Assembly (NCBI RefSeq): GCF_020463795.1
Contig: NZ_CP080025.1
Span: 2,353,501-2,417,500 of the forward strand
Length of the DNA stretch: 64,000 bases
Direction of reading: 5' to 3'
Source: Echinicola marina
GTDB lineage: Bacteria > Bacteroidota > Bacteroidia > Cytophagales > Cyclobacteriaceae
The notes beneath the pieces were generated by a model. It saw only the letters and a program-made list of their open reading frames with translations, was not told the DNA's origin and searched no databases. Shown here piece after piece: positions 1 through 64,000 of the stretch (position 1 is the first letter of the stretch; every line of letters starts with the position of its first letter). Position numbers and translations under genes: made by a program.

Positions 1-218
1 TCCGTTTGCAGGAACATTTGCATCAATGGCGCGGTGACACTGCGCATTTGCTTGACATTTTGACTGGCCAAGCTATAAAGTACCGGATTTAATGTACTTC
101 CTGCTGTGATTTTACTCAGGTTGTTAGGATCTGTATTGGTCTCTTCAAAGTCTTTTGAACATGCGCCTGCCCATATACAAAGGGAAGCAAGAAACAGGGT
201 ATATATGTGTTTTTTCAT
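1..218 (-). CDS. SusD/RagB-family outer-membrane lipoprotein, N-terminal part (runs off the window)
   Basis: Only the first 72 codons are present; the gene continues beyond base 1. The start is the ATG read from 218 downwards, giving MKKHIYTLFLASL and a lipoprotein signal peptide with a lipobox ending in Cys20 (WAGAC). The mature part begins SKDFEETNTDPNNL, the typical start of SusD/RagB-like lipoproteins. SusD proteins sit on the outer surface of the outer membrane and cap a SusC-type TonB receptor to capture oligosaccharides or peptides. The gene follows the SusC gene by 21 bases if the frameshift there is corrected, so the two form one transcription unit. Substrate cannot be told from this fragment. 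Confidence 0.85.
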   Translation of the reverse strand, partial: MKKHIYTLFLASLCIWAGACSKDFEETNTDPNNLSKITAGSTLNPVLYSLASQNVKQMRSVTAPLMQMFLQT

Positions 219-239
219 GACGGTAGTTTTATAGGTTGA

Positions 240-302
240 TTAAAATCCGATGACGATGTTTACGCCATATTCATTGGGGACAGGCATTTGGCCCACTTCT
301 AC
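240..302 (-). other. Out-of-frame C-terminal end of the SusC gene
   Basis: Reading the minus strand in the next frame from 302 to the TAA at 240-242 gives VEVGQMPVPNEYGVNIVIGF, which is the usual end of SusC proteins: a final beta strand closing with Phe. The annotated SusC frame instead stops at TAG 299-301 right after TNMHPG. One extra base in the CCCCGGG run (302-308) would join the two frames. This is either a real late frameshift or a sequence error. Confidence 0.85.
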
Positions 303-3300
303 CCGGGGTGCATATTGGTGCCTCCTGCAAATCCGGCCACTTCTGGATCATAAATGGGGAAATCCGAGAGGACCGCCAGGTTTCTTCCGTAAACTGAAAG
401 TCGCATTTCATTCAGTGGCGTCCTGGATAGGAACTTCTCCGTGAAATCATAGGAAAGGGTTACTTCCCTCAGTTTGATAAAAGAAGCATCAAAGGAATTG
501 GCTTCTGTATTGGCCAATGGATACATCAGGTTATAGTAATTGGCTATAGAGATGGCCTTGGTGTTTGGGGAATATGTGCCATCACCATTGTCCACTACAC
601 CTTTGCCGACAAGTTCACCCTCTTCTCTTCCTACTAGGGTGTGTTTTAATTTGCCTTGTTGGGTAAGTTTGTGATGGGTGTGTGAGTAAATGGTGCCTCC
701 GTATTTGGCATCTATTACTGCATTGATACGGAAATTTTTATATTGGAAGGAATTGATAAAACCTGCCACCCACTTGGGTTGGGTATCACCGATATAAATG
801 ATGTCATCAGTCATTTCCGGGGAGCCATTCTCATCGAAAATAATCTCTCCTTGTGGACTTCTTTTGTAACCTCTACCATAAAGTGCAGCAGGAGATCCCC
901 CTTCTACCGCGACAAGTCTTGCACTTGAAGAACTTAACATTTCGAACCTGCCGCCTTCCGCGTTTTCATGAAGGGACATTACAGTGCCTTTATTTTTGGC
1001 CCAAGTTAGGGTGGTGTTCCATTTGAAGTTTTTGTTTTTTACCGGAGTACCATTGAGCATGATCTCTAAGCCACGGTTGCGTACTTCACCGGCATTGATG
1101 GTAACGCTTCGGTAACCAGATGAATAAGGGAGCGGGGCATTGAATATTTGGTTTTTACTGTTGTTTTGATAAACAGCTACATCCAATTTTAACCTACTCT
1201 GGAACATTCTGAAGTCGATTCCCAATTCCTTACTGGTGGTGATTTCTGGTTTAAAATCTGTATTATACAAAGAGGTGGGAGCTAAGGCCGAGCCAGGGAA
1301 ATCAGAGCGTCGATAGTACTTGTCAGTGCTGTATCGGTTGCCGTATTTTCCAGCCCCGCCTACCTGGGCAATAGAAGCCCTTAGTTTGGCAAAGGTAATG
1401 CTTCTTGGCATTTCGAAAATTTCATTCAGGATAATCCCTGAACTTGCCGACGGGAAGAAATAAGACTGGTTGTGTTTTGGTAAGATACTGTTCCAGTCAT
1501 TTCGTCCAGTAAGGTCCAGGAATACCTTGTCCTGCCAGCCCAAGGTCACCATGCCGTACAAGCTGTTGACCTTATTATAGCCATCAAATTTACTTGTAAA
1601 AAGTTGCGAGCCATTTACCAAATTATATTCTCCGGGGATCTCTAGCCCTTCAGCCCAGGAATCTTGACGGAGGTAACGATAGTCCATCCTATTGCCTCCA
1701 AAATTGGCAGTGACTTCCCAATTATCAAAAGTGTCGGAATAGCTGAGCAAAAAGTCTGTGTTCACCTCTTGCTTGAACACATTGGTTTTGCGGTAATATC
1801 CACGTGCATATCGGTTGATGTCATATGGCCTTTCCTGATCCATGTTTTTGTCATACATGTTCAGGGCACCACGAAGCATTAATTTGACTTTGGGGTGCAG
1901 TTCGACATCCATTTTGAAGTTTCCGGTAATGGCATATTGGTCCAGGCTGTTTTGGATCTCATAGACCATGGCATAAGGATTATCAATATAACTGCTGTAA
2001 GGTCTGATCATGTCCAGTTGCTCTTGTCCTTTTTTCCAAATAGGCTCGTACCAAGCGAGGTCCACATTAGGGTTTTGGAAAATCATAAAATAAGCAATGG
2101 AGTGGTTGTTGTAGCCTTGGCCTGGAAGGTTGTCACTGGTACGATTTCTATAGTCTACTACCGAGCTGAGCTTGATGCGGTCGGTTATCTGGTAGTTTCC
2201 ATTGACAGAAAGTGAAAGTTGCTCAAATCCTGTATTGGGCATGATCCAGTCGTTTTTAGAATGGGTGATTGAGCCACGCATGGAGCCTTTTTCATCACCA
2301 CCTTGGAGGGATACATTGGTGGTTTGTGTGACACCTGTTTGCCAAAAGCCCTTGCGGTTATCTTCATAAGGTCTCCATAGTTGTCTCTCTGGGGATTGGC
2401 CTTCTACGGTTGGGTCATACTGATAATAATACTGTCCGTCGAATTTAGGACCAAAGGCACTACTACTGCCTGCTGTGCTGTTGCCATCTTCTGAGGCTCC
2501 ATAAGTGTAATAAAGTCGGTCATTATAGGGCACGGGGTTGCCATTTTCATCAGTGGCAGGCTTTAGGTAGCCACCTTTTCCACTTCCCTGACCATATTCA
2601 TATTGCCAATCTGGCCATCTTTGGATATTGTCGAATTTGGTGTTGCTGCTGACGGTCACGCCCAGGCCTTTTTGGCCCTTTCCTGACTTGGTGGTAATGA
2701 TGACCGCTCCATTGGCTGCTTGATAACCATAGAGGGCTGAAGCTGCCGGACCTTTCAGTACCGAGACACTTTCGATATCGTCAGGGTTGAGGTCAGAGAT
2801 GGCATTGCCATAATCTACCGGTGTGTCGTTGCTGGCACTTCCGCCCATATAGCCATTGGATGGCCCTGAACCAGGATGTTCGTTTTGGATAGGCACCCCA
2901 TCAATGACGATTAGGGCTCCGTTGTTTCCTGGGTCTAGCGAGCTATTGCCCCTCAAAATGATCTGTTGGGAACCTACTGGGCCACCCAGTCCATTGATTT
3001 GTAAGCCTGGAACTTTGCCCCGCAAAGCTTCAGACCAGTTGTTTGGGCGGGCTTCGGTAAGCTGTCTGGCGCTAACAGTTTGCTGGGCATAGCCTAGCTT
3101 TTTTTCTTCTCTTTCCATTCCCAGCGCGGTAACGACCACTTCGTCCAAGGCATTGACATCTTCTTCCAAGACGATCGTTATATTGCCCGCTTGTTGTACA
3201 GGAATTTCTTTCGTTTTATATCCAAGGTAGGAGACGATAAGTGTAACAGGAAAGGATGGTATTTCAAGGGTGAATTCCCCGTTGATGCCACTGACACCGC

Positions 3301-3742
3301 CCTTGGAGGTGCCTTTGATCAGTAAGGTGACACCTGGAAGGACTCCCCCGTCAGCGTCGGTGACTTTTCCTGTCAATGATGCCATAGGTGCTTCCTCGGG
3401 CAAAACAATAATGGTTTTGTTGGTGGTTTCAAATGAAAAGCCTGTTTTTTGGCCGATTTGATGTAGGATTTCCGGCAAAGGTTCGTTGTTGAACTGGAAA
3501 GAGAACAAGGAACTTTCTTGGCTTACCTTTTCGTCAAATACAAAATAAAACGCTGTTTTCCGTTCGATTTCGGCAAGGACTTGGGTGATTTTTGCATCTT
3601 CCAAGGAGAGGGATAATCGAACTTTTGAGAGTTTGCTTCCTCCGGAGTAGGAATGCGCTTGGGCTGCCATGAGGAACAAACAGAGCAATAGAAGCCCCGT
3701 TTTACGGTTCAGAGCAGTTAAAAGTTGTAAGGGTGTTTTCAT
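299..3742 (-). CDS. SusC/RagA-type TonB-dependent outer-membrane receptor with N-terminal STN domain (frameshifted at its end)
   Basis: This 1147-residue protein has a signal peptide (about residues 1-31), an STN signalling domain (about 45-110), a carboxypeptidase-like regulatory domain (about 120-205), a TonB plug that begins near LDEVVVTALGM, and a large beta barrel. SusC receptors import glycans or peptides through the outer membrane using TonB energy; the STN domain marks a receptor that also signals to a FecR anti-sigma factor, and fecR and an ECF sigma gene lie directly upstream. The frame ends at TAG 299-301 just before the conserved last beta strand, whose codons are intact in the next frame (240-302). 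Loss of that strand would be expected to impair BAM-dependent insertion. Confidence 0.93.
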   Translation of the reverse strand: MKTPLQLLTALNRKTGLLLLCLFLMAAQAHSYSGGSKLSKVRLSLSLEDAKITQVLAEIERKTAFYFVFDEKVSQESSLFSFQFNNEPLPEILHQIGQKTGFSFETTNKTIIVLPEEAPMASLTGKVTDADGGVLPGVTLLIKGTSKGGVSGINGEFTLEIPSFPVTLIVSYLGYKTKEIPVQQAGNITIVLEEDVNALDEVVVTALGMEREEKKLGYAQQTVSARQLTEARPNNWSEALRGKVPGLQINGLGGPVGSQQIILRGNSSLDPGNNGALIVIDGVPIQNEHPGSGPSNGYMGGSASNDTPVDYGNAISDLNPDDIESVSVLKGPAASALYGYQAANGAVIITTKSGKGQKGLGVTVSSNTKFDNIQRWPDWQYEYGQGSGKGGYLKPATDENGNPVPYNDRLYYTYGASEDGNSTAGSSSAFGPKFDGQYYYQYDPTVEGQSPERQLWRPYEDNRKGFWQTGVTQTTNVSLQGGDEKGSMRGSITHSKNDWIMPNTGFEQLSLSVNGNYQITDRIKLSSVVDYRNRTSDNLPGQGYNNHSIAYFMIFQNPNVDLAWYEPIWKKGQEQLDMIRPYSSYIDNPYAMVYEIQNSLDQYAITGNFKMDVELHPKVKLMLRGALNMYDKNMDQERPYDINRYARGYYRKTNVFKQEVNTDFLLSYSDTFDNWEVTANFGGNRMDYRYLRQDSWAEGLEIPGEYNLVNGSQLFTSKFDGYNKVNSLYGMVTLGWQDKVFLDLTGRNDWNSILPKHNQSYFFPSASSGIILNEIFEMPRSITFAKLRASIAQVGGAGKYGNRYSTDKYYRRSDFPGSALAPTSLYNTDFKPEITTSKELGIDFRMFQSRLKLDVAVYQNNSKNQIFNAPLPYSSGYRSVTINAGEVRNRGLEIMLNGTPVKNKNFKWNTTLTWAKNKGTVMSLHENAEGGRFEMLSSSSARLVAVEGGSPAALYGRGYKRSPQGEIIFDENGSPEMTDDIIYIGDTQPKWVAGFINSFQYKNFRINAVIDAKYGGTIYSHTHHKLTQQGKLKHTLVGREEGELVGKGVVDNGDGTYSPNTKAISIANYYNLMYPLANTEANSFDASFIKLREVTLSYDFTEKFLSRTPLNEMRLSVYGRNLAVLSDFPIYDPEVAGFAGGTNMHPG

Positions 3743-3922
3743 TTTAACAGAAATTAGATTGGTTGTGTTTGATTTTCTTTTCTAGTTATTGATGCATTGT
3801 TTGAAATGGGTTTATAAAACTGTCATGCTTTGAAGAGCAGACACTCGGATATTGAATTTTGGTGCATGTACTACCTGATAGGTTTTGGCTCTTTTTATGT
3901 ATGATGACATGCTTGGATAGTA

Positions 3923-4924
3923 TTAAGGTGTATCGATCTGTTTTTCCTTTATATAAATGATGTTGGGCTGGAGGTATTCATAGGAGCATTGCTTGAGCAA
4001 AGCGATGCTTTTCAAAATGTTCTCAGCAGTCTCGTTTTTAAATTTTCCACTGATCTGTTGTTTTTTTAATTCATTGGATTCAAATTTTATTTCAAGTCCA
4101 AAGCGGTCTTCCAGGATTTTGGCAGCTTCCCCAAGACTGGTGTTTTTAAGGACAATTAGCTTGGTCCAGGCGATTGGTTCCTGGTGGCTAAAAGAGGTAA
4201 TAGCTGATATCTGGGAGTGGAGGCAGGTAAGCTGTTGGTTTCTGCTTATGACTACCGCCTTTTCAGGATGCATGTGAGGGCTTACCTGAACTTGGCCTGA
4301 AATGACACTGACAGTGGTAGATTCGTTTTTTGGGCTGTTTACATCAAAGGAGGTTCCCAGTACTTTTATTTCTGTGTTTTTGGTGTGGACCAAAAAGGGG
4401 CTTGTTGTGTCCCGGTAGATGTCGAAGAAGGCTCTGCCTTTTAAAATGACTTCTCTTTTATTGCCAAAGCTATTTGGGTAGGTCAGGCTACTGTTTTCAG
4501 CCAGGGTGACGGTGCTGCCATCTTTAAGGAGAATCTCCTTCTGTTCTCCCATGCCGGTGGCAAGAGTTATTTTCCTGTGGTCAGCAATATGCTTAAAGGT
4601 AATCCCCATGACCAATATGAGGGTCAGAGCAACGGCGACTTTAAGGATGGGCCAGATAGCCCGGGAGTTGGTCTTTTTTTCATCATATAAAGTCCCTAAA
4701 ATCGATAAGAAAAGTGCTTGTCCTTTTTCATTGGATAATATGGATTCAATATCTTCCGAAGTGGAATGATGCTGCATGTTATCGTAGAACTTTTCTACCA
4801 ATTTATTCTCGCTTTTGCTAGCGGTTCCTTGCCGGTGTTTTTCTGCCAGCTTCAAGAATTCTTCTCTTTTCAAAATCTCCTCTTTAAGGGATAGTGCGAA
4901 AAAGTGGGGGGACACGTAGTCCAA
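3923..4924 (-). CDS. FecR-family anti-sigma factor
   Basis: FecR proteins span the inner membrane, hold an ECF sigma factor in the cytoplasm and receive a signal from the STN domain of a TonB receptor. In this 333-residue protein I see a cytoplasmic N-terminal part, one hydrophobic segment near residues 88-108 (ILKVAVALTLILVMGITF), a FecR domain starting at TLATGMGEQKEILLKDGSTV, and a C-terminal STN-like DUF4974 domain (about 255-325). It lies between the sigma gene (46 bases upstream) and the SusC gene (180 bases downstream), all on the minus strand. Its likely partner is the sigma factor at 4971-5552. Confidence 0.92.
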   Translation of the reverse strand: MDYVSPHFFALSLKEEILKREEFLKLAEKHRQGTASKSENKLVEKFYDNMQHHSTSEDIESILSNEKGQALFLSILGTLYDEKKTNSRAIWPILKVAVALTLILVMGITFKHIADHRKITLATGMGEQKEILLKDGSTVTLAENSSLTYPNSFGNKREVILKGRAFFDIYRDTTSPFLVHTKNTEIKVLGTSFDVNSPKNESTTVSVISGQVQVSPHMHPEKAVVISRNQQLTCLHSQISAITSFSHQEPIAWTKLIVLKNTSLGEAAKILEDRFGLEIKFESNELKKQQISGKFKNETAENILKSIALLKQCSYEYLQPNIIYIKEKQIDTP

Positions 4925-4970
4925 AAAGTGAACTTAAAGGTTTCTTAATTCTTCAATGGAGAAGGTTACA

Positions 4971-5552
4971 TTACAATAACCTTAGGATAATAAAAAGTAT
5001 AAAATAGCTGGTTTCTTGGAGGCGGTTGCGCAATAGTTTGAGGGCATTGCTGATATGGCTTTCCACCGTGCGTTTGGAAATATTTAGTTCTTGGGCAATT
5101 TCACTGTTGGTTTTGTTTTTCAGCCTGCTGAGTACAAAAACTTCGTGGCATTTTCCTGGAAGTTGATTGATATTGGCTGTGATGGCTTCCTCTAATTCAA
5201 GGTATTCCATATTGGTTCTTTCGCTTTCCTGGTTGCCCAAGTTTTTTAATGTTTCCTCATGGACAAAGTCGAACCTTAGTTTCTTGATATGTGCAGACAG
5301 CTTATATTTGATGGCTTTAAAGAGGTAGCTTTCTAGGTGGAGGATGGTGGTGTTATTATTGTTTTGCCAGAGGCTGATAAAAATTTCCTGTACACAATCT
5401 TCACAGACCCCTTCATCCCTATAAACACTGTAAGCATAAGCATACAGTCGCTTCCAATACCGGTCAAAGATCAGCTGAAAGGCAGTATTGTCGCCTTGCT
5501 TAAGTCGTAACAAGAGCTTGGAATCGGATATGCTATCGTTGGATTGGTTCAT
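4971..5552 (-). CDS. ECF-type RNA polymerase sigma factor (Bacteroidota sigma-70 family)
   Basis: The 193-residue protein shows sigma region 2 (from about residue 20, FQLIFDRYWKRLYAYAYSVY, then EDCVQEIFISLW) and region 4 (about 125-180, LPGKCHEVFVLSRLKNKTNS then EIAQELNISKRTVESH helix-turn-helix). There is no region 1 or 3, as usual for ECF factors. Encoded upstream of fecR and susC, it probably drives transcription of this uptake locus when the receptor meets its substrate. The last residues (YFILFIILRLL) are unusually hydrophobic; whether this touches FecR or the membrane is unknown. Confidence 0.93.
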   Translation of the reverse strand: MNQSNDSISDSKLLLRLKQGDNTAFQLIFDRYWKRLYAYAYSVYRDEGVCEDCVQEIFISLWQNNNNTTILHLESYLFKAIKYKLSAHIKKLRFDFVHEETLKNLGNQESERTNMEYLELEEAITANINQLPGKCHEVFVLSRLKNKTNSEIAQELNISKRTVESHISNALKLLRNRLQETSYFILFIILRLL

Positions 5553-5729
5553 GGTTTAGCTTACAATCGCAAAGTAAGGGATTGTTAAAAAATGATGCCT
5601 AAATACCATTTTAAGTTTAGGTTATCGAAATATGAAGCTCCGATTTTTGAATAGAAGGTTTCCGCATGATGACGTTTTACCTTAAAGAAAGGGGTGAAAA
5701 AAAAAACTTGCTCAAAAGGGAGAAAAGTC

Positions 5730-5760
5730 TTGTTTCAAAAAAATGTCCATCCTATATTTG
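5730..5760 (+). promoter_or_regulatory. Bacteroidota-type promoter for the tRNA gene
   Basis: A TTGT -33 element at 5730-5733 and a TATATTTG -7 element at 5753-5760 match the Bacteroidota consensus (TTG / TAnnTTTG) with a 19-base spacer. The predicted start site is near 5766, about 60 bases before the tRNA. Confidence 0.6.
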
Positions 5761-5781
5761 TGCCCTCATTAAGGGGGATTG

Positions 5782-5799
5782 TCCCGATAGCTATCGGGA
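5782..5799. repeat. Perfect 18-base palindrome
   Basis: TCCCGATAGCTATCGGGA is perfectly self-complementary and lies in the tRNA leader between the promoter and the mature tRNA. From memory, a CCCGATAGCTATCGGG palindrome occurs many times in some Cytophagales genomes; only one copy is visible in this window. Confidence 0.7.
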
Positions 5800-5824
5800 A
5801 GATAAAGGCCGCCTTGAATAAAAT

Positions 5825-5898
5825 GGGGGATTAGCTCAGTTGGCTAGAGCGCTACACTGGCAGTGTAGAGGTCATCGGTTCGAATCCGATATTCTCCA
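5825..5898 (+). tRNA. tRNA-Ala, anticodon GGC
   Basis: The 74-base cloverleaf has acceptor arms GGGGGAT / ATTCTCC, a D arm from GCTC, an anticodon stem CTACA / TGTAG with loop CTGGCAG giving anticodon GGC (reads GCC and GCU), and a T arm ATCGG-TTCGAAT-CCGAT. The acceptor stem contains the G3:U70 wobble pair, the main identity element of alanyl-tRNA synthetase. Discriminator base is A; the 3' CCA is not encoded and must be added afterwards. It is the only tRNA I see here and stands just before the accessory island. Confidence 0.95.
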
Positions 5899-5904
5899 CA
5901 ACTC

Positions 5905-5936
5905 AAAACCGTGATCAAACGATTACGGTTTTTTTG
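5905..5936 (+). terminator. Rho-independent terminator of the tRNA-Ala gene
   Basis: AAAACCGT and ACGGTTTT form a stem starting seven bases after the tRNA, followed by a T-rich tail. It should end the tRNA transcript. Confidence 0.75.
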
Positions 5937-6687
5937 TTTTTTAAGGAGGTGTATTTTGTGTATATCTTATATTCTCCCAAGATCGGATCAATCAATATTT
6001 CTGAGGGTGAATAATTTCAAACTTAAATTTTATCTACCCTTGTCAGATTAAGCGTAGTTTAAGTCACAAATCTGCCTAGACAGTCAATTGTGCAAAAGGA
6101 TGAACATAGATGTATTATAAATAAGTATATCCGTGTTCATCTTTATCCATCTGTGGTTAATAAATAGCGCATATCAAAGCTAAAATAGACTGTTTTTCCC
6201 CTGCTTTTCGGTTTGGCCTCCAAGATTGTCGGTAATACCCAGGGAGCTGAAAGGAGATAGCCTTTGAATCCCTCTAATATCTTTTTGTAAGCATCCTGTT
6301 CACGTCTCTTTTGGTAATCAAACAATATGATGATGTCCACCGGGTTATGCTAAACCCAATAGGAACCCAAATTAGGTATTCTTCTTTTGGGTGCTGTCCA
6401 TTTCGATTATTGGTGTCTTGATGAACATTATGGTTGCCGAACTGCAGTAGCTAGGGCAAGACAAATCTATTCAACAGCAAATGGCTGTAAGGCCTGCAGC
6501 AATGCGTATCATACTAGCTAATTTATGGATGTTTTATCTGAATACTAGAAGCTGATTTGGGGATGAGACCAGTATTTTTTGTAAAAGTTAAAAAAAACAA
6601 TTTTCTTACTATCTTTTTTAAGTATTTTTAGCCTAGCCCAGTTGTCTTTACTATTTTTAATATTCCATTTTTATTGATTACACCGAA
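5937..6687. other. 750-base gap between tRNA-Ala and hsdM; no convincing gene
   Basis: No well-supported gene is visible. A 65-codon minus-strand open frame (6143-6340) has no family I recognise and overlaps low-complexity sequence of the kind CCACAGATGGATAAAGATG that is common between genes in many bacteria. An imperfect inverted repeat GATGAACA / TGTTCATC lies at 6099-6106 and 6134-6141. The stretch may be the decayed edge of an inserted region next to the tRNA, but no duplicate of the tRNA 3' end is seen downstream in the window. Confidence 0.5.
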
Positions 6688-8271
6688 ATGTCAGAAGATC
6701 AAAAACAAAAGCTGGAAAGCCAATTATGGGGTATTGCCAATCTCCTTCGTGGAAAAATCAGCGCGGATGATTATAGGGATTATATTCTGGGCTTTATATT
6801 CTACAAATACCTTTCTGAAAAACAATACCTCTACGCCAATGAGCTGCTCAAGAGTGAAGGAATAGAAGATTATGCGAGCTTGACTGAACCGGATTTATTG
6901 GAAGCCATTAAGGAAGAGTCTTTGCTGAAATTGGGCTACTTTTTGCAGCCTCAAGAATTATTTTCTGCTATGGCTGCCAAGGGGAATACCGATTATGAGG
7001 ATCCGGATAAGGTAGAGGGTAATGGCAGTAATTATATCCTGGATGATCTCCAAGCCGTGCTGAACCATATTGAGCAGAGCACCATGGGCACGGAATCGGA
7101 GGATGATTTTAATGCCCTATTTGAGGACTTGGACTTGAACTCCACCAAGATCGGCCGTACACCCAATGCCCGAAATGAGATCATCGTGCAGATCCTTAAT
7201 CGCTTGAACCAAATTGACTTTAAGCTGGAAGATATACATTCGGATGTATTGGGAGATGCCTATGAATACCTGATAGCGAAATTTGCTGCCGGTGCTGGCA
7301 AATCAGCAGGAGAATTCTATACCCCGCAGCAGGTGTCCAAGATTTTGGCTAAAATCGTGACCACAGGAAAATCTAAACTAAAGTCAGTGTATGACCCCAC
7401 TTGTGGATCTGGTTCATTACTGCTTCGGGTAGCGAAAGAGGCGACGGTAAGTGAATATTATGGGCAAGAGCTGAACCGTACGACCTATAACCTGGCTCGG
7501 ATGAATATGATCCTGCATGATGTGCATTTCAGTGATTTTGATATCCGTCATGAGGACACCTTGGAAAATCCCCAGCATAAGAATGAACGTTTTGAAGCCA
7601 TTGTGGCCAACCCGCCTTTTTCGGCTCACTGGAAATCAGATGCCAATCCTTTGAATGCCACTGATGAGCGCTTCAGTCAATATGGTAAGCTGGCACCCAA
7701 GACCAAGGCAGATTATGCCTTTGTGCAGCATATGCTGTATCATCTGGCAGACAATGGCATTATGGCTTGTGTGCTTCCCCATGGGGTGCTCTTTCGAGGT
7801 GCGGCTGAGGGAATTATTCGCCAGTATCTGATCAAGGAACTCAATTACTTGGATGCCGTGATCGGCCTCCCTGCCAATATCTTTTATGGAACTTCTATTC
7901 CTACTTGTGTTTTGGTGCTCAGTAAGTGCCGAAAGTCGGATGATAATATAGTCTTTATCGATGCCAGTGGGGAGGATCATTTTGTAAAGGAAAAGAACCA
8001 GAATGCCTTGCGGGACCAAGATGTGGAATTGATCGTAGACACCTATCAAAACCGTAAAACAATCGACAAGTTCAGCTATGTGGCCAGCTTAGCAGAAATC
8101 GCTGAAAATGATTATAACCTCAATATCCCTCGCTATGTGGATACTTTTGAAGAGGAAGAACCGGTGGATATTGATGCCGTAATGAAAGAAATCAAAAGTT
8201 TGGAGGCCAAACGAGCGGAACTGGATCAGGAAATAGCCGGGTATTTTAAAGAACTAGGCTTGAACTTTTAA
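6688..8271 (+). CDS. hsdM: Type I restriction-modification system DNA methyltransferase subunit (HsdM)
   Basis: HsdM transfers a methyl group from S-adenosylmethionine to adenine N6 within the bipartite site chosen by HsdS; M2S is a methylase and R2M2S a restriction enzyme. The 527-residue protein has the HsdM N-terminal helical domain (about 1-150), SAM-binding motif I DPTCGSGSLLL (about 234-244) and catalytic motif IV NPPF (about 309-312). Residues 485-520 form a charged helical tail typical of contacts with HsdS. The next gene, hsdS, starts 52 bases later. The ATG at 6688 gives the usual N-terminus. Confidence 0.96.
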   Translation: MSEDQKQKLESQLWGIANLLRGKISADDYRDYILGFIFYKYLSEKQYLYANELLKSEGIEDYASLTEPDLLEAIKEESLLKLGYFLQPQELFSAMAAKGNTDYEDPDKVEGNGSNYILDDLQAVLNHIEQSTMGTESEDDFNALFEDLDLNSTKIGRTPNARNEIIVQILNRLNQIDFKLEDIHSDVLGDAYEYLIAKFAAGAGKSAGEFYTPQQVSKILAKIVTTGKSKLKSVYDPTCGSGSLLLRVAKEATVSEYYGQELNRTTYNLARMNMILHDVHFSDFDIRHEDTLENPQHKNERFEAIVANPPFSAHWKSDANPLNATDERFSQYGKLAPKTKADYAFVQHMLYHLADNGIMACVLPHGVLFRGAAEGIIRQYLIKELNYLDAVIGLPANIFYGTSIPTCVLVLSKCRKSDDNIVFIDASGEDHFVKEKNQNALRDQDVELIVDTYQNRKTIDKFSYVASLAEIAENDYNLNIPRYVDTFEEEEPVDIDAVMKEIKSLEAKRAELDQEIAGYFKELGLNF

Positions 8272-8353
8272 TTGACCATTATCAATCCTTAATGTTTTTT
8301 AGGTAAGAGAAAAGCGAACAAGAATGGCAAAGCACAACAAAGAAGTAGGCAAT

Positions 8354-8385
8354 TTCCCCCCTTTGAGATTTCCGGGGTTTAGTGG
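8354..8385 (+). repeat. Left outer inverted repeat of the hsdS switch
   Basis: These 32 bases, within the codons for FPPLRFPGFSG, recur as reverse complement at 10684-10715 with one mismatch (G versus C at the 24th base). They lie before the TAG codon, so recombination here swaps the entire variable part of hsdS and removes the stop. Confidence 0.93.
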
Positions 8386-8902
8386 AAAATAGGCAGAGAA
8401 AAAACTATCTGACCTAATCATTTCTTTAGATTCGGGTGTGAGTGTAAATTCTTATGACAGGCCTGCAGGTGAAAATCAATTTGGTATTCTAAAAACGAGT
8501 TCAGTTTATGGAGGGATTTTCAAACCATCAGAAAACAAGGAGGTAATTGAAAGTGAGATTAGTAGAGCAAAATTAAATCCAAAAAAAAACTCAATTATTA
8601 TCAGCAGAATGAATACTCCTGATTTGGTTGGAGAAATTGCTTACGTCAATCGTGACTATCCATATCTATTTATTCCTGACAGATTATGGTTAACAAAAAC
8701 AAATTCAGATATTAATGTTAAGTGGTTATCCTATTTATTAATAACCCCTAAACAACGATCTATAATTTCAAGTATTGGTTCTGGTACAAGTGGATCGATG
8801 AAAAATATTTCTAAACCAAATTTTTTAGGTTTAAAAGTGATCTGTCCATTTCTAGACGAGCAACAAAAGATAGCTGATTTTATTACATCATTGGACCAAA
8901 GA

Positions 8903-8928
8903 ATCGAAACCCAAATCAAAATCATTGA
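8903..8928 (+). repeat. Inner inverted repeat in the hsdS central region
   Basis: Twenty-six bases encoding part of the central conserved helix (IETQ, then KII) recur as reverse complement at 10225-10250 with one mismatch and in the same reading frame. A crossover here would exchange only the first target-recognition domain. Confidence 0.8.
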
Positions 8929-9593
8929 ACAATTAGAAACCTTAATGTCAGGTCTTCGGCAAAAAATCTTTTCTCAGCAGCTAAGGTTTAAGGATGATGA
9001 AGAGAATGATTTTCCAGAATGGGAGGAGAAAAAATTGGGGGAAATAGGGGAAACCTATAATGGCCTTACTGGAAAGACAAAAAAAAATTTTGGCAGAGGT
9101 GAAAATTTCATCCAATACAAACAGATTTTTGATTCATCAATGATTAACATTATTAAATGTGGATTAGTTGATGTTTCGGAAAGTGAGAATCAAAACAAGG
9201 TAAAGTTCGGAGATGTTTTTTTTACCGTTTCCTCAGAAACTCCAAATGAAATAGGAATGAGTTCTGTTTTATTGAATGATGTACAAAATGTTTATTTAAA
9301 TAGTTTTTGTTTTGGGTATAGACCATTTTCTCTTGAAATGCTTAACCCTTACTTTGCGAGGTATCTGTTTCGGAGTAATACATTTCGAGATAAAATCATA
9401 AAATTGGCTCAAGGAAGTACTAGGTTTAACTTGTCAAAGGTTGAGCTCATGAAATTGAAAATATTATTACCTACTCATTCAGAACAAATAAAAATAGCTA
9501 ATTTTCTTTCAGCTATTGGTAAAAAGATAGAGGCTGAAAATGAAATTTTAACCCAGTACCAAAGTCAGAAAAAATACTTTTTGCAAAACCTGT

Positions 9594-10706
9594 TTATATA
9601 AATATGTTCTGCAAGAAGTACAGCTTTTGTTGCTTCAGTAGCTCTAGGAGCCTGGATTCAAGGTCTATTTTTTGGTCTATAGCGGATAAAGTAGTGGCAA
9701 TTTTTTGCTGCCTTTTGATGGATGGAACCATAATGCTTTGGCTAAGCAAATTATTCTCATGGATACGTTTACTTCCTGAACCACTTGCTATTGATTCAAG
9801 GCGCTTATAATAGGAGGGCCTACTGATATATTGAAATAGAAACTCTGGATCTATTTTCGAATCAATAATGTCCAATGCTGGGACGTCACCAGAGCTGAGA
9901 AAACCATCATATTCTTCGGGTACCATAGCTAATGCACCATTGAATAGATTTTGTTTCCCGTAAATAAGTTGTCCTTTTTTTCGCACATAATAGTTGGTCG
10001 AACCAATTGATAGTGTGTCAGAGTTGTCATTTCGTGATATTCCCTTCAGGTGGAGTTTGACTGTTAGCAGCTTGTTTTTGTCAATGCTTGAAGGTTTGAT
10101 TTTTTCAGGAATGACAAGCACCTCTTTTAATTGAATTCGTTTCCATGGTTCATCAAAATCTGTCAGTTTTACTTTTCCCAAAAATATTTGATTGCTTAGT
10201 CCTAATTTAAAAGTCTTTAACTCCTCAATGATTTTGTTTTGGGTTTCGATACGTTGATCTATAGTCGTGAGGAAGGTGGCGATTTTCTGTTGTTCTTTTT
10301 TTTTAGGAACAATTAGTTTAAACCTAAGTAATTTAGCTACAGATAACCCAGGTTGAGCTGAAGATTCTGAGAGTTTATTTAAATTATAATAGTCCAATCT
10401 TTGAGCAAGCCATTCAGTATCTGATTCATTATTTGCCATACCGGCAATTGCGTGTTCTGAAATGTAGGATCTACCATATGATCGATTGATATTTCCACAT
10501 AGAGCTCCTTGCCTACCTATTAATAAATAAAATCCATCATGAGTATAGGTATTAGTATATCCTCGAAAGCCATTTCCGCCAAAAACAGAAAATTCTCCAG
10601 TTTCTTTTATATCAGATGATGTAATCCCATTTCCGCTTTTAAATTCTTTAAATAATTCTTGAAGTCTTTTTTCTATCCACTCCCCACTAAAGCCCGGAAA
10701 TCTCAA
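9594..10706 (-). CDS. hsdS: Silent inverted hsdS cassette (second specificity allele)
   Basis: This frame encodes RFPGFSGEWIEKRLQELF, then a first recognition domain, the central helix DQRIETQNKIIEELKTF, a second recognition domain and a C-terminal repeat ending QKLYFLQNIFI. It has the normal HsdS layout but no proper start: upstream in frame is TAG shortly after an ATG, and the only candidate is the TTG at 10706. It therefore looks like a stored copy that becomes expressible only after joining to the codons at 8324-8353. It converges on the other hsdS with an 8-base overlap of the stop regions. Recognition domains differ in sequence from the other allele, so DNA specificity should differ. 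Confidence 0.9.
   Translation of the reverse strand: MRFPGFSGEWIEKRLQELFKEFKSGNGITSSDIKETGEFSVFGGNGFRGYTNTYTHDGFYLLIGRQGALCGNINRSYGRSYISEHAIAGMANNESDTEWLAQRLDYYNLNKLSESSAQPGLSVAKLLRFKLIVPKKKEQQKIATFLTTIDQRIETQNKIIEELKTFKLGLSNQIFLGKVKLTDFDEPWKRIQLKEVLVIPEKIKPSSIDKNKLLTVKLHLKGISRNDNSDTLSIGSTNYYVRKKGQLIYGKQNLFNGALAMVPEEYDGFLSSGDVPALDIIDSKIDPEFLFQYISRPSYYKRLESIASGSGSKRIHENNLLSQSIMVPSIKRQQKIATTLSAIDQKIDLESRLLELLKQQKLYFLQNIFI
10225..10250 (-). repeat. Inner inverted repeat, partner of 8903-8928
   Basis: Reverse complement of 8903-8928 with one mismatch (AAC versus ATC codon). It encodes the same helix in the silent cassette. Confidence 0.8.
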
Positions 10707-10715
10707 AGGGGGGAA
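10684..10715 (-). repeat. Right outer inverted repeat of the hsdS switch
   Basis: Partner of 8354-8385. Together they bound a 2.36-kb segment holding both hsdS alleles tail to tail. The recombinase gene starts 75 bases outside this repeat. Confidence 0.93.
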
Positions 10716-10790
10716 CTATGCCATTTAATTTCCTTAAGGTTCCATCAAGTTTAACTTTTTTTGCCCTTATTTATCTTAAAATGCAAAAAC

Positions 10791-11717
10791 ATGTCAAAAC
10801 AAATGACCATTTCGGAAGTGATCACATTATGGAAAACCGACAAAAGGCAGTATGTAAAAAAGTCCAGCTTTTCGGCTTATGTCCTGCTGATCGAAAACCA
10901 TATCCTTCCGGAATTTGGTAATGAATGTCAACTCAGTGAAAGTATGGTCCAGGATTTTGTTTTCCGAAAATTGGCCCAAGGACTCAGTCAGAAAACCGTA
11001 AAAGATGTGCTGATTGTTTTGAAAATGATACTCAAATTTGGGGTGAAAAACCAGTGGCTTAGAGATAGCCCATTGGATATCCGGTTTCCAACAGAACGAG
11101 AAAAACATCATATAGAAGTCCTGAGCAAATTCCAGCAGAAAAAGATCATGCAGCATATAGAGCAGCATTTTACTTTCAGGAATCTGGGCATCTATATTTG
11201 TTTGAGTACTGGCCTACGTATCGGTGAGGTCTGTGCCCTCACCTGGGAAGATGTTGATACTGATATGGGAATCATTCGTGTAAGCAAATCCATCCAGCGG
11301 ATTTATACAATAGAAAATGGAATAAGGAAAACAGAACTGATATTGGATACGCCTAAAACGAAGAACTCCATCCGTGAGATCCCTATCAGTCGGGATTTAT
11401 TGCGCTTGCTGAAACCCATCAAGAAAATCATGAACCCCGCTTTTTTCGTCCTTACCAATGAGCAAAAGCCTACTGAGCCGAGGACTTATAGAAGTTACTA
11501 TCAGAAATTTATGGAAGAGTTAAATATGGCCGGGCTAAAGTTTCATGGTTTGCGTCACAGCTTCGCCACGCGCTGCATAGAAAGTAATTGTGATTATAAA
11601 ACGGTGAGCGTTTTGCTGGGCCATTCGAATATTAGTACTACCCTTAATTTGTATGTTCATCCGAATATGGAGCAAAAGAAAAAAGCCATTGATAAAATGG
11701 CCATGGCCTTGAAGTAG
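10791..11717 (+). CDS. Tyrosine recombinase, probable hsdS invertase
   Basis: The 308-residue protein, counted from ATG 10791 (MSKQMTISEV), has an N-terminal core-binding SAM-like domain and a catalytic domain with the complete set of phage-integrase residues: Arg in STGLRIGEV, His-x-x-Arg in HGLRHSFATR, His in LGHSNISTT and the Tyr nucleophile in LNLYVHP. A longer frame beginning at TTG 10761 exists but lacks support. The gene is directly next to the right inverted repeat, and comparable recombinases in other Bacteroidota and in streptococci invert hsdS genes; I infer that this is its task. It could instead be a leftover integrase of the island. Confidence 0.92.
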   Translation: MSKQMTISEVITLWKTDKRQYVKKSSFSAYVLLIENHILPEFGNECQLSESMVQDFVFRKLAQGLSQKTVKDVLIVLKMILKFGVKNQWLRDSPLDIRFPTEREKHHIEVLSKFQQKKIMQHIEQHFTFRNLGIYICLSTGLRIGEVCALTWEDVDTDMGIIRVSKSIQRIYTIENGIRKTELILDTPKTKNSIREIPISRDLLRLLKPIKKIMNPAFFVLTNEQKPTEPRTYRSYYQKFMEELNMAGLKFHGLRHSFATRCIESNCDYKTVSVLLGHSNISTTLNLYVHPNMEQKKKAIDKMAMALK

Positions 11718-11825
11718 TAATCATTTAATTTATTTGCGCCTCATTCTCAACAGCTAGAACTCTTTTATCAATCTTAATGTAAATATTAATAATATGTACA
11801 ATTGTTGTAGAAATAGCGAGAATAA

Positions 11826-11875
11826 TATTTACAGGTATTGACAAAAATATTTACAAATATTTACAAAATGTGACA
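11826..11875 (+). repeat. Five helically phased short repeats upstream of the Abi_2 promoter
   Basis: TATTTACA (11826), TATTGACA (11836), TATTTACA (11848), TATTTACA (11858) and ATGTGACA (11868) recur at intervals of 10, 12, 10 and 10 bases, nearly one helical turn each. A related TATGTACA lies at 11793-11800. Such spacing puts all copies on one DNA face and suggests cooperative binding of a small regulator just upstream of the -7 element at 11884. Confidence 0.65.
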
Positions 11876-11883
11876 AAAGTGTG

Positions 11884-11891
11884 TACTTTTG
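11884..11891 (+). promoter_or_regulatory. Probable promoter (-7 element) for the Abi_2 leader and gene
   Basis: TACTTTTG matches TAnnTTTG exactly. The -33 position is occupied by the last TATTTACA repeat (TTTA at 11860-11863, spacer 20), a weak match. The -7 box also sits in an inverted repeat ACAAAAGT / ACTTTTGT (11873-11880, 11885-11892), a plausible operator. Predicted transcript start is about 11896-11898. Confidence 0.6.
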
Positions 11892-11901
11892 TATCAACAG
11901 T

Positions 11902-11942
11902 ACTCGCCACGCTACCCATCAGAACAGCGTCCCAGGGCGAGT
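11902..11942 (+). ncRNA. Bulged stem-loop at the 5' end of the Abi_2 transcript; candidate leader or separate small RNA
   Basis: ACTCGCC (11902-11908) pairs with GGCGAGT (11936-11942) and ACGCT (11909-11913) with AGCGT (11926-11930). This makes a 12-base-pair stem with a 5-base bulge (11931-11935) and a 12-base loop. A T-rich run (TCTTTTGCGTTTT) follows, so the RNA could end near 11955 as a small RNA or run on into the gene at 11994. The loop ACCC could also pair with GGGG at about 11956-11959. The structure is a reading from sequence only; a regulatory or guide-like role is inference. Confidence 0.5.
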
Positions 11943-11993
11943 CTTTTGCGTTTTAGGGGTTTTTATTACCATTTTTTATACTTTTCTTGCACT

Positions 11994-12899
11994 ATGCTGT
12001 ACGAAAAGAAACCTACTACCATTGATGAACAAATAGAACTTTTGTTGGAAAGGGGAATGGTCATCAAGAACGTTCCATTAGCAAAAAAGTACCTTAGCCA
12101 TGTCAGTTATTACCGCTTGGTAGGATATTGGTACCCCATGTTTGCTGATAAAGAAACCCACGAGTTCAAGGAAAACAGCCGATTTGAAGATGCCATTTCC
12201 TTATATAATTTTGATCATAAACTTAGGATGCTGCTTTTTGATGTGATTGAAAAAATTGAAATCAGCTTGCGTACCAAAATGATCTACCATTTATCCCATG
12301 AATTTGACCCTTGGTGGTTCCAGGACAGCAACCTATTCATTAATATTCCTTCCTTAGTAAAAACACTTGGTAACTTGGAGGAGGAAGTAGAAAGATGCAA
12401 GGATATCTTTATGAAAGAACACAAGAAGAAATATAAAGATGACCTCAGGTTCCCCCCTTCCTGGAAAAGTTTAGAGCTTACAAGTTTAGGAGGCTTGTCC
12501 AAACTCTATGGAAATTTAAAACCTTCTGTAAAATCCAAGGATATCATTGCCGGAGAATATGGCGCGGTAAACCATACATTTCTCCCCAGTTGGCTTCAGT
12601 CCATTACCCAAATCAGGAATTATTGTGCCCATCATAGTCGCTTATGGAATAAAAATTTACCGGGAAGACCAAAGCTATTATCTTCACCACCACACCCATG
12701 GATTGAAGATCTACCTAAGCAACATGAATTCCAGAAAATATATATCCACCTGTGCATCATGAAGTACCTTTTGAATACCATCCAGCCCAACAATTCTTTT
12801 ACCTTGAGGTTGGCCAAACTTCTGGAGGATTTCCCTACAGTGGATCCCAATGCATTAGGTTTTAAGGGAAATTGGAAAAGCGAACCTTTATGGTCTTAA
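11994..12899 (+). CDS. Abi_2 (AbiD/AbiF-like) abortive-infection HEPN protein
   Basis: Abi_2 proteins are HEPN-fold phage-defence factors thought to cut RNA and arrest the infected cell. Starting at ATG 11994 (MLYEKKPTTIDEQIELLLERG) the 301-residue product matches the family start; the frame opens upstream but those codons overlap the leader hairpin. Conserved features are HVSYYRLVGYW (about 35-45), a region IEKIEISLRTKMIYHLS (about 85-101) and the C-terminal HEPN motif Arg-x4-His in RNYCAHHSRLWNK (about 206-218). The gene is on its own promoter between the recombinase and hsdR, as expected in a defence island. Which signal triggers it is unknown. Confidence 0.88.
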   Translation: MLYEKKPTTIDEQIELLLERGMVIKNVPLAKKYLSHVSYYRLVGYWYPMFADKETHEFKENSRFEDAISLYNFDHKLRMLLFDVIEKIEISLRTKMIYHLSHEFDPWWFQDSNLFINIPSLVKTLGNLEEEVERCKDIFMKEHKKKYKDDLRFPPSWKSLELTSLGGLSKLYGNLKPSVKSKDIIAGEYGAVNHTFLPSWLQSITQIRNYCAHHSRLWNKNLPGRPKLLSSPPHPWIEDLPKQHEFQKIYIHLCIMKYLLNTIQPNNSFTLRLAKLLEDFPTVDPNALGFKGNWKSEPLWS

Positions 12900-13001
12900 T
12901 AAATACGTTTAGATATTAAATTCTTAGCATTTTATAGGCCTTTCGGTAATGAAACCATTATCTTAGGTGTCAAAAGTAGATTTTTTAAGTAGAAATAGCA
13001 T

Positions 13002-15878
13002 ATGACCACACAGCCTGAACAGGTACTGGAAAATAACCTTATCAAGCAGTTGCAGCAACTGGGCTATCAGAAAGTGATGATTCCAGATGAAGCAGCTTTA
13101 TTGAGCAATTTAAAAGCCCAGCTTGAAAAGCACAATAAGACCCAGCTAAGTGAGCAGGAGTTTACCCAAATCCTAAACTATATCAATAAAGGCAGTATCT
13201 ATGACAGGGCCAAGATCCTGCGTGATCGGGTTCCCTATGTAAATGCCCAAAATGAAACCAAGACCATTGAGCTGATCAATCAGGTACACTGGTGCCAAAA
13301 TGAATTTCAAGTGGCCCAGCAGATCAGCATAGAAGGAAAATACAAGAACCGCTATGATGTGACCATCCTGATCAATGGGCTTCCCCTGGTACAAGTGGAA
13401 CTAAAGCGTAGGGGGCTGGAATTGAAAGAGGCCTTTAAACAGATAGAAAGGTATGGGATTCACTCCTATGGGACTGGCCAAGGCCTGTTTCAGTTTATCC
13501 AGTTTTTTATTATTAGCAATGGCGTCAATACCAAGTACTATGCGAATACTCCCATCAAAGACAGACAGTTCAAACAGACCTTTTACTGGGCAGACACACA
13601 CAATAGACTGATCACGCAGCTTTCTGCCTTTGCGGATGTATTTATGGAGCCTTGTCACCTCTCCAAGATGATCACCAAGTACGTGGTGCTGAATGAATCC
13701 AATAAATCACTGATGATCTTAAGACCCTATCAGTTTTATGCCACAGAAGCTATCATTGATCGGGTAAAGACCACAACCAAATACGGTTATATATGGCATA
13801 CCACGGGATCAGGTAAAACCTTGACCTCTTTTAAGACAAGTCAGATTTTGACCAACCTTCCACAGGTGCATAAGGTGGTCTTTGTGGTGGACAGGAAGGA
13901 CTTGGACTACCAGACCACCAAGGAGTTTAACAGCTTTAGCAAAGGAAGTATAGACGGTACCAATGATACCGGAACCTTGGTAAAGCAATTGGCAGGCGAT
14001 AATAAATTGATCGTCACTACCATTCAAAAACTCAATACAGCGGTCACCAAAAAGCGTTTTTTTCAAAAACTGGAAGCCCTAAAGGATAAGCGCATCGTTT
14101 TTATTTTTGATGAATGTCATCGCAGTCAGTTTGGCAAAACCCATGAAAGTATCAAAAACTTCTTTGTGAACGGGCAGATGTTTGGCTTTACAGGTACTCC
14201 GATCTTTGAAGAAAATGCTGGCACCAACGAATACGGTAAGCGGACGACCACCATGCTCTTTCAGGATTGCCTCCATAAGTATGTGATCACAGATGCCATA
14301 CGGGATGAAAATGTATTGAAGTTTTCCATAGAATATATCCAGACCTTTAAGCGTAAGGATCAGGTTCAGGATATCAATGTAGAGGCTATTGATGAAGCGG
14401 AAGTGATGGAAGCCTCTCCGCGATTAAATAATATTGTTGATTATATCATTACCCATCATAAGCGAAAAACCCATAACCAACGTTTTACGGCCATCTTCTG
14501 TGTGCCCAGTGTGGAAGTATTGATCCGCTACTTTGTATTGTTCAAGAAAAAAGCTGCTGAAGGGCAGCATGATTATAAAATCGCCACGATCTTCTCCTAT
14601 GGTGCCAATGATGAATTATTGGGCAAAGATGAACAGGATAATACCGATCATTACAATATCTCTTCAAGAGTGAGTATTGCGGCAGAAGATGCCGGACCTT
14701 ATGGGCAAGCCACCATCAAGCACCCTCGGGAGTTTTTGGATGACTTTATCAGTGACTATAACCAGACCTTTGGGTCTAACTATAGTACCAAGGACAGCCA
14801 GACCTTTTATAATTATTACCAGAATATAGCCAAGAGGGTAAAAAACCAGGAAATTGACATTCTCTTGGTAGTGAATATGTTCCTGACAGGTTTTGATAGC
14901 AAGCACCTCAATACCCTCTATGTTGATAAGAACCTACAATACCATGGGTTAATACAAGCCTATTCCAGAACGAATCGAATACTTGACGAGCGCAAGTCCC
15001 AAGGGAATATCGTGTGCTTCCGAAACCTGAAGAAAAACACGGATAATGCCATAAAGCTTTTTTCCAATATTGAGGCCAAGGATGAAATCATTATGGAGCC
15101 CTACGAGGAATATGTAAAGAAGTTCAATGAGCTATTTATCCAACTGCTCCAAATCGCTCCTACGGTCAATAGTGTGAATGATTTGAAAACCGAGGAGGAT
15201 GAGCTGGCTTTTATCAAGGCTTTTAGGGAATTGATGAGGGTAAGGAATGTGTTGAAGACCTTTACGGAGTTTGACCATGATGATCTTTCCATGACCGAGC
15301 AAGGTTTTGAAGATTATAAAAGCAAGTACTTGGACTTGTATGATAAGTCACGAAGCCAAAACCAAAAGGAGAAAGTCTCCATATTGGATGATATTGATTT
15401 TGAGCTGGAGCTGATCCATCGGGACGAGGTGAATGTAGCCTATATCGTTAAGCTGCTAAGTCAGCTAAAAGATGCCAAACCAGAAGAAAGGGAAAAGCAG
15501 CAGAAAGCCATTGTGGATATGGTTTCCGGAGATACGCGGCTAAGAAGTAAGCTCAAGCTGATAGAGAAGTTTATCAATGAAAACCTTCCCAAGGTGCAGG
15601 ATTCCGATGATGTATCGGATGAATTTGATGCTTTCTGGACCAAGGAGAAGATGCAGGCCATTGAGGACTTGAGCAAGGAGGAAAACTTGGATATGGAAAA
15701 GTTGCAGGGTGTTATTGGTAATTATATGTTTACAGAAAAGCGGCCTATGCGGGATGATGTAATAGGAATGATGAAAAAACGGCCTGGATTAAGGGAGCGA
15801 CGTACCGTTGCTGAACGGGTTACCGATAAGGTGTTGGGCTACGTAGAGACCTTTATCAATGGGGTAAGTCGGGCTTAA
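13002..15878 (+). CDS. hsdR: Type I restriction enzyme, endonuclease/translocase subunit (HsdR)
   Basis: HsdR moves DNA past the bound complex by ATP hydrolysis and cuts it far from the recognition site. The 958-residue protein has the N-terminal PD-(D/E)XK nuclease (NRYDVTILINGLP then QVELKRRG, about 107-135), a Walker A motif TTGSGKTLTSFK (about 267-278), a DECH helicase box IFDECHRSQFG (about 369-379), a second RecA-like domain (NMFLTGFDSKHLNTLYVDK, about 625-643) and a C-terminal helical domain that docks to HsdM. It is separated from hsdM and hsdS by the recombinase and Abi_2 genes but is full length. Even if hsdS is OFF, HsdR is harmless without the M2S complex. Confidence 0.96.
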   Translation: MTTQPEQVLENNLIKQLQQLGYQKVMIPDEAALLSNLKAQLEKHNKTQLSEQEFTQILNYINKGSIYDRAKILRDRVPYVNAQNETKTIELINQVHWCQNEFQVAQQISIEGKYKNRYDVTILINGLPLVQVELKRRGLELKEAFKQIERYGIHSYGTGQGLFQFIQFFIISNGVNTKYYANTPIKDRQFKQTFYWADTHNRLITQLSAFADVFMEPCHLSKMITKYVVLNESNKSLMILRPYQFYATEAIIDRVKTTTKYGYIWHTTGSGKTLTSFKTSQILTNLPQVHKVVFVVDRKDLDYQTTKEFNSFSKGSIDGTNDTGTLVKQLAGDNKLIVTTIQKLNTAVTKKRFFQKLEALKDKRIVFIFDECHRSQFGKTHESIKNFFVNGQMFGFTGTPIFEENAGTNEYGKRTTTMLFQDCLHKYVITDAIRDENVLKFSIEYIQTFKRKDQVQDINVEAIDEAEVMEASPRLNNIVDYIITHHKRKTHNQRFTAIFCVPSVEVLIRYFVLFKKKAAEGQHDYKIATIFSYGANDELLGKDEQDNTDHYNISSRVSIAAEDAGPYGQATIKHPREFLDDFISDYNQTFGSNYSTKDSQTFYNYYQNIAKRVKNQEIDILLVVNMFLTGFDSKHLNTLYVDKNLQYHGLIQAYSRTNRILDERKSQGNIVCFRNLKKNTDNAIKLFSNIEAKDEIIMEPYEEYVKKFNELFIQLLQIAPTVNSVNDLKTEEDELAFIKAFRELMRVRNVLKTFTEFDHDDLSMTEQGFEDYKSKYLDLYDKSRSQNQKEKVSILDDIDFELELIHRDEVNVAYIVKLLSQLKDAKPEEREKQQKAIVDMVSGDTRLRSKLKLIEKFINENLPKVQDSDDVSDEFDAFWTKEKMQAIEDLSKEENLDMEKLQGVIGNYMFTEKRPMRDDVIGMMKKRPGLRERRTVAERVTDKVLGYVETFINGVSRA

Positions 15879-15911
15879 TTATCATCATTTAATTTTAGCC
15901 AATCAATTATC

Positions 15912-16646
15912 ATGAATAAATTTAAAGAAGCAGCACTACAGATTTTGACAGAGCATAGATCTTCCCTTCATTATAAGGAAATCACCAAAAGGGCATTGAA
16001 ACAAGGGATATTGATCACTGAAGGCAAAACGCCAGAATCTTCCATGAATGCCCAGTTGATCACCGATATCAATTCCAAAGGTGGGACATCCGCATTTATC
16101 AAAACAGGACCTGGTACTTATGGTTTAAATCCTAACCCATCAGTTCCTGTAAAAAAGGAAGAGGTAAAATCATTGGCTCCTAAAAAGAAGGAGAAGGTAC
16201 AGGGAGGATTTATCGGCAAGGCCGGAGAGCACTATGTAACCGCTGAGCTGTTATTCCGCGGATATAATGCCAGTATCATGAGTGTGGACGTGGGGATGGA
16301 TATCATCGCAACCAAGGACAATAAACTGTTTAGCCTTCAGGTAAAGACATCGAATCTAAATTCCCAGAACTCATATATTTTTGATATGCGTAAGGTAGCG
16401 CTTGAGCGGGGTTATGCAGGGAATGTATTTTATGTTTTCGTAATGATCCATCCACACAGACATAAATCTGTGGTCATCCTACCAGCAAATAAAGTAGATG
16501 AGTTGGTCCATACCAATGCCATCAAAGATATCAAGTTACATGATCGCTTTAGGGTCACACTCAAAATCAGGAATGAGAGGCTCTTCATTGGGACCTTGGA
16601 TAATGAGATTGGTTATTATTGGGAAAATTGGGAGATTATTAAGTGA
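15912..16646 (+). CDS. HARE-HTH and PD-(D/E)XK nuclease-like protein
   Basis: The 244-residue protein begins with a HARE-HTH winged-helix domain (about 3-75: ALQILTEHRSSLHYKEITKR, ending GPGTYGLN), followed by a Lys-rich linker (78-95) and a domain with the pattern GKAGEHYVTAELL...VGMDII...SLQVKTS (about 98-150), which is a PD-(D/E)XK nuclease signature (Glu, Asp, Gln-x-Lys). HARE-HTH domains are known from restriction enzymes and chromatin proteins and are thought to sense modified DNA. The gene starts 33 bases after hsdR, on the same strand, so it is probably cotranscribed. I infer an accessory, perhaps modification-dependent, nuclease; a DNA-repair role is possible. Confidence 0.78.
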   Translation: MNKFKEAALQILTEHRSSLHYKEITKRALKQGILITEGKTPESSMNAQLITDINSKGGTSAFIKTGPGTYGLNPNPSVPVKKEEVKSLAPKKKEKVQGGFIGKAGEHYVTAELLFRGYNASIMSVDVGMDIIATKDNKLFSLQVKTSNLNSQNSYIFDMRKVALERGYAGNVFYVFVMIHPHRHKSVVILPANKVDELVHTNAIKDIKLHDRFRVTLKIRNERLFIGTLDNEIGYYWENWEIIK

Positions 16647-16771
16647 TGAGGCTTTTAGTCTTGTATTAAATATTGATCGAAATAAACTTTTGAAATATGC
16701 CATTTGAATTAGGGAATATCAAGCTTCCCGCGCAATGAATTATTATCCTATTGGTTTCTATTCTAGGATCG

Positions 16772-17160
16772 TTACAAATTATTATCTACTAGATGAATAT
16801 CCGTATCCCAGAAAAGCGATTTCCGAAGCATGGATAGATTAGGGTTTTTTGAAGGTAATGTGCTTTTCACTTTTTGGATATCAAAATACGTTTGGAGCAC
16901 CGCTAGGGTACCTTCTTCCAATCCCAGTTTGTCCTCGATTTTCAGGGACAGGGCGGTATTCAGGTTTCTCCTACCTTTGGTGATGGCGTTGAGGGGCTGC
17001 GGATATTCATGGATGGACAGGGCAAAAGGACGTTTTTTAATAGCCCGTCTTTTCAGTTCCCTTTCCAATACAATACCCGGTGTATGCCTTTGTATTTTTC
17101 AATGTAAGCATTCATATCACAGATATAAGCAAAATTGTTTACATATTTCAATGCTACCAT
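16772..17160 (-). pseudogene. HigA-like helix-turn-helix / DUF6922-like protein, frameshifted and cut short
   Basis: From ATG 17160 (or 17115) the frame reads up to EKYKGIH and then shifts; the next frame continues GIVLERELKRRAIKKRPFAL (helix-turn-helix), NAITKGRRNLNTALSLKIED, and ends LRKSLFWDTDIHLVDNNL at 16772. One base missing in CACCGGGT (17075-17082; CACCCGGGT expected for His-Pro-Gly) explains the shift. The FWDTDI segment is the start of a DUF6922-like domain but stops early. In relatives I recall, such genes stand before an AbiEii-type nucleotidyltransferase toxin; none is found here. Probably a relic of a toxin-antitoxin or defence pair, unless the indel is a sequence error. Confidence 0.7.
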
Positions 17161-17395
17161 TATAGCCTTGTATGATTTGATTACTTTTTGAAACAATTTT
17201 GATAGAAGAGATTTGACTTAACAGTAGAATTTTAGTTTTAAGGGAGAAGGTGATCCCGCAGCAAGGATAGCAGCGGCATCCCCCGGGATACACTGGGGAT
17301 ATAGCGGATTAGTAATGCTCCTAAAAAACAAAGCCAGAGCAAAAAGGAATAAAATGTGTCTTTTTATTTTTTATTCCATAATACTGTGTAAAAGC

Positions 17396-17570
17396 TTAAA
17401 CCCGCTTTATGCATTAGGAATCGTTATGAGAACTGAAACTACAAGAAAATCAGGCTGTTTGGAGATTGAGTCATAGCATCGCTATGGTGAAATCGAAAAC
17501 AGCAGCGAAGCGACTGATTTTAAGGTAGTTTCAGGTCGTAATAGATAGGCTAATGCATAATGCGGGTTAA
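17396..17570. repeat. 175-bp imperfect palindromic element (MITE-like)
   Basis: The ends TTAAACCCGC...TATGCATTAG and CTAATGCATA...GCGGGTTAA are inverted copies with a single mismatch and a single indel over about 23 bases. Further inside, CTGAAACTAC and GTAGTTTCAG, then AAAATCAG and CTGATTTT, pair again, and the centre is the hairpin CATAGC-ATC-GCTATG (17472-17486). The whole element could fold into one long cruciform. There is no coding capacity, so a non-autonomous mobile element or repeated extragenic palindrome is the best guess. Confidence 0.7.
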
Positions 17571-17763
17571 AGGGGAGAAAAAACGCTGCCCTAATTTTAT
17601 CGCTTAATCATTCAACTTTGTTGATACCCAACAGAAGCCCTGCCCAGTAGCAATTCAGTGCTTGTCACTTGTTTCTCCTCACATTGTCCCTAGGTTGTCT
17701 TTACCTTGATTTTTATAAAAACCAAATTATATTCGGATCACTCAGGGACCTCCTTCGGATCAC

Positions 17764-17803
17764 CTTCGGATTATACTCGGAAAATACCGAGGGTAATCCG
17801 AAG
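17764..17803. repeat. Strong hairpin between the island and recR
   Basis: CTTCGGATTA (17764-17773) pairs perfectly with TAATCCGAAG (17794-17803), and CTCGG with CCGAG inside it. No clear T-run follows on either side, so it is not a standard terminator; a repeat element or RNA structure is more likely. Confidence 0.6.
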
Positions 17804-17954
17804 ATAATTTGGATAAGAGCCCCGCTTGATCCAGAAAGATGTAAAAGGATACTTTACTTGTCCTAGGCTGATCCATAAGGGGTACATAAGGGGATGTCAG
17901 GTGTTTAGGAGATTGCTCGCTCCGTTACCTGCTTCTTGAAGTGTAGGGAAGTGC

Positions 17955-18575
17955 TTAATCTGCAGAGTAGTTGACTCGGGTAAGGATGCTTCTGCCCAAA
18001 GTGACCTCATCAGTATATTCCAGCTCACCGCCAATGGGGATGCCCCTGGCAATCGTGCTTACTTTGACGCCTTTTTCTTTGAGTTTTCTGGTGATGTAAA
18101 AAGCAGTGGTATCACCTTCCATGGTGGATGGAAGTGCCAATATTACCTCTGTTACCGGTTCTTCACCATGGGGATGGTCAATACGGTATAATAAAGATTC
18201 AATTTTAAGTTCTTCTGGACCAATTCCTTGGATAGGGGAAAGTACGCCGCCCAAAACATGGTAAAGGCCGTTATATTGGGATGTGTTTTCAATCGCCAAA
18301 ACATCGGGAATGTCTTCTACCACGCAGATAAGCCCTTTGTCCCTTCTCGCTCCCTGGCATATGCTGCAAATCTCCTGATCGGAAATATTATGACAAAGCT
18401 TACAGTATTTGGTGTTCTTTCGAAGTTTGGAGATGGCTTCTGTCAAGCTGTCCGAAATTACTTCTGGCTGTTTTAGTAAGTGTAAAGTCAGCCTAAGGGC
18501 AGTTTTTTTACCGATACCTGGAAGACGGCTGATTTCATTGACCGCATCTTCTATAAGTTTTGAAGGGAAGTTCAC
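17955..18575 (-). CDS. recR: Recombination protein RecR
   Basis: RecR works with RecF/RecO to load RecA on gapped DNA during repair. The 206-residue protein is full length: an N-terminal helix-hairpin-helix (SRLPGIGKKTALRLTLHLL, about 14-32), a four-Cys zinc finger CKLCHNISDQEICSIC (about 57-72), a Toprim domain (LICVVEDIPDVLAI, then EVILALPSTMEGDTT) and the C-terminal GIPIGGELEYTDEVTLGRSI. clpS lies 12 bases upstream on the same strand, so the pair may be cotranscribed. Confidence 0.97.
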   Translation of the reverse strand: MNFPSKLIEDAVNEISRLPGIGKKTALRLTLHLLKQPEVISDSLTEAISKLRKNTKYCKLCHNISDQEICSICQGARRDKGLICVVEDIPDVLAIENTSQYNGLYHVLGGVLSPIQGIGPEELKIESLLYRIDHPHGEEPVTEVILALPSTMEGDTTAFYITRKLKEKGVKVSTIARGIPIGGELEYTDEVTLGRSILTRVNYSAD

Positions 18576-18587
18576 CGGTGAGAATGG

Positions 18588-18881
18588 TTAGACGATGGCC
18601 GCCTGAATGCCTGCATCCAAAATGGATTGGCACATTGGCTTCAATTGATTCCTGCTGCCTTTTTTTACAGCGCATTTGCCCTTATAATGAATGATCATAG
18701 TGCACTGCTCGGCCTGTTCCTGACTGTGCTTGCAGACTTTGATCAACACCTTGGTCACATGTTCAAAGGTGTTGATGTCATCATTGAAAACCACCAAGTC
18801 ATGCTCTTCAGTGTCGACCAAATCTTCCAGTAAGATTTCAATTTCTTCTTCTACAGTATGTTCTAATGGTTGCATGCTCAT
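18588..18881 (-). CDS. clpS: ATP-dependent Clp protease adaptor ClpS
   Basis: ClpS binds N-end-rule substrates and delivers them to the ClpAP/ClpCP protease. The 97-residue protein has the acidic N-terminal tail and the conserved core LVVFNDDINTFEHV (about 29-42), then EQAEQCTMIIHYKGKCAVKK (about 55-74). The start ATG at 18881 is only a few bases from a TAACTTTG -7 box (18886-18893), so the mRNA may be nearly leaderless; the second ATG at 18875 is an alternative. Confidence 0.95.
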   Translation of the reverse strand: MSMQPLEHTVEEEIEILLEDLVDTEEHDLVVFNDDINTFEHVTKVLIKVCKHSQEQAEQCTMIIHYKGKCAVKKGSRNQLKPMCQSILDAGIQAAIV

Positions 18882-18885
18882 TTTG

Positions 18886-18893
18886 CAAAGTTA
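18886..18893 (-). promoter_or_regulatory. Candidate -7 element for clpS
   Basis: TAACTTTG on the minus strand fits TAnnTTTG and ends five bases before the clpS ATG at 18881. No clear -33 element is seen at the usual distance. Confidence 0.4.
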
Positions 18894-18936
18894 ATAATAA
18901 TAGACAAATTAGCAGCCTTTAATATTTACGTATACA

Positions 18937-20394
18937 ATGGATTCAAATGTAATACTCCTGGTCATAACATCCTACTTCCTGTTGTTGTTCATCATTTCGT
19001 GGATGACCTCCAGAAAACTTTCAGAAGAAACATTTTTTACCGGAGATAGGCAGTCACCATGGTTTTTGGTGGCATTTGGGATGATTGGGGCTTCCCTTTC
19101 TGGTGTGACCTTTATTTCTGTGCCCGGGGAGGTGGGGAGCAGTAATTTCTATTATTTTCAGGTGGTCTTGGGCTATACTTTGGGCTATTTTACTGTGGCA
19201 AAGGTGCTGCTGCCACTATATTATCGCCTGAACCTGGTATCGATCTATTCTTATCTGGAGGATAGGTTTGGCTTTTGGTCCTATAAAACGGGGGCATTTT
19301 ATTTTATCCTTTCCAGGACACTAGGTTCTTCTATCAGGGTGTTTTTGGTAGCCGGCGTCTTGCAGCTGATTCTTTTTGATGATTGGGGGATTCCTTTTTG
19401 GGGTTCGGTGCTGATCACGGTTTCCTTGATATGGCTCTATACGCATAGGGGAGGAATCAAAACCGTAGTTTGGACGGATACTTTGCAGACTTTATTTATG
19501 CTTTTGGCAGTAGGGACCAGTATTTATTTGATCTCTAGGGACCTGGGCATATCTGGTGTGGGAGAACTGCTGGGGAGTGCCATGGAGGATTCCCGCTCCC
19601 AAATCTTTGATTGGGATTGGAAATCAGGAAGCAACTTTTTCAAGCAATTTGCTTCAGGGGCATTTATAGTTATTGTGATGACGGGATTGGATCAGGATAT
19701 GATGCAGAAGAACCTTACCTGTAGGAATATTGGTGAAGCGCAGAAGAATATGTTTTGGTTTACCATCATCTTGGTGATTGTGAACTTTTTCTTTTTGGTG
19801 CTGGGCGTACTGCTTTATCAATATTGTGCGGTGAATGGAATTAACCTTCCGGAAAGAACAGATGACCTGTATCCTATGCTGGCGACCCAGCATTTTAGTG
19901 TGTTTGCAGGAACGGTATTTGTCCTTGGGATCATTGCTGCGGCTTATTCTAGTGCTGATTCTACTTTGACGGCTTTGACGACTTCTTTTTGTTATGATTT
20001 TTTGGAGATTGAGCGGAAGTATCCCAAAAAGCAACAGGTGGGGATCAGGAAAAAAGTCCATCTGGCCTTTACGGCTTTGATGTTTTTGGTCATACTTGCC
20101 TTTAGGTGGATCAATGACCAAAGTGTGATCAATGCGGTATTTACCATTGCGGGTTATACCTATGGCCCGCTTTTGGGCTTGTATAGTTTTGGTTTATTTA
20201 CCAAAAGGGAGGTGAAAGATAAAGTAGTCCCTTTTATAGCTGTGCTGGCACCCTTGATCGCTTATATATTAAGTGCCAACTCTAAGGAGTGGTTTTGGGG
20301 GTATCAGTTTGGTTTTGAGGTGCTCATCCTGAACGGTGGGCTGATGTTTTTGGGGCTGTTCTTATGGAGCAAAAAAAAGAGGAGAAATTTTTAA
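18937..20394 (+). CDS. Sodium:solute symporter (SSS family)
   Basis: The 485-residue inner-membrane protein has about 13 hydrophobic segments and the SSS hallmark GASLSGVTFISVPGEVG (about 52-68) and later AAAYSSADSTLTALTTSFCY (about 339-358), which form the sodium and substrate sites. SSS proteins take up sugars, amino acids, vitamins or sialic acids with Na+. It is clearly paralogous to the symporter at 58095-59534, which belongs to a peptidoglycan-recovery cluster; here the neighbours give no clue to the substrate. It overlaps the convergent XRE gene by four bases at its end. Confidence 0.93.
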   Translation: MDSNVILLVITSYFLLLFIISWMTSRKLSEETFFTGDRQSPWFLVAFGMIGASLSGVTFISVPGEVGSSNFYYFQVVLGYTLGYFTVAKVLLPLYYRLNLVSIYSYLEDRFGFWSYKTGAFYFILSRTLGSSIRVFLVAGVLQLILFDDWGIPFWGSVLITVSLIWLYTHRGGIKTVVWTDTLQTLFMLLAVGTSIYLISRDLGISGVGELLGSAMEDSRSQIFDWDWKSGSNFFKQFASGAFIVIVMTGLDQDMMQKNLTCRNIGEAQKNMFWFTIILVIVNFFFLVLGVLLYQYCAVNGINLPERTDDLYPMLATQHFSVFAGTVFVLGIIAAAYSSADSTLTALTTSFCYDFLEIERKYPKKQQVGIRKKVHLAFTALMFLVILAFRWINDQSVINAVFTIAGYTYGPLLGLYSFGLFTKREVKDKVVPFIAVLAPLIAYILSANSKEWFWGYQFGFEVLILNGGLMFLGLFLWSKKKRRNF

Positions 20395-20756
20395 ATTTCT
20401 CCTCTTTCGATTAATAAATTCACTTTTTTCAATCTCCTTAGTTGGTTGTCCAAGGTCGCTTGGCTACCGTCCAATTTGACCATAAGGGATAAGCCGTTTT
20501 CATAGCTTCTATCACCTTCTTTTTTCTGGTTGATGCCCGGTGAGCCGTTGATAAGATCCTGTACTTCTACTTCGTAGAGCTCGGATAATTTTATGGCATC
20601 ATCCATTTTCAAGTTTGAACGTCCTTGCTCGTATCTGGAATAAGCGGTATAATCTTTTTTACCCAAATAGTCGGCAATGTATTCCTGAGTGAATCCTCTG
20701 AGTACCCTGTATTTCCTAAGGTTCTCAGCAATGTGTTGTTTTAGTCCTCTTTCCAT
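20391..20756 (-). CDS. XRE-family helix-turn-helix regulator
   Basis: The 121-residue protein starts with a Cro/C1-type DNA-binding domain (about 6-65: LRKYRVLRGFTQEYIADYLG, YSRYEQGRSNLKMDDAIKLS) and has a short helical tail (75-121) that may dimerise. Bacteroidota genomes often carry such single-domain regulators of unknown target. It converges with the SSS symporter gene, and the 200 bases upstream of it hold no further gene. Confidence 0.88.
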   Translation of the reverse strand: MERGLKQHIAENLRKYRVLRGFTQEYIADYLGKKDYTAYSRYEQGRSNLKMDDAIKLSELYEVEVQDLINGSPGINQKKEGDRSYENGLSLMVKLDGSQATLDNQLRRLKKVNLLIERGEI

Positions 20757-20957
20757 ACTTAATTAATCCTTTTCGATCTAGACAGGTACTACAAAAAGTG
20801 TACATAATTTTAATATTAAACGTTTTTGACCAAAAATTGGTTTATAAAATGGTAAAAAAGTCAATAATGGTAATGTTTGTGAACTATTTTGTAAGCTTAG
20901 CTAGTGGAGGAACTACGCGTTTGTTGCGGATAGTGTGGAATTACTGGTAAATAATAG

Positions 20958-21296
20958 TTATAGTGCCAATTCTATATTAGGATCCCAGAAAATGTCTTTA
21001 AAATTTTGGATTTTATCCCCATTGATGGTCAGTCCTTCAGCCTCGAGTAGTTCCTGCATTTTCTCCGGTGGGCAAAAGTGATGCTTGCCGGTAAGGAGGC
21101 CTTGTCGGTTGACTACACGGTGGGCAGGGACATCCTCCATGCCGTGGCAGGCATTCATGGCATAGCCTACCGTTCGGGCACTGCCTTTTGCCCCAAGGTA
21201 ATTGGCGATGGCGCCATAGGAAGTGGCCCGTCCTTTTGGGATTAATCTGACCACTTGGTAGACCAGGTCAAAGAAGTTTTCTTTATCAGTTTTCAC
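20958..21296 (-). CDS. Alkyltransferase-like protein (ATL; MGMT family without the active-site Cys)
   Basis: The 112-residue protein resembles the C-terminal domain of O6-alkylguanine-DNA methyltransferase: winged helix, RTVGYAMNACHG, and DVPAHRVVNRQGLLTG. The catalytic PCHRV motif reads PAHRV, so it cannot transfer alkyl groups. ATL proteins bind O6-alkylguanine and flip it out, handing the lesion to nucleotide-excision repair. It overlaps the MscS-type gene upstream by 11 bases, indicating one transcript. Confidence 0.92.
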   Translation of the reverse strand: MKTDKENFFDLVYQVVRLIPKGRATSYGAIANYLGAKGSARTVGYAMNACHGMEDVPAHRVVNRQGLLTGKHHFCPPEKMQELLEAEGLTINGDKIQNFKDIFWDPNIELAL

Positions 21297-22164
21297 GGGC
21301 TATTTCTATGATGGTTTGGTTGATCAATCTTCTGATTTCTTTTTCTTTGGTTTTGTCGGTGCTGGTCATCATCAATTGGCATTTGAATTTAATGGCTTCC
21401 TTCATGATTTCCATGATCTTTAAGGTAAAGCTGTCCATATTGATGACCTTGTTATAAGCAGTGATAGCGGTCTTCAGGCGAGCTTCAATTTGGTTGACCT
21501 CCAGCGAATGGTTGATTTTCATTTCGAATTCAAAGCTCAGTTTTTTGTGGTGTTGTTTGGAATAATTGATCACTTGTGAGGTGAGAATGGTGCTGTTGGG
21601 AATCATGACGATATCCGCATCCTCATTGATGAGTACCATATTGAGTAGGGTGACGTCTCGGATCCTTCCCTGTTGGTCTCCGATTTTGATCATATCGCCC
21701 AGGGAGAGCTGGTCAGAAAACATGATGATCAGCCCATTGATCATATTGGTGATATAGTCCTTGGAGAGCAGGGCAATGGCAGCCGCGACAATGGTGATAC
21801 TGGTGAAAAAGGTGATGGGGCTAATTCCGAATAGAAACAGAAGGGATATTAATAAAGCGGCCACATTCAGTATACTGGCGATATGGTTGATGCCCAGGAC
21901 AAAATTGCTCCTAAAGGGATCTTTTTCTTTTCTTCGAAGATAAAAGCGTACGGTAATGATCCTGCCCAATGAAATGATGATATTGCTGCTCAGTAAAAAT
22001 GTCACTGCCCGCAGTGGGTCCATATAATTGGTGAAGAATAATCCCAGAAAATTGGTGATCGGGCTTTCAAAGACCTTGATCAGTATAAAGGCAATAAGCT
22101 TGAATATAAAGAGCAGTCTTTTGTGCTTTTCTCTTTCCTTAATTTCTGTTTTTTCTGTTGACAT
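21286..22164 (-). CDS. Small-conductance mechanosensitive channel (MscS family)
   Basis: MscS channels open on membrane tension to release solutes on osmotic downshock. The 292-residue protein has membrane segments near residues 15-45, 60-75 and 88-140, and the pore-lining/beta-domain transition TNMINGLIIMFSDQLSLGDM (about 138-157) followed by KIGDQQGRIRDVTLLNMVL. The C-terminal part is the cytoplasmic alpha/beta domain. It is cotranscribed with the ATL gene, which it overlaps. Confidence 0.92.
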   Translation of the reverse strand: MSTEKTEIKEREKHKRLLFIFKLIAFILIKVFESPITNFLGLFFTNYMDPLRAVTFLLSSNIIISLGRIITVRFYLRRKEKDPFRSNFVLGINHIASILNVAALLISLLFLFGISPITFFTSITIVAAAIALLSKDYITNMINGLIIMFSDQLSLGDMIKIGDQQGRIRDVTLLNMVLINEDADIVMIPNSTILTSQVINYSKQHHKKLSFEFEMKINHSLEVNQIEARLKTAITAYNKVINMDSFTLKIMEIMKEAIKFKCQLMMTSTDKTKEKEIRRLINQTIIEIAREN

Positions 22165-22253
22165 GCCTTTTTCGGAAATAAAGTCTTAATTTTAAGAGAA
22201 TACTTTTTGCATCAATACTAGCAAAAAATAATAATTTAACCATAAACAAAATT

Positions 22254-22934
22254 ATGAATAGAAATATCATCGTTACTGGTGCTGCTGGAAATTTGGGGAA
22301 ATCTGTTGTAGAAAAGTTTAAACGAGAGGGGTTTAGGGTGATAGCCACCGTGCACCCAGGGAAGTTGGAAGAAATGGAAGAGGCAGATGATGTTTATGAG
22401 TTAGATGTGACTGATGAACAGGCTGTGGCTGAATTTGCGAAGGAATATGCCGTGCAATACGGAGGGGAGCTGGATGCCATGGTGCTTTTGGTGGGAGGTT
22501 TTGCCATGGGAGATATAGAAAACACGTCCAAAGAGGACATAGAGAAAATGTTCCAATTGAATTTTTTCAGTGCCTATAATATGAGCAAAGCATTTTTGCC
22601 GGTGTTTAAAAAGGCAGGAAAGGGCAGTATCCTGTTCGTTGGGGCCAGGCCGGCGCTACAGCCTGCGGATGGTAAATCACTTGTGGCATACACTTTGAGT
22701 AAAGGTTTAGTGTTGAATTTGGCTGAGCTTGTTTCCGAAGAAGGTAAGGACGCAGGGGTGAAGTCCCATGTATTTGTGCCTAGTATCATTGATACACCTC
22801 CAAATCGTGAAGCCATGCCAGACCAAGATTATTCAAAATGGGTGAGCCCAGCGGAAATTGCAGAGGCGATGCATTTTGCGGTAAGCAACCCATCCTTGAA
22901 AAACACGACCTTTAAACTATACGGTGGCGTCTAA
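22254..22934 (+). CDS. Short-chain dehydrogenase/reductase (SDR) family protein
   Basis: The 226-residue protein begins with a Rossmann nucleotide motif TGAAGNLGKSV (about 8-18) and carries the SDR active-site pattern Tyr-x3-Lys in AYTLSKGLVLN (about 148-158), with Ser earlier (FVGARPAL is where it would be; the Ser is not obvious). It is an NAD(P)-dependent oxidoreductase whose substrate is unknown. The next gene starts 12 bases later on the same strand, so it heads a three-gene unit with the GIN-domain and NTF2-like genes. Confidence 0.88.
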   Translation: MNRNIIVTGAAGNLGKSVVEKFKREGFRVIATVHPGKLEEMEEADDVYELDVTDEQAVAEFAKEYAVQYGGELDAMVLLVGGFAMGDIENTSKEDIEKMFQLNFFSAYNMSKAFLPVFKKAGKGSILFVGARPALQPADGKSLVAYTLSKGLVLNLAELVSEEGKDAGVKSHVFVPSIIDTPPNREAMPDQDYSKWVSPAEIAEAMHFAVSNPSLKNTTFKLYGGV

Positions 22935-22946
22935 ATTATCATTACC

Positions 22947-23645
22947 ATGAAAAAACAAGTTTCAACTATTATTATGCTGGTGTTTATGATCAGCAGCATC
23001 AACTTATTTGCCCAAACTAACGAAGAAACCAGAACAGTTTCCATTTTTGATGGTGTGAAGGTAAGTAATTCCATCGAAGCGGATTTGGTGAAAGGAGATC
23101 GCTATGAAGTACAGATCATGGCTTCTGGCACGGATGTTTCCAATGTGGTGACCGAAGTGGAGGGCCGTCAATTAAACGTAGAGATGGGCAAGGGGAGTTT
23201 TGGTAGCAATAGCGTGAAAGTGGTGATTACCTATGCCGGGGAATTGGATGAAATTTCAGCCAATAGTAGTGCAAAGGTATTTGTAAAAGATATGTTGAAA
23301 AGCAAGAGCCTCTCCTTACTGGCTGAAAACAGCAGTTATATAGAGGGCAAGGTCAATGTGAACAATTTGAAATTGGTGGGAATGACCAATGGGAAAATAT
23401 TTGTGGAAGGTACTGCCAATGAGCTCGATCTGGAGGCTTTCACCAAAGCGACCATTTCTGGAGACAGCTTGAAGGTAAAAAACGCTTCTGTAAGAACGAA
23501 TACAGCTGCGGTGTCCACCATTGCCATTGAAAATTCCATTAAAGGGACGGCCGGTACTGCCGGAAAAGTTTGGTATACCGGAGATCCGAAATTGGTGGAT
23601 GTAAAAAGCAATACTGGAGGTGATATCGCTAGAAAAGAAAACTGA
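22947..23645 (+). CDS. Exported GIN-domain (DUF2807) protein
   Basis: The 232-residue protein has a signal peptide (about 1-22, ending NLFAQ) and a repetitive beta-rich region typical of head-GIN-domain (DUF2807) putative adhesins: FDGVKVSNSIEADLVKGDRY, then GKIFVEGTANELDLEAFTKA and similar turns forming a right-handed beta helix. These proteins are secreted or surface proteins of Bacteroidota with no known activity. Its TGA stop overlaps the ATG of the next gene. Confidence 0.86.
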   Translation: MKKQVSTIIMLVFMISSINLFAQTNEETRTVSIFDGVKVSNSIEADLVKGDRYEVQIMASGTDVSNVVTEVEGRQLNVEMGKGSFGSNSVKVVITYAGELDEISANSSAKVFVKDMLKSKSLSLLAENSSYIEGKVNVNNLKLVGMTNGKIFVEGTANELDLEAFTKATISGDSLKVKNASVRTNTAAVSTIAIENSIKGTAGTAGKVWYTGDPKLVDVKSNTGGDIARKEN

Positions 23646-24121
23646 TGAATAGCGCTGTTAATAGATTAATATTCACCCTGCTTATGTTGGCAGGGTTTTC
23701 TTTTGGATTAAAGGCCCAAGAGAAAGAGGTGTCAGATGAAACGCAAATCAGGTCGGTAATAGCTTCCTTGTTTGAGGGGATGCATGAAAGGGATGAGGGC
23801 CTGCTAAAAGGGGCATTTGCAGAGGAAGCGGTTTTACAAACAATCAAGCAAGGGCCGGATGGTACAAGCGTGGAGACATCGCGTCCAAGGGAATTCGTCA
23901 ATGAGCTTGCAACAGTTCCTGCGGAAATGGTACTGGAAGAAAAAATACTGTCCATGGAGATCAGGCAGGATGGGGCCATGGCTTCAGTTTGGGCACCGTA
24001 TGCGTTTTATATTAATGGAGACTTAAGCCACTGTGGGGTCAATTCATTTCAGCTGGTCAAAAAGCAGGAAGGCTGGAAGGTGGTCTATATCATAGATACC
24101 CGAAGGAAAAAGGGCTGTTAA
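23645..24121 (+). CDS. Exported NTF2-like (DUF4440/SnoaL-type) protein
   Basis: The 158-residue product has a signal peptide (about 1-26) and an NTF2-like cone fold: IRSVIASLFEGMHERDEGLL (about 37-56) near the start and VNSFQLVKKQEGWKVVYIID at the end. Catalytic residues cannot be assigned. It starts on the stop codon of the GIN-domain gene (TGATG), so translation is coupled. Probably a periplasmic ligand-binding or accessory protein. Confidence 0.85.
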   Translation: MNSAVNRLIFTLLMLAGFSFGLKAQEKEVSDETQIRSVIASLFEGMHERDEGLLKGAFAEEAVLQTIKQGPDGTSVETSRPREFVNELATVPAEMVLEEKILSMEIRQDGAMASVWAPYAFYINGDLSHCGVNSFQLVKKQEGWKVVYIIDTRRKKGC

Positions 24122-24288
24122 GGTTTTTTCCATCTTTTGATGACCACTGCCGAAATGATGATGATTTCCAAAAGGATAAAAGCCGATACAAATATGATCT
24201 GAGCCTGATCCCCTTTAATGGAGCCTTTGAAAAGGATAAAAAGCAGGAATACTGCTATTGCTGAAACAAAGCCGTTTTTAATACTCAT
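24118..24288 (-). CDS. 56-residue two-helix membrane protein
   Basis: Read from ATG 24288 to TAA 24118, this short gene encodes MSIKNGFVSAIAVFLLFILF, a short polar turn, and IIFVSAFILLEIIIISAVVI before the basic tail KRWKKP. Two membrane segments with a positive C-terminus make a helical hairpin. It converges with the NTF2-like gene, overlapping it by four bases. I do not recognise a family; good hydrophobic periodicity and a fitting start support it as real. Confidence 0.6.
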   Translation of the reverse strand: MSIKNGFVSAIAVFLLFILFKGSIKGDQAQIIFVSAFILLEIIIISAVVIKRWKKP

Positions 24289-24314
24289 GCCCAAAGAAAC
24301 AAAAAAAGGGAGGA

Positions 24315-24344
24315 TTTGGGAAGTATTTTTTATGCTTACTTTTG
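24315..24344 (+). promoter_or_regulatory. Promoter for the GreA-like gene
   Basis: TTTG at 24315-24318 and TACTTTTG at 24337-24344 match the Bacteroidota -33/-7 consensus with an 18-base spacer. The start codon is at 24380, giving a leader of about 30 bases. Confidence 0.65.
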
Positions 24345-24379
24345 AAGGGGGAAATAAGGTCTGTAGATAAGAGAATCAA

Positions 24380-24841
24380 ATGAGTGAAGATAAAATATCC
24401 AAGCAGTTAGTGCATGAAACCTTGGCGGAACAGATCAAGGATAAGTTGGCCTTGATAAAAGATAGCATCGCTCAGCTAAAACAGTCAGCGGCCGAAGATA
24501 CCAAAAGTAGTGCGGGAGATAAGTATGAAACGGGACGGGAGATGGTTCGGCAGGAGTTGGATAAGGCTGAAAAGATGCAAGGTGAATATTTGAAGCAGTT
24601 GAAGCAGCTTGGGGGAATCAAGCCTGAGGGATTTTTTGAAATAGTTCAACCAGGGAGCTTGTTGATTACAGACAGGGTGACCTTGTATATTGCAGTCAGT
24701 TTTGGAAAAGTCACTATACACGGGCAAGATATTTTTGTGATTTCTCCACAAGCGCCTCTTGCCCGCGTATTATTGGGAAAGAAAGCTGGAGACCAGGTAC
24801 TTTTCAATGGCGTGAAATACCAGGTCTCAGCAGTGCAATAG
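24380..24841 (+). CDS. GreA/GreB C-terminal-domain-like protein (Bacteroidota-specific)
   Basis: The 153-residue protein has an N-terminal coiled coil (about 10-85, including SAAEDTKSSAGDKYETGREM) and a C-terminal domain with ISPQAPLARVLLGKKAGDQV (about 121-140), resembling the GreA/GreB FKBP-like domain SPIGRALLGKKVGD. True GreA rescues backtracked RNA polymerase with acidic coiled-coil tip residues; here the coil differs, so the same role is not assured. Relatives in databases are often mislabelled 3-oxoacyl-ACP synthase. Monocistronic, with its own promoter. Confidence 0.7.
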   Translation: MSEDKISKQLVHETLAEQIKDKLALIKDSIAQLKQSAAEDTKSSAGDKYETGREMVRQELDKAEKMQGEYLKQLKQLGGIKPEGFFEIVQPGSLLITDRVTLYIAVSFGKVTIHGQDIFVISPQAPLARVLLGKKAGDQVLFNGVKYQVSAVQ

Positions 24842-24853
24842 TGCCTTGTGATT

Positions 24854-25273
24854 TTATTTGTTTTGTGGAATCAGGGTCATCAATTCCTGTGCTCCATCCA
24901 AAAGCGTGAGTTTATCCTGGGCGATTTTAAATTTAGATACATTTTTAAGGGCACTCAAAAACTGGTTTTCCCCACTTCCAGGGCAAGCCTTTCTGGTCAT
25001 GGCCCCTGGGTCAAGCTTGATGTCTGTGCCACTGAGTTGAAAATTTCCATTAAAGGAATTACAGCCTGTTGATCCGGTAAGCCCGCCGTTTTCGTTGAAA
25101 TTGAGTGATGGCAAAGCGCCGCTAAACATATCCAGACCTCCGCCCATTAAAGAGGAGAGTACCCAGTTGTTGCCGGTAAGCAAATCCAAAGGATTAAGGT
25201 TGGATACAGCACTGCAAGAACTGAATCCCAAAAAGAGGACCATCAAAAAGGTGGAGAGTTTTAGCTGTTTCAT
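24854..25273 (-). CDS. META-domain lipoprotein (HslJ-like)
   Basis: The 139-residue product has a lipoprotein signal peptide with lipobox FSSC (Cys20) and a META domain: NNWVLSSLMGGG (about 35-46), LNFNENGGLTGSTGCNSFNG (about 57-76) and the paired Cys pattern MTRKACPGSGENQFLSAL. META/HslJ proteins are envelope proteins linked to heat or novobiocin resistance in other bacteria; the molecular role is unclear. It converges with the GreA-like gene, 12 bases apart. Confidence 0.87.
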   Translation of the reverse strand: MKQLKLSTFLMVLFLGFSSCSAVSNLNPLDLLTGNNWVLSSLMGGGLDMFSGALPSLNFNENGGLTGSTGCNSFNGNFQLSGTDIKLDPGAMTRKACPGSGENQFLSALKNVSKFKIAQDKLTLLDGAQELMTLIPQNK

Positions 25274-25574
25274 AGCTTCTTTGTTTTAATTAATTGTTTG
25301 AATAGTTAAAAATAAAAATAATGGGGATAAATTCTTTCGAATGGTCTGTATAGTTTTTTATTAACGTGTATAATTTTTTGTAAGGAGAGCCTGTTCTGTG
25401 TTAGGCCTTTTTTGGGTAAAATTGGATAAGTGCTGCTTTTAACGAATTTTATTTTGTGTTGGTGTTGAGAAGCTATTGTAGATAAAGTAAAAAACACGGC
25501 TTTTTATTAGTAGTTTGCTAAGGAAAATTTGTGATATTGAAAATTTGTGAGTAAGATTGTCCCATCAAAAAGAA
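25274..25574. other. Upstream region of the thr leader; no gene seen
   Basis: About 300 AT-rich bases between the META-lipoprotein start and the thr leader. No gene is visible. The thr promoter must lie here; TTTG at 25514-25517 and AAAATTTG at 25540-25547 are a poor match (22-base spacer), so I do not call it. Confidence 0.5.
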
Positions 25575-25700
25575 ATGATGTTTAGCACAGTCAAAAAAAA
25601 TATGATCTCAACGCTTACTGCCACTCAGCAGGTGATTGACTGTGGAGCTTTTTTTAGCATCATTACACGAACCTTTTTTACAAGCACCATTACGGGGTAA
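25575..25700 (+). promoter_or_regulatory. thrL: Thr/Ile leader peptide and attenuator of thrABC
   Basis: An open frame from ATG 25575 (or in-frame ATGs at 25578 and 25602) to TAA 25700 ends in SIITRTFFTSTITG, with five Thr and three Ile in fourteen residues. A stem ACGGG / CCCGT (25692-25706) overlaps its stop. Upstream, CACAGTCAA (25586-25594) pairs perfectly with TTGACTGTG (25636-25644), an alternative stem within the leader. The thrA start is 95 bases after the stop. This is the layout of ribosome-mediated attenuation as in E. coli thrL, where stalling at Thr/Ile codons changes RNA folding. The terminator arm has only a modest T-run, so the exact mechanism is open. Confidence 0.75.
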
Positions 25701-25794
25701 TCCCGTGTCTATCTATTATATTGCCGCATATAAACGGTCCATTATGGACTTTCAAATCCGTTAACAAACTAGCCATTAAAAATCATTCATTTTT

Positions 25795-28242
25795 ATGAAA
25801 ATATTAAAATTTGGAGGCTCATCCATCGCTAATATTGAGAATATCGAAAAGGTATTTTCAATAATCGAAAATAAATCAAAAACTGAGGACTTTGCCCTTG
25901 TATTCTCAGCCTTTGGTGGGGTTACTGAGCAATTACTTCAATGCGCTTCTATCGCCCAAGATAGTGAGGAAAGCTATCATACCATCCTTCAGGAGTTGGA
26001 GAAAAGGCATTTGGACATTGTCAAACAACTGGTGCCTGTGCAGCAGCAATCAACGGCCTTGACCTTTGTAAAGGTGAGGTTCAATGAGCTGGGGGATCTG
26101 TTTCATGGTATTTACCTGATCAAGGAATGTTCTGACAGGACCATGGATTATGTCTTGAGTTTTGGTGAAAGGCTATCCAATTTTATTTTGACGGCTGGGC
26201 TTCAGGCTAGGGGCAAGGAAGCTGTTTATGTAGATGCCAGGGATCTTGTAAAAACCAACGATCGATTTGGCAATGCCAAAGTGGATTTTGAAACAACCAA
26301 TAGTTTGATCACTGCTTATTTCAAAAAGCATGGTGGGATAAAAGTGATCACTGGTTTTATTGGTTCTACCCTTAAAGGAGAGACAACCACTGTAGGAAGA
26401 AGTGGTTCTGATTATACAGCGGCCATTTTCGCTGCAGCCCTTAAGTCGGAGCAGTTGGAGATCTGGACAGATGTGTCCGGTGTCATGACTGCAGATCCAA
26501 AACTGGTTTATACTGCCTTTACCATTCCTCAATTGAGCTATAGTGAGGCCATGGAGCTGTCGCACTTTGGTGCCAAGGTGGTCTTCCCTGCTACCATGCA
26601 GCCAGCCATGAAGGCTGATATTCCTATTTATATAAAGAATACTTTCAAACCTGAAGAAGAGGGAACCAAGATCAGCCAGGATGCTGGTGATGGGAAAATT
26701 ATCAAGGGGATATCTTCCATGGGGAATATTTCCATCTTGAATCTTCAGGGACCGGGCTTGGTAGAGGTGGTAGGCGCGAGCCAACGCTTTTTCGGCACTT
26801 TGGCCAATGCCGGGATCAATATCGTGCTGATCAGTCAGGCTTCTTCTGAACACAGTATCTGTGTGGCCATCGCCTCGAAGGATGCGGCCCGTGCCAAGTC
26901 TTTGATAGAAGAGGAGTTCAGGTATGAGATCCAAAGTGGAGAGATGGATGAAGTGCAGGTGATGCCTAATATGGCGGTTATTGCGGTGGTTGGAGAAAAA
27001 ATGCAACATAATCCTGGGACTAGTGGAAGAATGTTCCAAGCTCTGGGAAGAAATAATGTGAACGTAGCAGCGATTGCCCAAGGAAGTTCAGAACTGAATA
27101 TCTCAGCGGTAATTTCTCAGGCGGATTTGCAAAAAGCCCTTAACGCATTGCACGAGGCCTTCTTCCTTTCTGACTTCAAAGTGCTACACGTATTCTTGGT
27201 TGGTGTTGGGCTGATAGGAAAGGCATTGATCAAAATGATCGACAACCAATTGAACAATCTTCGTGAGGAGAATATGTTGGATATTCAGATTCATGGAATG
27301 GCCAATTCCAGGTATATGAAGTTCCATGAGGATGGCTTTGACCTGAAGACAGTAGCTCCTCCAGATGAAAATGATATGCCTATGGATCTGGACAAGTTTA
27401 TCGGGACCATGAGCGAAATGAATTTCTCCAATTCAGTTTTGGTGGATTGTACAGCCAGTCAGGATGTGGCGGATGTTTATGACAGGATTTTGGATGCCAA
27501 GGTAGGGATTGTGACTCCTAATAAAAAAGCCAATTCAGGTTCATTGGAGAAGTACAAGCAACTCAAAAAGCTGGCGGGCCAAAGAGGGGTAAGGTTTTTC
27601 TATGAAACCAATGTTGCTGCAGGTTTGCCGGTAATCAATACCTTGCAGGATTTGATGTTGAGTGGGGACCATGTGCATAGAATAGAGGCTGTGCTGAGTG
27701 GATCCATGAATTATATATTCAGTGAGTTGGAAAAAGGGATTCCTTTCAGTGAGGTGGTGAAGCAGGCCAAAGAAAAAGGATATACAGAGCCAGATCCGAG
27801 GGATGATTTGAGTGGAATGGATGTGGCCAGGAAGATTTTGATCTTGGGCCGAGAGGCTGGTCAAGAATTGCATTTTGAAGATATTGAAGTGCAGAGCATG
27901 GTACCAACGGATTGTGTAGATGCTGCCTCAGTAGAGGAGTTTTTTACTAAGCTGAAAGCGCATGATAGCCATTTTCAGGAGTTATTGGATGAGGCCAATG
28001 CAAAGGGGGAAAAATTGAGATTTATGGCTACCCTAGAAAACGGCAAGGCCAAGGTAGGTTTGAATTCCTTAAACAGTGAGCATCCTTTTTATACCTTGAA
28101 AGGCAGTGACAATATGATATTGTTTACCACAGAGCGATATAATGACTTCCCAATGATCGTAAGGGGCCCTGGTGCCGGAGCGGATGTGACTGCTGCTGGG
28201 GTTTTTGCAGATATAATCAGATTAGGTAACTATTCAAGATGA
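25795..28242 (+). CDS. thrA: Bifunctional aspartokinase / homoserine dehydrogenase I
   Basis: The enzyme catalyses the first and third steps of the aspartate pathway (phosphorylation of aspartate; reduction of aspartate semialdehyde to homoserine). The 815-residue protein has the kinase domain first (KFGGSSIAN at 5-13; TVGRSGSDYTAAIFAAAL near 198), two ACT regulatory domains (about 310-455), and the dehydrogenase domain (NAD(P) site LVGVGLIGKAL near 468; catalytic region GLPVINTL and GSMNYIFSELE near 610-645). It starts the operon thrA-thrB-thrC after a Thr/Ile leader and overlaps thrB by four bases (ATGA). Confidence 0.97.
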   Translation: MKILKFGGSSIANIENIEKVFSIIENKSKTEDFALVFSAFGGVTEQLLQCASIAQDSEESYHTILQELEKRHLDIVKQLVPVQQQSTALTFVKVRFNELGDLFHGIYLIKECSDRTMDYVLSFGERLSNFILTAGLQARGKEAVYVDARDLVKTNDRFGNAKVDFETTNSLITAYFKKHGGIKVITGFIGSTLKGETTTVGRSGSDYTAAIFAAALKSEQLEIWTDVSGVMTADPKLVYTAFTIPQLSYSEAMELSHFGAKVVFPATMQPAMKADIPIYIKNTFKPEEEGTKISQDAGDGKIIKGISSMGNISILNLQGPGLVEVVGASQRFFGTLANAGINIVLISQASSEHSICVAIASKDAARAKSLIEEEFRYEIQSGEMDEVQVMPNMAVIAVVGEKMQHNPGTSGRMFQALGRNNVNVAAIAQGSSELNISAVISQADLQKALNALHEAFFLSDFKVLHVFLVGVGLIGKALIKMIDNQLNNLREENMLDIQIHGMANSRYMKFHEDGFDLKTVAPPDENDMPMDLDKFIGTMSEMNFSNSVLVDCTASQDVADVYDRILDAKVGIVTPNKKANSGSLEKYKQLKKLAGQRGVRFFYETNVAAGLPVINTLQDLMLSGDHVHRIEAVLSGSMNYIFSELEKGIPFSEVVKQAKEKGYTEPDPRDDLSGMDVARKILILGREAGQELHFEDIEVQSMVPTDCVDAASVEEFFTKLKAHDSHFQELLDEANAKGEKLRFMATLENGKAKVGLNSLNSEHPFYTLKGSDNMILFTTERYNDFPMIVRGPGAGADVTAAGVFADIIRLGNYSR

Positions 28243-29189
28243 AAAAGGTAACAGCATTTGCACCGGCCACTGTGGCCAATGTTTCATGTGGCTTTGATAT
28301 TTTGGGCTTTGCGGTGGAGGAATTGGGTGATAAGGTCACTGTTTCCCTATCAGAGCAGCCGGGAGTAAGGGTAGTGAGTATTGAGGGAGATGGAGGTAGA
28401 CTGCCTTATGAATCAGAGAAAAATACTTGTAGCGTAGCCATTCAAGCCTTCGTTGATCAGGTGGGATTTGAAAGAGGAATTGAAATCAGTCTTTCCAAGG
28501 GCTTGCCTTTGGGAAGTGGGATGGGCTCAAGTGCTGCGAGTTCGGTTGCTGCCCTGGTAGCGGCGAATAGCCTATTGGGAGAACCTTTGGGGAGGAAGGA
28601 ATTGCTACCTTTTGCGATGAAGGCAGAAGGTGTAGCCTGTGGGGCTGAGCATGCAGATAATGTGGCGCCTTCCCTTTTGGGAGGATTTGTTTTGATCAGG
28701 AGCTATAAGCCATTGGATGTGACAAGGCTACATGTGCCGGAAGGTTTGTATTGTACCTTGGTTCATCCTCATTTTGAGCTGAATACCGCTGATTCCAGAA
28801 GTGTGTTAAGACAGCAGGTTTCTTTGAAAGATGCCATTATTCAGTCCGGTAATATAGCTGGCTTGGTAGCAGGTTTGTTTCAGGAAGATATGGGATTGAT
28901 CAGCAGGTCCTTGCAGGATGTGATCGCAGAGCCATCCAGGTCTGTATTGATTCCTGGTTTTGATGAAATCAAGGAAGCCATCAAAGATGCAGGGGCGCTG
29001 GGGTCTGGTATTTCGGGTTCTGGACCTACTACATTTATTCTTTCTCCAAGCAGGGAAATTGCCCAGAAGGCAAGTGAGATTTGTCAGGAAGTTTTTAATA
29101 AAATAGGCTTAGAAGTGGACTTGTATGTTTCTGCAGTGAATGTCCGTGGAGCTTACCTTATCAATGAATCAAAAAATGAAGTTTTATAG
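28239..29189 (+). CDS. thrB: Homoserine kinase
   Basis: ThrB phosphorylates homoserine for threonine synthesis. The 316-residue GHMP-kinase protein has the N-terminal APATVANVSCGFDILGFA (about 8-25), the ATP-binding loop GLPLGSGMGSSAASSVA (about 88-104) and the C-terminal GSGISGSGPTTF (about 254-265). Its start overlaps the thrA stop by four bases and its end overlaps thrC, so the operon is tightly coupled. Confidence 0.97.
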   Translation: MKKVTAFAPATVANVSCGFDILGFAVEELGDKVTVSLSEQPGVRVVSIEGDGGRLPYESEKNTCSVAIQAFVDQVGFERGIEISLSKGLPLGSGMGSSAASSVAALVAANSLLGEPLGRKELLPFAMKAEGVACGAEHADNVAPSLLGGFVLIRSYKPLDVTRLHVPEGLYCTLVHPHFELNTADSRSVLRQQVSLKDAIIQSGNIAGLVAGLFQEDMGLISRSLQDVIAEPSRSVLIPGFDEIKEAIKDAGALGSGISGSGPTTFILSPSREIAQKASEICQEVFNKIGLEVDLYVSAVNVRGAYLINESKNEVL

Positions 29190-30471
29190 TACCAATAATA
29201 AAGATCATCAGGTTTCTTTGAGAGAGGCCGTTATCAAAGGTTTGGCACCTGATCAGGGTTTGTATATGCCAGAGCAAATTCCTCAGCTACCTGCGGAATT
29301 TTATGAACAACTTCCTGGAATGTCATTTAGAGACATAGGTTATAAGGTGATCGGGGAGCTGTTTGGTGCGGATTTGGATGATGCCCAGATCAAGGATTTG
29401 GTGGATCATACCCTCTCATTCGATGCGCCATTGGTTAAGGTGGAGGATAATGTTTATAGTTTAGAGTTGTTCCATGGCCCAACATTGGCTTTCAAAGATT
29501 TCGGTGCACGTTTTTGCTCCAAGCTGATGAGTCTTTTGGTGGGAGAGGAAAAAGTAAGGGTATTGGTAGCTACCTCCGGCGATACAGGAAGTGCTGTAGC
29601 CAATGGATTTTATAAGGTGCCCGGTGTGGAAGTAATTATCCTTTATCCATCTGGTAAAGTAAGTGCATTGCAAGAACAGCAGTTTACCACTTTGGGAGAA
29701 AATGTTTTTGCCCTTGAAGTAGATGGTGTTTTTGATGATTGTCAACGCATGGTAAAAGAAGCTTTTTTAGATAAGGAGCTGAATGAAAAGATGTTGTTGA
29801 CCTCAGCGAATTCCATCAATATTGCCCGTTGGATTCCGCAGTGTTTGTATTATTTCTATGCCTATGCGCAGTTGCCTAAAGGAACAAAGAATGTAACTTT
29901 TTCTGTGCCTAGTGGTAATTTTGGGAATATCGCTGCCGGGATGCTGGCAGAGCGCATGGGGCTGCCAATAGAGAAGTTTATAGCAGCTACCAATATCAAT
30001 AAGGTGGTGCCGGATTACCTTAAAGGAATACCATTTAAGCCGCGTCCGTCTTTGCAAACCATCAGTAATAGTATGGATGTGGGGAATCCAAGTAATTTCT
30101 ATAGACTACTGGCCCTATATGGTAATGATGAGGACTTATTGAAGTCTATGGTTAAGGGGGCTTTTTATGATGATGAAACTACCCGTGAGGCCATGAAGGA
30201 AGTAAAAGAGAAGACAGGCTATTTGATGGATCCCCATGGTGCGGTGGCCTATTTGGGCTTAAAGGAGTGGATGGAAGAAAATGGAGAGGTTACTGGTATT
30301 TTCCTTGAAACAGCTCATCCTGGTAAGTTCAGAGATGTGGTGGAAGAAGTTCATCAGGAAAAAGTGGTTTTGCCTGAAAGGCTAGCAGCTTTCTTGGATG
30401 GGGTGAAAAAGGTCGCTCCGCTGGAGAATGATTTTAATGCATTTAAAGCTTATTTATTGGCTAAGAAATAA
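29176..30471 (+). CDS. thrC: Threonine synthase
   Basis: ThrC converts O-phosphohomoserine to threonine with pyridoxal phosphate. I choose ATG 29176 (MKFYSTNNKDHQVSLREAV), the usual start; ATG 29164 is four codons earlier. The resulting 431-residue protein has the PLP lysine in GPTLAFKDFGARF (about 98-110), the cofactor phosphate loop ATSGDTGSAV (about 131-140) and the late VPSGNFGNIAAG. It overlaps thrB by 14 bases and is followed by a terminator. Confidence 0.96.
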   Translation: MKFYSTNNKDHQVSLREAVIKGLAPDQGLYMPEQIPQLPAEFYEQLPGMSFRDIGYKVIGELFGADLDDAQIKDLVDHTLSFDAPLVKVEDNVYSLELFHGPTLAFKDFGARFCSKLMSLLVGEEKVRVLVATSGDTGSAVANGFYKVPGVEVIILYPSGKVSALQEQQFTTLGENVFALEVDGVFDDCQRMVKEAFLDKELNEKMLLTSANSINIARWIPQCLYYFYAYAQLPKGTKNVTFSVPSGNFGNIAAGMLAERMGLPIEKFIAATNINKVVPDYLKGIPFKPRPSLQTISNSMDVGNPSNFYRLLALYGNDEDLLKSMVKGAFYDDETTREAMKEVKEKTGYLMDPHGAVAYLGLKEWMEENGEVTGIFLETAHPGKFRDVVEEVHQEKVVLPERLAAFLDGVKKVAPLENDFNAFKAYLLAKK

Positions 30472-30478
30472 AAAAGAA

Positions 30479-30508
30479 CCTCAGCATTTCTGGATGGAAT
30501 TGCTGAGG
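30479..30508 (+). terminator. Terminator hairpin after thrC
   Basis: CCTCAGCA (30479-30486) pairs with TGCTGAGG (30501-30508); TCTCTTA follows on the plus strand and an A-run precedes it, so it may work for both thrC and the convergent M56 gene. Confidence 0.6.
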
Positions 30509-30542
30509 TCTCTTATGGCTAATCTAAAAAGTGATTGGTATT

Positions 30543-32465
30543 TTACTCTATTTCAGCTTGTCTTTCGCGTTGTCTTTTTTCCCAAGCTTTCATCTTTTGT
30601 TCAAATTCCTTGATTTTGGGTTCATTTTCTTTTTCCCAGTTTTCCATCTTTTTCTGGAATTCCTCCATTTTGGGAGCATAAGCTGTTTCCCATTCAGCTT
30701 GTTTAACTTCCATTTTCTTGTTCCACTCTTCCATTTTGCTTTCCCATTCCTTCATGGTTTTGCTGTGTTTTTTCTCCCATTCAGCCATTTTTTCTTCCAT
30801 GACCTGGGCCTTGACTTCCATCTTTGCCTCTACCTTTTTTAGTTCCTGCTCCAATTCTTTTTTTCTTTGAACATCCATGATGCTGGTGTCCATCTCCATT
30901 TGAGCAAGTTCCATTGCTATTTCATTAATTCTGCTGGCCTCTTCAGTGATTTCCAACTGAATTTCAGGAAGGGGAGGGACAAATTCCATGCCTGTCATTG
31001 GCGGCATCGGTGGCATAGGAGGGATGTGGACATCCATTTGTGGTACTGGGCTCAATTCCAGTACAGGCATAGGATCATCGACGTTTATGGACTGGTCGAT
31101 GATTACGGTTTTAGGAATGGTATCACTGTTTGCATGATCCTTCAGAATGGCTCTTTTATTGATTTTTACTAATGGTTGCTTGTGATTATTGGTGAGGAAC
31201 TCTATTACATCCTCTTCATCCTTATGAAGGATAATATGTTCTTTTGAATAAGTAAGCTCAGTTGGATGTTGGTTGGTATTTGTCCCGTTTTTAGTGCCCT
31301 TGTTTTGTCCTTTGAGTTGATCAGGGCAAGGGAAGTTCCATGTTTTGACGATGGTTTTGCTTTTTAGATTGGTTAAAAGGTATTCATTGGACAATAATTT
31401 TTCCTCATTGGGGATGGCACCCATTACGAGAGAAGCGCTGATCATAAGTGATACTAACATGGTAAGGGAGATTAGGGGTGAAAGTTTTTCTTGTTGGGGT
31501 TGGAGGCCCATTATTCTTTTTATTCTGTTCAATGTATGGTTTTGGGGACCTGTGGCTGCCAATGCCATTTCAGGAGTGGAAGCATGGGCCTGTTCTGCCA
31601 CTTCAGCCAGGCCATAAGCCAGGTCCTTGGGATTGAATCCCAATCTCAAAACCATATCATCACATGCATTCTCTCTTTCGGTTCTGACCACTTCATTGAT
31701 CCACCAAAAGCAGGGATGGAAGAAGAAAAAGACTTCCAGACAGTGTTGTAATATATTTACCAGATAATCATGGCGTTTGATATGGGCCAATTCATGCGCT
31801 ATGATGGCTTCCAGTTGACCGGGGCTGGTATTGAATAGCAAAGCCGTAGGAATGAGGATTACAGGTTTGATGATGCCATAGGTAATGGGGACATGGACCA
31901 GGTGACTCCTTAGCACTTTGACTTTACTGTAGAACTCCATGGCAGCGATCATACTGTTTACCCTTTTGACCAATTGATCAGGTACAGGTTGATTGTGCTT
32001 CTTGTGTAGGTTTTTCAAGTCTAAAAGGCTTCCAGATAGTTTTACTAAATAAAATAATGCACCCAATAACCAAAGGTTGACCAGGGTCGGTAAGAATGCC
32101 TCTAGCCGTGTGTACCAGATTTGGTCCAATAAACCTGGTTTTGTTTCGCTAATGACACTGTATGGATGGGGATTATCCGTAACAGTAATGTTCAATGCTT
32201 TGTTGGTCAATAACCCAGTGTTTTGGCCAATGGGGTCTTGGGGGATTTCCAGGACAAGGGAAAAGGTCCAGATACTGGCTATGCTAATGATCAGTAAGGA
32301 AGCAAGGCCGGCGAAGTACCTGAAGTTGGAAGATTTGCTTTTTGTGAATTTCAATAAGGTCCAAAGCAAAAGGCTTACTGCTACGATTTGCCAGGTGGAG
32401 TGCAATAAAGTCCATCCGATTGCTTGCAGGTATTCCTCGTGGATAAATTTATTGATAAAATCCAT
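30543..32465 (-). CDS. BlaR1/MecR1-like M56 metallopeptidase with long C-terminal coiled coil
   Basis: M56 proteins sense cell-wall stress or beta-lactams and cleave a paired BlaI-type repressor. The 640-residue protein has three or four N-terminal membrane helices (within 1-135), the zinc peptidase motif IIAHELAHIKRHD (about 220-232) with downstream Glu in ERENACDDMV, and another hydrophobic segment near 330-350. Unlike classical BlaR1 there is no penicillin-binding domain; instead a Pro/Met-rich stretch (about 485-505) is followed by a charged helix (about 515-640) in which Trp or Phe recurs at intervals of 7 and 11 residues, an 18-residue repeat. It overlaps the BlaI gene by one base. Confidence 0.9.
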   Translation of the reverse strand: MDFINKFIHEEYLQAIGWTLLHSTWQIVAVSLLLWTLLKFTKSKSSNFRYFAGLASLLIISIASIWTFSLVLEIPQDPIGQNTGLLTNKALNITVTDNPHPYSVISETKPGLLDQIWYTRLEAFLPTLVNLWLLGALFYLVKLSGSLLDLKNLHKKHNQPVPDQLVKRVNSMIAAMEFYSKVKVLRSHLVHVPITYGIIKPVILIPTALLFNTSPGQLEAIIAHELAHIKRHDYLVNILQHCLEVFFFFHPCFWWINEVVRTERENACDDMVLRLGFNPKDLAYGLAEVAEQAHASTPEMALAATGPQNHTLNRIKRIMGLQPQQEKLSPLISLTMLVSLMISASLVMGAIPNEEKLLSNEYLLTNLKSKTIVKTWNFPCPDQLKGQNKGTKNGTNTNQHPTELTYSKEHIILHKDEEDVIEFLTNNHKQPLVKINKRAILKDHANSDTIPKTVIIDQSINVDDPMPVLELSPVPQMDVHIPPMPPMPPMTGMEFVPPLPEIQLEITEEASRINEIAMELAQMEMDTSIMDVQRKKELEQELKKVEAKMEVKAQVMEEKMAEWEKKHSKTMKEWESKMEEWNKKMEVKQAEWETAYAPKMEEFQKKMENWEKENEPKIKEFEQKMKAWEKRQRERQAEIE

Positions 32466-32839
32466 TATTGCTTGTTTTCTAGTTCATTGAGTAGTTGACG
32501 GATTTCATTGATCTCCTCTTTCGAGGGATTGCTCTGGCCAATAGCTCTCATAATGAGTTTCTTGGCTGAGCCACCAAAAGTCGAATCCATAAAACTGCTC
32601 AATAGGGAATTTTGTGTTTCCTTTTCTGTGATGGCAGGCATATAGAGATGACTTCTACCCTGTTCTGATCTGCTTAGCAAACCTTTGGAAAACATGATTT
32701 GCATGGTTTTTAATGTAGTAGTATAGCCAGTGTCCTTGGTTTGGCTCAGTACATCGTGAATTTCTCTGACACTGGCCTCACTCTTGTCCCATAGTATGGA
32801 AAGGATTTCGAGCTCGGCATCTGTTGGCTTATATTTCAT
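32465..32839 (-). CDS. BlaI/MecI-family transcriptional repressor
   Basis: The 124-residue protein is a full-length BlaI-type winged helix: LTDAELEILSIL-like start (PTDAELEILSILWDKSEAS, about 4-22), recognition region TGYTTTLKTMQIMFSKGLLS (about 37-56) and a C-terminal dimerisation helix (85-124). It should bind the TACGA-N6-TCGTA dyads directly upstream (32851-32922) and repress its own operon. The partner M56 peptidase starts on its stop codon. Confidence 0.94.
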   Translation of the reverse strand: MKYKPTDAELEILSILWDKSEASVREIHDVLSQTKDTGYTTTLKTMQIMFSKGLLSRSEQGRSHLYMPAITEKETQNSLLSSFMDSTFGGSAKKLIMRAIGQSNPSKEEINEIRQLLNELENKQ

Positions 32840-32850
32840 TTTAATCTTTG

Positions 32851-32922
32851 TTACGATAGATTTCGTAATAAATGTATACGATGTTTTTCGTAATTCAAAG
32901 TCAATCTACGATGAATTTCGTA
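32851..32922 (-). promoter_or_regulatory. Three BlaI-type operators placed around the blaI promoter
   Basis: TACGA-N6-TCGTA occurs at 32852-32867, 32877-32892 and 32907-32922; the first is extended to TTACGA/TCGTAA (32851-32868). On the minus strand a -33 TTTG (32896-32899) and a -7 TACATTTA (32869-32876) are separated by exactly 19 bases, and the middle operator fills this spacer. The other two flank the start site and the -33 side. Repressor binding would cover the complete promoter. Confidence 0.85.
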
Positions 32923-33111
32923 TATAAATGTTAATATATGTTAAAACGATTGAATATTAGGGGTTTATGAAGAGGGTGAGGAACTATAGCTTTGTAAAAA
33001 AGATTAAAGGATTCATGATGAAGAGGATTTTCCTCAAATTTTAACTGTTAAGTGTTTTAATTACGAATATCCAACTCAATTGCAGTGTAATTAAAGTTGT
33101 TTATTCACCCT
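32923..33111. other. Gap between the blaI operators and a terminator; possible small RNA region
   Basis: No gene longer than about 30 codons is present. A terminator at 33112-33139 ends the region although no coding sequence precedes it on the plus strand, so a short untranslated transcript is possible. Confidence 0.35.
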
Positions 33112-33139
33112 AAGGCCGGATTTTTCCGGCCTTTTTTTT
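33112..33139 (+). terminator. Rho-independent terminator without an upstream gene
   Basis: AAGGCCGGA (33112-33120) pairs with TCCGGCCTT and is followed by a run of eight T. It is a textbook terminator for plus-strand transcription. Confidence 0.8.
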
Positions 33140-33149
33140 AACTTGGAAT

Positions 33150-33917
33150 ATGTGTCTGATAACATTTGCATGGAAAACACATCCCAAGTATTCATTGATA
33201 TTGGTGGCTAATAGGGATGAGTTTTTTACCCGGCCTACTTTGCCTTTGTTCCAATGGGAAAACGGTATTTATGCCGGGAAAGATTTAAAAGCTGGCGGAA
33301 CCTGGATGGGGATTCATCCAAGAGGGAGGTTTGCTGCTTTGACCAATTATAGGGATTTGAAAAACCAGAAAGCGCAAGCTCAGAGTAGAGGAGGATTGGT
33401 ATTGGATTTTTTAAAAGGTACCTCTTCACCAAAATCCTATTTAGCGGAGGTAGAGGCAAAGCAAGACCAATTTGATGGTTTTAATTTACTGGTAGGTAAT
33501 CAAGAAGAAATGTGGTATTTATCCAATTATGGAGAAAGTCCGGTTGAAATACCAGCAGGCATTCATGGTCTTAGCAATTCTTTTATAAATGTTCCATGGA
33601 AAAAGGTAAGGGAGAGTAAAATGAGGCTTCAGGAAGTCATAAAGCAAGGTGAAATAGCTCCGGATGATTTGCTAGAGGTGAATATGACCAAGCAAGAAGA
33701 GGAATTAGAGAAGCTGCCTGATACGGGCTTGCCTATTGCACTAGAAAAGGCTGTTTCTGCTGCTTTTATTGAACCTGTTGACCGCTATGGTACTGTAGGT
33801 CTTTCGGCTTTGCTCTGGGAGAAAGAGGGGCAGAAGGTACAGTTTTTGGAGAAGCAAGTATTAGAGACCGGGGGATTTAAGGACCGTCTGATGGAATTTG
33901 ATATAAATGGTGGCTAG
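33150..33917 (+). CDS. NRDE-family protein (TANGO2-like)
   Basis: The 255-residue protein starts MCLITFAWKTHPKYSLILVA and continues NRDEFFTRPT (22-31), the NRDE signature, with Cys2 able to act as an N-terminal nucleophile as in Ntn hydrolases. GTWMGIHPRGRFAALTNYRD (about 50-69) is the other conserved block. The eukaryotic relative TANGO2 is linked to lipid and haem handling; the bacterial role is unknown. Single gene just after a terminator. Confidence 0.9.
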   Translation: MCLITFAWKTHPKYSLILVANRDEFFTRPTLPLFQWENGIYAGKDLKAGGTWMGIHPRGRFAALTNYRDLKNQKAQAQSRGGLVLDFLKGTSSPKSYLAEVEAKQDQFDGFNLLVGNQEEMWYLSNYGESPVEIPAGIHGLSNSFINVPWKKVRESKMRLQEVIKQGEIAPDDLLEVNMTKQEEELEKLPDTGLPIALEKAVSAAFIEPVDRYGTVGLSALLWEKEGQKVQFLEKQVLETGGFKDRLMEFDINGG

Positions 33918-34022
33918 CCTTTATCTTTTAGTTGAGGAATGTTTAATTTTAAAGTGGTTAAGGAATTTTGATATTATTGCTTACTTGGCGAACTCTCCAT
34001 CTCAAATTCTGTTTTAAATAAT

Positions 34023-35006
34023 ATGAAAAAAATAGATGTATTAATAGTAGGAGCAGGCCCTATTGGTTTGGCCTGTGGGATTGAAGCAGAAAAACATCAG
34101 CTTGATTATGTGATTTTGGAAAAGGGCACATTGGTCAATTCCATCTATAATTATCCCGTCAACATGACTTTTTTCTCTACTTCCGAAAAGCTGGAAATGG
34201 GGGGGATTCCTTTTATGTCTATTAATAAGCAGCCTACACGTCCAGAAGCATTGGAGTATTACAGAAGGGTGTGCCAACACTATGATTTGAAGGTGAACCT
34301 TTATGAAGAGGTGAAAAGTATAGAAAAGCAGGCAGGTGGAGCGTTTTTGGTAAAGTCTTCCAAAGGAGATTATTTGGCGGAGAAAATTATTCTTTCCACA
34401 GGCTTTTACGATTTGCCCAATAAAATGAACATTCCTGGGGAGGAATTGCCCAAAGTTACTCATTACTATAAAGAACCTTGGCCATATATTGGACAGAAGG
34501 TTATAGTCGTCGGGGGCGGTAATTCAGCGGTGGATGTGGCCTTAGAGACTTGGCGCAAAGGTGCCGAGGTAAGCATGGTGATGATCAACCCAACCGTGGA
34601 CCCTAATGTCAAATATTGGGTGCGCCCCGATATTGAAAACAGGATCAAAGAAGGTTCTATCAAGGCGTATTTTGACAGTACACTTCAGGAAATTAAAGAA
34701 AAGGAGGTGATTATCAATACTCCTGAGGGAGAGGTTGTTGTCGAAAACGATTTTGTATTGGCGATGACGGGGTATCAGCCCAATTATAAACTGTTGAATC
34801 AACTAGGGGTGGAGCTTACATTGGATGAAAAAAGAAGACCATGCTTTGATGGTAAAAGTCAGGAATCCAATGTGCCAGGACTTTATCTTGCGGGGGTGGT
34901 TTGTGGAGGATTGAATACGAGAGAGTATTTTATTGAAAATACCATTGTACATGCGCATGCGATATTTGAAGATATTATGTCAAAAAGAAATCTAGTCATT
35001 AAGTAA
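34023..35006 (+). CDS. YpdA-like FAD/NAD(P)-dependent disulfide reductase
   Basis: The 327-residue flavoprotein has an FAD-binding Rossmann motif VLIVGAGPIGLACGIEAEKH (about 6-25) and an NAD(P)-binding motif VIVVGGGNSAVDVALE (about 160-175). Sequence layout, including MTFFSTSEKLEMGGIPF, matches YpdA, the bacillithiol disulfide reductase, which recycles oxidised bacillithiol with NADPH. Many Bacteroidota make bacillithiol, but no biosynthetic gene is seen nearby. There is no CxxC motif, consistent with YpdA rather than thioredoxin reductase. Confidence 0.88.
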   Translation: MKKIDVLIVGAGPIGLACGIEAEKHQLDYVILEKGTLVNSIYNYPVNMTFFSTSEKLEMGGIPFMSINKQPTRPEALEYYRRVCQHYDLKVNLYEEVKSIEKQAGGAFLVKSSKGDYLAEKIILSTGFYDLPNKMNIPGEELPKVTHYYKEPWPYIGQKVIVVGGGNSAVDVALETWRKGAEVSMVMINPTVDPNVKYWVRPDIENRIKEGSIKAYFDSTLQEIKEKEVIINTPEGEVVVENDFVLAMTGYQPNYKLLNQLGVELTLDEKRRPCFDGKSQESNVPGLYLAGVVCGGLNTREYFIENTIVHAHAIFEDIMSKRNLVIK

Positions 35007-35071
35007 GTTTTTTGATTTATCCAGGGTATTTGATCAGGATTGAAGTGTTCAAGGCATGGATAAATATAAGC

Positions 35072-36376
35072 TTAAGCTGTGGGCAATTTGATGAAGAAAG
35101 TGGTTCCGATTCCAATTTCACTAATGACATCAAGTTGTCCACCAATTTTTGAGGCATTTTCTTTGCAGATATATAGCCCGAGTCCATAGCCTTTTTCAGA
35201 TGCTGTGCCTAAGGACGAAATATAGTTTTTACTAAAAATGCTTTCCAGTTTTTCCTCAGCAATACCCACACCTGTGTCTTTGATGGTGATGTTGGCATAT
35301 TGGCCTTTGTGCTCATAAGAAAAATGGATTTCTCCCTTTGGTGGAGTGAACTTGATGGCATTTTGAAGAAGATTTCTGATAATCAACAGGATGCGGTCGG
35401 GGTCTGTAATGATTTCCAAATGGCCTGAATAAGCTTGTGTGAAAGTGATGCCCTTTTGCTCTGCTAGGGATTTATAAATTTCCAATGTGTCCAGACAACG
35501 CTCTTGAATATTGATGGTTTTAAAAATGGGCTGGCTACTCTTCAGTTCTATGGCTGCCCAGTCTAAAATACCTTCTGCCATTTTTTGGGTGTTTGTAGCC
35601 ATTAGTAGCAGGTCTTCTTGTACTGTTTTGGTTTCTTCCTCGCTCAGTTCGTCCTCTTTGATCATCTGCAATATATTGGTGATGGATATCAGGGGATTTT
35701 TGAGATCATGGGAGATAAGGGCAATGATTTTATTCTTTTGTTCCAGGCTATTTTTGAGGCTTAAATTGGCTTCCTTGAAGGCCTTGTTCCTGAATTCACT
35801 TTTAAGTTTTTGTTTGTGGTAGTTCCATTTAAGAATGGCGATGATGGCGATTATTCCGATAAGGCAGGCCAAATAGGTCAATAAATGGTCGTAGATTTGA
35901 ATGTTGATGTTTTCGTAATTTTTAGGGATCAGCTCAGGAAATTTGATGCCAATAATGTAAAGGCTGCTAAAGAAAATAAAGTTATATGCTCCCCAAAACC
36001 AAAATTCCTTACGGTCGGATAAAGTTAGGATAATGAGATGGATCATCAGAAAAATATAAGCACTGGGCCCGTCTATGCCGTCGTTTAGGAAGAAGTTGAT
36101 AGCGAGTATGGGATAGCTTATGGCGGCCAATATCCTAATGCCATTTTTGAAATTCTTTGTTTTCCTCGCCAATATATAAGCGATGATCACAACCATCGCT
36201 GTAAGGGTAAGGATGAAGGAAAGGGTTTTTTGTCCAGTTATCAGGTTGAAGATGACCATCCCAGCAAGATAAAGGATGAGGAATATGACGGTAGAATTAA
36301 AAATTCGACCTTCCATGCCCTGTTCTGGTGAAAGGGCTGTTAGTTTTTTCCAGCGTCTTTTAATATAAAAAAGCAA
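35072..36376 (-). CDS. Membrane sensor histidine kinase
   Basis: The 434-residue protein has six or seven N-terminal membrane helices (about 28-190), then a HisKA dimerisation domain with the phospho-acceptor His in IALISHDLKNPLISI (about 215-229), and the HATPase domain with NAIKFTPPKGE, DTGVGIAEEKLE and GYGLGLYI (about 330-420). No separate sensor domain is present, so the membrane part probably senses the stimulus. No response-regulator gene lies next to it, so the partner is elsewhere. Confidence 0.92.
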   Translation of the reverse strand: MLFYIKRRWKKLTALSPEQGMEGRIFNSTVIFLILYLAGMVIFNLITGQKTLSFILTLTAMVVIIAYILARKTKNFKNGIRILAAISYPILAINFFLNDGIDGPSAYIFLMIHLIILTLSDRKEFWFWGAYNFIFFSSLYIIGIKFPELIPKNYENINIQIYDHLLTYLACLIGIIAIIAILKWNYHKQKLKSEFRNKAFKEANLSLKNSLEQKNKIIALISHDLKNPLISITNILQMIKEDELSEEETKTVQEDLLLMATNTQKMAEGILDWAAIELKSSQPIFKTINIQERCLDTLEIYKSLAEQKGITFTQAYSGHLEIITDPDRILLIIRNLLQNAIKFTPPKGEIHFSYEHKGQYANITIKDTGVGIAEEKLESIFSKNYISSLGTASEKGYGLGLYICKENASKIGGQLDVISEIGIGTTFFIKLPTA

Positions 36377-36445
36377 GTTGATCTGTATTTGGGTTTAACA
36401 AAATGGTATCTTTAATCTGCGCAAGCAATAAAGGTTACTTTGATA

Positions 36446-38074
36446 CTATATAAACACCGAGGTGAATTTGAATTGCTGACCATCGAAAAGTCCCTGATCG
36501 CTGAGTTTTAGATCAGGAATGACCAAAAGTGCCATAAAGCTCAGGGTCATAAAAGGAGCATCCAGCTTTGATCCCATTTTCTTGGACATTTTGTCAATTG
36601 CTGTATAAGCTTTGGCTACTTCAAAGCCATCTTCACCCGACATTATTCCAGCTACGGGCAAAGGTAAAACCATGCTTTCCTTGCTTGAAACTGCAGAGAT
36701 ACCACCTTTGACCTCAATGAGCAAGTTGACAGCTTTGGCGATGGCTTCATCATTGACACCTACTGCAATGATATTATGGGAGTCATGCCCAACTGAGGAT
36801 GCTATTGCGCCTTCTTTGAGACCAAAGTTCTTAATAAATGCCACCGTTGGTTTTTGGTTTTCGTAGCGGTTGACTACGGTGATTTTTAGAATATCATCCT
36901 TAATATTGGGGCTTGCGAGACCATTTTTAACAAGGATATTGCCTGGTACTTCATTGGTGATCAATTGTCCATTTAAGGCTTCTATCACCATGACAGTGCT
37001 ACTTTTAGCGATGATTTCAAAATCAGCGGGAGACTTTGGGGCAGTATTGAAATTATTGATGGGCTTATTTTTGATGGACGGGATCAGTGTTTCGGTTCCT
37101 TCTGCGACCTTTTCTCCATTGATATAAGTGGCGTGGATGCTAAAGTCTATCAGGTCTTTGACAATGATAAAATCTGCTGGATGACCTTCTTGGAGTAAGC
37201 CTACTTCCAGGTTATAATGCTTGACCGGGTTAATGCAGGCAGCTTTGAGGATTTCGAAAAGGTCTTTTCCTGCGATGACCGCTCTTGCGGCGAGTTGGTT
37301 GATATGACCTAAGGCGAAGCTGTCGGGATGCTTGTCGTCTGAACAGAACATGATATGGTCAGCATGGTCATCAATGAGGTCTATAAGTGCTTCGAAGTTT
37401 TTGGCAGCGCTACCTTCACGGATGGCGATTTTCATGCCGTATTGGAGTTTGTCCAAAGCTTCCTCAGCTGTAAAACACTCGTGATCTGTACTTATGCCTG
37501 CCTCAATATATTTCTTGGCGGTAAGTCCTCTCAGACCGGGAGCGTGGCCGTCTACTGGCTTGCCATGTTTTTGTGCCAAGGCTATTTTTTCCATCACTTG
37601 AGGGTCTCTGTTGATGGTGCCGGGCCAGTTCATCATTTCAGCTAGGTATTTGATTTCCTTTTTGGACAGTAAATCATCGATGTCCTTGGCATTGATTTCT
37701 CCTCCGGCAGTTTCGAATGGGGTGGCCGGCACGCAGGAAGGAGCTCCAAAGAAGAATTTAAAGTTTACTTGCTTGCCATTTTCGATCATGTATTCTACTC
37801 CTGCTTTGCCACAGACATTGGCGATTTCGTGAGGGTCTGAGACCGTGGCCACTGTTCCTTGCAATACTGCTAACCTGGCAAATTCTGAGGGAACAAGCAT
37901 GGACGATTCAATATGTACATGGGCATCGATGAATCCGGGCATGATATATTGATCAGGAGCATATGCCAGTTGAGTTATCTTCGAGATATGGCCATTACTG
38001 ATTACTATTCTTGCAGGAAAAATATTTCGGTTTAGGATATCGACCAATTGGCCTTCAACAGAAAAATCTAGCAT
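36446..38074 (-). CDS. ade: Adenine deaminase
   Basis: Ade deaminates adenine to hypoxanthine in purine salvage. I start at ATG 38074 ([13 protein letters not shown]), giving 542 residues; the open frame goes further upstream but that part reads into the cmk promoter and lacks conservation. Metal ligands are visible in [14 protein letters not shown] (about 58-71) and later in VDGHAPGL (about 200) and [10 protein letters not shown] (about 275-284). The C-terminal beta domain ([20 protein letters not shown]) is complete. Divergent from cmk. Confidence 0.95.
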
Positions 38075-38245
38075 ACGATGATTTCGTTTTTTTAATAAAT
38101 ATAATGGATTAGGCTGAATATTGGCAATCTTTGGCGGTTCAGTATGAATGTTTTCCACGAATACAATACGGATGATAAGGGGATTAATCGATCCAAACCT
38201 TTTATATTTGCGGGGAAATAAAAGGCAGAACATTTCTTTTTAATT

Positions 38246-38932
38246 ATGAAAAAAATTATTGTAGCCATTGATGGATATTCTGGATGCGGAAAGAGCTCGA
38301 CAGCCAAGGAGGTAGCCAAGGCCCTGGGCTATACTTATATAGACTCTGGAGCCATGTACAGAGCAGCTACATTACATTTTATCAATAAGTTTACGGTTTT
38401 GACCAATCCCAAGGATGTAAAAAAAGCCCTAGAAGATTTAGAGGTTTCTTTTCATCAAAATGAAGAGACCGGCTTACAGGAGACCTATCTCAACGGTTTG
38501 AATGTAGAGAAGAAAATCAGGAAGATGGAAGTGTCTGAAAGGGTCAGTGAGGTCAGTAAAATCAGGGAAGTTAGACAGGAGTTAGTAGCCCAACAACAAC
38601 GCCTTGGAAAGCATAAGGGTGTAGTGATGGACGGTAGGGATATAGGTACGGTGGTTTTTCCCCAGGCGGAGTTAAAAGTTTTTATGACTGCTGATTTAAA
38701 GATCCGTGCTGAGCGGAGACAAAAGGAATTGCTTGAAAAGGGAGAGTTGGTGGAATTGGACAGAATTATTCAAAATTTATCCGAAAGGGATCAAATAGAC
38801 TCCAACAGAGAAGAAAGTCCATTGAGGAAATCTGCAGATGCGGTTGAAATAGACACCAGTTTACTGGACTTTCAGGAACAAGTTAACGAAATTGCCAGTC
38901 TGGCACAGCAAAGAATGGATGCGGATAACTAA
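38246..38932 (+). CDS. cmk: Cytidylate kinase
   Basis: Cmk phosphorylates CMP and dCMP. The 228-residue protein has the P-loop DGYSGCGKSSTAKEVA (about 8-23), the nucleotide-binding IDSGAMYRAATLHF (about 32-45), and GRDIGTVVFPQA with RAERRQKELLEKGE. It precedes ispH by five bases, an arrangement common in bacteria where cmk, ispH and sometimes rpsA are neighbours. Confidence 0.96.
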   Translation: MKKIIVAIDGYSGCGKSSTAKEVAKALGYTYIDSGAMYRAATLHFINKFTVLTNPKDVKKALEDLEVSFHQNEETGLQETYLNGLNVEKKIRKMEVSERVSEVSKIREVRQELVAQQQRLGKHKGVVMDGRDIGTVVFPQAELKVFMTADLKIRAERRQKELLEKGELVELDRIIQNLSERDQIDSNREESPLRKSADAVEIDTSLLDFQEQVNEIASLAQQRMDADN

Positions 38933-38937
38933 TTAAT

Positions 38938-39837
38938 ATGATGCAAGTTACAATAGATAAGAATTCTGGTTATTGCTTTGGGGTGGAGTTTGCCATCAAG
39001 ATGGCCGAAGATGAAATGGAAGATGCCAACAGTCTGTATTGTTTGGGCGATATTGTCCATAATGACATGGAGGTTAAGCGTTTGAGTGATAAGGGTTTGG
39101 TGATCATAGATAGGGAGGAGCTGAAAAATCTATCTAATTGTAAGGTTTTGATCCGTGCCCATGGAGAGCCGCCAGAGACCTATAAATTGGCCATTGAGAA
39201 TAATATAGAGCTGATCGATGCTTCCTGCCCTGTGGTGCTCAAGCTGCAGCACAGGGTAAAGACTGCTTTTGACAAGATGGAGCAAAAGGAAGGGCAGATA
39301 GTTATTTATGGTAAGAAGGGGCACGCTGAGGTGATAGGTTTGACAGGGCAGACCCTGGAAAAGGCCATAGTGGTGATGGAAGATGATGATTTGGAGAAGA
39401 TTGATTTTTCCAGGCCAGTGACTTTGTTCAGCCAGACGACCAAAAGTACCAAGGGTTTTTACGCATTGAAGGAGAAGATAGCCCAAAGGATGGCTTCTTC
39501 CAACCAAAGCTTGGAGGAGGTGGATTTTACTGCGAATGATTCCATTTGTCGTCAAGTGTCTAATCGTGAACCGCAGCTTACCCGTTTTTCGAATGAAAAT
39601 GACGTAATTGTTTTCGTTTCCGGTAAAAAAAGCTCCAACGGAAAGGCCCTTTATCAGGTTTGTAAGTCTCAAAATGAAAGAAGTTATTTTGTGGAAAATG
39701 AGCAGGAACTTGATCCCAATTGGTTCAATGCAGGTGATAAAGTAGGGATCTGTGGAGCTACATCCACACCTATGTGGCTCATGGAGCAAGTGATGAATCA
39801 TATCAATTCCCTTGACCAAGAAGCTTGCCCCCAGTAA
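38938..39837 (+). CDS. ispH: 4-hydroxy-3-methylbut-2-enyl diphosphate reductase
   Basis: IspH is the last enzyme of the methylerythritol phosphate pathway and forms IPP and DMAPP through a [4Fe-4S] cluster. The three cluster Cys are visible in SGYCFGVEFA (Cys13), DASCPVV (about 98) and NDSICRQVSN (about 201). The catalytic Glu lies in KGHAEVIGLTGQ (about 128). The 299-residue length fits. Cotranscribed with cmk. This shows isoprenoids are made by the MEP pathway. Confidence 0.96.
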   Translation: MMQVTIDKNSGYCFGVEFAIKMAEDEMEDANSLYCLGDIVHNDMEVKRLSDKGLVIIDREELKNLSNCKVLIRAHGEPPETYKLAIENNIELIDASCPVVLKLQHRVKTAFDKMEQKEGQIVIYGKKGHAEVIGLTGQTLEKAIVVMEDDDLEKIDFSRPVTLFSQTTKSTKGFYALKEKIAQRMASSNQSLEEVDFTANDSICRQVSNREPQLTRFSNENDVIVFVSGKKSSNGKALYQVCKSQNERSYFVENEQELDPNWFNAGDKVGICGATSTPMWLMEQVMNHINSLDQEACPQ

Positions 39838-39896
39838 CCGAAAAAATAATTTTAGTCAAGACAATATCCCACTTATAAATATTACTAGAATTATCT

Positions 39897-39922
39897 TCTA
39901 ATAACTAATGTATTTTATTAGA
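39897..39922. promoter_or_regulatory. Inverted repeat upstream of nqrA
   Basis: TCTAATAA (39897-39904) and TTATTAGA (39915-39922) form a dyad 44 bases before the nqrA start. It may be an operator, but nothing else supports it. Confidence 0.35.
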
Positions 39923-39965
39923 TTTGAGGCGTTTTTCAAAGGACCATATAGTTACAATATAAAAT

Positions 39966-41327
39966 ATGTCAAAACTAGTTAAGCTTAAGAAGGGATTTGA
40001 TATTAAGCTGGCAGGTAAGGCGGAAAAGCAAATTGAAGCATTTCAGCCAGCACAGACCTTCGCGATTAAGCCTACAGATTTTGTAGGAATGCAGCGTCCA
40101 AAAGTCCTTATCAAAGAGGGGGATACTGTAAAAGCAGGTACGCCGATCTTGTTTGATAAGAAACTCGAAAAGGTACTTTATGCAGCTCCTGTTTCGGGAG
40201 AAATCGTGGAAATCAAAAGAGGTGAAAAGCGAAAATTGTTGGAAATCAGGATCATGGCTGACAAGGAAGTGAGTTATGAGACTTTTGACAAATTTTCTGA
40301 TTCAGATCTCAAATCCTTATCTAAAGAGCAAGCCACTGCCCAAATGCTGAAAGGCGGGGTATGGCCACAGATCATCCAAAGACCATTTGGGATTGTCGCC
40401 AATCCAGATGAAGAGCCTAAAGCTATTTATATTTCAGGTTTTGATTCTCATCCTTTAGCTCCTGATTACGGGGTGTTACTAAAAGGTCAGGAGAAATTCT
40501 TCCAAGCCGGTATTTCCATTTTGCAAAAACTTACTTCTGGACAGGTACATTTGAACTTGGACGCGCAGTCTGAGGTGTCTCCAGCCTATGCAGGTGTTCA
40601 GGGTGTTCAAGTGAACAAATTTGAAGGACCTCACCCTGCGGGGAACGTAGGTGTGCAGATTCACCATATTGACCCAATCAATAAAGGGGATTTGGTGTGG
40701 ACTGTCAATCCTTATGGCGTTGTTCAGATCGGTAAACTTTTCCTTGACGGAATACTAGATGCCTCCAAGTTAGTAGCGATTACTGGTTCTGAGGTAAACA
40801 AGGCCGCTTATGTAAAAACCTATACTGGTGCAAATGTTTCCACTTTTGTCAGGGGTAACCTGAAATCAGAGCATGTAAGGGTAATTTCCGGAAATGTTCT
40901 GACTGGAGAGAAAATCGCTTCTGATGGTTATGTGGGCTATTATCACCATCATATCACAGTGATCCCTGAGGGAGATTATGAGGAGTTCCTAGGATGGATT
41001 AAGCCAACGACCAGTAAGTTGAGTTTCAGCAAAGCTTTGGGTTTGTTCTCCTTCTTGAACAAGGGGGAATTTAAAGTGGATACCAATACACATGGTGAAG
41101 AAAGGCCATTTGTAGTTTCTGGGGTATTTGAAAAAGTACTTCCAATGGATATTCTTCCTACTTACCTTTTCAAGGCGATTATTTCAGAAGATTTTGACGA
41201 GATGGAGGAGCTAGGGCTTTATGAAATAATTGAAGAAGATGTTGCCTTGTGTGAGTTTGTAGATCCTTCCAAGAATGATTTGCAGGAAATTGTGAGAAAT
41301 GGGATTGAATTATTAATGTATAGTTAA
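39966..41327 (+). CDS. nqrA: Na+-translocating NADH:quinone reductase subunit A
   Basis: Na+-NQR oxidises NADH, reduces quinone and pumps Na+ out. NqrA is the peripheral subunit without membrane segments. The 453-residue protein starts VKLKKGFDIKLAGKAEKQI and holds the expected GPHPAGNVGVQIHHIDPINK motif (about 219-238). First gene of nqrABCDE; nqrB starts four bases after the stop. Confidence 0.96.
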   Translation: MSKLVKLKKGFDIKLAGKAEKQIEAFQPAQTFAIKPTDFVGMQRPKVLIKEGDTVKAGTPILFDKKLEKVLYAAPVSGEIVEIKRGEKRKLLEIRIMADKEVSYETFDKFSDSDLKSLSKEQATAQMLKGGVWPQIIQRPFGIVANPDEEPKAIYISGFDSHPLAPDYGVLLKGQEKFFQAGISILQKLTSGQVHLNLDAQSEVSPAYAGVQGVQVNKFEGPHPAGNVGVQIHHIDPINKGDLVWTVNPYGVVQIGKLFLDGILDASKLVAITGSEVNKAAYVKTYTGANVSTFVRGNLKSEHVRVISGNVLTGEKIASDGYVGYYHHHITVIPEGDYEEFLGWIKPTTSKLSFSKALGLFSFLNKGEFKVDTNTHGEERPFVVSGVFEKVLPMDILPTYLFKAIISEDFDEMEELGLYEIIEEDVALCEFVDPSKNDLQEIVRNGIELLMYS

Positions 41328-41330
41328 AAT

Positions 41331-42533
41331 ATGAAGGCATTACAAAACTTATTTGATAAGCTAAAGCCGAATTTCGAAAAAGGGGGAAAATGGGAAAAGT
41401 TTTATACCCTTTACGAAGGACACCGGACAATTGCTTTTGCTCCTGATATTACGACCAAAGCAAAAGGTTCTCAGATCAAAGACGCAGTGGATTTGAAGAG
41501 AGTGATGATTACTGTGGTAATCGCCATGATCCCAGCCTTGCTTTTTGGAATATTTAATGTGGGCTTTCAACATTTTCTAGCTGTTGGAGAAGAGGCTACC
41601 TTCCTTGATCAGGTATTATTCGGAGCGATGGCGGTAGTACCAACACTGATTGTTTCTTATGCAATTGGGCTATTGACCGAGTTTACTTTCTGTGTGATCA
41701 GAAATCACCCTATTAGTGAGGGATTCTTGGTTACCGGGATGTTGATCGCCTTGGTTATGCCTCCTTATATTCCTTTATGGCAAGTTGCTTTGGCGACGAT
41801 TTTTGCTGTAGTAATCGGTAAAGAGGTGTTTGGTGGAACGGGTATGAATATCCTTAATGTGGCATTGACCGCTAGGGCTTTCTTGTATTTCGCGTATCCA
41901 GCACAAATTTCAGGTGACCAAGTTTGGACTTATCTTGGAGACAAAGCTGCAGTGGATGGCTTCTCTGGAGCAACGGCACTTTCTGTAGCTTTTCAAGCAG
42001 GACAGAGTGGTGAAGCAGTAACGACTGCATTGGCAGCTCATAACAGTGCAATTGGTGATAGCCTTTACAGCTTTGCCAATATGTTCTTAGGATTTATTCC
42101 TGGTTCTATCGGTGAAACTTCCGTATTGATGATCCTTTTGGGAGCGGCTGTTTTGGTTGGTACTGGTGTTGCCAGCTGGAAAATTATTGTAAGTGGCTTT
42201 GCGGGTACATATATCATGGGCTTGATCATGAATGCCTTTGCAGTGAACGAATTTATGGCTATGCCTGCACATTATCATTTGGTAATGGGAGGAGTAGCAT
42301 TCGGTATTGTGTTTATGGCTACAGATCCAGTATCAGCAGCACAAACGGAATCCGGTAAATGGCTTTATGGTTTACTGATTGGTTTCTTAACCGTCATCAT
42401 CAGGGTAACCAATCCAGCCTATCCAGAGGGGATCATGTTGGCCGTTCTATTGATGAACGTCTTTGCCCCACTAATTGATTTTTATGTTGTAAAAGCAAAC
42501 AAGAAAAGGAGGTTACAACGTGCAACAGTCTAA
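41331..42533 (+). CDS. nqrB: Na+-translocating NADH:quinone reductase subunit B
   Basis: NqrB is the large membrane subunit carrying a covalently bound FMN and part of the Na+ path. The 400-residue protein has about ten membrane segments and the flavinylation motif DGFSGATALSVAF (about 206-218), whose second Thr-type residue takes FMN through a phosphodiester bond. Its last codons overlap the ribosome-binding site and start of nqrC. Confidence 0.96.
   Translation: MKALQNLFDKLKPNFEKGGKWEKFYTLYEGHRTIAFAPDITTKAKGSQIKDAVDLKRVMITVVIAMIPALLFGIFNVGFQHFLAVGEEATFLDQVLFGAMAVVPTLIVSYAIGLLTEFTFCVIRNHPISEGFLVTGMLIALVMPPYIPLWQVALATIFAVVIGKEVFGGTGMNILNVALTARAFLYFAYPAQISGDQVWTYLGDKAAVDGFSGATALSVAFQAGQSGEAVTTALAAHNSAIGDSLYSFANMFLGFIPGSIGETSVLMILLGAAVLVGTGVASWKIIVSGFAGTYIMGLIMNAFAVNEFMAMPAHYHLVMGGVAFGIVFMATDPVSAAQTESGKWLYGLLIGFLTVIIRVTNPAYPEGIMLAVLLMNVFAPLIDFYVVKANKKRRLQRATV
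42506..42513 (+). promoter_or_regulatory. Unusually strong ribosome-binding site for nqrC
   Basis: AAGGAGGT lies six bases before the GTG start at 42520, inside the nqrB reading frame. Full Shine-Dalgarno matches are rare in Bacteroidota; it supports the GTG as the nqrC start. Confidence 0.75.
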
Positions 42534-43254
42534 CACATATATTATCACGTTTTCGGTAATCCTTACCGTGGTATTGGGCTTTTTATTATCAGGTACTTCA
42601 GAATTGCTAGGACCAATTCAAAAGGAAGCTGAGGCCTTAGATACCAAAAAGCAGATTCTGGGTGCCGTAGTGGATGCAGAGAAAATAGCAGCCATGAAGC
42701 CAAAGGAAATCAGGGCATATTATGAAAATACCATTTCTTCAAAAGTAGTCAATATCAAAGGAGAAGAAGTAGCTGATGCTACAGCAGAAACTGTAGATGT
42801 GGCGAAGAACTACAAAAAGCCAGCTGAAGAAAGACTATATCCAGTTTATATTTTCCATGAAGAAGGCAGTGAGGATAAAGTAGTGGCTTATATTCTTCCT
42901 GTGTTTGGTGCGGGTCTTTGGGATGCCATCTGGGGTTATGTCGCATTGAAGACAGATCTTAATACAATAGAAGGGGTGACTTTCTCTCACGCTGGGGAGA
43001 CTCCTGGTTTGGGTGCAAGGATCACTACTTCGGATATTCAGCATCGTTATCACGGAAAAGAGATATTTGACGAGTCAGGATCACTTGTGGCTGTTGAAAT
43101 GCAGAAAGGTGAAGGAAAAGACTATTCATCCAATCCTCATATGGTCGATGGGATGTCTGGAGCTACCCTTACCGCCAAAGGAGTAAATAATATGCTGACC
43201 AACTATTTGGGTGCCTATCAATCATACCTTGAAAAGGTAAAAGGCAACTCTTAA
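42520..43254 (+). CDS. nqrC: Na+-translocating NADH:quinone reductase subunit C
   Basis: NqrC has one N-terminal membrane helix (TYIITFSVILTVVLGFLLSG) and a periplasmic FMN-binding domain. The second covalent FMN site is DGMSGATLTAKGV (about 209-221). The 244-residue gene starts with GTG, 14 bases inside nqrB, and has a strong ribosome-binding site. nqrD follows after 46 bases. Confidence 0.95.
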   Translation: MQQSNTYIITFSVILTVVLGFLLSGTSELLGPIQKEAEALDTKKQILGAVVDAEKIAAMKPKEIRAYYENTISSKVVNIKGEEVADATAETVDVAKNYKKPAEERLYPVYIFHEEGSEDKVVAYILPVFGAGLWDAIWGYVALKTDLNTIEGVTFSHAGETPGLGARITTSDIQHRYHGKEIFDESGSLVAVEMQKGEGKDYSSNPHMVDGMSGATLTAKGVNNMLTNYLGAYQSYLEKVKGNS

Positions 43255-43300
43255 GCGGTCGGTTTTAAAAATATTGTAGAACGTCTCAACATTTATTGAA

Positions 43301-43984
43301 ATGAGTACAGAAACAGCAGAAAAGGTAGAAGTTAAAAAGCCCGCAGAGGCGCTTCTGTCCAAGCGAAGAAAAAGACTGATCAGTGACCCTTTGGTAGATG
43401 ATAACCCGGTTACTATACAGGTATTGGGTATCTGTTCGGCACTGGCTGTAACCACTCAGATGAAGCCTACTTTTGTAATGGCCCTATCTGTGATTTTCGT
43501 GGTGGTGATGGCTAACTTGACCATCTCTATCATGAGAAATACTATTCCAACCCGTGTAAGGATCATTGTACAGTTGGCCGTAGTAGCCACCTTGGTGACC
43601 TTGGTAAATGAGGTGTTGAAAGCTTTTGCCTATGATATGTATAAGGAGCTTTCGGTATTTGTGGGTTTGATTATTACCAACTGTATCGTAATGGGACGTC
43701 TTGAGGCTTTTGCGATGGGTAATAAGCCATATGATTCCATTCTTGATGGTTTTGGTAGTGCCCTTGGTTATTCTTGGATTATTTTGGCGGTCGCCTTCTT
43801 CCGGGAGTTATGGGGTTCAGGTACCATTTTTGGCGTGCCTGTATTTGATACCGTTTCATCCTTATTTGGAGAGGATTTCTCATTGGCTACCAACGGTTTG
43901 ATGGTGAGTCCTGTAGGTGCCTTTATCATCCTTGGCTTGATCATCTGGGTACAGCGTACCAAAACAGGTTATGTTGAACATTAA
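43301..43984 (+). CDS. nqrD: Na+-translocating NADH:quinone reductase subunit D
   Basis: NqrD is a six-helix membrane subunit that together with NqrE holds an iron centre in the membrane. The 227-residue protein has the conserved ICSALAVTTQMKPT (about 46-59) with Cys, and TNCIVMGRLEAFAM (about 126-139) with the second Cys. Its N-terminal extension of about 35 polar residues precedes the first helix. The next gene starts 13 bases on. Confidence 0.95.
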   Translation: MSTETAEKVEVKKPAEALLSKRRKRLISDPLVDDNPVTIQVLGICSALAVTTQMKPTFVMALSVIFVVVMANLTISIMRNTIPTRVRIIVQLAVVATLVTLVNEVLKAFAYDMYKELSVFVGLIITNCIVMGRLEAFAMGNKPYDSILDGFGSALGYSWIILAVAFFRELWGSGTIFGVPVFDTVSSLFGEDFSLATNGLMVSPVGAFIILGLIIWVQRTKTGYVEH

Positions 43985-43997
43985 AAATTGCTAAGAA

Positions 43998-44609
43998 ATG
44001 GAATTATTTAGCTTAGGAATCCGGTCAATCTTTATTGACAATATGGTATTTGCGTACTTTTTGGGGATGTGCTCTTTCTTGGCCGTTTCTAAAAAAGTAG
44101 ATACAGCCTTGGGACTTGGTGCGGCGGTTATCTTTGTATTGACGATCACTGTTCCTTTGAACTGGCTATTGAATGAATTTGTACTTAAGGAAGGTGCGTT
44201 ATCTTTCATGGGTGAATCTTTCGCCACGATAGATTTGACTTTCTTGAGGTTTATTATGTTTATCGCGATCATTGCTGCCATGGTGCAGTTGGTGGAGATG
44301 ATTGTAGAAAAATTTGCTCCAGCTCTTTATGGAGCATTGGGTATCTTCCTTCCTTTGATCGCTGTAAACTGTGCGATCTTGGGTGGTTCTCTTTTCATGG
44401 CCCAAAGGGATTATACTTTAGCTGAGGCTACTGTGTATGGTTTTGGTTCTGGTATTGGTTGGTTATTGGCTATTATAGCCTTGGCTGCTATCAGAGAGAA
44501 ATTAAAGTATTCAAATGTGCCTAATGGTCTTAAGGGGCTTGGTATTACCATGTTGATTACAGGCTTGATGGGAATTGCCTTCATGTCTTTCATGGGGATT
44601 GACCTATAA
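43998..44609 (+). CDS. nqrE: Na+-translocating NADH:quinone reductase subunit E
   Basis: NqrE is the partner of NqrD in the membrane. The 203-residue protein has six membrane segments and the conserved [20 protein letters not shown] (about 22-41) and [16 protein letters not shown] (about 117-132), each with a Cys for the shared iron centre. A terminator begins about 20 bases after the stop and no nqrF follows. Confidence 0.95.
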
Positions 44610-44628
44610 TTTATAGGTACTAAATTTT

Positions 44629-44662
44629 AAGCCCTGCTGAAAAATCGGCAGGGCTTTTTTTG
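44629..44662 (+). terminator. Terminator closing nqrABCDE
   Basis: AAGCCCTGC pairs with GCAGGGCTT (stem 44629-44656) and is followed by TTTTTTTG. It ends the operon right after nqrE. Confidence 0.85.
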
Positions 44663-44867
44663 TTTTTTAGCTATTCAGGCATAATTTTTATAGCTTTTAT
44701 GCTGTCATTAAACTATAATCTGTATATCCGCTATGTTGCCAGTAAGCATTAATCCTTTGCTCGAGTGGTCGGAAGACTGAAGCAGCTGATACTTTATAAA
44801 AGCGATCGTTTTAACCTGCTTTTAATCTTTACTGGTATAATTGCGGATATATATAAACTAGAATACC

Positions 44868-45425
44868 ATGTCATTTACTTCCAAACGGATATTGAATTAC
44901 TTTCTAAAAGGTTTGCTTTTCGTAGCGCCTTTGGCACTGACCATTTATATTATCTTTCAGATTGTTAGATTTTTGGATAACCTTTTGCCTATTCCTGTTC
45001 CTGGATTAGGAATTTTGATTGTGTTTGCGATGATTACCTTTATAGGTTATCTCGCCAATATATTTATTACGAAGCCGATTTTTATACTATTGGAAAGGGG
45101 GCTTTTCAAGATTCCTTTGGTCAATATCATTTACACGAGTATTAAGGATCTGATGTCGGCCTTTGTGGGGGATAAGAAAAAATTCAATACTCCCGCAATA
45201 GTACAGTTGACCGAAACCATTAGCCGTTTGGGATTTATTACGCAGGATGACCTGACGGTGATAGGAGAGGAAGATTTGGTGGCGATTTATTTTCCCCATT
45301 CTTATAATTTCAGCGGAAATTGTTTCTTGGTACCCAGAAAGAATGTGCGTGTGCTGCAGAATGCAAATAGTGCCGATGTGATGAAGTTTATTGTTTCTGG
45401 TGGGGTTTCAGAATTGAAAAAGTAG
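44868..45425 (+). CDS. DUF502-family membrane protein
   Basis: The 185-residue protein has two membrane segments (about 8-32 and 45-70) separated by LPIPVPGLG and a cytoplasmic beta-rich domain. The sequence TSIKDLMSAFVGDKKKF (about 86-102) is typical of DUF502 proteins, which are widespread and of unknown function. It has its own transcription unit between two terminators. Confidence 0.88.
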   Translation: MSFTSKRILNYFLKGLLFVAPLALTIYIIFQIVRFLDNLLPIPVPGLGILIVFAMITFIGYLANIFITKPIFILLERGLFKIPLVNIIYTSIKDLMSAFVGDKKKFNTPAIVQLTETISRLGFITQDDLTVIGEEDLVAIYFPHSYNFSGNCFLVPRKNVRVLQNANSADVMKFIVSGGVSELKK

Positions 45426-45439
45426 TTAAGTGTTGTGCC

Positions 45440-45468
45440 AAAAAAGGCTCCATTAAGGAGCCTTTTTT
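45440..45468. terminator. Bidirectional terminator between the DUF502 gene and trxA
   Basis: AAAAAAGGCTCC pairs with GGAGCCTTTTTT in a 12-base stem with a five-base loop. It serves the two convergent genes. Confidence 0.88.
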
Positions 45469-45484
45469 GAATGTATTTTCCAAA

Positions 45485-45805
45485 TTAGATTTGTGCTTCA
45501 AGTTTTTGGGATAGGACAGCTTTTGGTACAGCACCCACTTGTTTGTCTACAATTTCGCCATTTTTGAAGAATAATAGCGTTGGGATACTTCTGATTCCAA
45601 ATTTTGATGCTACTCCAGGGTTAGCATCCACGTCCACTTTTCCTACTACCGCTTTACCATCATATTCACCAGCAATTTCTTCTACTACTGGTCCGATCAT
45701 TTTACATGGGCCACACCATTCAGCCCAAAAATCCACTAGGATTGGCTGATCAGAATTGATGATTTCTTCAAAGTTAGCGTCTGTAATTTCAATTGCTTTT
45801 GCCAT
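45485..45805 (-). CDS. trxA: Thioredoxin
   Basis: The 106-residue protein has the active site WAEWCGPCKMIGP (about 28-40, CGPC) and the cis-Pro region IRSIPTLLFFKNGE (about 72-85). It reduces protein disulfides in the cytoplasm. It lies between a terminator and its own promoter and is monocistronic. Confidence 0.97.
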   Translation of the reverse strand: MAKAIEITDANFEEIINSDQPILVDFWAEWCGPCKMIGPVVEEIAGEYDGKAVVGKVDVDANPGVASKFGIRSIPTLLFFKNGEIVDKQVGAVPKAVLSQKLEAQI

Positions 45806-45835
45806 TATATTGTGTGTTTATAGTTTTTCTGGTTT

Positions 45836-45843
45836 CAAATATA
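45836..45843 (-). promoter_or_regulatory. Probable -7 promoter element of trxA
   Basis: TATATTTG on the minus strand, 31 bases before the trxA ATG, fits TAnnTTTG. No clear TTTG is found at -33. Confidence 0.5.
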
Positions 45844-45934
45844 GTATTCTAAAGTATTTTAGGTTTCTTTTAGTTCCGCTTTGATGAAAATATTTCTCAA
45901 AGGTGGCTTGTAAGGTCTTGAAACGCAATATTTT

Positions 45935-48900
45935 TTAGATGATTTTGTAGCTGAGTTCTTGTATGCTTTCCAGTTCTTTGATCATCTCGAAAGAAGGATC
46001 AACCGTATATTTGGTAGACATCAGGTCCACTGCGATCCTTTCTTTTACATCTGTCACATTGATATGTAATTTGGCTTCTCCCTTGTATTTTGTGGTGATG
46101 GATTCCAGTTTCTCCATCAAATCCAAAGTAAGGTCATCGAGGTTGATGTTGATCCTGATGCCTTTTACCATCTTGCTCCTGACTTCATTGAGCAAAATAA
46201 TATTTCCTACTTTAAATTCCAGTTCCTCAGGGTTCCAACGTTTTCCCTGTATACTTCCTGTGACATAGAGGAACCAACCCGTCATAAAGTATTCTTTGAA
46301 TTTGACGTAATCATCGCCAAAGAAAAAGAAGGTGTGGCCGCCATTATAATCCTCTAAAGTCAGTGTGCCAAAGGGGTTGCCGTTTTTGGTGGTTCTGTGA
46401 GCAAAGGATGTTACCACACCCGCTGCCTTAATATTTTCTCCCTTGGATTTTAAGGCCTCTGTATTGGCAAATTCTGAAAGAGGGGTATTGGTAAAAGATT
46501 CAAATTCTACTTTGAACTGGTCCAATGGGTGGCCGGAAATATATAGCCCAACCACTTCTTTTTCGATATTGAGCTGCTGAAGCTGGCTGAATGGCTCGAT
46601 AGGAGTAATGCTGGGCATGGGAACTTCCATGCCAGAACCACCTCCAAACAGGGATACCTGAGAGCTTTCAGCTTCTTGGGCCTTTTTCTGGGCATATTTT
46701 ACCGCTTTTTCGATTAGGGTGGCATCATTTTCAGGACCTTCCAAGTACTGCCTTCTATGGTGGTCAGGAAAACAGTCAAATCCACCGGCCATGGCCAAGG
46801 ATTCCAACGTTTTCTTGTTGACAGCCCTCAGGTTGACTCTCTGGGTAAAATCAAAGATATTCTTATAATGGCCATTTTCTTCCCTTTCCTCTATGACCGA
46901 ATGTACGGCGGCTCCTCCAGCGCCCTTGATGGCAGCCAGTCCAAACCGGATTTGGCCTTCCTGGTTTACCGTAAAGCCTTCTTTGGATTCATTGACATCA
47001 GGTCCCAGTACTTCAATTCCCATTCGTTTACATTCTTCCATGAAGAAGGTTACTTGGGTGATGTCGTTCATATTATTGCTCAGTACCGATGCCATGTATT
47101 CGGCAGGGTAGTGGGCTTTTAGGTAGGCTGTTTGATAGGCTACCCAGGCATAACAAGTGGAGTGGGATTTGTTAAAGGCGTAAGAAGCAAAGGCTTCCCA
47201 GTCCTTCCAGATCTTTTCCAGTTTAGTTTTATCATGCCCTTTTTCTGCCGCCTGATTGACAAATTTCGGTTTCATCTTATCCAGGACATCCTTCAGCTTC
47301 TTACCCATTGCTTTACGGAGGACATCGGCCTCACCTTTGGTAAAGCCTGCCAATTTCTGGGAAAGGAGCATTACCTGTTCCTGGTAGACGGTAATCCCGT
47401 AGGTTTCCTGAAGGTACTCCTCCATATCATCCAAGTCATAGGAAATCTCTTCATCTCCATGCTTCCTTCTAATAAAACTTGGGATGTACTCCAATGGCCC
47501 TGGACGATAAAGGGCGTTCATGGCAATCAAATCGGCAAAAACGGTAGGCTTAAGTTCCCGCATGTATTTCTGCATACCAGCGGATTCATATTGGAATATC
47601 CCTACTGTTTCACCTCTTTGGAAAAGTTCATAGGTAGGGGCATCATCGATGGGGAAATTTTCAGGATCCAGCTCTATGCCATGCCTTTCCTTGACGATCT
47701 TTACGGCGTCTTTGATCAGGGTAAGGGTTTTCAGTCCCAAGAAGTCCATTTTTAGCAGGCCTGCACTTTCTACCACGGAGTTATCAAACTGCGTACAGTA
47801 CATGTCGGAGTCTTTGGCCAATGCTACTGGGACAAAGTTGGTAATATCGTCTGGGGTAATGATTACCCCACAGGCGTGGATTCCCGTGTTTCTTACTGAT
47901 CCTTCCAGGACCTTGGCCTGATTGATGGTTTTCGCGAGGTCATCAGCTCCCTTGGATATATTGATGAGCTCATAAGCCTTGTCTATGTTCTCAGCATTGC
48001 CTTTTAGCTTATCTGAAAGCTTGGCACGGTCGCTTGCCAGCCCAAATAATGCTTTGAGTTTGATGTCTGGAACCAATTTGGCCAATCTATCTGCATCAGA
48101 TAGAGGAAGGTCCAATGCTCTAGCGGTATCGCGAATGGCAGATTTAGCAGCCATGGTACCATAAGTGATGATCTGGGCGACCTGATTGGCACCATATTTT
48201 TCGATTACGTAATCGATTACTTTTTGACGACCGTGGTCATCAAAGTCAATATCAATATCGGGAAGTGATACCCGGTCTGGATTAAGGAATCTCTCAAAAA
48301 GGAGATCGTACATGATGGGGTCCACATTGGTAATCCCGATGCAATAGGCTACTGCTGAACCGGCGGCAGATCCCCTTCCTGGGCCAACAGACACGCCCAT
48401 TTCCCTGGCTGCGGTGGTGAAATCCTGTACGATAAGGAAATAGCCGGGATAACCTGTGTTAGCAATAATGGAAAGCTCAAAGTCAAGTCTTTCCCGGATT
48501 TCGTCCGTGATTTCCGGATAGCGTTTTTTTGCACCTTCATAAGTGAGATGGCGTAAATACGCATTTTCCCCTCTTTTGCCTCCATCCTCATCATCTTGGG
48601 GATCCTGGAATTGTTCAGGAATATTGAATTTGGGGAGCAGTACCTCTCTGGCCAGCTTATATACTTCGATCTTTTCTACGATCTCATTGGTGCATTCAAT
48701 GGCTTCTGGAAGGTCTGCGAAGAGCTTTTTCATCTCTTCAGGAGTTTTGATATAAAACTCTTCATTGGGGAAGCCGTAGCGGAATTCCCGGCCTCTTTTC
48801 CCAATGTACTTTTTAGGTTTGTCTACCTTTTCCCCATCTTTTACGCAAAGAAGAATATCATGGGCTTTGGCATCGTTTTTTGTGTTATAATAAGTGTTGT

Positions 48901-50224
48901 TTGCGGCGAAATACTTTACATCATATTTTTTAGCAAAGCGCAATAGTACTTCATTGACCTTTTCTTCTTCAGGTACACCGTGGCGGTTAAGTTCTACATA
49001 GAAATCATCGCCAAACAGCTCCTTCCACCATACAAAGGCTTCTTCTGCCTGGGTCTCCCCAACGTTTAGGATCAGGAAGGGTATTTCTCCCCATAAACCA
49101 CCTGTGGAGGCAATAATATCACCTTTGTATTGCACCAAAAGCTCTTTGTCAATCCTGGGTACATAATAAAATCCTTGGGTATAGGCAAAAGAGGCCAGTT
49201 TGGCCAAATTATGGTATCCGGCTTTGTTTTTTGCTAAGAGAACGGCCTGAAAGCCATCATCTTTTTTGGATTTGTCCTGATGGTTTTGGCATATATTGAA
49301 CTCACAGCCTACGACAGGTTTGATGTCATTGGCCATGGCTTCTTTTACGAAGTGGAAGGCAGCCATCATATTTCCATGATCTGTCATGGCGATTGCCGGC
49401 ATATTGAATTCCTTCGCACGGGCCACCATGGCAGGAATCTCTGAGGTGGCCTGAAGGATGGAATATTGCGTGTGCACATGAAGGTGGCTAAATGGTACAT
49501 CCACCAAGTCACCTATATCGGCTTTACGGGCTTGCTTGAATACATCCTGTGCGGCCTGCTTTTGTTCATCCTTGGCAGCAGCAAAGTTAGCAGCATCCAG
49601 TTTTGGAGCTTCATAAATGACCTCTTCTACAGCAATGCCCTCTTCAGGTGGCTGTACTTTTGCACTTATTAGTCCAAAGAAACATTTGGCCGTAGCATCT
49701 ACGTCATAGGCAGCATCGTGAGCATCCTCGAATCCTACACCGAAGAGTTTTTGGTGTAATTCCGTAAGGGTTGGCCATTTGAATTTGCCTCCCCTGCCTC
49801 CAGGTATGGCACAGAACTCTGTGGAGATGTCCTTGGTATCCAGCTCCTTTTTCTCCATAAGCTGCATGGGGACATCAGCACGGAGGTATTCCGATCCGCA
49901 GACATTGATATCGAATCCGATATTATGACCTACCAAGTATTCGGCCTTGTCCACATCCTTATGGAAGATTTCAAGTACCTCCTTGAGGTCATGTCCTTCC
50001 TTCAAAGCCCGGTCTGTGGAAATTCCATGGACTTTTTCGGCATTGTAAGGTATAGTGAAACCTTCTGGTTTTACAATGTAATTATGGTTGGAGATCAGCT
50101 TCCCTTTTTCATCATGTAACTGCCAGGCCAGCTGTACCAGTCTTGGCCAGTTGTCCAGATCAGTGATGGGGGCGTTATAGTCCCGGGGTAAACCTGTGGT
50201 CTCGGTATCAAAAATAATATACAT
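45935..50224 (-). CDS. dnaE: DNA polymerase III alpha subunit with N-terminal 3'-5' exonuclease domain
   Basis: The 1429-residue protein fuses a DnaQ-type proofreading exonuclease (about 1-190; FDTETTGL at 5-12, GHNIGFDINV near 100, HDAAYDVDAT near 168) to a complete DnaE: PHP domain (HLHVHTQYSILQATSE, near 248), polymerase palm with PDIDIDFDD (near 680), tandem fingers, and an OB-fold (about 1255-1340). Separate alpha and epsilon subunits are the E. coli arrangement; PolC puts the exonuclease inside the PHP domain. The exonuclease-first fusion is known in Bacteroidota. It stands alone, 130 bases upstream of trxA. Confidence 0.96.
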   Translation of the reverse strand: MYIIFDTETTGLPRDYNAPITDLDNWPRLVQLAWQLHDEKGKLISNHNYIVKPEGFTIPYNAEKVHGISTDRALKEGHDLKEVLEIFHKDVDKAEYLVGHNIGFDINVCGSEYLRADVPMQLMEKKELDTKDISTEFCAIPGGRGGKFKWPTLTELHQKLFGVGFEDAHDAAYDVDATAKCFFGLISAKVQPPEEGIAVEEVIYEAPKLDAANFAAAKDEQKQAAQDVFKQARKADIGDLVDVPFSHLHVHTQYSILQATSEIPAMVARAKEFNMPAIAMTDHGNMMAAFHFVKEAMANDIKPVVGCEFNICQNHQDKSKKDDGFQAVLLAKNKAGYHNLAKLASFAYTQGFYYVPRIDKELLVQYKGDIIASTGGLWGEIPFLILNVGETQAEEAFVWWKELFGDDFYVELNRHGVPEEEKVNEVLLRFAKKYDVKYFAANNTYYNTKNDAKAHDILLCVKDGEKVDKPKKYIGKRGREFRYGFPNEEFYIKTPEEMKKLFADLPEAIECTNEIVEKIEVYKLAREVLLPKFNIPEQFQDPQDDEDGGKRGENAYLRHLTYEGAKKRYPEITDEIRERLDFELSIIANTGYPGYFLIVQDFTTAAREMGVSVGPGRGSAAGSAVAYCIGITNVDPIMYDLLFERFLNPDRVSLPDIDIDFDDHGRQKVIDYVIEKYGANQVAQIITYGTMAAKSAIRDTARALDLPLSDADRLAKLVPDIKLKALFGLASDRAKLSDKLKGNAENIDKAYELINISKGADDLAKTINQAKVLEGSVRNTGIHACGVIITPDDITNFVPVALAKDSDMYCTQFDNSVVESAGLLKMDFLGLKTLTLIKDAVKIVKERHGIELDPENFPIDDAPTYELFQRGETVGIFQYESAGMQKYMRELKPTVFADLIAMNALYRPGPLEYIPSFIRRKHGDEEISYDLDDMEEYLQETYGITVYQEQVMLLSQKLAGFTKGEADVLRKAMGKKLKDVLDKMKPKFVNQAAEKGHDKTKLEKIWKDWEAFASYAFNKSHSTCYAWVAYQTAYLKAHYPAEYMASVLSNNMNDITQVTFFMEECKRMGIEVLGPDVNESKEGFTVNQEGQIRFGLAAIKGAGGAAVHSVIEEREENGHYKNIFDFTQRVNLRAVNKKTLESLAMAGGFDCFPDHHRRQYLEGPENDATLIEKAVKYAQKKAQEAESSQVSLFGGGSGMEVPMPSITPIEPFSQLQQLNIEKEVVGLYISGHPLDQFKVEFESFTNTPLSEFANTEALKSKGENIKAAGVVTSFAHRTTKNGNPFGTLTLEDYNGGHTFFFFGDDYVKFKEYFMTGWFLYVTGSIQGKRWNPEELEFKVGNIILLNEVRSKMVKGIRININLDDLTLDLMEKLESITTKYKGEAKLHINVTDVKERIAVDLMSTKYTVDPSFEMIKELESIQELSYKII

Positions 50225-50519
50225 AAGTACTTCTTGGATTTGGGGAATCTAAATTAAGCCTAATCTTTTGAATCTGCCAGAAAGAAGACGGCAATTGTCA
50301 TAGAAAATATGCTTGGAATTTGGCCTTATAAAAAGGAGTAAAAGTGCTCTTTTTACACCTGTTTGATATCGTTTATATGGGGCGAATGTATGGGGCATTC
50401 TTTTTTATTTGCCAAATTATTAGTAAATTGAAATGTAAAATTTTGGACGGATATTTTGTCATATTTATATCGAAATACAGTAAGTCTTCTCTTCTTTTTA
50501 AAGAAATCACTAAATAATT
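50225..50519. other. Divergent promoter region of dnaE and the trehalose gene; no gene
   Basis: About 295 AT-rich bases between divergent starts. A 65-codon minus-strand frame (50373-50570) reaches into the trehalose gene and is not believed. No clear promoter pair could be assigned. Confidence 0.5.
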
Positions 50520-52688
50520 ATGGGAAAAACAATTATTGTGTCGAACAGGTTGCCTGTTAGTTTGAGGCATAAGAATGGAAAATTTGAGTTCAAACCCAGT
50601 GCCGGAGGTCTTGCAACAGGCTTAGGGTCAATTTACAAGGAAGGAGAGAATATTTGGATAGGGTGGCCTGGAAATGATGTGGAAGATCCGGAGCAGCGGG
50701 CGGAAATCATTATTGAATTGCACGATTTAAAAATGGCTCCAGTATTCCTGACCAGTGAGGATATTGAGCAGTTTTATGAGGGGTTCAGTAATGAAACACT
50801 TTGGCCAGCCTTTCACTATTTTACCCAGAATATTAATTATGACGAGGATCATTGGGATGCCTATGTGCGCGTAAATGAAAAGTTTTGTGATGCCATCTTG
50901 AAAAAGGCCAATCCGGATGATACGATTTGGGTGCATGATTATCAATTATTATTATTACCTCAAATGCTGAGGGAGAAATTGCCACATGCGACCATAGCAT
51001 TTTTTCAACATATTCCGTTTCCGTCCTACGAGGTGATCAGGATGTTGCCGTGGAGACATCAGATTCTTTCGGGAATGTGTGGAGCGGATTTGATAGGTTT
51101 CCATACTTATGATGATATGAGGCACTTTTTGAGTGCTGTGGGGAGAATAATGGGCTTGTCCAATGAGAGCGGTTATATACAAGCCGAGAATAGGCTGATC
51201 AATGTCGATTCCTTCCCAATGGGGATCGATTATGAGAAATTTGCCCAGTCTGCCAAATCCAGAAAGACCAAGAATATCGCCAAGAAGTTTTTGGGCGTAT
51301 TGGATGATCAAAAGTTGTTGCTGAGCATTGACCGTTTGGATTATTCGAAAGGAATTCCACAAAGAATTAAGGCCTTTGACCGGTTCTTGTCCGAAAATCC
51401 CGACTATCATGGCAAGGTGTCCATGATCATGGTGGTGGTGCCATCCAGGGCCAAGGTGAAATCCTATAAGAACCTGAAAGAGGAAATAGATACCTTGGTG
51501 GGAAGGATCAATAGTGATTATTCTACTTTGAATTGGGTACCGATCCATTATTTTTATAGGAGTTTTCCTTTTGAGGAGTTGAGTGCTTTTTATAGCATGT
51601 CAGATATTGCTTTGGTTACGCCATTGAGAGATGGTATGAACTTGGTCTGCAAGGAGTTTGTGGCCAGTAAGATCGACAAAAAAGGAACGTTGATCTTGTC
51701 TGAAATGGCTGGTGCCAGTAAAGAGTTGCAGGATGCTATTTTGGTCAATCCAAATGATAATAAAGGGGTTTCCGATGCTATAAAACAGGCCCTTACGATG
51801 GATGAGAAGGAGCAGAAAAGTAGGATTACTTCCATGCAGGATACCATTCAGCGATACGATATTTTCCAATGGGTGAAGGTGTTCATGGGCAGGTTGGATT
51901 ATGTGAAGAAAAAGCAGCAGGAATTACAGTCCAAGGAGGTGGATGCTGAGGTGATGAGCGAGCTGCATAATTATTTTCAGGAAGCCAAAAAGCCCATTTT
52001 ATTCTTGGATTACGATGGTACTTTGGTGGGTTTCAAGAGCAAACCAGAGGATGCCTATCCAGATGAGGAATTGAAAAAGTTAGTAGCAAAACTGACCAAG
52101 AAATCCCAAGTAGTGATTATAAGTGGCAGGGATAAGGAAACGCTTGGAAAGTGGTTCAAAGGCCAAAAGGTAGACCTTATTGCCGAGCATGGTGTTTGGC
52201 TGAAGACCAATGGAGCCAAAGACTGGGAACCCTATGCCGATGTGGATGATAGTTGGAAACCAGATATCAGGTCTGTGATGGAATATTATGTACAAAGAAC
52301 TCCGGGAGCCTTTATTGAAGAAAAACACCATTCATTGGTTTGGCATTATAGAAAAGTAGAAAGTGGATTGGGGGATTTAAGGATGAGAGAGTTGTTTAGT
52401 CATTTGAAGTATATGGCCAGGGGACATAATCTACAGGTTCTGGAAGGTAATATGGTGCTGGAAATCAAACGGCCTGATATCAATAAAGGCAGGGCTGCTA
52501 CCAGCTTTATGAAGGGGAATGAATATGATTTCACTTTGGCGATAGGTGATGACTGGACAGATGAGGATACTTTCCAAGCCATGCCAAAGGGCTCCTATAG
52601 CATCCGGGTAGGTTATAGTTACACTAAGGCAAATTATAATATCAAAAGTCCTAAAGAGGTGAGGTATTTATTGAATAAGTTGACTTGA
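50520..52688 (+). CDS. Bifunctional trehalose-6-phosphate synthase / phosphatase
   Basis: The 722-residue protein joins an OtsA-like GT20 domain (about 1-465; SNRLPVSLR, GGLATGLGS, VHDYQLLLLPQML, DRLDYSKGIPQRIKAF) to an OtsB-like HAD phosphatase domain (about 490-722; LDYDGTLVGF with the nucleophile Asp, GDDWTDEDTF near 680). It makes trehalose from UDP-glucose and glucose-6-phosphate in one polypeptide, for osmotic or desiccation tolerance. Both active sites look intact, unlike many plant fusions in which one half is dead. A terminator follows. Confidence 0.95.
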   Translation: MGKTIIVSNRLPVSLRHKNGKFEFKPSAGGLATGLGSIYKEGENIWIGWPGNDVEDPEQRAEIIIELHDLKMAPVFLTSEDIEQFYEGFSNETLWPAFHYFTQNINYDEDHWDAYVRVNEKFCDAILKKANPDDTIWVHDYQLLLLPQMLREKLPHATIAFFQHIPFPSYEVIRMLPWRHQILSGMCGADLIGFHTYDDMRHFLSAVGRIMGLSNESGYIQAENRLINVDSFPMGIDYEKFAQSAKSRKTKNIAKKFLGVLDDQKLLLSIDRLDYSKGIPQRIKAFDRFLSENPDYHGKVSMIMVVVPSRAKVKSYKNLKEEIDTLVGRINSDYSTLNWVPIHYFYRSFPFEELSAFYSMSDIALVTPLRDGMNLVCKEFVASKIDKKGTLILSEMAGASKELQDAILVNPNDNKGVSDAIKQALTMDEKEQKSRITSMQDTIQRYDIFQWVKVFMGRLDYVKKKQQELQSKEVDAEVMSELHNYFQEAKKPILFLDYDGTLVGFKSKPEDAYPDEELKKLVAKLTKKSQVVIISGRDKETLGKWFKGQKVDLIAEHGVWLKTNGAKDWEPYADVDDSWKPDIRSVMEYYVQRTPGAFIEEKHHSLVWHYRKVESGLGDLRMRELFSHLKYMARGHNLQVLEGNMVLEIKRPDINKGRAATSFMKGNEYDFTLAIGDDWTDEDTFQAMPKGSYSIRVGYSYTKANYNIKSPKEVRYLLNKLT

Positions 52689-52717
52689 TCTTTTGGATTA
52701 AAGATCATTGTTTTAAA

Positions 52718-52775
52718 GTTGTCCCAAAAGAGAGCGATTCCTTTTGGGATAACTTATTTTTTCGTTTTTTTGATT
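52718..52775 (+). terminator. Terminator after the trehalose gene
   Basis: TCCCAAAAG (52722-52730) pairs with CTTTTGGGA (52741-52749), with further GTT/AAC pairs outside, followed by several T-runs. Confidence 0.75.
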
Positions 52776-52815
52776 TAGTTATTGTTTGAACATCACCTTT
52801 TTAACAGGTCTACTT

Positions 52816-53901
52816 ATGAAGTTTAATCTAATGTTTTTAGCCTCTTGCATCTTATTTTTCCAGTGCCAAGAAAAGAATGAAACAGGGGAAGCATTACCTG
52901 TTATTATCATCGACCACGATAAGAAGGAGGAGTTGTCTTTAAGAGACTTTGCCAGTGATTACCGGGAAATTCCATTGGAGATGACCGAAAATAGCACCAT
53001 TCAATACATCAATGATATTGCTGTATCTGATGAACACCTATATATTGATGATGTCAAAAATGGCGTTTTGCAGTGCAATAAAGATGGGAATTTTATAAAG
53101 GTCATTGGGAAAAAGGCTGAAGAAGGACCTGAAACTTATGCAACTCCCACTTCTATTGCCTTTGATGAAGAAGAAAAGGCTATAATCATTGCGGATACTT
53201 ATCGCTTCAAACTATACAAATTCAATCTGGAGGGAAGGCTGATTGGGGAGACAGAAAAATTACCTGTTGAACCTATTTTTGTCAAAAGCTCCAAGGATGG
53301 CTATTGGGCAGTAGCAGAAGAGTTTGTTACTGATGGTAGTGGTAACAGTAGATTTTATCGGGAAGCTGAAATTTATAGACTTGATAAAGATCTAGAAATC
53401 CTAAATAAGTTTACGGCAGACCATTTAAGCTTGAAAAGTGCTTGGGGCGCACCGAGGCGACAGCCTTCACTACTTTTTTACTCGGAAAATGATTCTCTTA
53501 ATTACTTTTACAATCCTATTTTACTTCCTTCTCGTGCCTATTCAGGGAAATTTGACCGCGATACCTTGTACCAAGTACAGGAAGAAGGCCTTATACCAAA
53601 AGTAAGGTTTGCATTTTCCAGAGCGATATGGGATGGAGAAAAGAAAATTTTCCATCTCCGAAAGGTGATGGCCTATAAACAATATTATTTGGTTAGTTAT
53701 GAATATCGGAGCAGTCCCTACTTGTTTATTTATGATAGGTCCACCAAAGAAGGTAAGGTGGTCCAAGAGGGTTTGAGTTTACCTGGTTTAGAAGAAAAAT
53801 TTATGCCTTATTCAAAGTCCAATGGCCAAATGTACTTGATGGTACAAAGACCGCCTGAACCAGGTAAAGCAGAGCCTAATCCTTCAATTATACTCTTTTG
53901 A
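52816..53901 (+). CDS. 6-bladed beta-propeller lipoprotein
   Basis: From ATG 52816 (MKFNLMFLASCILFFQC) the 361-residue product has a lipoprotein signal peptide with lipobox Cys (FFQC). The body has propeller repeats such as IQYINDIAVSDEHLYIDDVK, GVLQCNKDGNFIKVIGKKAE and YATPTSIAFDEEEKAIIIAD, like the 6-bladed propeller family common in Bacteroidota. Role unknown; such proteins are usually outer-membrane lipoproteins. The longer frame from TTG 52786 has no support. It converges with the next gene, five bases apart. Confidence 0.86.
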   Translation: MKFNLMFLASCILFFQCQEKNETGEALPVIIIDHDKKEELSLRDFASDYREIPLEMTENSTIQYINDIAVSDEHLYIDDVKNGVLQCNKDGNFIKVIGKKAEEGPETYATPTSIAFDEEEKAIIIADTYRFKLYKFNLEGRLIGETEKLPVEPIFVKSSKDGYWAVAEEFVTDGSGNSRFYREAEIYRLDKDLEILNKFTADHLSLKSAWGAPRRQPSLLFYSENDSLNYFYNPILLPSRAYSGKFDRDTLYQVQEEGLIPKVRFAFSRAIWDGEKKIFHLRKVMAYKQYYLVSYEYRSSPYLFIYDRSTKEGKVVQEGLSLPGLEEKFMPYSKSNGQMYLMVQRPPEPGKAEPNPSIILF

Positions 53902-53906
53902 GTTTT

Positions 53907-56900
53907 TTATGCTGTATTGATGGGGATGTCAATTACTGCCAGAAAACCTTTGCCTGGCTGACTTTCAATATTGAACTGCCCATTGAGCATTTGTACTTTG
54001 GCTTCGATACCGTGCAGTCCAAAACCTGAATTCTGTTTTTGGGGATCCATTCCAATTCCATTGTCCTCTACGGTGATGTTGATGCTGTCCAAATGATTGA
54101 TTAGCTGTAATTGGATGTTCGTAGCCTTGGCGTGTTTTATGCTGTTATTGACCAGTTCTTGGCATATACGGTAGATGGTCAATTCTATTTGTTCGGGTAG
54201 ACGTTCTTCCAATCCCAAGACTTGGAGATGGGCTTCCATTTGGTCATTGAGGTTGATTTCCTCTATCAAGGTTTGAAGTGCTGAGGCCAATCCAAAGCGC
54301 CTCAGGGAAACTGGAGACATATTATGGGCAATTCTCCTTACCTCCTCAATGGCCTCGTCCATTTTATCCAAAGTATCCTTATAGCGTTCGTTATGGGTGT
54401 TTTCTTGTAAGCTATGAAAACGCATTTTGATCGTGGACAGCAAGGAACCAAGGCTGTCATGGAGGTCGCCTGCAATTCGCTTTCTTTCATCTTCTTGAGT
54501 TTGTATGATGTCCCTGAGGTGATTGTTTTTTTGGTTTTCTATCATGGAAGAAAGCCTTTCTTTTTCCTCCATTTCTCTTCTGATTTCCTCGTTCAGCTTT
54601 AAGGTTTTTTCATGTGTTCTAGCGTTTTCAATGACCATTCCTCCTTGGTTGGCGACTATCCTAATCCATTTGATGGCGGCTTCTTGGTAGATGTTTTTTA
54701 TAAAACGGTTTTCCAGGTACACCACCATGGACAAGTAGCCATTTATATTAATGGGTAGGATCATCATCGATTGTACGGACTGCTTCCGTAATTCCTTGAC
54801 TTCAGAAAAGCTGTTTTCACTTTCCAGCTCATTCATCAGCAGCAATGACTGGGTCCTGTGGGCCATTAACATCAAGCCAGATGGGGTTTGATCAGCTGCT
54901 GCTACAGGATTGCCGGTCAGGGGTAATAAGGAATGGGCCGTTTGGTGAATGACTTCCCCGCTTTTTTCTATCCATTGGATGACGGTTTTGGTAGATCCGG
55001 ATAGCCTTAAAAGCATGACCATCAGTTTTTTGCTTAGAGGTTTGGATTCAAGCTCTCCACTTAGTTCCCTAAGTAATGTTTCTATATCCTGTTCAGGCAT
55101 TTGGACCATTTGCTCATTCAACAGGAAGGAATATTGTTGGATAAGTTGGTTTGCTTTGGCCTTTCCTTCCCATTGCTGATAGGCTTGGATGGCCATTAGT
55201 AGCTGTTCGGAGGCATTGTTAAGTTCATTTAGGCTTAGTAAATGTTTTCCTAATAGCTCATGGGCCAGGGCACGTTCATAATGATTGGTACCGGCTTTTT
55301 CGATTGCCTGTTCATAATCCGCATGGATACTTTCTTTTTCAATATGTTTTAGTCGGCCATATTCTGCATTTAGTAAATGATAAGTAGAAGCATAATTTTC
55401 TGGGGCATGAATATTCCACTGCTCCATTGCGCTAAGAATGAGCTTGAGTTCTTCCAATAAATTAGGTTGGGCATGGGAGGGGAAATTGTTCCAGTTTTGG
55501 CTGATCGAAAGAAAAAGCAGGACAAGGTTGGCTGGTACTAGTGGCGATCCTTCCTGTAATTTTTGGTTTTTTCTGGCATCCCGGGTACAGGCCAGTGCTT
55601 GGTCATAATGGCCAAACAGGAAATAATACCTTGCCCAAACGTAGTTTCTATAAAAACGTTCTTCCTGGATGGTCAATTTTGCGGCCAACCAACTCGGTTG
55701 TTGGCGAGGAATGGAGAAAAATGCATTGTCTCCACAAAGGTATTGGATGAGGCTTTTTTGGTAATGGGTAATATAATAAGTCAATTCCTTACCAGGGTAG
55801 GATTCTTCGAATTCATAACCCAATAGCGATTTAATGGGTGCTCCAGAAAGTAAATGAAGATTGAAAAGGTGGGTTTTAAGGATATAAAGTCCAATTAGGT
55901 CTCCAGAAAGTCTACCGGCCTTCATCCCTTCAGTAAGTAAGTTTCTACTTTGATTAAAACTCTTTTTCCACGGCTGGATGTAGAAGGCAAATACGCCATA
56001 AACCCTACAGCGGTACTCTAGATCATTCAGTTCTTGGTTGGTGGCTAGTCCTCTATGGCCAAATTCGTAGCCTTTTTCAATGTCGCCGGCTATGATGTTC
56101 ATCCGGCCATAGCTCACATGGCCAATGGCCTTTACGGCGGGGTTTTGACTGCCTTGTGAGCGATGGATAATCTGTAAGGCCGCCCAGGTCATCATAATAT
56201 CAGAAGTGTGATGCAGTGCCATGCCCCCTACATAAAGTAGTTTTAAGATGGCGTTTTGTTTTTGGAATAGATTAGTGTTTTTGTCAGTAGATGGGACGTC
56301 TTTCCTGCCTAGGTCCTTTGTTAGGGATTCAATTTCTGTTTTAAACGTGGCATCATCTTTTGGAAGTGATACGTCCAGTTCCAATAGTATTTCGCCTAAT
56401 ATTTTAAGTACTTTTCTATACCTCCCAAGGTGGTTGTTGATGGTGATTTTAAGGACAAAAGCTTCTGCCCTTTTTAAGGGGTCGAGTAAGCGCTCCAAAA
56501 GATGGTCGAGAAAAATTTCAGCCAAGTCATATTCTCCCATATAATACTCGACTTTGGCCCTCTCCATCCAGGTTTCCCATAATTGATCTTTTATGGTTTC
56601 CCAAGGTAGCTCATTGAACAGGTCAGCACTGACTTTAAGGAAATGCCTTGCTTGTTCGTAAGCATGGTCTTTTTGTTGTATTCTACCAGCTTCAAGGTTG
56701 ATTTTAGCACATAATAGCGTTTCTCCTTGTTTTTTTACTTTATCGAGAGCTTGATTAAAGTGCTGGGCTGCGATTACTATTTGGGTATGGTCTGAATTTT
56801 CTTGGGGAACAGCTATGGTTTCTTTGGCTATTTTATAATGAATATTGGATTTTTCCGTTTGGGGAATCCTGTCATAGATCACTTCTGCCATATAGGTTTC

Positions 56901-58034
56901 TGTAAACCTGAGCTTACCCTCGTGAAATTCGGTGAGGCCGGCATCAGTAGTTTCTTGGATAGCAGCGGCCAGGTTTTTTTCTTCTTTAGAAAGTAATTTC
57001 AATAAGGTCTCCTTTTTGAAATTACTCATGGAAGACATGATATAGAGTAATTCCAAACTTGGAGCAGAAAGTTTATCCAGTCTGCTCGAAAGGATATTTT
57101 GAGAATTTCTGCCTTGGTATTGTTGATGAATTTGATTTAAGTTTCCTTGCCAAAAGGCAGCCTTTTTTGATATTAGCTTGGCATTTTTTAAACTATCCAC
57201 CAAAACCTGTAAATAGGAGGGGGTTCCAGCACTGAGTTGATGGCAAATTTGGCTAAGGCTAAGGTCAATGGGACCGCCTAATGTTTTTTCCAGAAAGTGC
57301 AGGGTTTGATCCTGGCTAAATCCGGCCAAGGGAATGACTTTAATGTGTTTATTGTCATATTTTAGGGATTCTATTAGCTGATTGACCCGGAGCATGTTTT
57401 CCTTCGAATCCCTGCTGGAGCCTATCCAGATCATTTTTTGGGGAGGAAGGCTGGTGACCAGATAGTATAGTAGGTTGACACTGGAACCATCCATCCATTG
57501 CAGGTCATCGGTAAAAAATAGCACGGGCTTATTGAAAAAGTCGCTCAGGAATTCAAAGAAGATTTTGAAGAGACGGTAAAGCTGGTTCTCAATTTTTGGA
57601 TTTGGAGAGGAAGGGTTTTTGAATTCTGTACCCTTTAAAAGGTTTAATTCTGGAATATAGTCATGCAATAACTGAAAGTAAGCGCCTAGTTTGTTTCTTA
57701 GACCCGATGAAAATGTATTGAAGGAATCACGGTCCATCTCATTATAAACATTTCTTAGAAAATCCGCAATTCCTATTTTTAGCCCGGCATAGGGGATGCT
57801 TTTGCGCTGCTGATGGTGTTTGATATTTAATATTAAATATTGATCAGTTTTGAATTGAAAGAGAAATTGCTCGATCAAATAACTTTTGCCTGTACCAATA
57901 GGACCCGTGACAATAATGCCACATTGTTCCGTGTTTTTCCCAGCTGCCATATATTGGATATGCCTTTCCAGCTTGCTATAAAAGCCTTGGTTTTCGGGAG
58001 AAATATGATCTGTGCCTATTGGATGACCATTCAT
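53907..58034 (-). CDS. Large hybrid AAA-type ATPase / TPR / GAF / histidine kinase
   Basis: The 1375-residue protein has a predicted NTPase domain first (Walker A GPIGTGKSYLIEQ about 45-57; Walker B VLFFTDDLQWMDG about 169-181), a long helical repeat region (about 330-1000), a GAF-like domain (about 1010-1145), a coiled coil, and a HisKA_3 kinase with His in RKRIAGDLHDSLGSLLSTIK (about 1180-1199) plus HATPase (EDNGIGMDPQKQNSGFGLHG near 1330). It resembles the large Ser/Thr-kinase/ATPase/histidine-kinase proteins but lacks the N-terminal Ser/Thr kinase. A LuxR-type response regulator is the expected partner; none is adjacent. Confidence 0.88.
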   Translation of the reverse strand: MNGHPIGTDHISPENQGFYSKLERHIQYMAAGKNTEQCGIIVTGPIGTGKSYLIEQFLFQFKTDQYLILNIKHHQQRKSIPYAGLKIGIADFLRNVYNEMDRDSFNTFSSGLRNKLGAYFQLLHDYIPELNLLKGTEFKNPSSPNPKIENQLYRLFKIFFEFLSDFFNKPVLFFTDDLQWMDGSSVNLLYYLVTSLPPQKMIWIGSSRDSKENMLRVNQLIESLKYDNKHIKVIPLAGFSQDQTLHFLEKTLGGPIDLSLSQICHQLSAGTPSYLQVLVDSLKNAKLISKKAAFWQGNLNQIHQQYQGRNSQNILSSRLDKLSAPSLELLYIMSSMSNFKKETLLKLLSKEEKNLAAAIQETTDAGLTEFHEGKLRFTETYMAEVIYDRIPQTEKSNIHYKIAKETIAVPQENSDHTQIVIAAQHFNQALDKVKKQGETLLCAKINLEAGRIQQKDHAYEQARHFLKVSADLFNELPWETIKDQLWETWMERAKVEYYMGEYDLAEIFLDHLLERLLDPLKRAEAFVLKITINNHLGRYRKVLKILGEILLELDVSLPKDDATFKTEIESLTKDLGRKDVPSTDKNTNLFQKQNAILKLLYVGGMALHHTSDIMMTWAALQIIHRSQGSQNPAVKAIGHVSYGRMNIIAGDIEKGYEFGHRGLATNQELNDLEYRCRVYGVFAFYIQPWKKSFNQSRNLLTEGMKAGRLSGDLIGLYILKTHLFNLHLLSGAPIKSLLGYEFEESYPGKELTYYITHYQKSLIQYLCGDNAFFSIPRQQPSWLAAKLTIQEERFYRNYVWARYYFLFGHYDQALACTRDARKNQKLQEGSPLVPANLVLLFLSISQNWNNFPSHAQPNLLEELKLILSAMEQWNIHAPENYASTYHLLNAEYGRLKHIEKESIHADYEQAIEKAGTNHYERALAHELLGKHLLSLNELNNASEQLLMAIQAYQQWEGKAKANQLIQQYSFLLNEQMVQMPEQDIETLLRELSGELESKPLSKKLMVMLLRLSGSTKTVIQWIEKSGEVIHQTAHSLLPLTGNPVAAADQTPSGLMLMAHRTQSLLLMNELESENSFSEVKELRKQSVQSMMILPININGYLSMVVYLENRFIKNIYQEAAIKWIRIVANQGGMVIENARTHEKTLKLNEEIRREMEEKERLSSMIENQKNNHLRDIIQTQEDERKRIAGDLHDSLGSLLSTIKMRFHSLQENTHNERYKDTLDKMDEAIEEVRRIAHNMSPVSLRRFGLASALQTLIEEINLNDQMEAHLQVLGLEERLPEQIELTIYRICQELVNNSIKHAKATNIQLQLINHLDSINITVEDNGIGMDPQKQNSGFGLHGIEAKVQMLNGQFNIESQPGKGFLAVIDIPINTA

Positions 58035-58094
58035 GGTTGATTATATGAGTTAGACAGATTATTGATGTTTTGCCCATGCATTGTTTAAGGAAAT

Positions 58095-59534
58095 TTAGTT
58101 TTTCCTTACCAAAAGAAGCAAGCCAAGGTAAGTCAATGCGCCATTGACCAATAAAATTTCGAAACCAAATTGGTATCCACCAAACCAGTTTGCAGAAAAA
58201 CTATCCAGTAAATAGCTGATCAAAGGTGCAGTGATGCACACTAACGGAACCCAGCGGTCTTTTACTTGAAGCTTATTGGAAAGCCCAAAAGCAAAAAGGC
58301 CTAAGAGAGGGCCGTAGGTAAATCCTGCGGCTTTGAATACCGCACTGACTACACTACTATTATTGAGCATATCAAATAAAATGATAATAATGAATATCAG
58401 GAAAGTAAACCCGATATGAACGGCTAGTCGTGTTGATTTTTGAACGGTATGTCTCTTGGATGGCAGATCAAGGATGTCCACACAAAAGGAGGTGGTCAAG
58501 GCTGTCAGGGCAGAGTCAGCACTAGAAAAAGCTGCTGCTATTATCCCCAATAGGAAAGTGATTCCAGCCAAAGTACCAAAATGATTTAAGGCGAGAATTG
58601 GGTACAGTTCGTCTGTGCTTTTAGGAATGGCAATGCCATTTTGTTCCGCAAAATAGTAAAGTAATACTCCCAAGGAAAGAAAAAATAAATTGGAAATAAA
58701 GAAGCTTATTGAGAACCAAAAAATGTTTTTCTTGGCTTCTTTTTGATCCTTGCAAGTCAAGTTTTTCTGCATGACGTTTTGATCCAGGCCATTCATGGTA
58801 ATGGTGATAAATACCCCGGCAAAGAACATTTTATAGAAGTTTTTACTCGATAGGGGATCCCATTCAAAGATGCTGCTCAAAGGGTTTGATTTGATTACTC
58901 CAAGCAGTTCTACTGTATTTAGCTCCAATTCCTGGCTAATAATGATGATACTGATAATCACTGCCAATAAAAGAAATGTCGTCTGCAAGGTGTCTGTCCA
59001 TACGATGGTTTTGATACCTCCTTTGTAGGTGTACAGCCAAATCAACAAGGCAGTGGTGAATACGGTGATAAAAAAAGGAATGTTGAAGGCATCAAAGAAG
59101 GCAATCTGCAAAACTGTAGCAGCCAGGAAGAGTCTAAAAGAGGCGCCAATGGTTTGGGAGATCAAAAAGATCACTGATCCTGACAGATATGAGTTATGGC
59201 CAAATCTGCCCTTTAAGTATTCATAAATTGAAATTAATTTTAGTTGATAGAACAATGGGATAAGAATCAAGGCTATGACGGCATATCCTACCATATTTCC
59301 CATCACAAACTGCAGGTAATTCCATGAGGAGTTTCCCACTTCTCCAGGGACGGAAATGAAGGTGACTCCAGAGAGTGAGGCACCGACCATCCCGAAAGCG
59401 ACCAAGTACCAAGGGGACTGACGATTGGCTGTGTAGAAGGTTAAATCATCGGTTTTTCTTGAAGTCAGGTAACTTATGAATAATAAAAGCAGGAAATAAG
59501 CAGCGATGACAATAAATACCAGACTTTGGCTCAT
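58095..59534 (-). CDS. Sodium:solute symporter (SSS family) of the peptidoglycan-recovery cluster
   Basis: The 479-residue protein has about 13 membrane segments and the SSS motifs GASLSGVTFISVPGEVG (about 51-67) and AAAFSSADSALTALTTSFCV (about 338-357). It is a paralogue of the symporter at 18937-20394. Its start lies two bases after the stop of the glycosyl-hydrolase gene, so it is translated with the murQ/kinase cluster. I infer uptake of an amino sugar such as MurNAc, GlcNAc or anhydro-sugars with Na+. Confidence 0.92.
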   Translation of the reverse strand: MSQSLVFIVIAAYFLLLLFISYLTSRKTDDLTFYTANRQSPWYLVAFGMVGASLSGVTFISVPGEVGNSSWNYLQFVMGNMVGYAVIALILIPLFYQLKLISIYEYLKGRFGHNSYLSGSVIFLISQTIGASFRLFLAATVLQIAFFDAFNIPFFITVFTTALLIWLYTYKGGIKTIVWTDTLQTTFLLLAVIISIIIISQELELNTVELLGVIKSNPLSSIFEWDPLSSKNFYKMFFAGVFITITMNGLDQNVMQKNLTCKDQKEAKKNIFWFSISFFISNLFFLSLGVLLYYFAEQNGIAIPKSTDELYPILALNHFGTLAGITFLLGIIAAAFSSADSALTALTTSFCVDILDLPSKRHTVQKSTRLAVHIGFTFLIFIIIILFDMLNNSSVVSAVFKAAGFTYGPLLGLFAFGLSNKLQVKDRWVPLVCITAPLISYLLDSFSANWFGGYQFGFEILLVNGALTYLGLLLLVRKN

Positions 59535-59536
59535 GA

Positions 59537-61090
59537 TTAAGGTGTTTTGATGGTTCTCCTTTTTCCCTTGGTTATTATTTCAAGTGGAAGGGAGGCTTTA
59601 CTTTCGTTGTGAAGGCGGTCCACAGTGGTGATACAATAGGTGTATTTGCTGCGTTTTTTTATTTCATTATCCTGCCAAGATTGTAGGGGATAGGCATCTT
59701 TTTGAACAATACCTACAATATGGTTGGGCTTGGAAATATCAATCACTTCACCTTCTTCGAATCTGTAAATTACAAAATAACTGATATCTCCTTCCAAATT
59801 GGCAGTCCAATTTAAAGTAATTCCTCTTTCAGGATTTCCCCTTGCTTGGAGGTTTTTCGGGGAAGATGGTGCTGATGGATCTATCCAAGGCATGGTTGGA
59901 GGCAGTGCAGGGCTAGCATAGGCCTTTGCTAGTTGGGAATTGATATTTTCCTTATTGCCAGCGATGGTTCTTGCACTGAAAAACATACTTCCTTTTACTT
60001 CAGGGAAAGTCCGATTATAATTGATTTGGTTCACAATCTCGTTTTCGTCCTCCCAACCTTTTTGCCCCACTCTATAGATCCCCTGGCCAATATACACGTG
60101 CTTTCCGTAATTATTCTCTGCCCACCATTCTACCAAGGTTTTGTATTCAGCCAACTCAAAACCAATATGCCAGTAAATTTGTGGCGTGATATAATCAAGC
60201 CATCCTTCCCTCAGCCATTTGAGTACATCGGCATAGAGGTCGTCATAGTTGGTTTGACCTGCTTGGGTATCTGATCCTTTTGGGTCTTTGCTTTTGTTTC
60301 TCCAAACCCCAAAAGGACTGATGCCAAATTTCATAAAAGGCTTTTCTGCTTTGATCCTCTTGGAAAGTTCTTCTACAAAATAGTCGACATTATTTCTCCT
60401 CCAGTCTTCTATATCATCAAAGCGCTGACCATACTTAGCAAAGGAACTACTATCAGGAAATACCTCATTGGCTATTTTATATGGATAAAAATAGTCGTCA
60501 AAATGAACAGCATCCATCTCATAGTGTTTCACCACCTCAATGATTGATTGCAGGACAAATTCTTGGGCTTTAGGAATTCCCGGGTCGTAATACCATTTTC
60601 CTCCGTATTGTACAAACCATTCGGGATGTTGGATGAGCGGATGTCCTGCCGAAGGAATGAAATCTTTACTGTTGGAAGCCCTGTAGGGGTTGAACCAGCC
60701 GTGAAACTCCAATCCGCGTTTTTTTGCTTCCCGAATCATAAAGCTTAAAGGATTATAATATGGTTCGGGATCCTTTCCCTGTTTTCCGGTCAAATAGGCA
60801 GACCAAGGTTCATAGCTTGAAGGGTAGAAGGTGTCGGCAGTAGGGCGAATCTGCATGATAATGGCATTCATCCCTGCTGCTTTTAGCGTGTCCAATAAGG
60901 CGACGTATTCGGCCTGCTGCTGGGCAGCAGCTAGTCCTTTTTTGCTTGGCCAATCTATATTTTCTACCGTAGCAATCCATGCAGCCCGCAGTTCTCTTTT
61001 TGGTGCTTGCTGGGCATTGACTTCCGAAATTTCCAGTATGGAAAATATCAAAAATAACAGTAAGCAGGGAATCCTTTTGATAATTGACAT
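59537..61090 (-). CDS. Exported family-10-like glycosyl hydrolase (GHL10/YngK-type)
   Basis: From ATG 61090 (MSIIKRIPCLLLFLIFSILE) this 517-residue product has a signal peptide ending at NAQ, then a GHL10 TIM-barrel (about 35-385): KRELRAAWIATVENIDWPSK, MQIRPTADTFYPSSYEPW, EFHGWFNPYR, AVHFDDYFYPY and ITPQIYWHIGF. The C-terminal part (about 395-490) resembles a fibronectin type III domain. Acidic residues in the barrel strands are plausible catalysts. In the context of amidase, kinase and murQ, an action on peptidoglycan glycan strands is likely; this is inference. ATG 61114 further upstream overlaps murQ. Confidence 0.87.
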   Translation of the reverse strand: MSIIKRIPCLLLFLIFSILEISEVNAQQAPKRELRAAWIATVENIDWPSKKGLAAAQQQAEYVALLDTLKAAGMNAIIMQIRPTADTFYPSSYEPWSAYLTGKQGKDPEPYYNPLSFMIREAKKRGLEFHGWFNPYRASNSKDFIPSAGHPLIQHPEWFVQYGGKWYYDPGIPKAQEFVLQSIIEVVKHYEMDAVHFDDYFYPYKIANEVFPDSSSFAKYGQRFDDIEDWRRNNVDYFVEELSKRIKAEKPFMKFGISPFGVWRNKSKDPKGSDTQAGQTNYDDLYADVLKWLREGWLDYITPQIYWHIGFELAEYKTLVEWWAENNYGKHVYIGQGIYRVGQKGWEDENEIVNQINYNRTFPEVKGSMFFSARTIAGNKENINSQLAKAYASPALPPTMPWIDPSAPSSPKNLQARGNPERGITLNWTANLEGDISYFVIYRFEEGEVIDISKPNHIVGIVQKDAYPLQSWQDNEIKKRSKYTYCITTVDRLHNESKASLPLEIITKGKRRTIKTP

Positions 61091-61104
61091 CATGGGGCTG
61101 GTTA

Positions 61105-61935
61105 TTAAATGCATTGATTGTGGTAAGCTTCAATGGCTTTTTTTACGGAACCATGTTTGCTAAGCAGTTGCTTGGCTGCTTCATAATCCAAATCGGGGAT
61201 CTCGTCCATGACCATTTTGGTACCCCTGTCCACCAGCTTGTTATTGCTCAGCTGCATATGGACCATTTTATTGCCTTTTACTTTCCCTAATTTGATCATT
61301 AGGCTGGTACTGATCATATTGAGTACCAATTTCTGCACGGTGCCTGCTTTCATTCTGGTGCTTCCGGTGACGAATTCTGGCCCTACTTCTACTTCAATTG
61401 GAAAATTGGCAGCATGGGATATTGCTGCGTTTTTATTGCAGCTGATACTGCCCGTGACCAAACCATTTTTCTGGGCCGCTTTTAAACCTCCCAAGACATA
61501 AGGCGTTTTTCCTGATGCGGCTATTCCGATCAATATGTCCTTGTGGTTGATTTGGCGCTTTTCTAGGTCTTTCCATGCTTGTTCGGGATCATCTTCAGCT
61601 CCTTCTACCGCTGTCCGGATGGCCGAGTCACCTCCTGCAATGAGGCCTTGCACCAAGCTGGGAGAAGCACCATAAGTTGGGGGGATTTCCGAAGCATCCA
61701 GAATCCCAAGCCTTCCAGAAGTACCTGCTCCGATATAGAAGAGCCTTCCACCTGATTCAAGTCCTTTAACAGCAGCATTTACTAAGCCTTCGATTTGTGG
61801 AATAGCTTTTTCAACCGCTTTAGCAACTTTTTGGTCTTCTTGGTTGATGTTTTTAAGTAAATCATTGGTGGACATTTCTTCTAAATGATCATAAAGAGAA
61901 GATGATTCAGTGGTAGGGATGGTAGGACTTGTCAT
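61105..61935 (-). CDS. murQ: N-acetylmuramic acid 6-phosphate etherase
   Basis: MurQ removes lactate from MurNAc-6-phosphate to give GlcNAc-6-phosphate, the key step in cell-wall sugar recycling. The 276-residue protein has the SIS-domain motif YIGAGTSGRLGILDASEIPP (about 67-86), the catalytic Glu in EGAEDDPEQAW (about 114-124) and ASGKTPYVLGGL (about 140-151). The gene follows the kinase gene by 12 bases and precedes the glycosyl hydrolase. Confidence 0.96.
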   Translation of the reverse strand: MTSPTIPTTESSSLYDHLEEMSTNDLLKNINQEDQKVAKAVEKAIPQIEGLVNAAVKGLESGGRLFYIGAGTSGRLGILDASEIPPTYGASPSLVQGLIAGGDSAIRTAVEGAEDDPEQAWKDLEKRQINHKDILIGIAASGKTPYVLGGLKAAQKNGLVTGSISCNKNAAISHAANFPIEVEVGPEFVTGSTRMKAGTVQKLVLNMISTSLMIKLGKVKGNKMVHMQLSNNKLVDRGTKMVMDEIPDLDYEAAKQLLSKHGSVKKAIEAYHNQCI

Positions 61936-61947
61936 TGCTGAATGGGA

Positions 61948-62808
61948 TTATTTGATTGCGGGTACGGTCTGGCAGTGGTATTTTACCAAGCCATCCATAG
62001 GGTGTTGTACTATGGTTTTGATTTGAATGCCATATTCGCTGGCCACTTCCTGTAGAAAATCTTCAAAATGATAAGCGATGGAGCCTGTAAAGGTAATTGC
62101 TGACGCCAAATGTTGGTTACCATAAGGAAGCACATAAAACTCAAAAAAATGTCGAAAATTATTTTTGATGATTTTTTGACAGGATGGACTGTCTGCATGT
62201 TTTAATAGGAAGGGCGTGAAGGAAGCTAAAAAGCGATTGGCCTGGGGCCTATTATAAATTTTGTCCAAGATCTGCCTGGTATCCATATTATAAGTGCTAT
62301 GGAAGTCGGCTATGATGTTGGGGTCAAGTTTTTTCTGCAGTACTTGGGCAATCAGGTCTTTGCAAAGTACTGTTCCACTTCCCCAGTCTGCCAAAATAAA
62401 TCCCAATGAAGGAACATTCTCAATAATTTGTTTGCCATCATAAACACAGGAGTTTGCTCCTGTGCCAAGGATGCAGGTGATGCCATGCTGGTCCTGTAAT
62501 AAGCTTCTGGCTGCCCCCAGTATATCCCCATAAACCTCAGTGGGATATTTTACCGGCAGCACTGATTCAATGGCTGATTTGACCTGTTCTACCTTGGCAG
62601 GAAGTCCACATCCAGCACCATAGAAGATGACCTTGTCCACGTTTGGGGCTACTGGCAGAATTTCTTGTTGAATTATTAGGGCGATTTCTGCTTTCGATAA
62701 AAAGTAAGGGTTTAGTCCCTTACATTGTACCGAATTCAGGGTATGGCCATCGTCATCCACTAGTCTCCAGTCAGTTTTGGTTGATCCACTATCAGCAATT
62801 AATAGCAT
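61948..62808 (-). CDS. BadF/BadG-type amino-sugar kinase
   Basis: From ATG 62808 (MLLIADSGSTKTDWRLVDDD) the 286-residue protein has the ASKHA-fold phosphate loops ADSGSTKTDW (about 5-14) and ILGTGANSCVYDG (about 115-127). BadF/BadG-type kinases include N-acetylglucosamine and MurNAc kinases such as MurK. Placed right before murQ, it most likely phosphorylates MurNAc or GlcNAc at O6. The alternative upstream start at 62859 adds 17 residues without conservation. Confidence 0.85.
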   Translation of the reverse strand: MLLIADSGSTKTDWRLVDDDGHTLNSVQCKGLNPYFLSKAEIALIIQQEILPVAPNVDKVIFYGAGCGLPAKVEQVKSAIESVLPVKYPTEVYGDILGAARSLLQDQHGITCILGTGANSCVYDGKQIIENVPSLGFILADWGSGTVLCKDLIAQVLQKKLDPNIIADFHSTYNMDTRQILDKIYNRPQANRFLASFTPFLLKHADSPSCQKIIKNNFRHFFEFYVLPYGNQHLASAITFTGSIAYHFEDFLQEVASEYGIQIKTIVQHPMDGLVKYHCQTVPAIK

Positions 62809-62896
62809 ATTCTCAATTTTAATTTGCAAAGGGTGATTTATTCCAACTTGTGGTATCACTTATGATACAAAGATGTTTTTATTTGGGGCCTTAGGC

Positions 62897-62920
62897 ATCC
62901 CTGAAAATAGGGATTTGGTA
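62897..62920. promoter_or_regulatory. Dyad upstream of the kinase gene, copy A
   Basis: ATCCCT-N6-AGGGAT (62897-62914) continued by TTGGTAC. A closely related sequence occurs at 63924-63947. Both lie about 90-115 bases before a start codon of the cluster. Confidence 0.5.
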
Positions 62921-62940
62921 CAATCACTGTATTGTCTTTT

Positions 62941-63828
62941 TTACAGGTATTTTTTGTAGAGGTTGTGTAGGATTCTCAAGTCATTATCATCCAAGGCTGT
63001 TTCTAGGTCCTTTTGGATGAAATGAATTTTAAAGGCCCGGATGGCTGCCTTGTAATCACTCACATCATAACCAATGATGCGGAGGGCTTCTTTGGGATTA
63101 AAATGACTGGGAACTGGCTCCAGCATTATTTTTTCAATCTTATATTCACCGTTTTCATTGGGTATTCCCATTTCTGTGACCATATGATCGTCATACCAAA
63201 GTCCATAGCCTTGTTCTGCCAATCGTTTCCATGGAAAGTAGGCACTGGGATCCACTTTTCTGGCTGGGGCAATGTCCGCATGGCCAATGAAATTGGCCGT
63301 TGGGATATGATAATCGTTTTTAAGCCTCTTTAATAAGCTGAGTAAGCTTTCTATTTGCGCTGGAGTGAATGGCTCGGATCCATTATTATCCAATTCAATG
63401 CCTATAGAAGAACTATTTAGGTCTGTATCATGTCCCCATTTACCTCGGCCCGCATGCCAAGATCTTAGGTAGTCATTGAGCATTTGTACAATGGTACCAT
63501 CTTTACTGACCACATAGTGAGAACTTACTTGGGCACGAGGCAAAGTAAATGTTCTGATCGTTTGTTCAAGAGAATCTTGTGCGGTATGGTGGATGATGAC
63601 AAAGTTGGGCCTTCTTATGCTGAAGTTAGTAGTGCCCACCCACAGATCGGTGACATTGGTCGTGTCGCCCTCTTCACCAGCTTTAGGAATTTCAAGGATA
63701 TTTTGTGCGGTTTCTTTTACTTGTTTTTTATGTTGCTTATTGATGGACTTATAGGGATTGGGGGTGCAAGCGATAGTAATGCTGGTTAGTATCAATATAA
63801 GGCCAAGGCAATGGATTGTTTTCATCAA
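62941..63828 (-). CDS. N-acetylmuramoyl-L-alanine amidase (Amidase_2/AmpD-like) lipoprotein
   Basis: The 295-residue protein has a lipoprotein signal (TSITIACT, Cys21) and an Amidase_2 domain: zinc ligands are probably His in VIIHHTAQDS (about 77-86), His in SWHAGRGKWG (about 123-132 gives a second conserved site) and His/Asp in FIGHADIAPARKVDPSAYFP (about 180-199). GIELDNNGSEPF holds the catalytic Glu region. It cuts stem peptides from MurNAc, giving free sugars for the genes downstream. It is the first gene of the cluster and is separated from the kinase gene by 132 bases. Confidence 0.9.
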   Translation of the reverse strand: MMKTIHCLGLILILTSITIACTPNPYKSINKQHKKQVKETAQNILEIPKAGEEGDTTNVTDLWVGTTNFSIRRPNFVIIHHTAQDSLEQTIRTFTLPRAQVSSHYVVSKDGTIVQMLNDYLRSWHAGRGKWGHDTDLNSSSIGIELDNNGSEPFTPAQIESLLSLLKRLKNDYHIPTANFIGHADIAPARKVDPSAYFPWKRLAEQGYGLWYDDHMVTEMGIPNENGEYKIEKIMLEPVPSHFNPKEALRIIGYDVSDYKAAIRAFKIHFIQKDLETALDDNDLRILHNLYKKYL

Positions 63829-63923
63829 GAACAGGTTTTTGGATATACTTCAGTTCAAAATAGGTGTTTTTGAATTGAATATGTGATTAAGGTACAAATA
63901 TCAAAACAATTTCATTGCCAAAA

Positions 63924-63947
63924 ATCCCTGAAAAGAGTGATTTGATC
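63924..63947. promoter_or_regulatory. Dyad upstream of the amidase gene, copy B
   Basis: ATCCCT-N6-AGTGAT followed by TTGATCC matches copy A (62897-62920) at 20 of 24 positions. It lies 96 bases before the amidase start. A common regulator of the cluster may bind here. Confidence 0.5.
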
Positions 63948-64000
63948 CGAGAGATCTGGAAAAGTTTCTTGAATGAGAAATGAAGGGGCAGCGAATAAGG

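Follow-up and report, generated by a model that had tools for sequence, protein, structure and literature searches.

A putative AbiF RNA-antitoxin module inside a type I restriction–modification locus, and solitary AbiF-type hairpins in phages

The window analysed here, a 64,000-nt stretch of the Echinicola marina genome, carries an abiF-type gene at 11994–12899 on the forward strand, which starts with ATG, ends with TAA and encodes a 301-residue protein of the Abi_2/HEPN ribonuclease type. The product matches Pfam Abi_2 (4e-55) and the PADLOC model AbiD (5.5e-76), which places it in the AbiD/F group, and is a full-length homolog of PbAbiF (PDB 8vz6; E = 3e-56). A sequence-only reading of this DNA had described a HEPN protein with an Arg-x4-His motif. 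The Abi_2 match bears this out, as does the motif R208-NYCA-H213, whose Arg and His align with R210 and H215 of PbAbiF. The gene is the sole Abi_2 match in the 5.69-Mb genome. Identity as a Cas13 was considered and rejected, as Cas13 combines two HEPN domains in one chain with a CRISPR array, whereas the window protein is a single 301-residue chain with one Abi_2 match.

The surrounding genes form a type I restriction–modification (R-M) locus. It includes hsdM (6688–8271, forward strand), two opposed hsdS genes (8438–9601, forward; 9597–10706, reverse), a tyrosine recombinase gene whose product is possibly the hsdS-inverting enzyme (10791–11717, forward) and, downstream of abiF, hsdR (13002–15878, forward). 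The hsdS pair is flanked by 53-nt inverted repeats (83%). Opposed hsdS genes, inverted repeats and an adjacent tyrosine recombinase thus stand together, and the hsdS segment at 8354–10715 is likely an invertible, phase-variable specificity locus.

The abiF leader contains the elements that had been pointed out from the sequence. Five phased TATTTACA-like repeats, including a weak last one, occupy 11826–11876 (forward strand). Exact copies of TATTTACA begin at 11826, 11848 and 11858, TATTGACA, with one mismatch, is found at 11836 and the weak last copy, TGTGACA, at 11869, giving spacings of 10, 12, 10 and 11. The dyad AAAAGT-GTGT-ACTTTT (11875–11890, forward) overlaps the promoter box TAnnTTTG (TACTTTTG; 11884–11891, forward). 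Both the repeats and the box embedded in a dyad are therefore present as described, but a special role for them finds no support. As a control, 513 AT-rich sliding windows of 80 bp were taken across the 64 kb, those overlapping the repeat site itself included, and five of them reached the same count of five repeats. Moreover, by eye, the repeats are present in two near-identical leaders of the same genus (L003 and L004) and were not seen in the printed leaders of other genera. The box and its spacing are the same in relatives. TAnnTTTG lies upstream of the hairpin in 69 of 75 AbiF-linked leaders, and the distance between the two is exactly 10 nt, as in the window, in 61 of the 75 (1.2 expected from shuffles); this list of 75 takes in one locus elsewhere classed as too short and omits two with little upstream DNA. 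From the sequence, we infer an RNA start near 11897, in agreement with the position of the box.

The hairpin following the box spans 11902–11943 on the forward strand and has 7+5 bp with a large bulge on the 3′ side. Positions 11903–11908 pair with 11936–11941 to form the stem (closing pair 11902–11942), 11910–11913 pair with 11926–11929 in the upper stem, and 11930–11935 form the bulge. A T-run at 11942–11948, possibly a terminator or attenuator, follows the stem, so the bulged hairpin with a T-rich run after it is where it had been predicted to be. A 54-nt piece containing the hairpin folds at −15.8 kcal/mol (z = −2.31; 6 of 200 shuffles were equally good), and the whole 111-nt leader folds no better than its own shuffles (z = −0.19). 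The folding energy of the whole leader gives no signal, and the case for the hairpin rests on conservation.

A descriptor of the hairpin (6 bp, 1 nt, 3 bp, a loop of 8–24 nt, a bulge of 5–7 nt, 6 bp, and at least six G–C pairs) matched 31 of 39 AbiF upstream regions, one of which (L053) looks spurious, compared with 3 of 780 mononucleotide shuffles. Model R1 recovers the window copy, which was in its training set, at 67.9 bits (E = 9e-17), and the hairpin precedes AbiF homologs whose protein identity ranges from 99% to about 34%. For hairpins of the window class (class A) linked to AbiF, we assembled 66 loci, namely 55 of the 80 loci listed in a genome scan and 11 family loci, which gave 48 distinct hairpins once identical ones were removed. 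In these, 98.7% of cells are paired and 65 cells are changed on both sides, as against 22 in shuffles; in slid controls, pairing dropped to 27–50%. The search pattern keeps the letters of the loop, bulge and inner stem conserved by construction, leaving free the 5′ arm in class A and the outer pairs in class B, the class of Rfam family RF03085. The free 5′ arm pairs at 6/6 positions in 64 of the 66 linked loci. Of the 75 linked leaders, 74 have a T-run, scored as TTTT, TCTTT or CTTTT, after the stem. Absence of a conserved hairpin at homologous loci was one of the outcomes that the sequence-only reading had named as refuting it; before AbiF genes across Bacteroidota, the hairpin is both conserved and covarying. 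By this comparative evidence, the leader hairpin is a selected RNA, a predicted small structured RNA directly upstream of the putative toxin gene.

We asked how this RNA relates to the Rfam abiF RNA, RF03085. That model has no match in the window at its gathering score and none at E-values up to 10 in 11650–12100, and because of this the window RNA is not filed as RF03085. On the other hand, its plan of 6 bp, 1 nt, 3 bp, a loop, a 6-nt 3′ bulge and 6 bp is that of RF03085. It is the letters of stem, loop and bulge that differ, RF03085 reading CCCGCC A AGC ... GCU CAAAUC GGCGGG U and the window hairpin CUCGCC A CGC ... GCG UCCCAG GGCGAG U. Within the same bacterial family, AbiF protein matches occur in 39 of 295 genomes, R1 in 33 and RF03085 in five. 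Three of the five RF03085 matches lie directly before full-length AbiF genes. The other two are at contig ends, where one precedes an AbiF fragment and the other has no neighboring AbiF; at 5 genomes of 295, this cellular control is small. The window RNA is thus likely a sequence-divergent AbiF antitoxin RNA with the RF03085 plan, which would mean that a Bacteroidota branch of AbiF RNA escapes the Rfam model. Leaders with two hairpins were found in L016, in L028 (the same locus as L066) and before the second AbiF gene of L055; in the latter two, one of the tandem hairpins is of the window class and the other has RF03085-like letters. By eye, a third hairpin type that does not have the large 3′ bulge precedes AbiF in L054, L055 (first gene), L058, L059 and L060.

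What such an RNA may do is indicated by two relatives, each known to us from part of the published account. C. difficile RCd22 lies upstream of abiFCd and is co-transcribed with it; it lowers abiFCd expression, binds AbiFCd and neutralizes it in cis and in trans, and neutralization is lost when its stem is destabilized (PMC12373285). PbAbiF binds one AbiFr RNA per monomer, and the bulge nucleotides inhibit the RNase (PMC12737573). Cas13 has also been reported to descend from the AbiF type, and guide RNA from the AbiF RNA antitoxin (PMC12737573; PMC12165695). In the portions of these reports available to us, the kinship with Cas13 and the partnership with small RNAs that the sequence-only reading had mentioned for Abi_2/AbiF proteins are thus both on record for relatives.

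Taken together, the Abi_2 protein with its HEPN-type motif and full-length PbAbiF match, the hairpin retained with compensatory changes before homologs of about 34% identity, the RF03085 plan, the promoter box at a fixed distance, the T-run after the stem and the mechanism reported in relatives (PMC12373285 and PMC12737573, as far as these were accessible) make it very probable that the window holds a two-part RNA–protein toxin–antitoxin defense module. Five results count against this reading: the RF03085 model gives no window match, the window has a single hairpin where RCd22 has two motifs, the descriptor is absent from 8 of the 39 AbiF upstream regions, the window hairpin is not followed by any clearly recognizable separate terminator, and 36 of the 116 cellular class-A loci listed are toxin-less. 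Given the RF03085 plan without a model match and the full-length PbAbiF homology, the locus appears to be a divergent-RNA member of the known AbiF RNA-antitoxin kind, and its mechanism would not be new as a kind. The earlier idea that a leader RNA restrains the HEPN toxin encoded behind it accordingly stands up well, as judged from hairpin conservation and covariation, the PbAbiF match and the mechanism published for two relatives.

Because of the homology, we expect the module to work like the RCd22 and AbiFr systems. A promoter with the box at 11884–11891 would make a short bulged-hairpin RNA from near 11897; most transcription would stop at the hairpin and T-run, and the remainder would read into abiF. 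The hairpin RNA would bind AbiF and block its HEPN ribonuclease, as the homology with PbAbiF and AbiFCd suggests. Loss or titration of the RNA in the course of a phage infection would leave AbiF free to cut RNA, and growth would stop. It is improbable that the hairpin serves solely as a cis-acting attenuator or terminator of the abiF leader with no free antitoxin role. The T-run in 74 of 75 linked leaders fits such a role, as does the lowering of abiFCd expression in cis by RCd22, but the near-invariant loop and bulge letters, although partly forced by the pattern, exceed what a terminator needs. Furthermore, RCd22 binds its protein and works in trans (PMC12373285, in the part available), and phages, as well as 36 of the 116 cellular loci listed, have similar hairpins but no AbiF gene with them.

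The R-M setting raises a different question, namely whether AbiF chiefly guards the type I R-M enzyme in a PrrC-like manner, being released when restriction is blocked. The window gene does lie inside a type I R-M locus, as would be expected of a PrrC-like guard, and among the family's 33 full-length AbiF loci, 14 carry hsdR downstream of abiF, a count that takes in the window and two near-identical loci of the same genus; AbiF and hsdR gene matches are at most 20 nt apart in seven of the 14, and the gap is 1.5 kb in L038 and 0.9 kb in L053. In the wider set, 55 class-A AbiF loci among the matches listed had sufficient flanking sequence, and in nine of them hsdR lies within 1.6 kb. The AbiF–hsdR link therefore recurs but is not the rule, the hsdR neighbor being absent in 19 of 33 family loci and in 46 of the 55 wider loci among the matches listed. 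A PrrC-type protein consists of an ATPase plus an anticodon nuclease, and this identity was rejected for the window product, in which only Abi_2 was found. In addition, abiF neighborhoods are enriched in defense genes in general (PMC12373285, in the part available). We therefore consider a chiefly guarding role unlikely, though the setting suggests one without proving it. For the toxin–antitoxin module preferred here, the position between the hsdS genes and hsdR might at most mean that it backs up restriction. Our limited literature search found no account of AbiF in hsd loci, on which fuller sources may say more; the present data show that the AbiF module recurs inside type I R-M loci.

The hairpin also occurs without the toxin gene, in cells and in many viruses. 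The sequence-only reading had touched on neither the toxin-less phage copies nor the type I R-M setting. Among the class-A cellular matches listed, 116 of a total of at least that number, 76 are linked to AbiF, 36 are toxin-less and four are too short; one of the 36, L227 (Dyella), pairs at 3/6 positions and is probably a chance match. The same pattern matched 31 viral contigs, where an AbiF gene was found only in L084 and the other 30 are toxin-less within the available DNA, two of them (L088 and L105) having less than 450 nt after the hairpin. Viral 1:30 versus cellular 76:36, among the matches listed, gives a Fisher p of 1.8e-11; leaving out L088 and L105 gives 8e-11 with the cellular matches as listed, and counting viral DNA groups (1:13) gives 1.5e-5, the cellular matches being as listed and ungrouped. 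Eight of the 36 toxin-less cellular copies listed stand before hsdR. In L254, L258 and L342, the gene next to the class-A hairpin is hsdR itself, 150–240 nt further on and with no intervening AbiF. Another recurrent arrangement has the hairpin about 160–200 nt before an HTH_17 + PIN_3 gene pair, as in L341 (6179–7189) and L338 (6177–7184) and, by resemblance, in L340, L053 and L235; in L340, L341, L053 and L235 this pair is ahead of hsdR. Because toxin-less copies make up 36 of the 116 cellular loci listed, some of them before hsdR or a PIN/HTH pair, other roles of the hairpin exist.

The class-B pattern matched 78 viral contigs, of which one (L136) is linked to AbiF, three are too short and 74 are toxin-less, including L118 and L156, which pair poorly and are probably chance pattern matches. 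Rfam searches run on 20 of the 78 put 18 above the abiF gathering score and found no RF03085 in L118 and L130, the latter lying at the edge of its stretch. When whole records were searched for 39 of the 109 viral records, Abi_2 turned up in the two linked ones alone; the 37 toxin-less records, which reach 267 kb and may be fragments, had no match. The 105 toxin-less or short viral loci, a context set that leaves out L118 and L156, make up 59 DNA groups, and a tRNA setting occurs in 20 of these groups.

The viral copies retain their structure. The free 5′ arm pairs at 6/6 positions in 29 of the 30 toxin-less class-A copies, and in the remaining one, L107, the register is displaced by a single additional base. 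Among viral class-A hairpins, 16 are distinct, and these have 96% of cells paired and 17 double changes (5.9 in shuffles). For 59 distinct class-B hairpins, 93.1% of cells are paired with 69 double changes (25.8 in shuffles); here the search pattern dictates five of the ten pairs, the covariation being contributed by the five outer ones, and the count keeps nine mostly poor pairers (L117, L118, L123, L129, L132, L138, L155, L156 and L157). Before duplicate removal, 76 class-B matches were testable; in 58 of them each of the four free outer positions is paired, and in the other 18 at least one is not. The T-run follows the stem in 19 of the 30 viral class-A copies, and the bacterial promoter box is kept in only two of the 30.

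The genomic settings of these copies vary widely. Many viral hairpins lie within or beside tRNA arrays, and others follow a gene, for example the major capsid gene of a crAss-like phage (L107) or an SSB gene (L096); in T7-like Aeromonas phages the hairpin lies between the connector and scaffold genes. The settings named individually were checked by protein family or annotation, while the general label "3′UTR" requires no more than an open frame of 80 codons ahead of a stop and is an upper bound. Back-to-back pairs of abiF-type hairpins were seen by eye near a large phage tRNA array in L160 and L169.

Named phages extend the picture for class B. A consensus RF03085-type hairpin matched 77 INPHARED records at E-values up to 10, with 53 Mycobacterium phages; the best 60 of the 77 are listed, and weak matches may be chance. 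Eleven cultured phages were chosen for carrying an RF03085-type RNA, so the RF03085 match found in all 11 (10 above the gathering score) was expected. None of the 11 has an Abi_2 match, and the control phage phiC2 has both RNA and protein. In MrMagoo the RNA (61551–61586) takes up the space that separates tRNA-Gly from tRNA-Val, and about 1.4 kb further downstream lies a gene for an RtcB RNA ligase; in the other 10 it lies outside annotated features, save in S-CREM1, where it is annotated as abiF. Searches of named phages by blastn with the window RNA gave only seven weak, short matches (E = 2 to 8), and other class-A queries gave none. Class A in phages therefore rests on metagenomic viral contigs.

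Such solitary, structure-keeping copies, in a crAss-like phage, mycobacteriophages, T4-like and T7-like phages and cyanophages, led us to a broader proposal. Which RNA class is present seems to depend on the group of the host, with the window class in Bacteroidota and their phages and the RF03085 class in cultured phages of other hosts. By analogy with RNA anti-CRISPRs, as described in the part of that work available, we lean, by a modest margin, towards regarding the hairpins as RNA decoys by which phages of very different hosts would silence host AbiF, a general form of counter-defense; many phages would then answer AbiF with the same antitoxin hairpin. Consistent with a decoy, which would be an RNA lacking its protein partner in the phage, Abi_2 is absent from all 37 toxin-less viral records searched and from all 11 cultured phages. 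Counted against it are the 36 toxin-less copies among 116 cellular loci listed and the fact that no cultured class-A phage was found. The phage copies might instead be processing or terminator elements of tRNA arrays, gene-end elements or bacterial remnants, a possibility that we regard as doubtful. Many copies do lie beside tRNAs or after genes, the T-run is present in 19 of 30 viral class-A copies, and several toxin-less cellular copies that precede hsdR could be remnants. However, the motif recurs in settings as unrelated as tRNA arrays and capsid, SSB and connector/scaffold genes, the toxin-less viral loci spread over 59 DNA groups, and the phage stems covary; with stems that covary and settings that vary, the copies do not look like debris.

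Lactococcal phage sk1 reportedly protects phage 712 from AbiF, an observation said to go back to Rince et al. in 2000. An AbiF-type decoy as the source of this protection was considered and finds no support, sk1 (L109) having no RF03085 match and no convincing descriptor match. Its largely non-coding end at 27381–28451 matches Rfam tRNA models twice and contains no hairpin of the AbiF type.

The phage copies are a more interesting outcome than the window locus itself. A limited literature search found no prior proposal of phage AbiF-RNA decoys, though fuller sources may say more. If the decoy proposal is true, phages disarm a reported Cas13-ancestor system by RNA, dozens of sequenced laboratory phages already carry the element, and one reason for phage tRNA arrays would be that they act as carriers of RNA counter-defenses.

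PbAbiF comes from a Prevotellaceae bacterium, which we take to belong to the same broad phylum as E. marina. Like the window system, PbAbiF/AbiFr (8vz6) combines a full-length homologous protein, with aligned catalytic Arg and His, and a small RNA upstream; the comparison covers the proteins, and PbAbiF and the window-type proteins compared share about 40% identity or less. AbiFCd/RCd22 of C. difficile prophages likewise places an Abi_2 gene behind an abiF-hairpin small RNA, with 33% protein identity for phage relatives. According to the accessible part of its description, RCd22 has two RF03085-type hairpins and a separate terminator where the window has one hairpin, and abiFCd, unlike the window gene, sits in a prophage lysis module (PMC12373285). 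Type III toxin–antitoxin systems (ToxIN-like) have tandem antitoxin repeats, whereas the window has one R1 copy. They also have a terminator between RNA and toxin; in the window, the hairpin itself is followed by a T-run that may terminate transcription. PrrC in EcoprrI resembles the window in being a growth-stopping RNase gene inside a type I R-M locus, but in the text available it belongs to another protein family and is held by the R-M enzyme instead of by RNA (PMC12707154).

For the solitary phage copies, the nearest precedent is cyanophage S-CREM1, a lytic phage with a toxin-less abiF RNA inside a tRNA array and a record without Abi_2. The part of its description available deems the sRNA likely functional in infection and proposes no counter-defense role (PMC9964418). 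RNA anti-CRISPRs (PMC10651486) and rAcrVIA1, which acts against Cas13 (PMC12948488), are, in the accessible portions of these studies, likewise solitary phage RNAs that imitate the RNA of a defense system, with the difference that their target is CRISPR-Cas.
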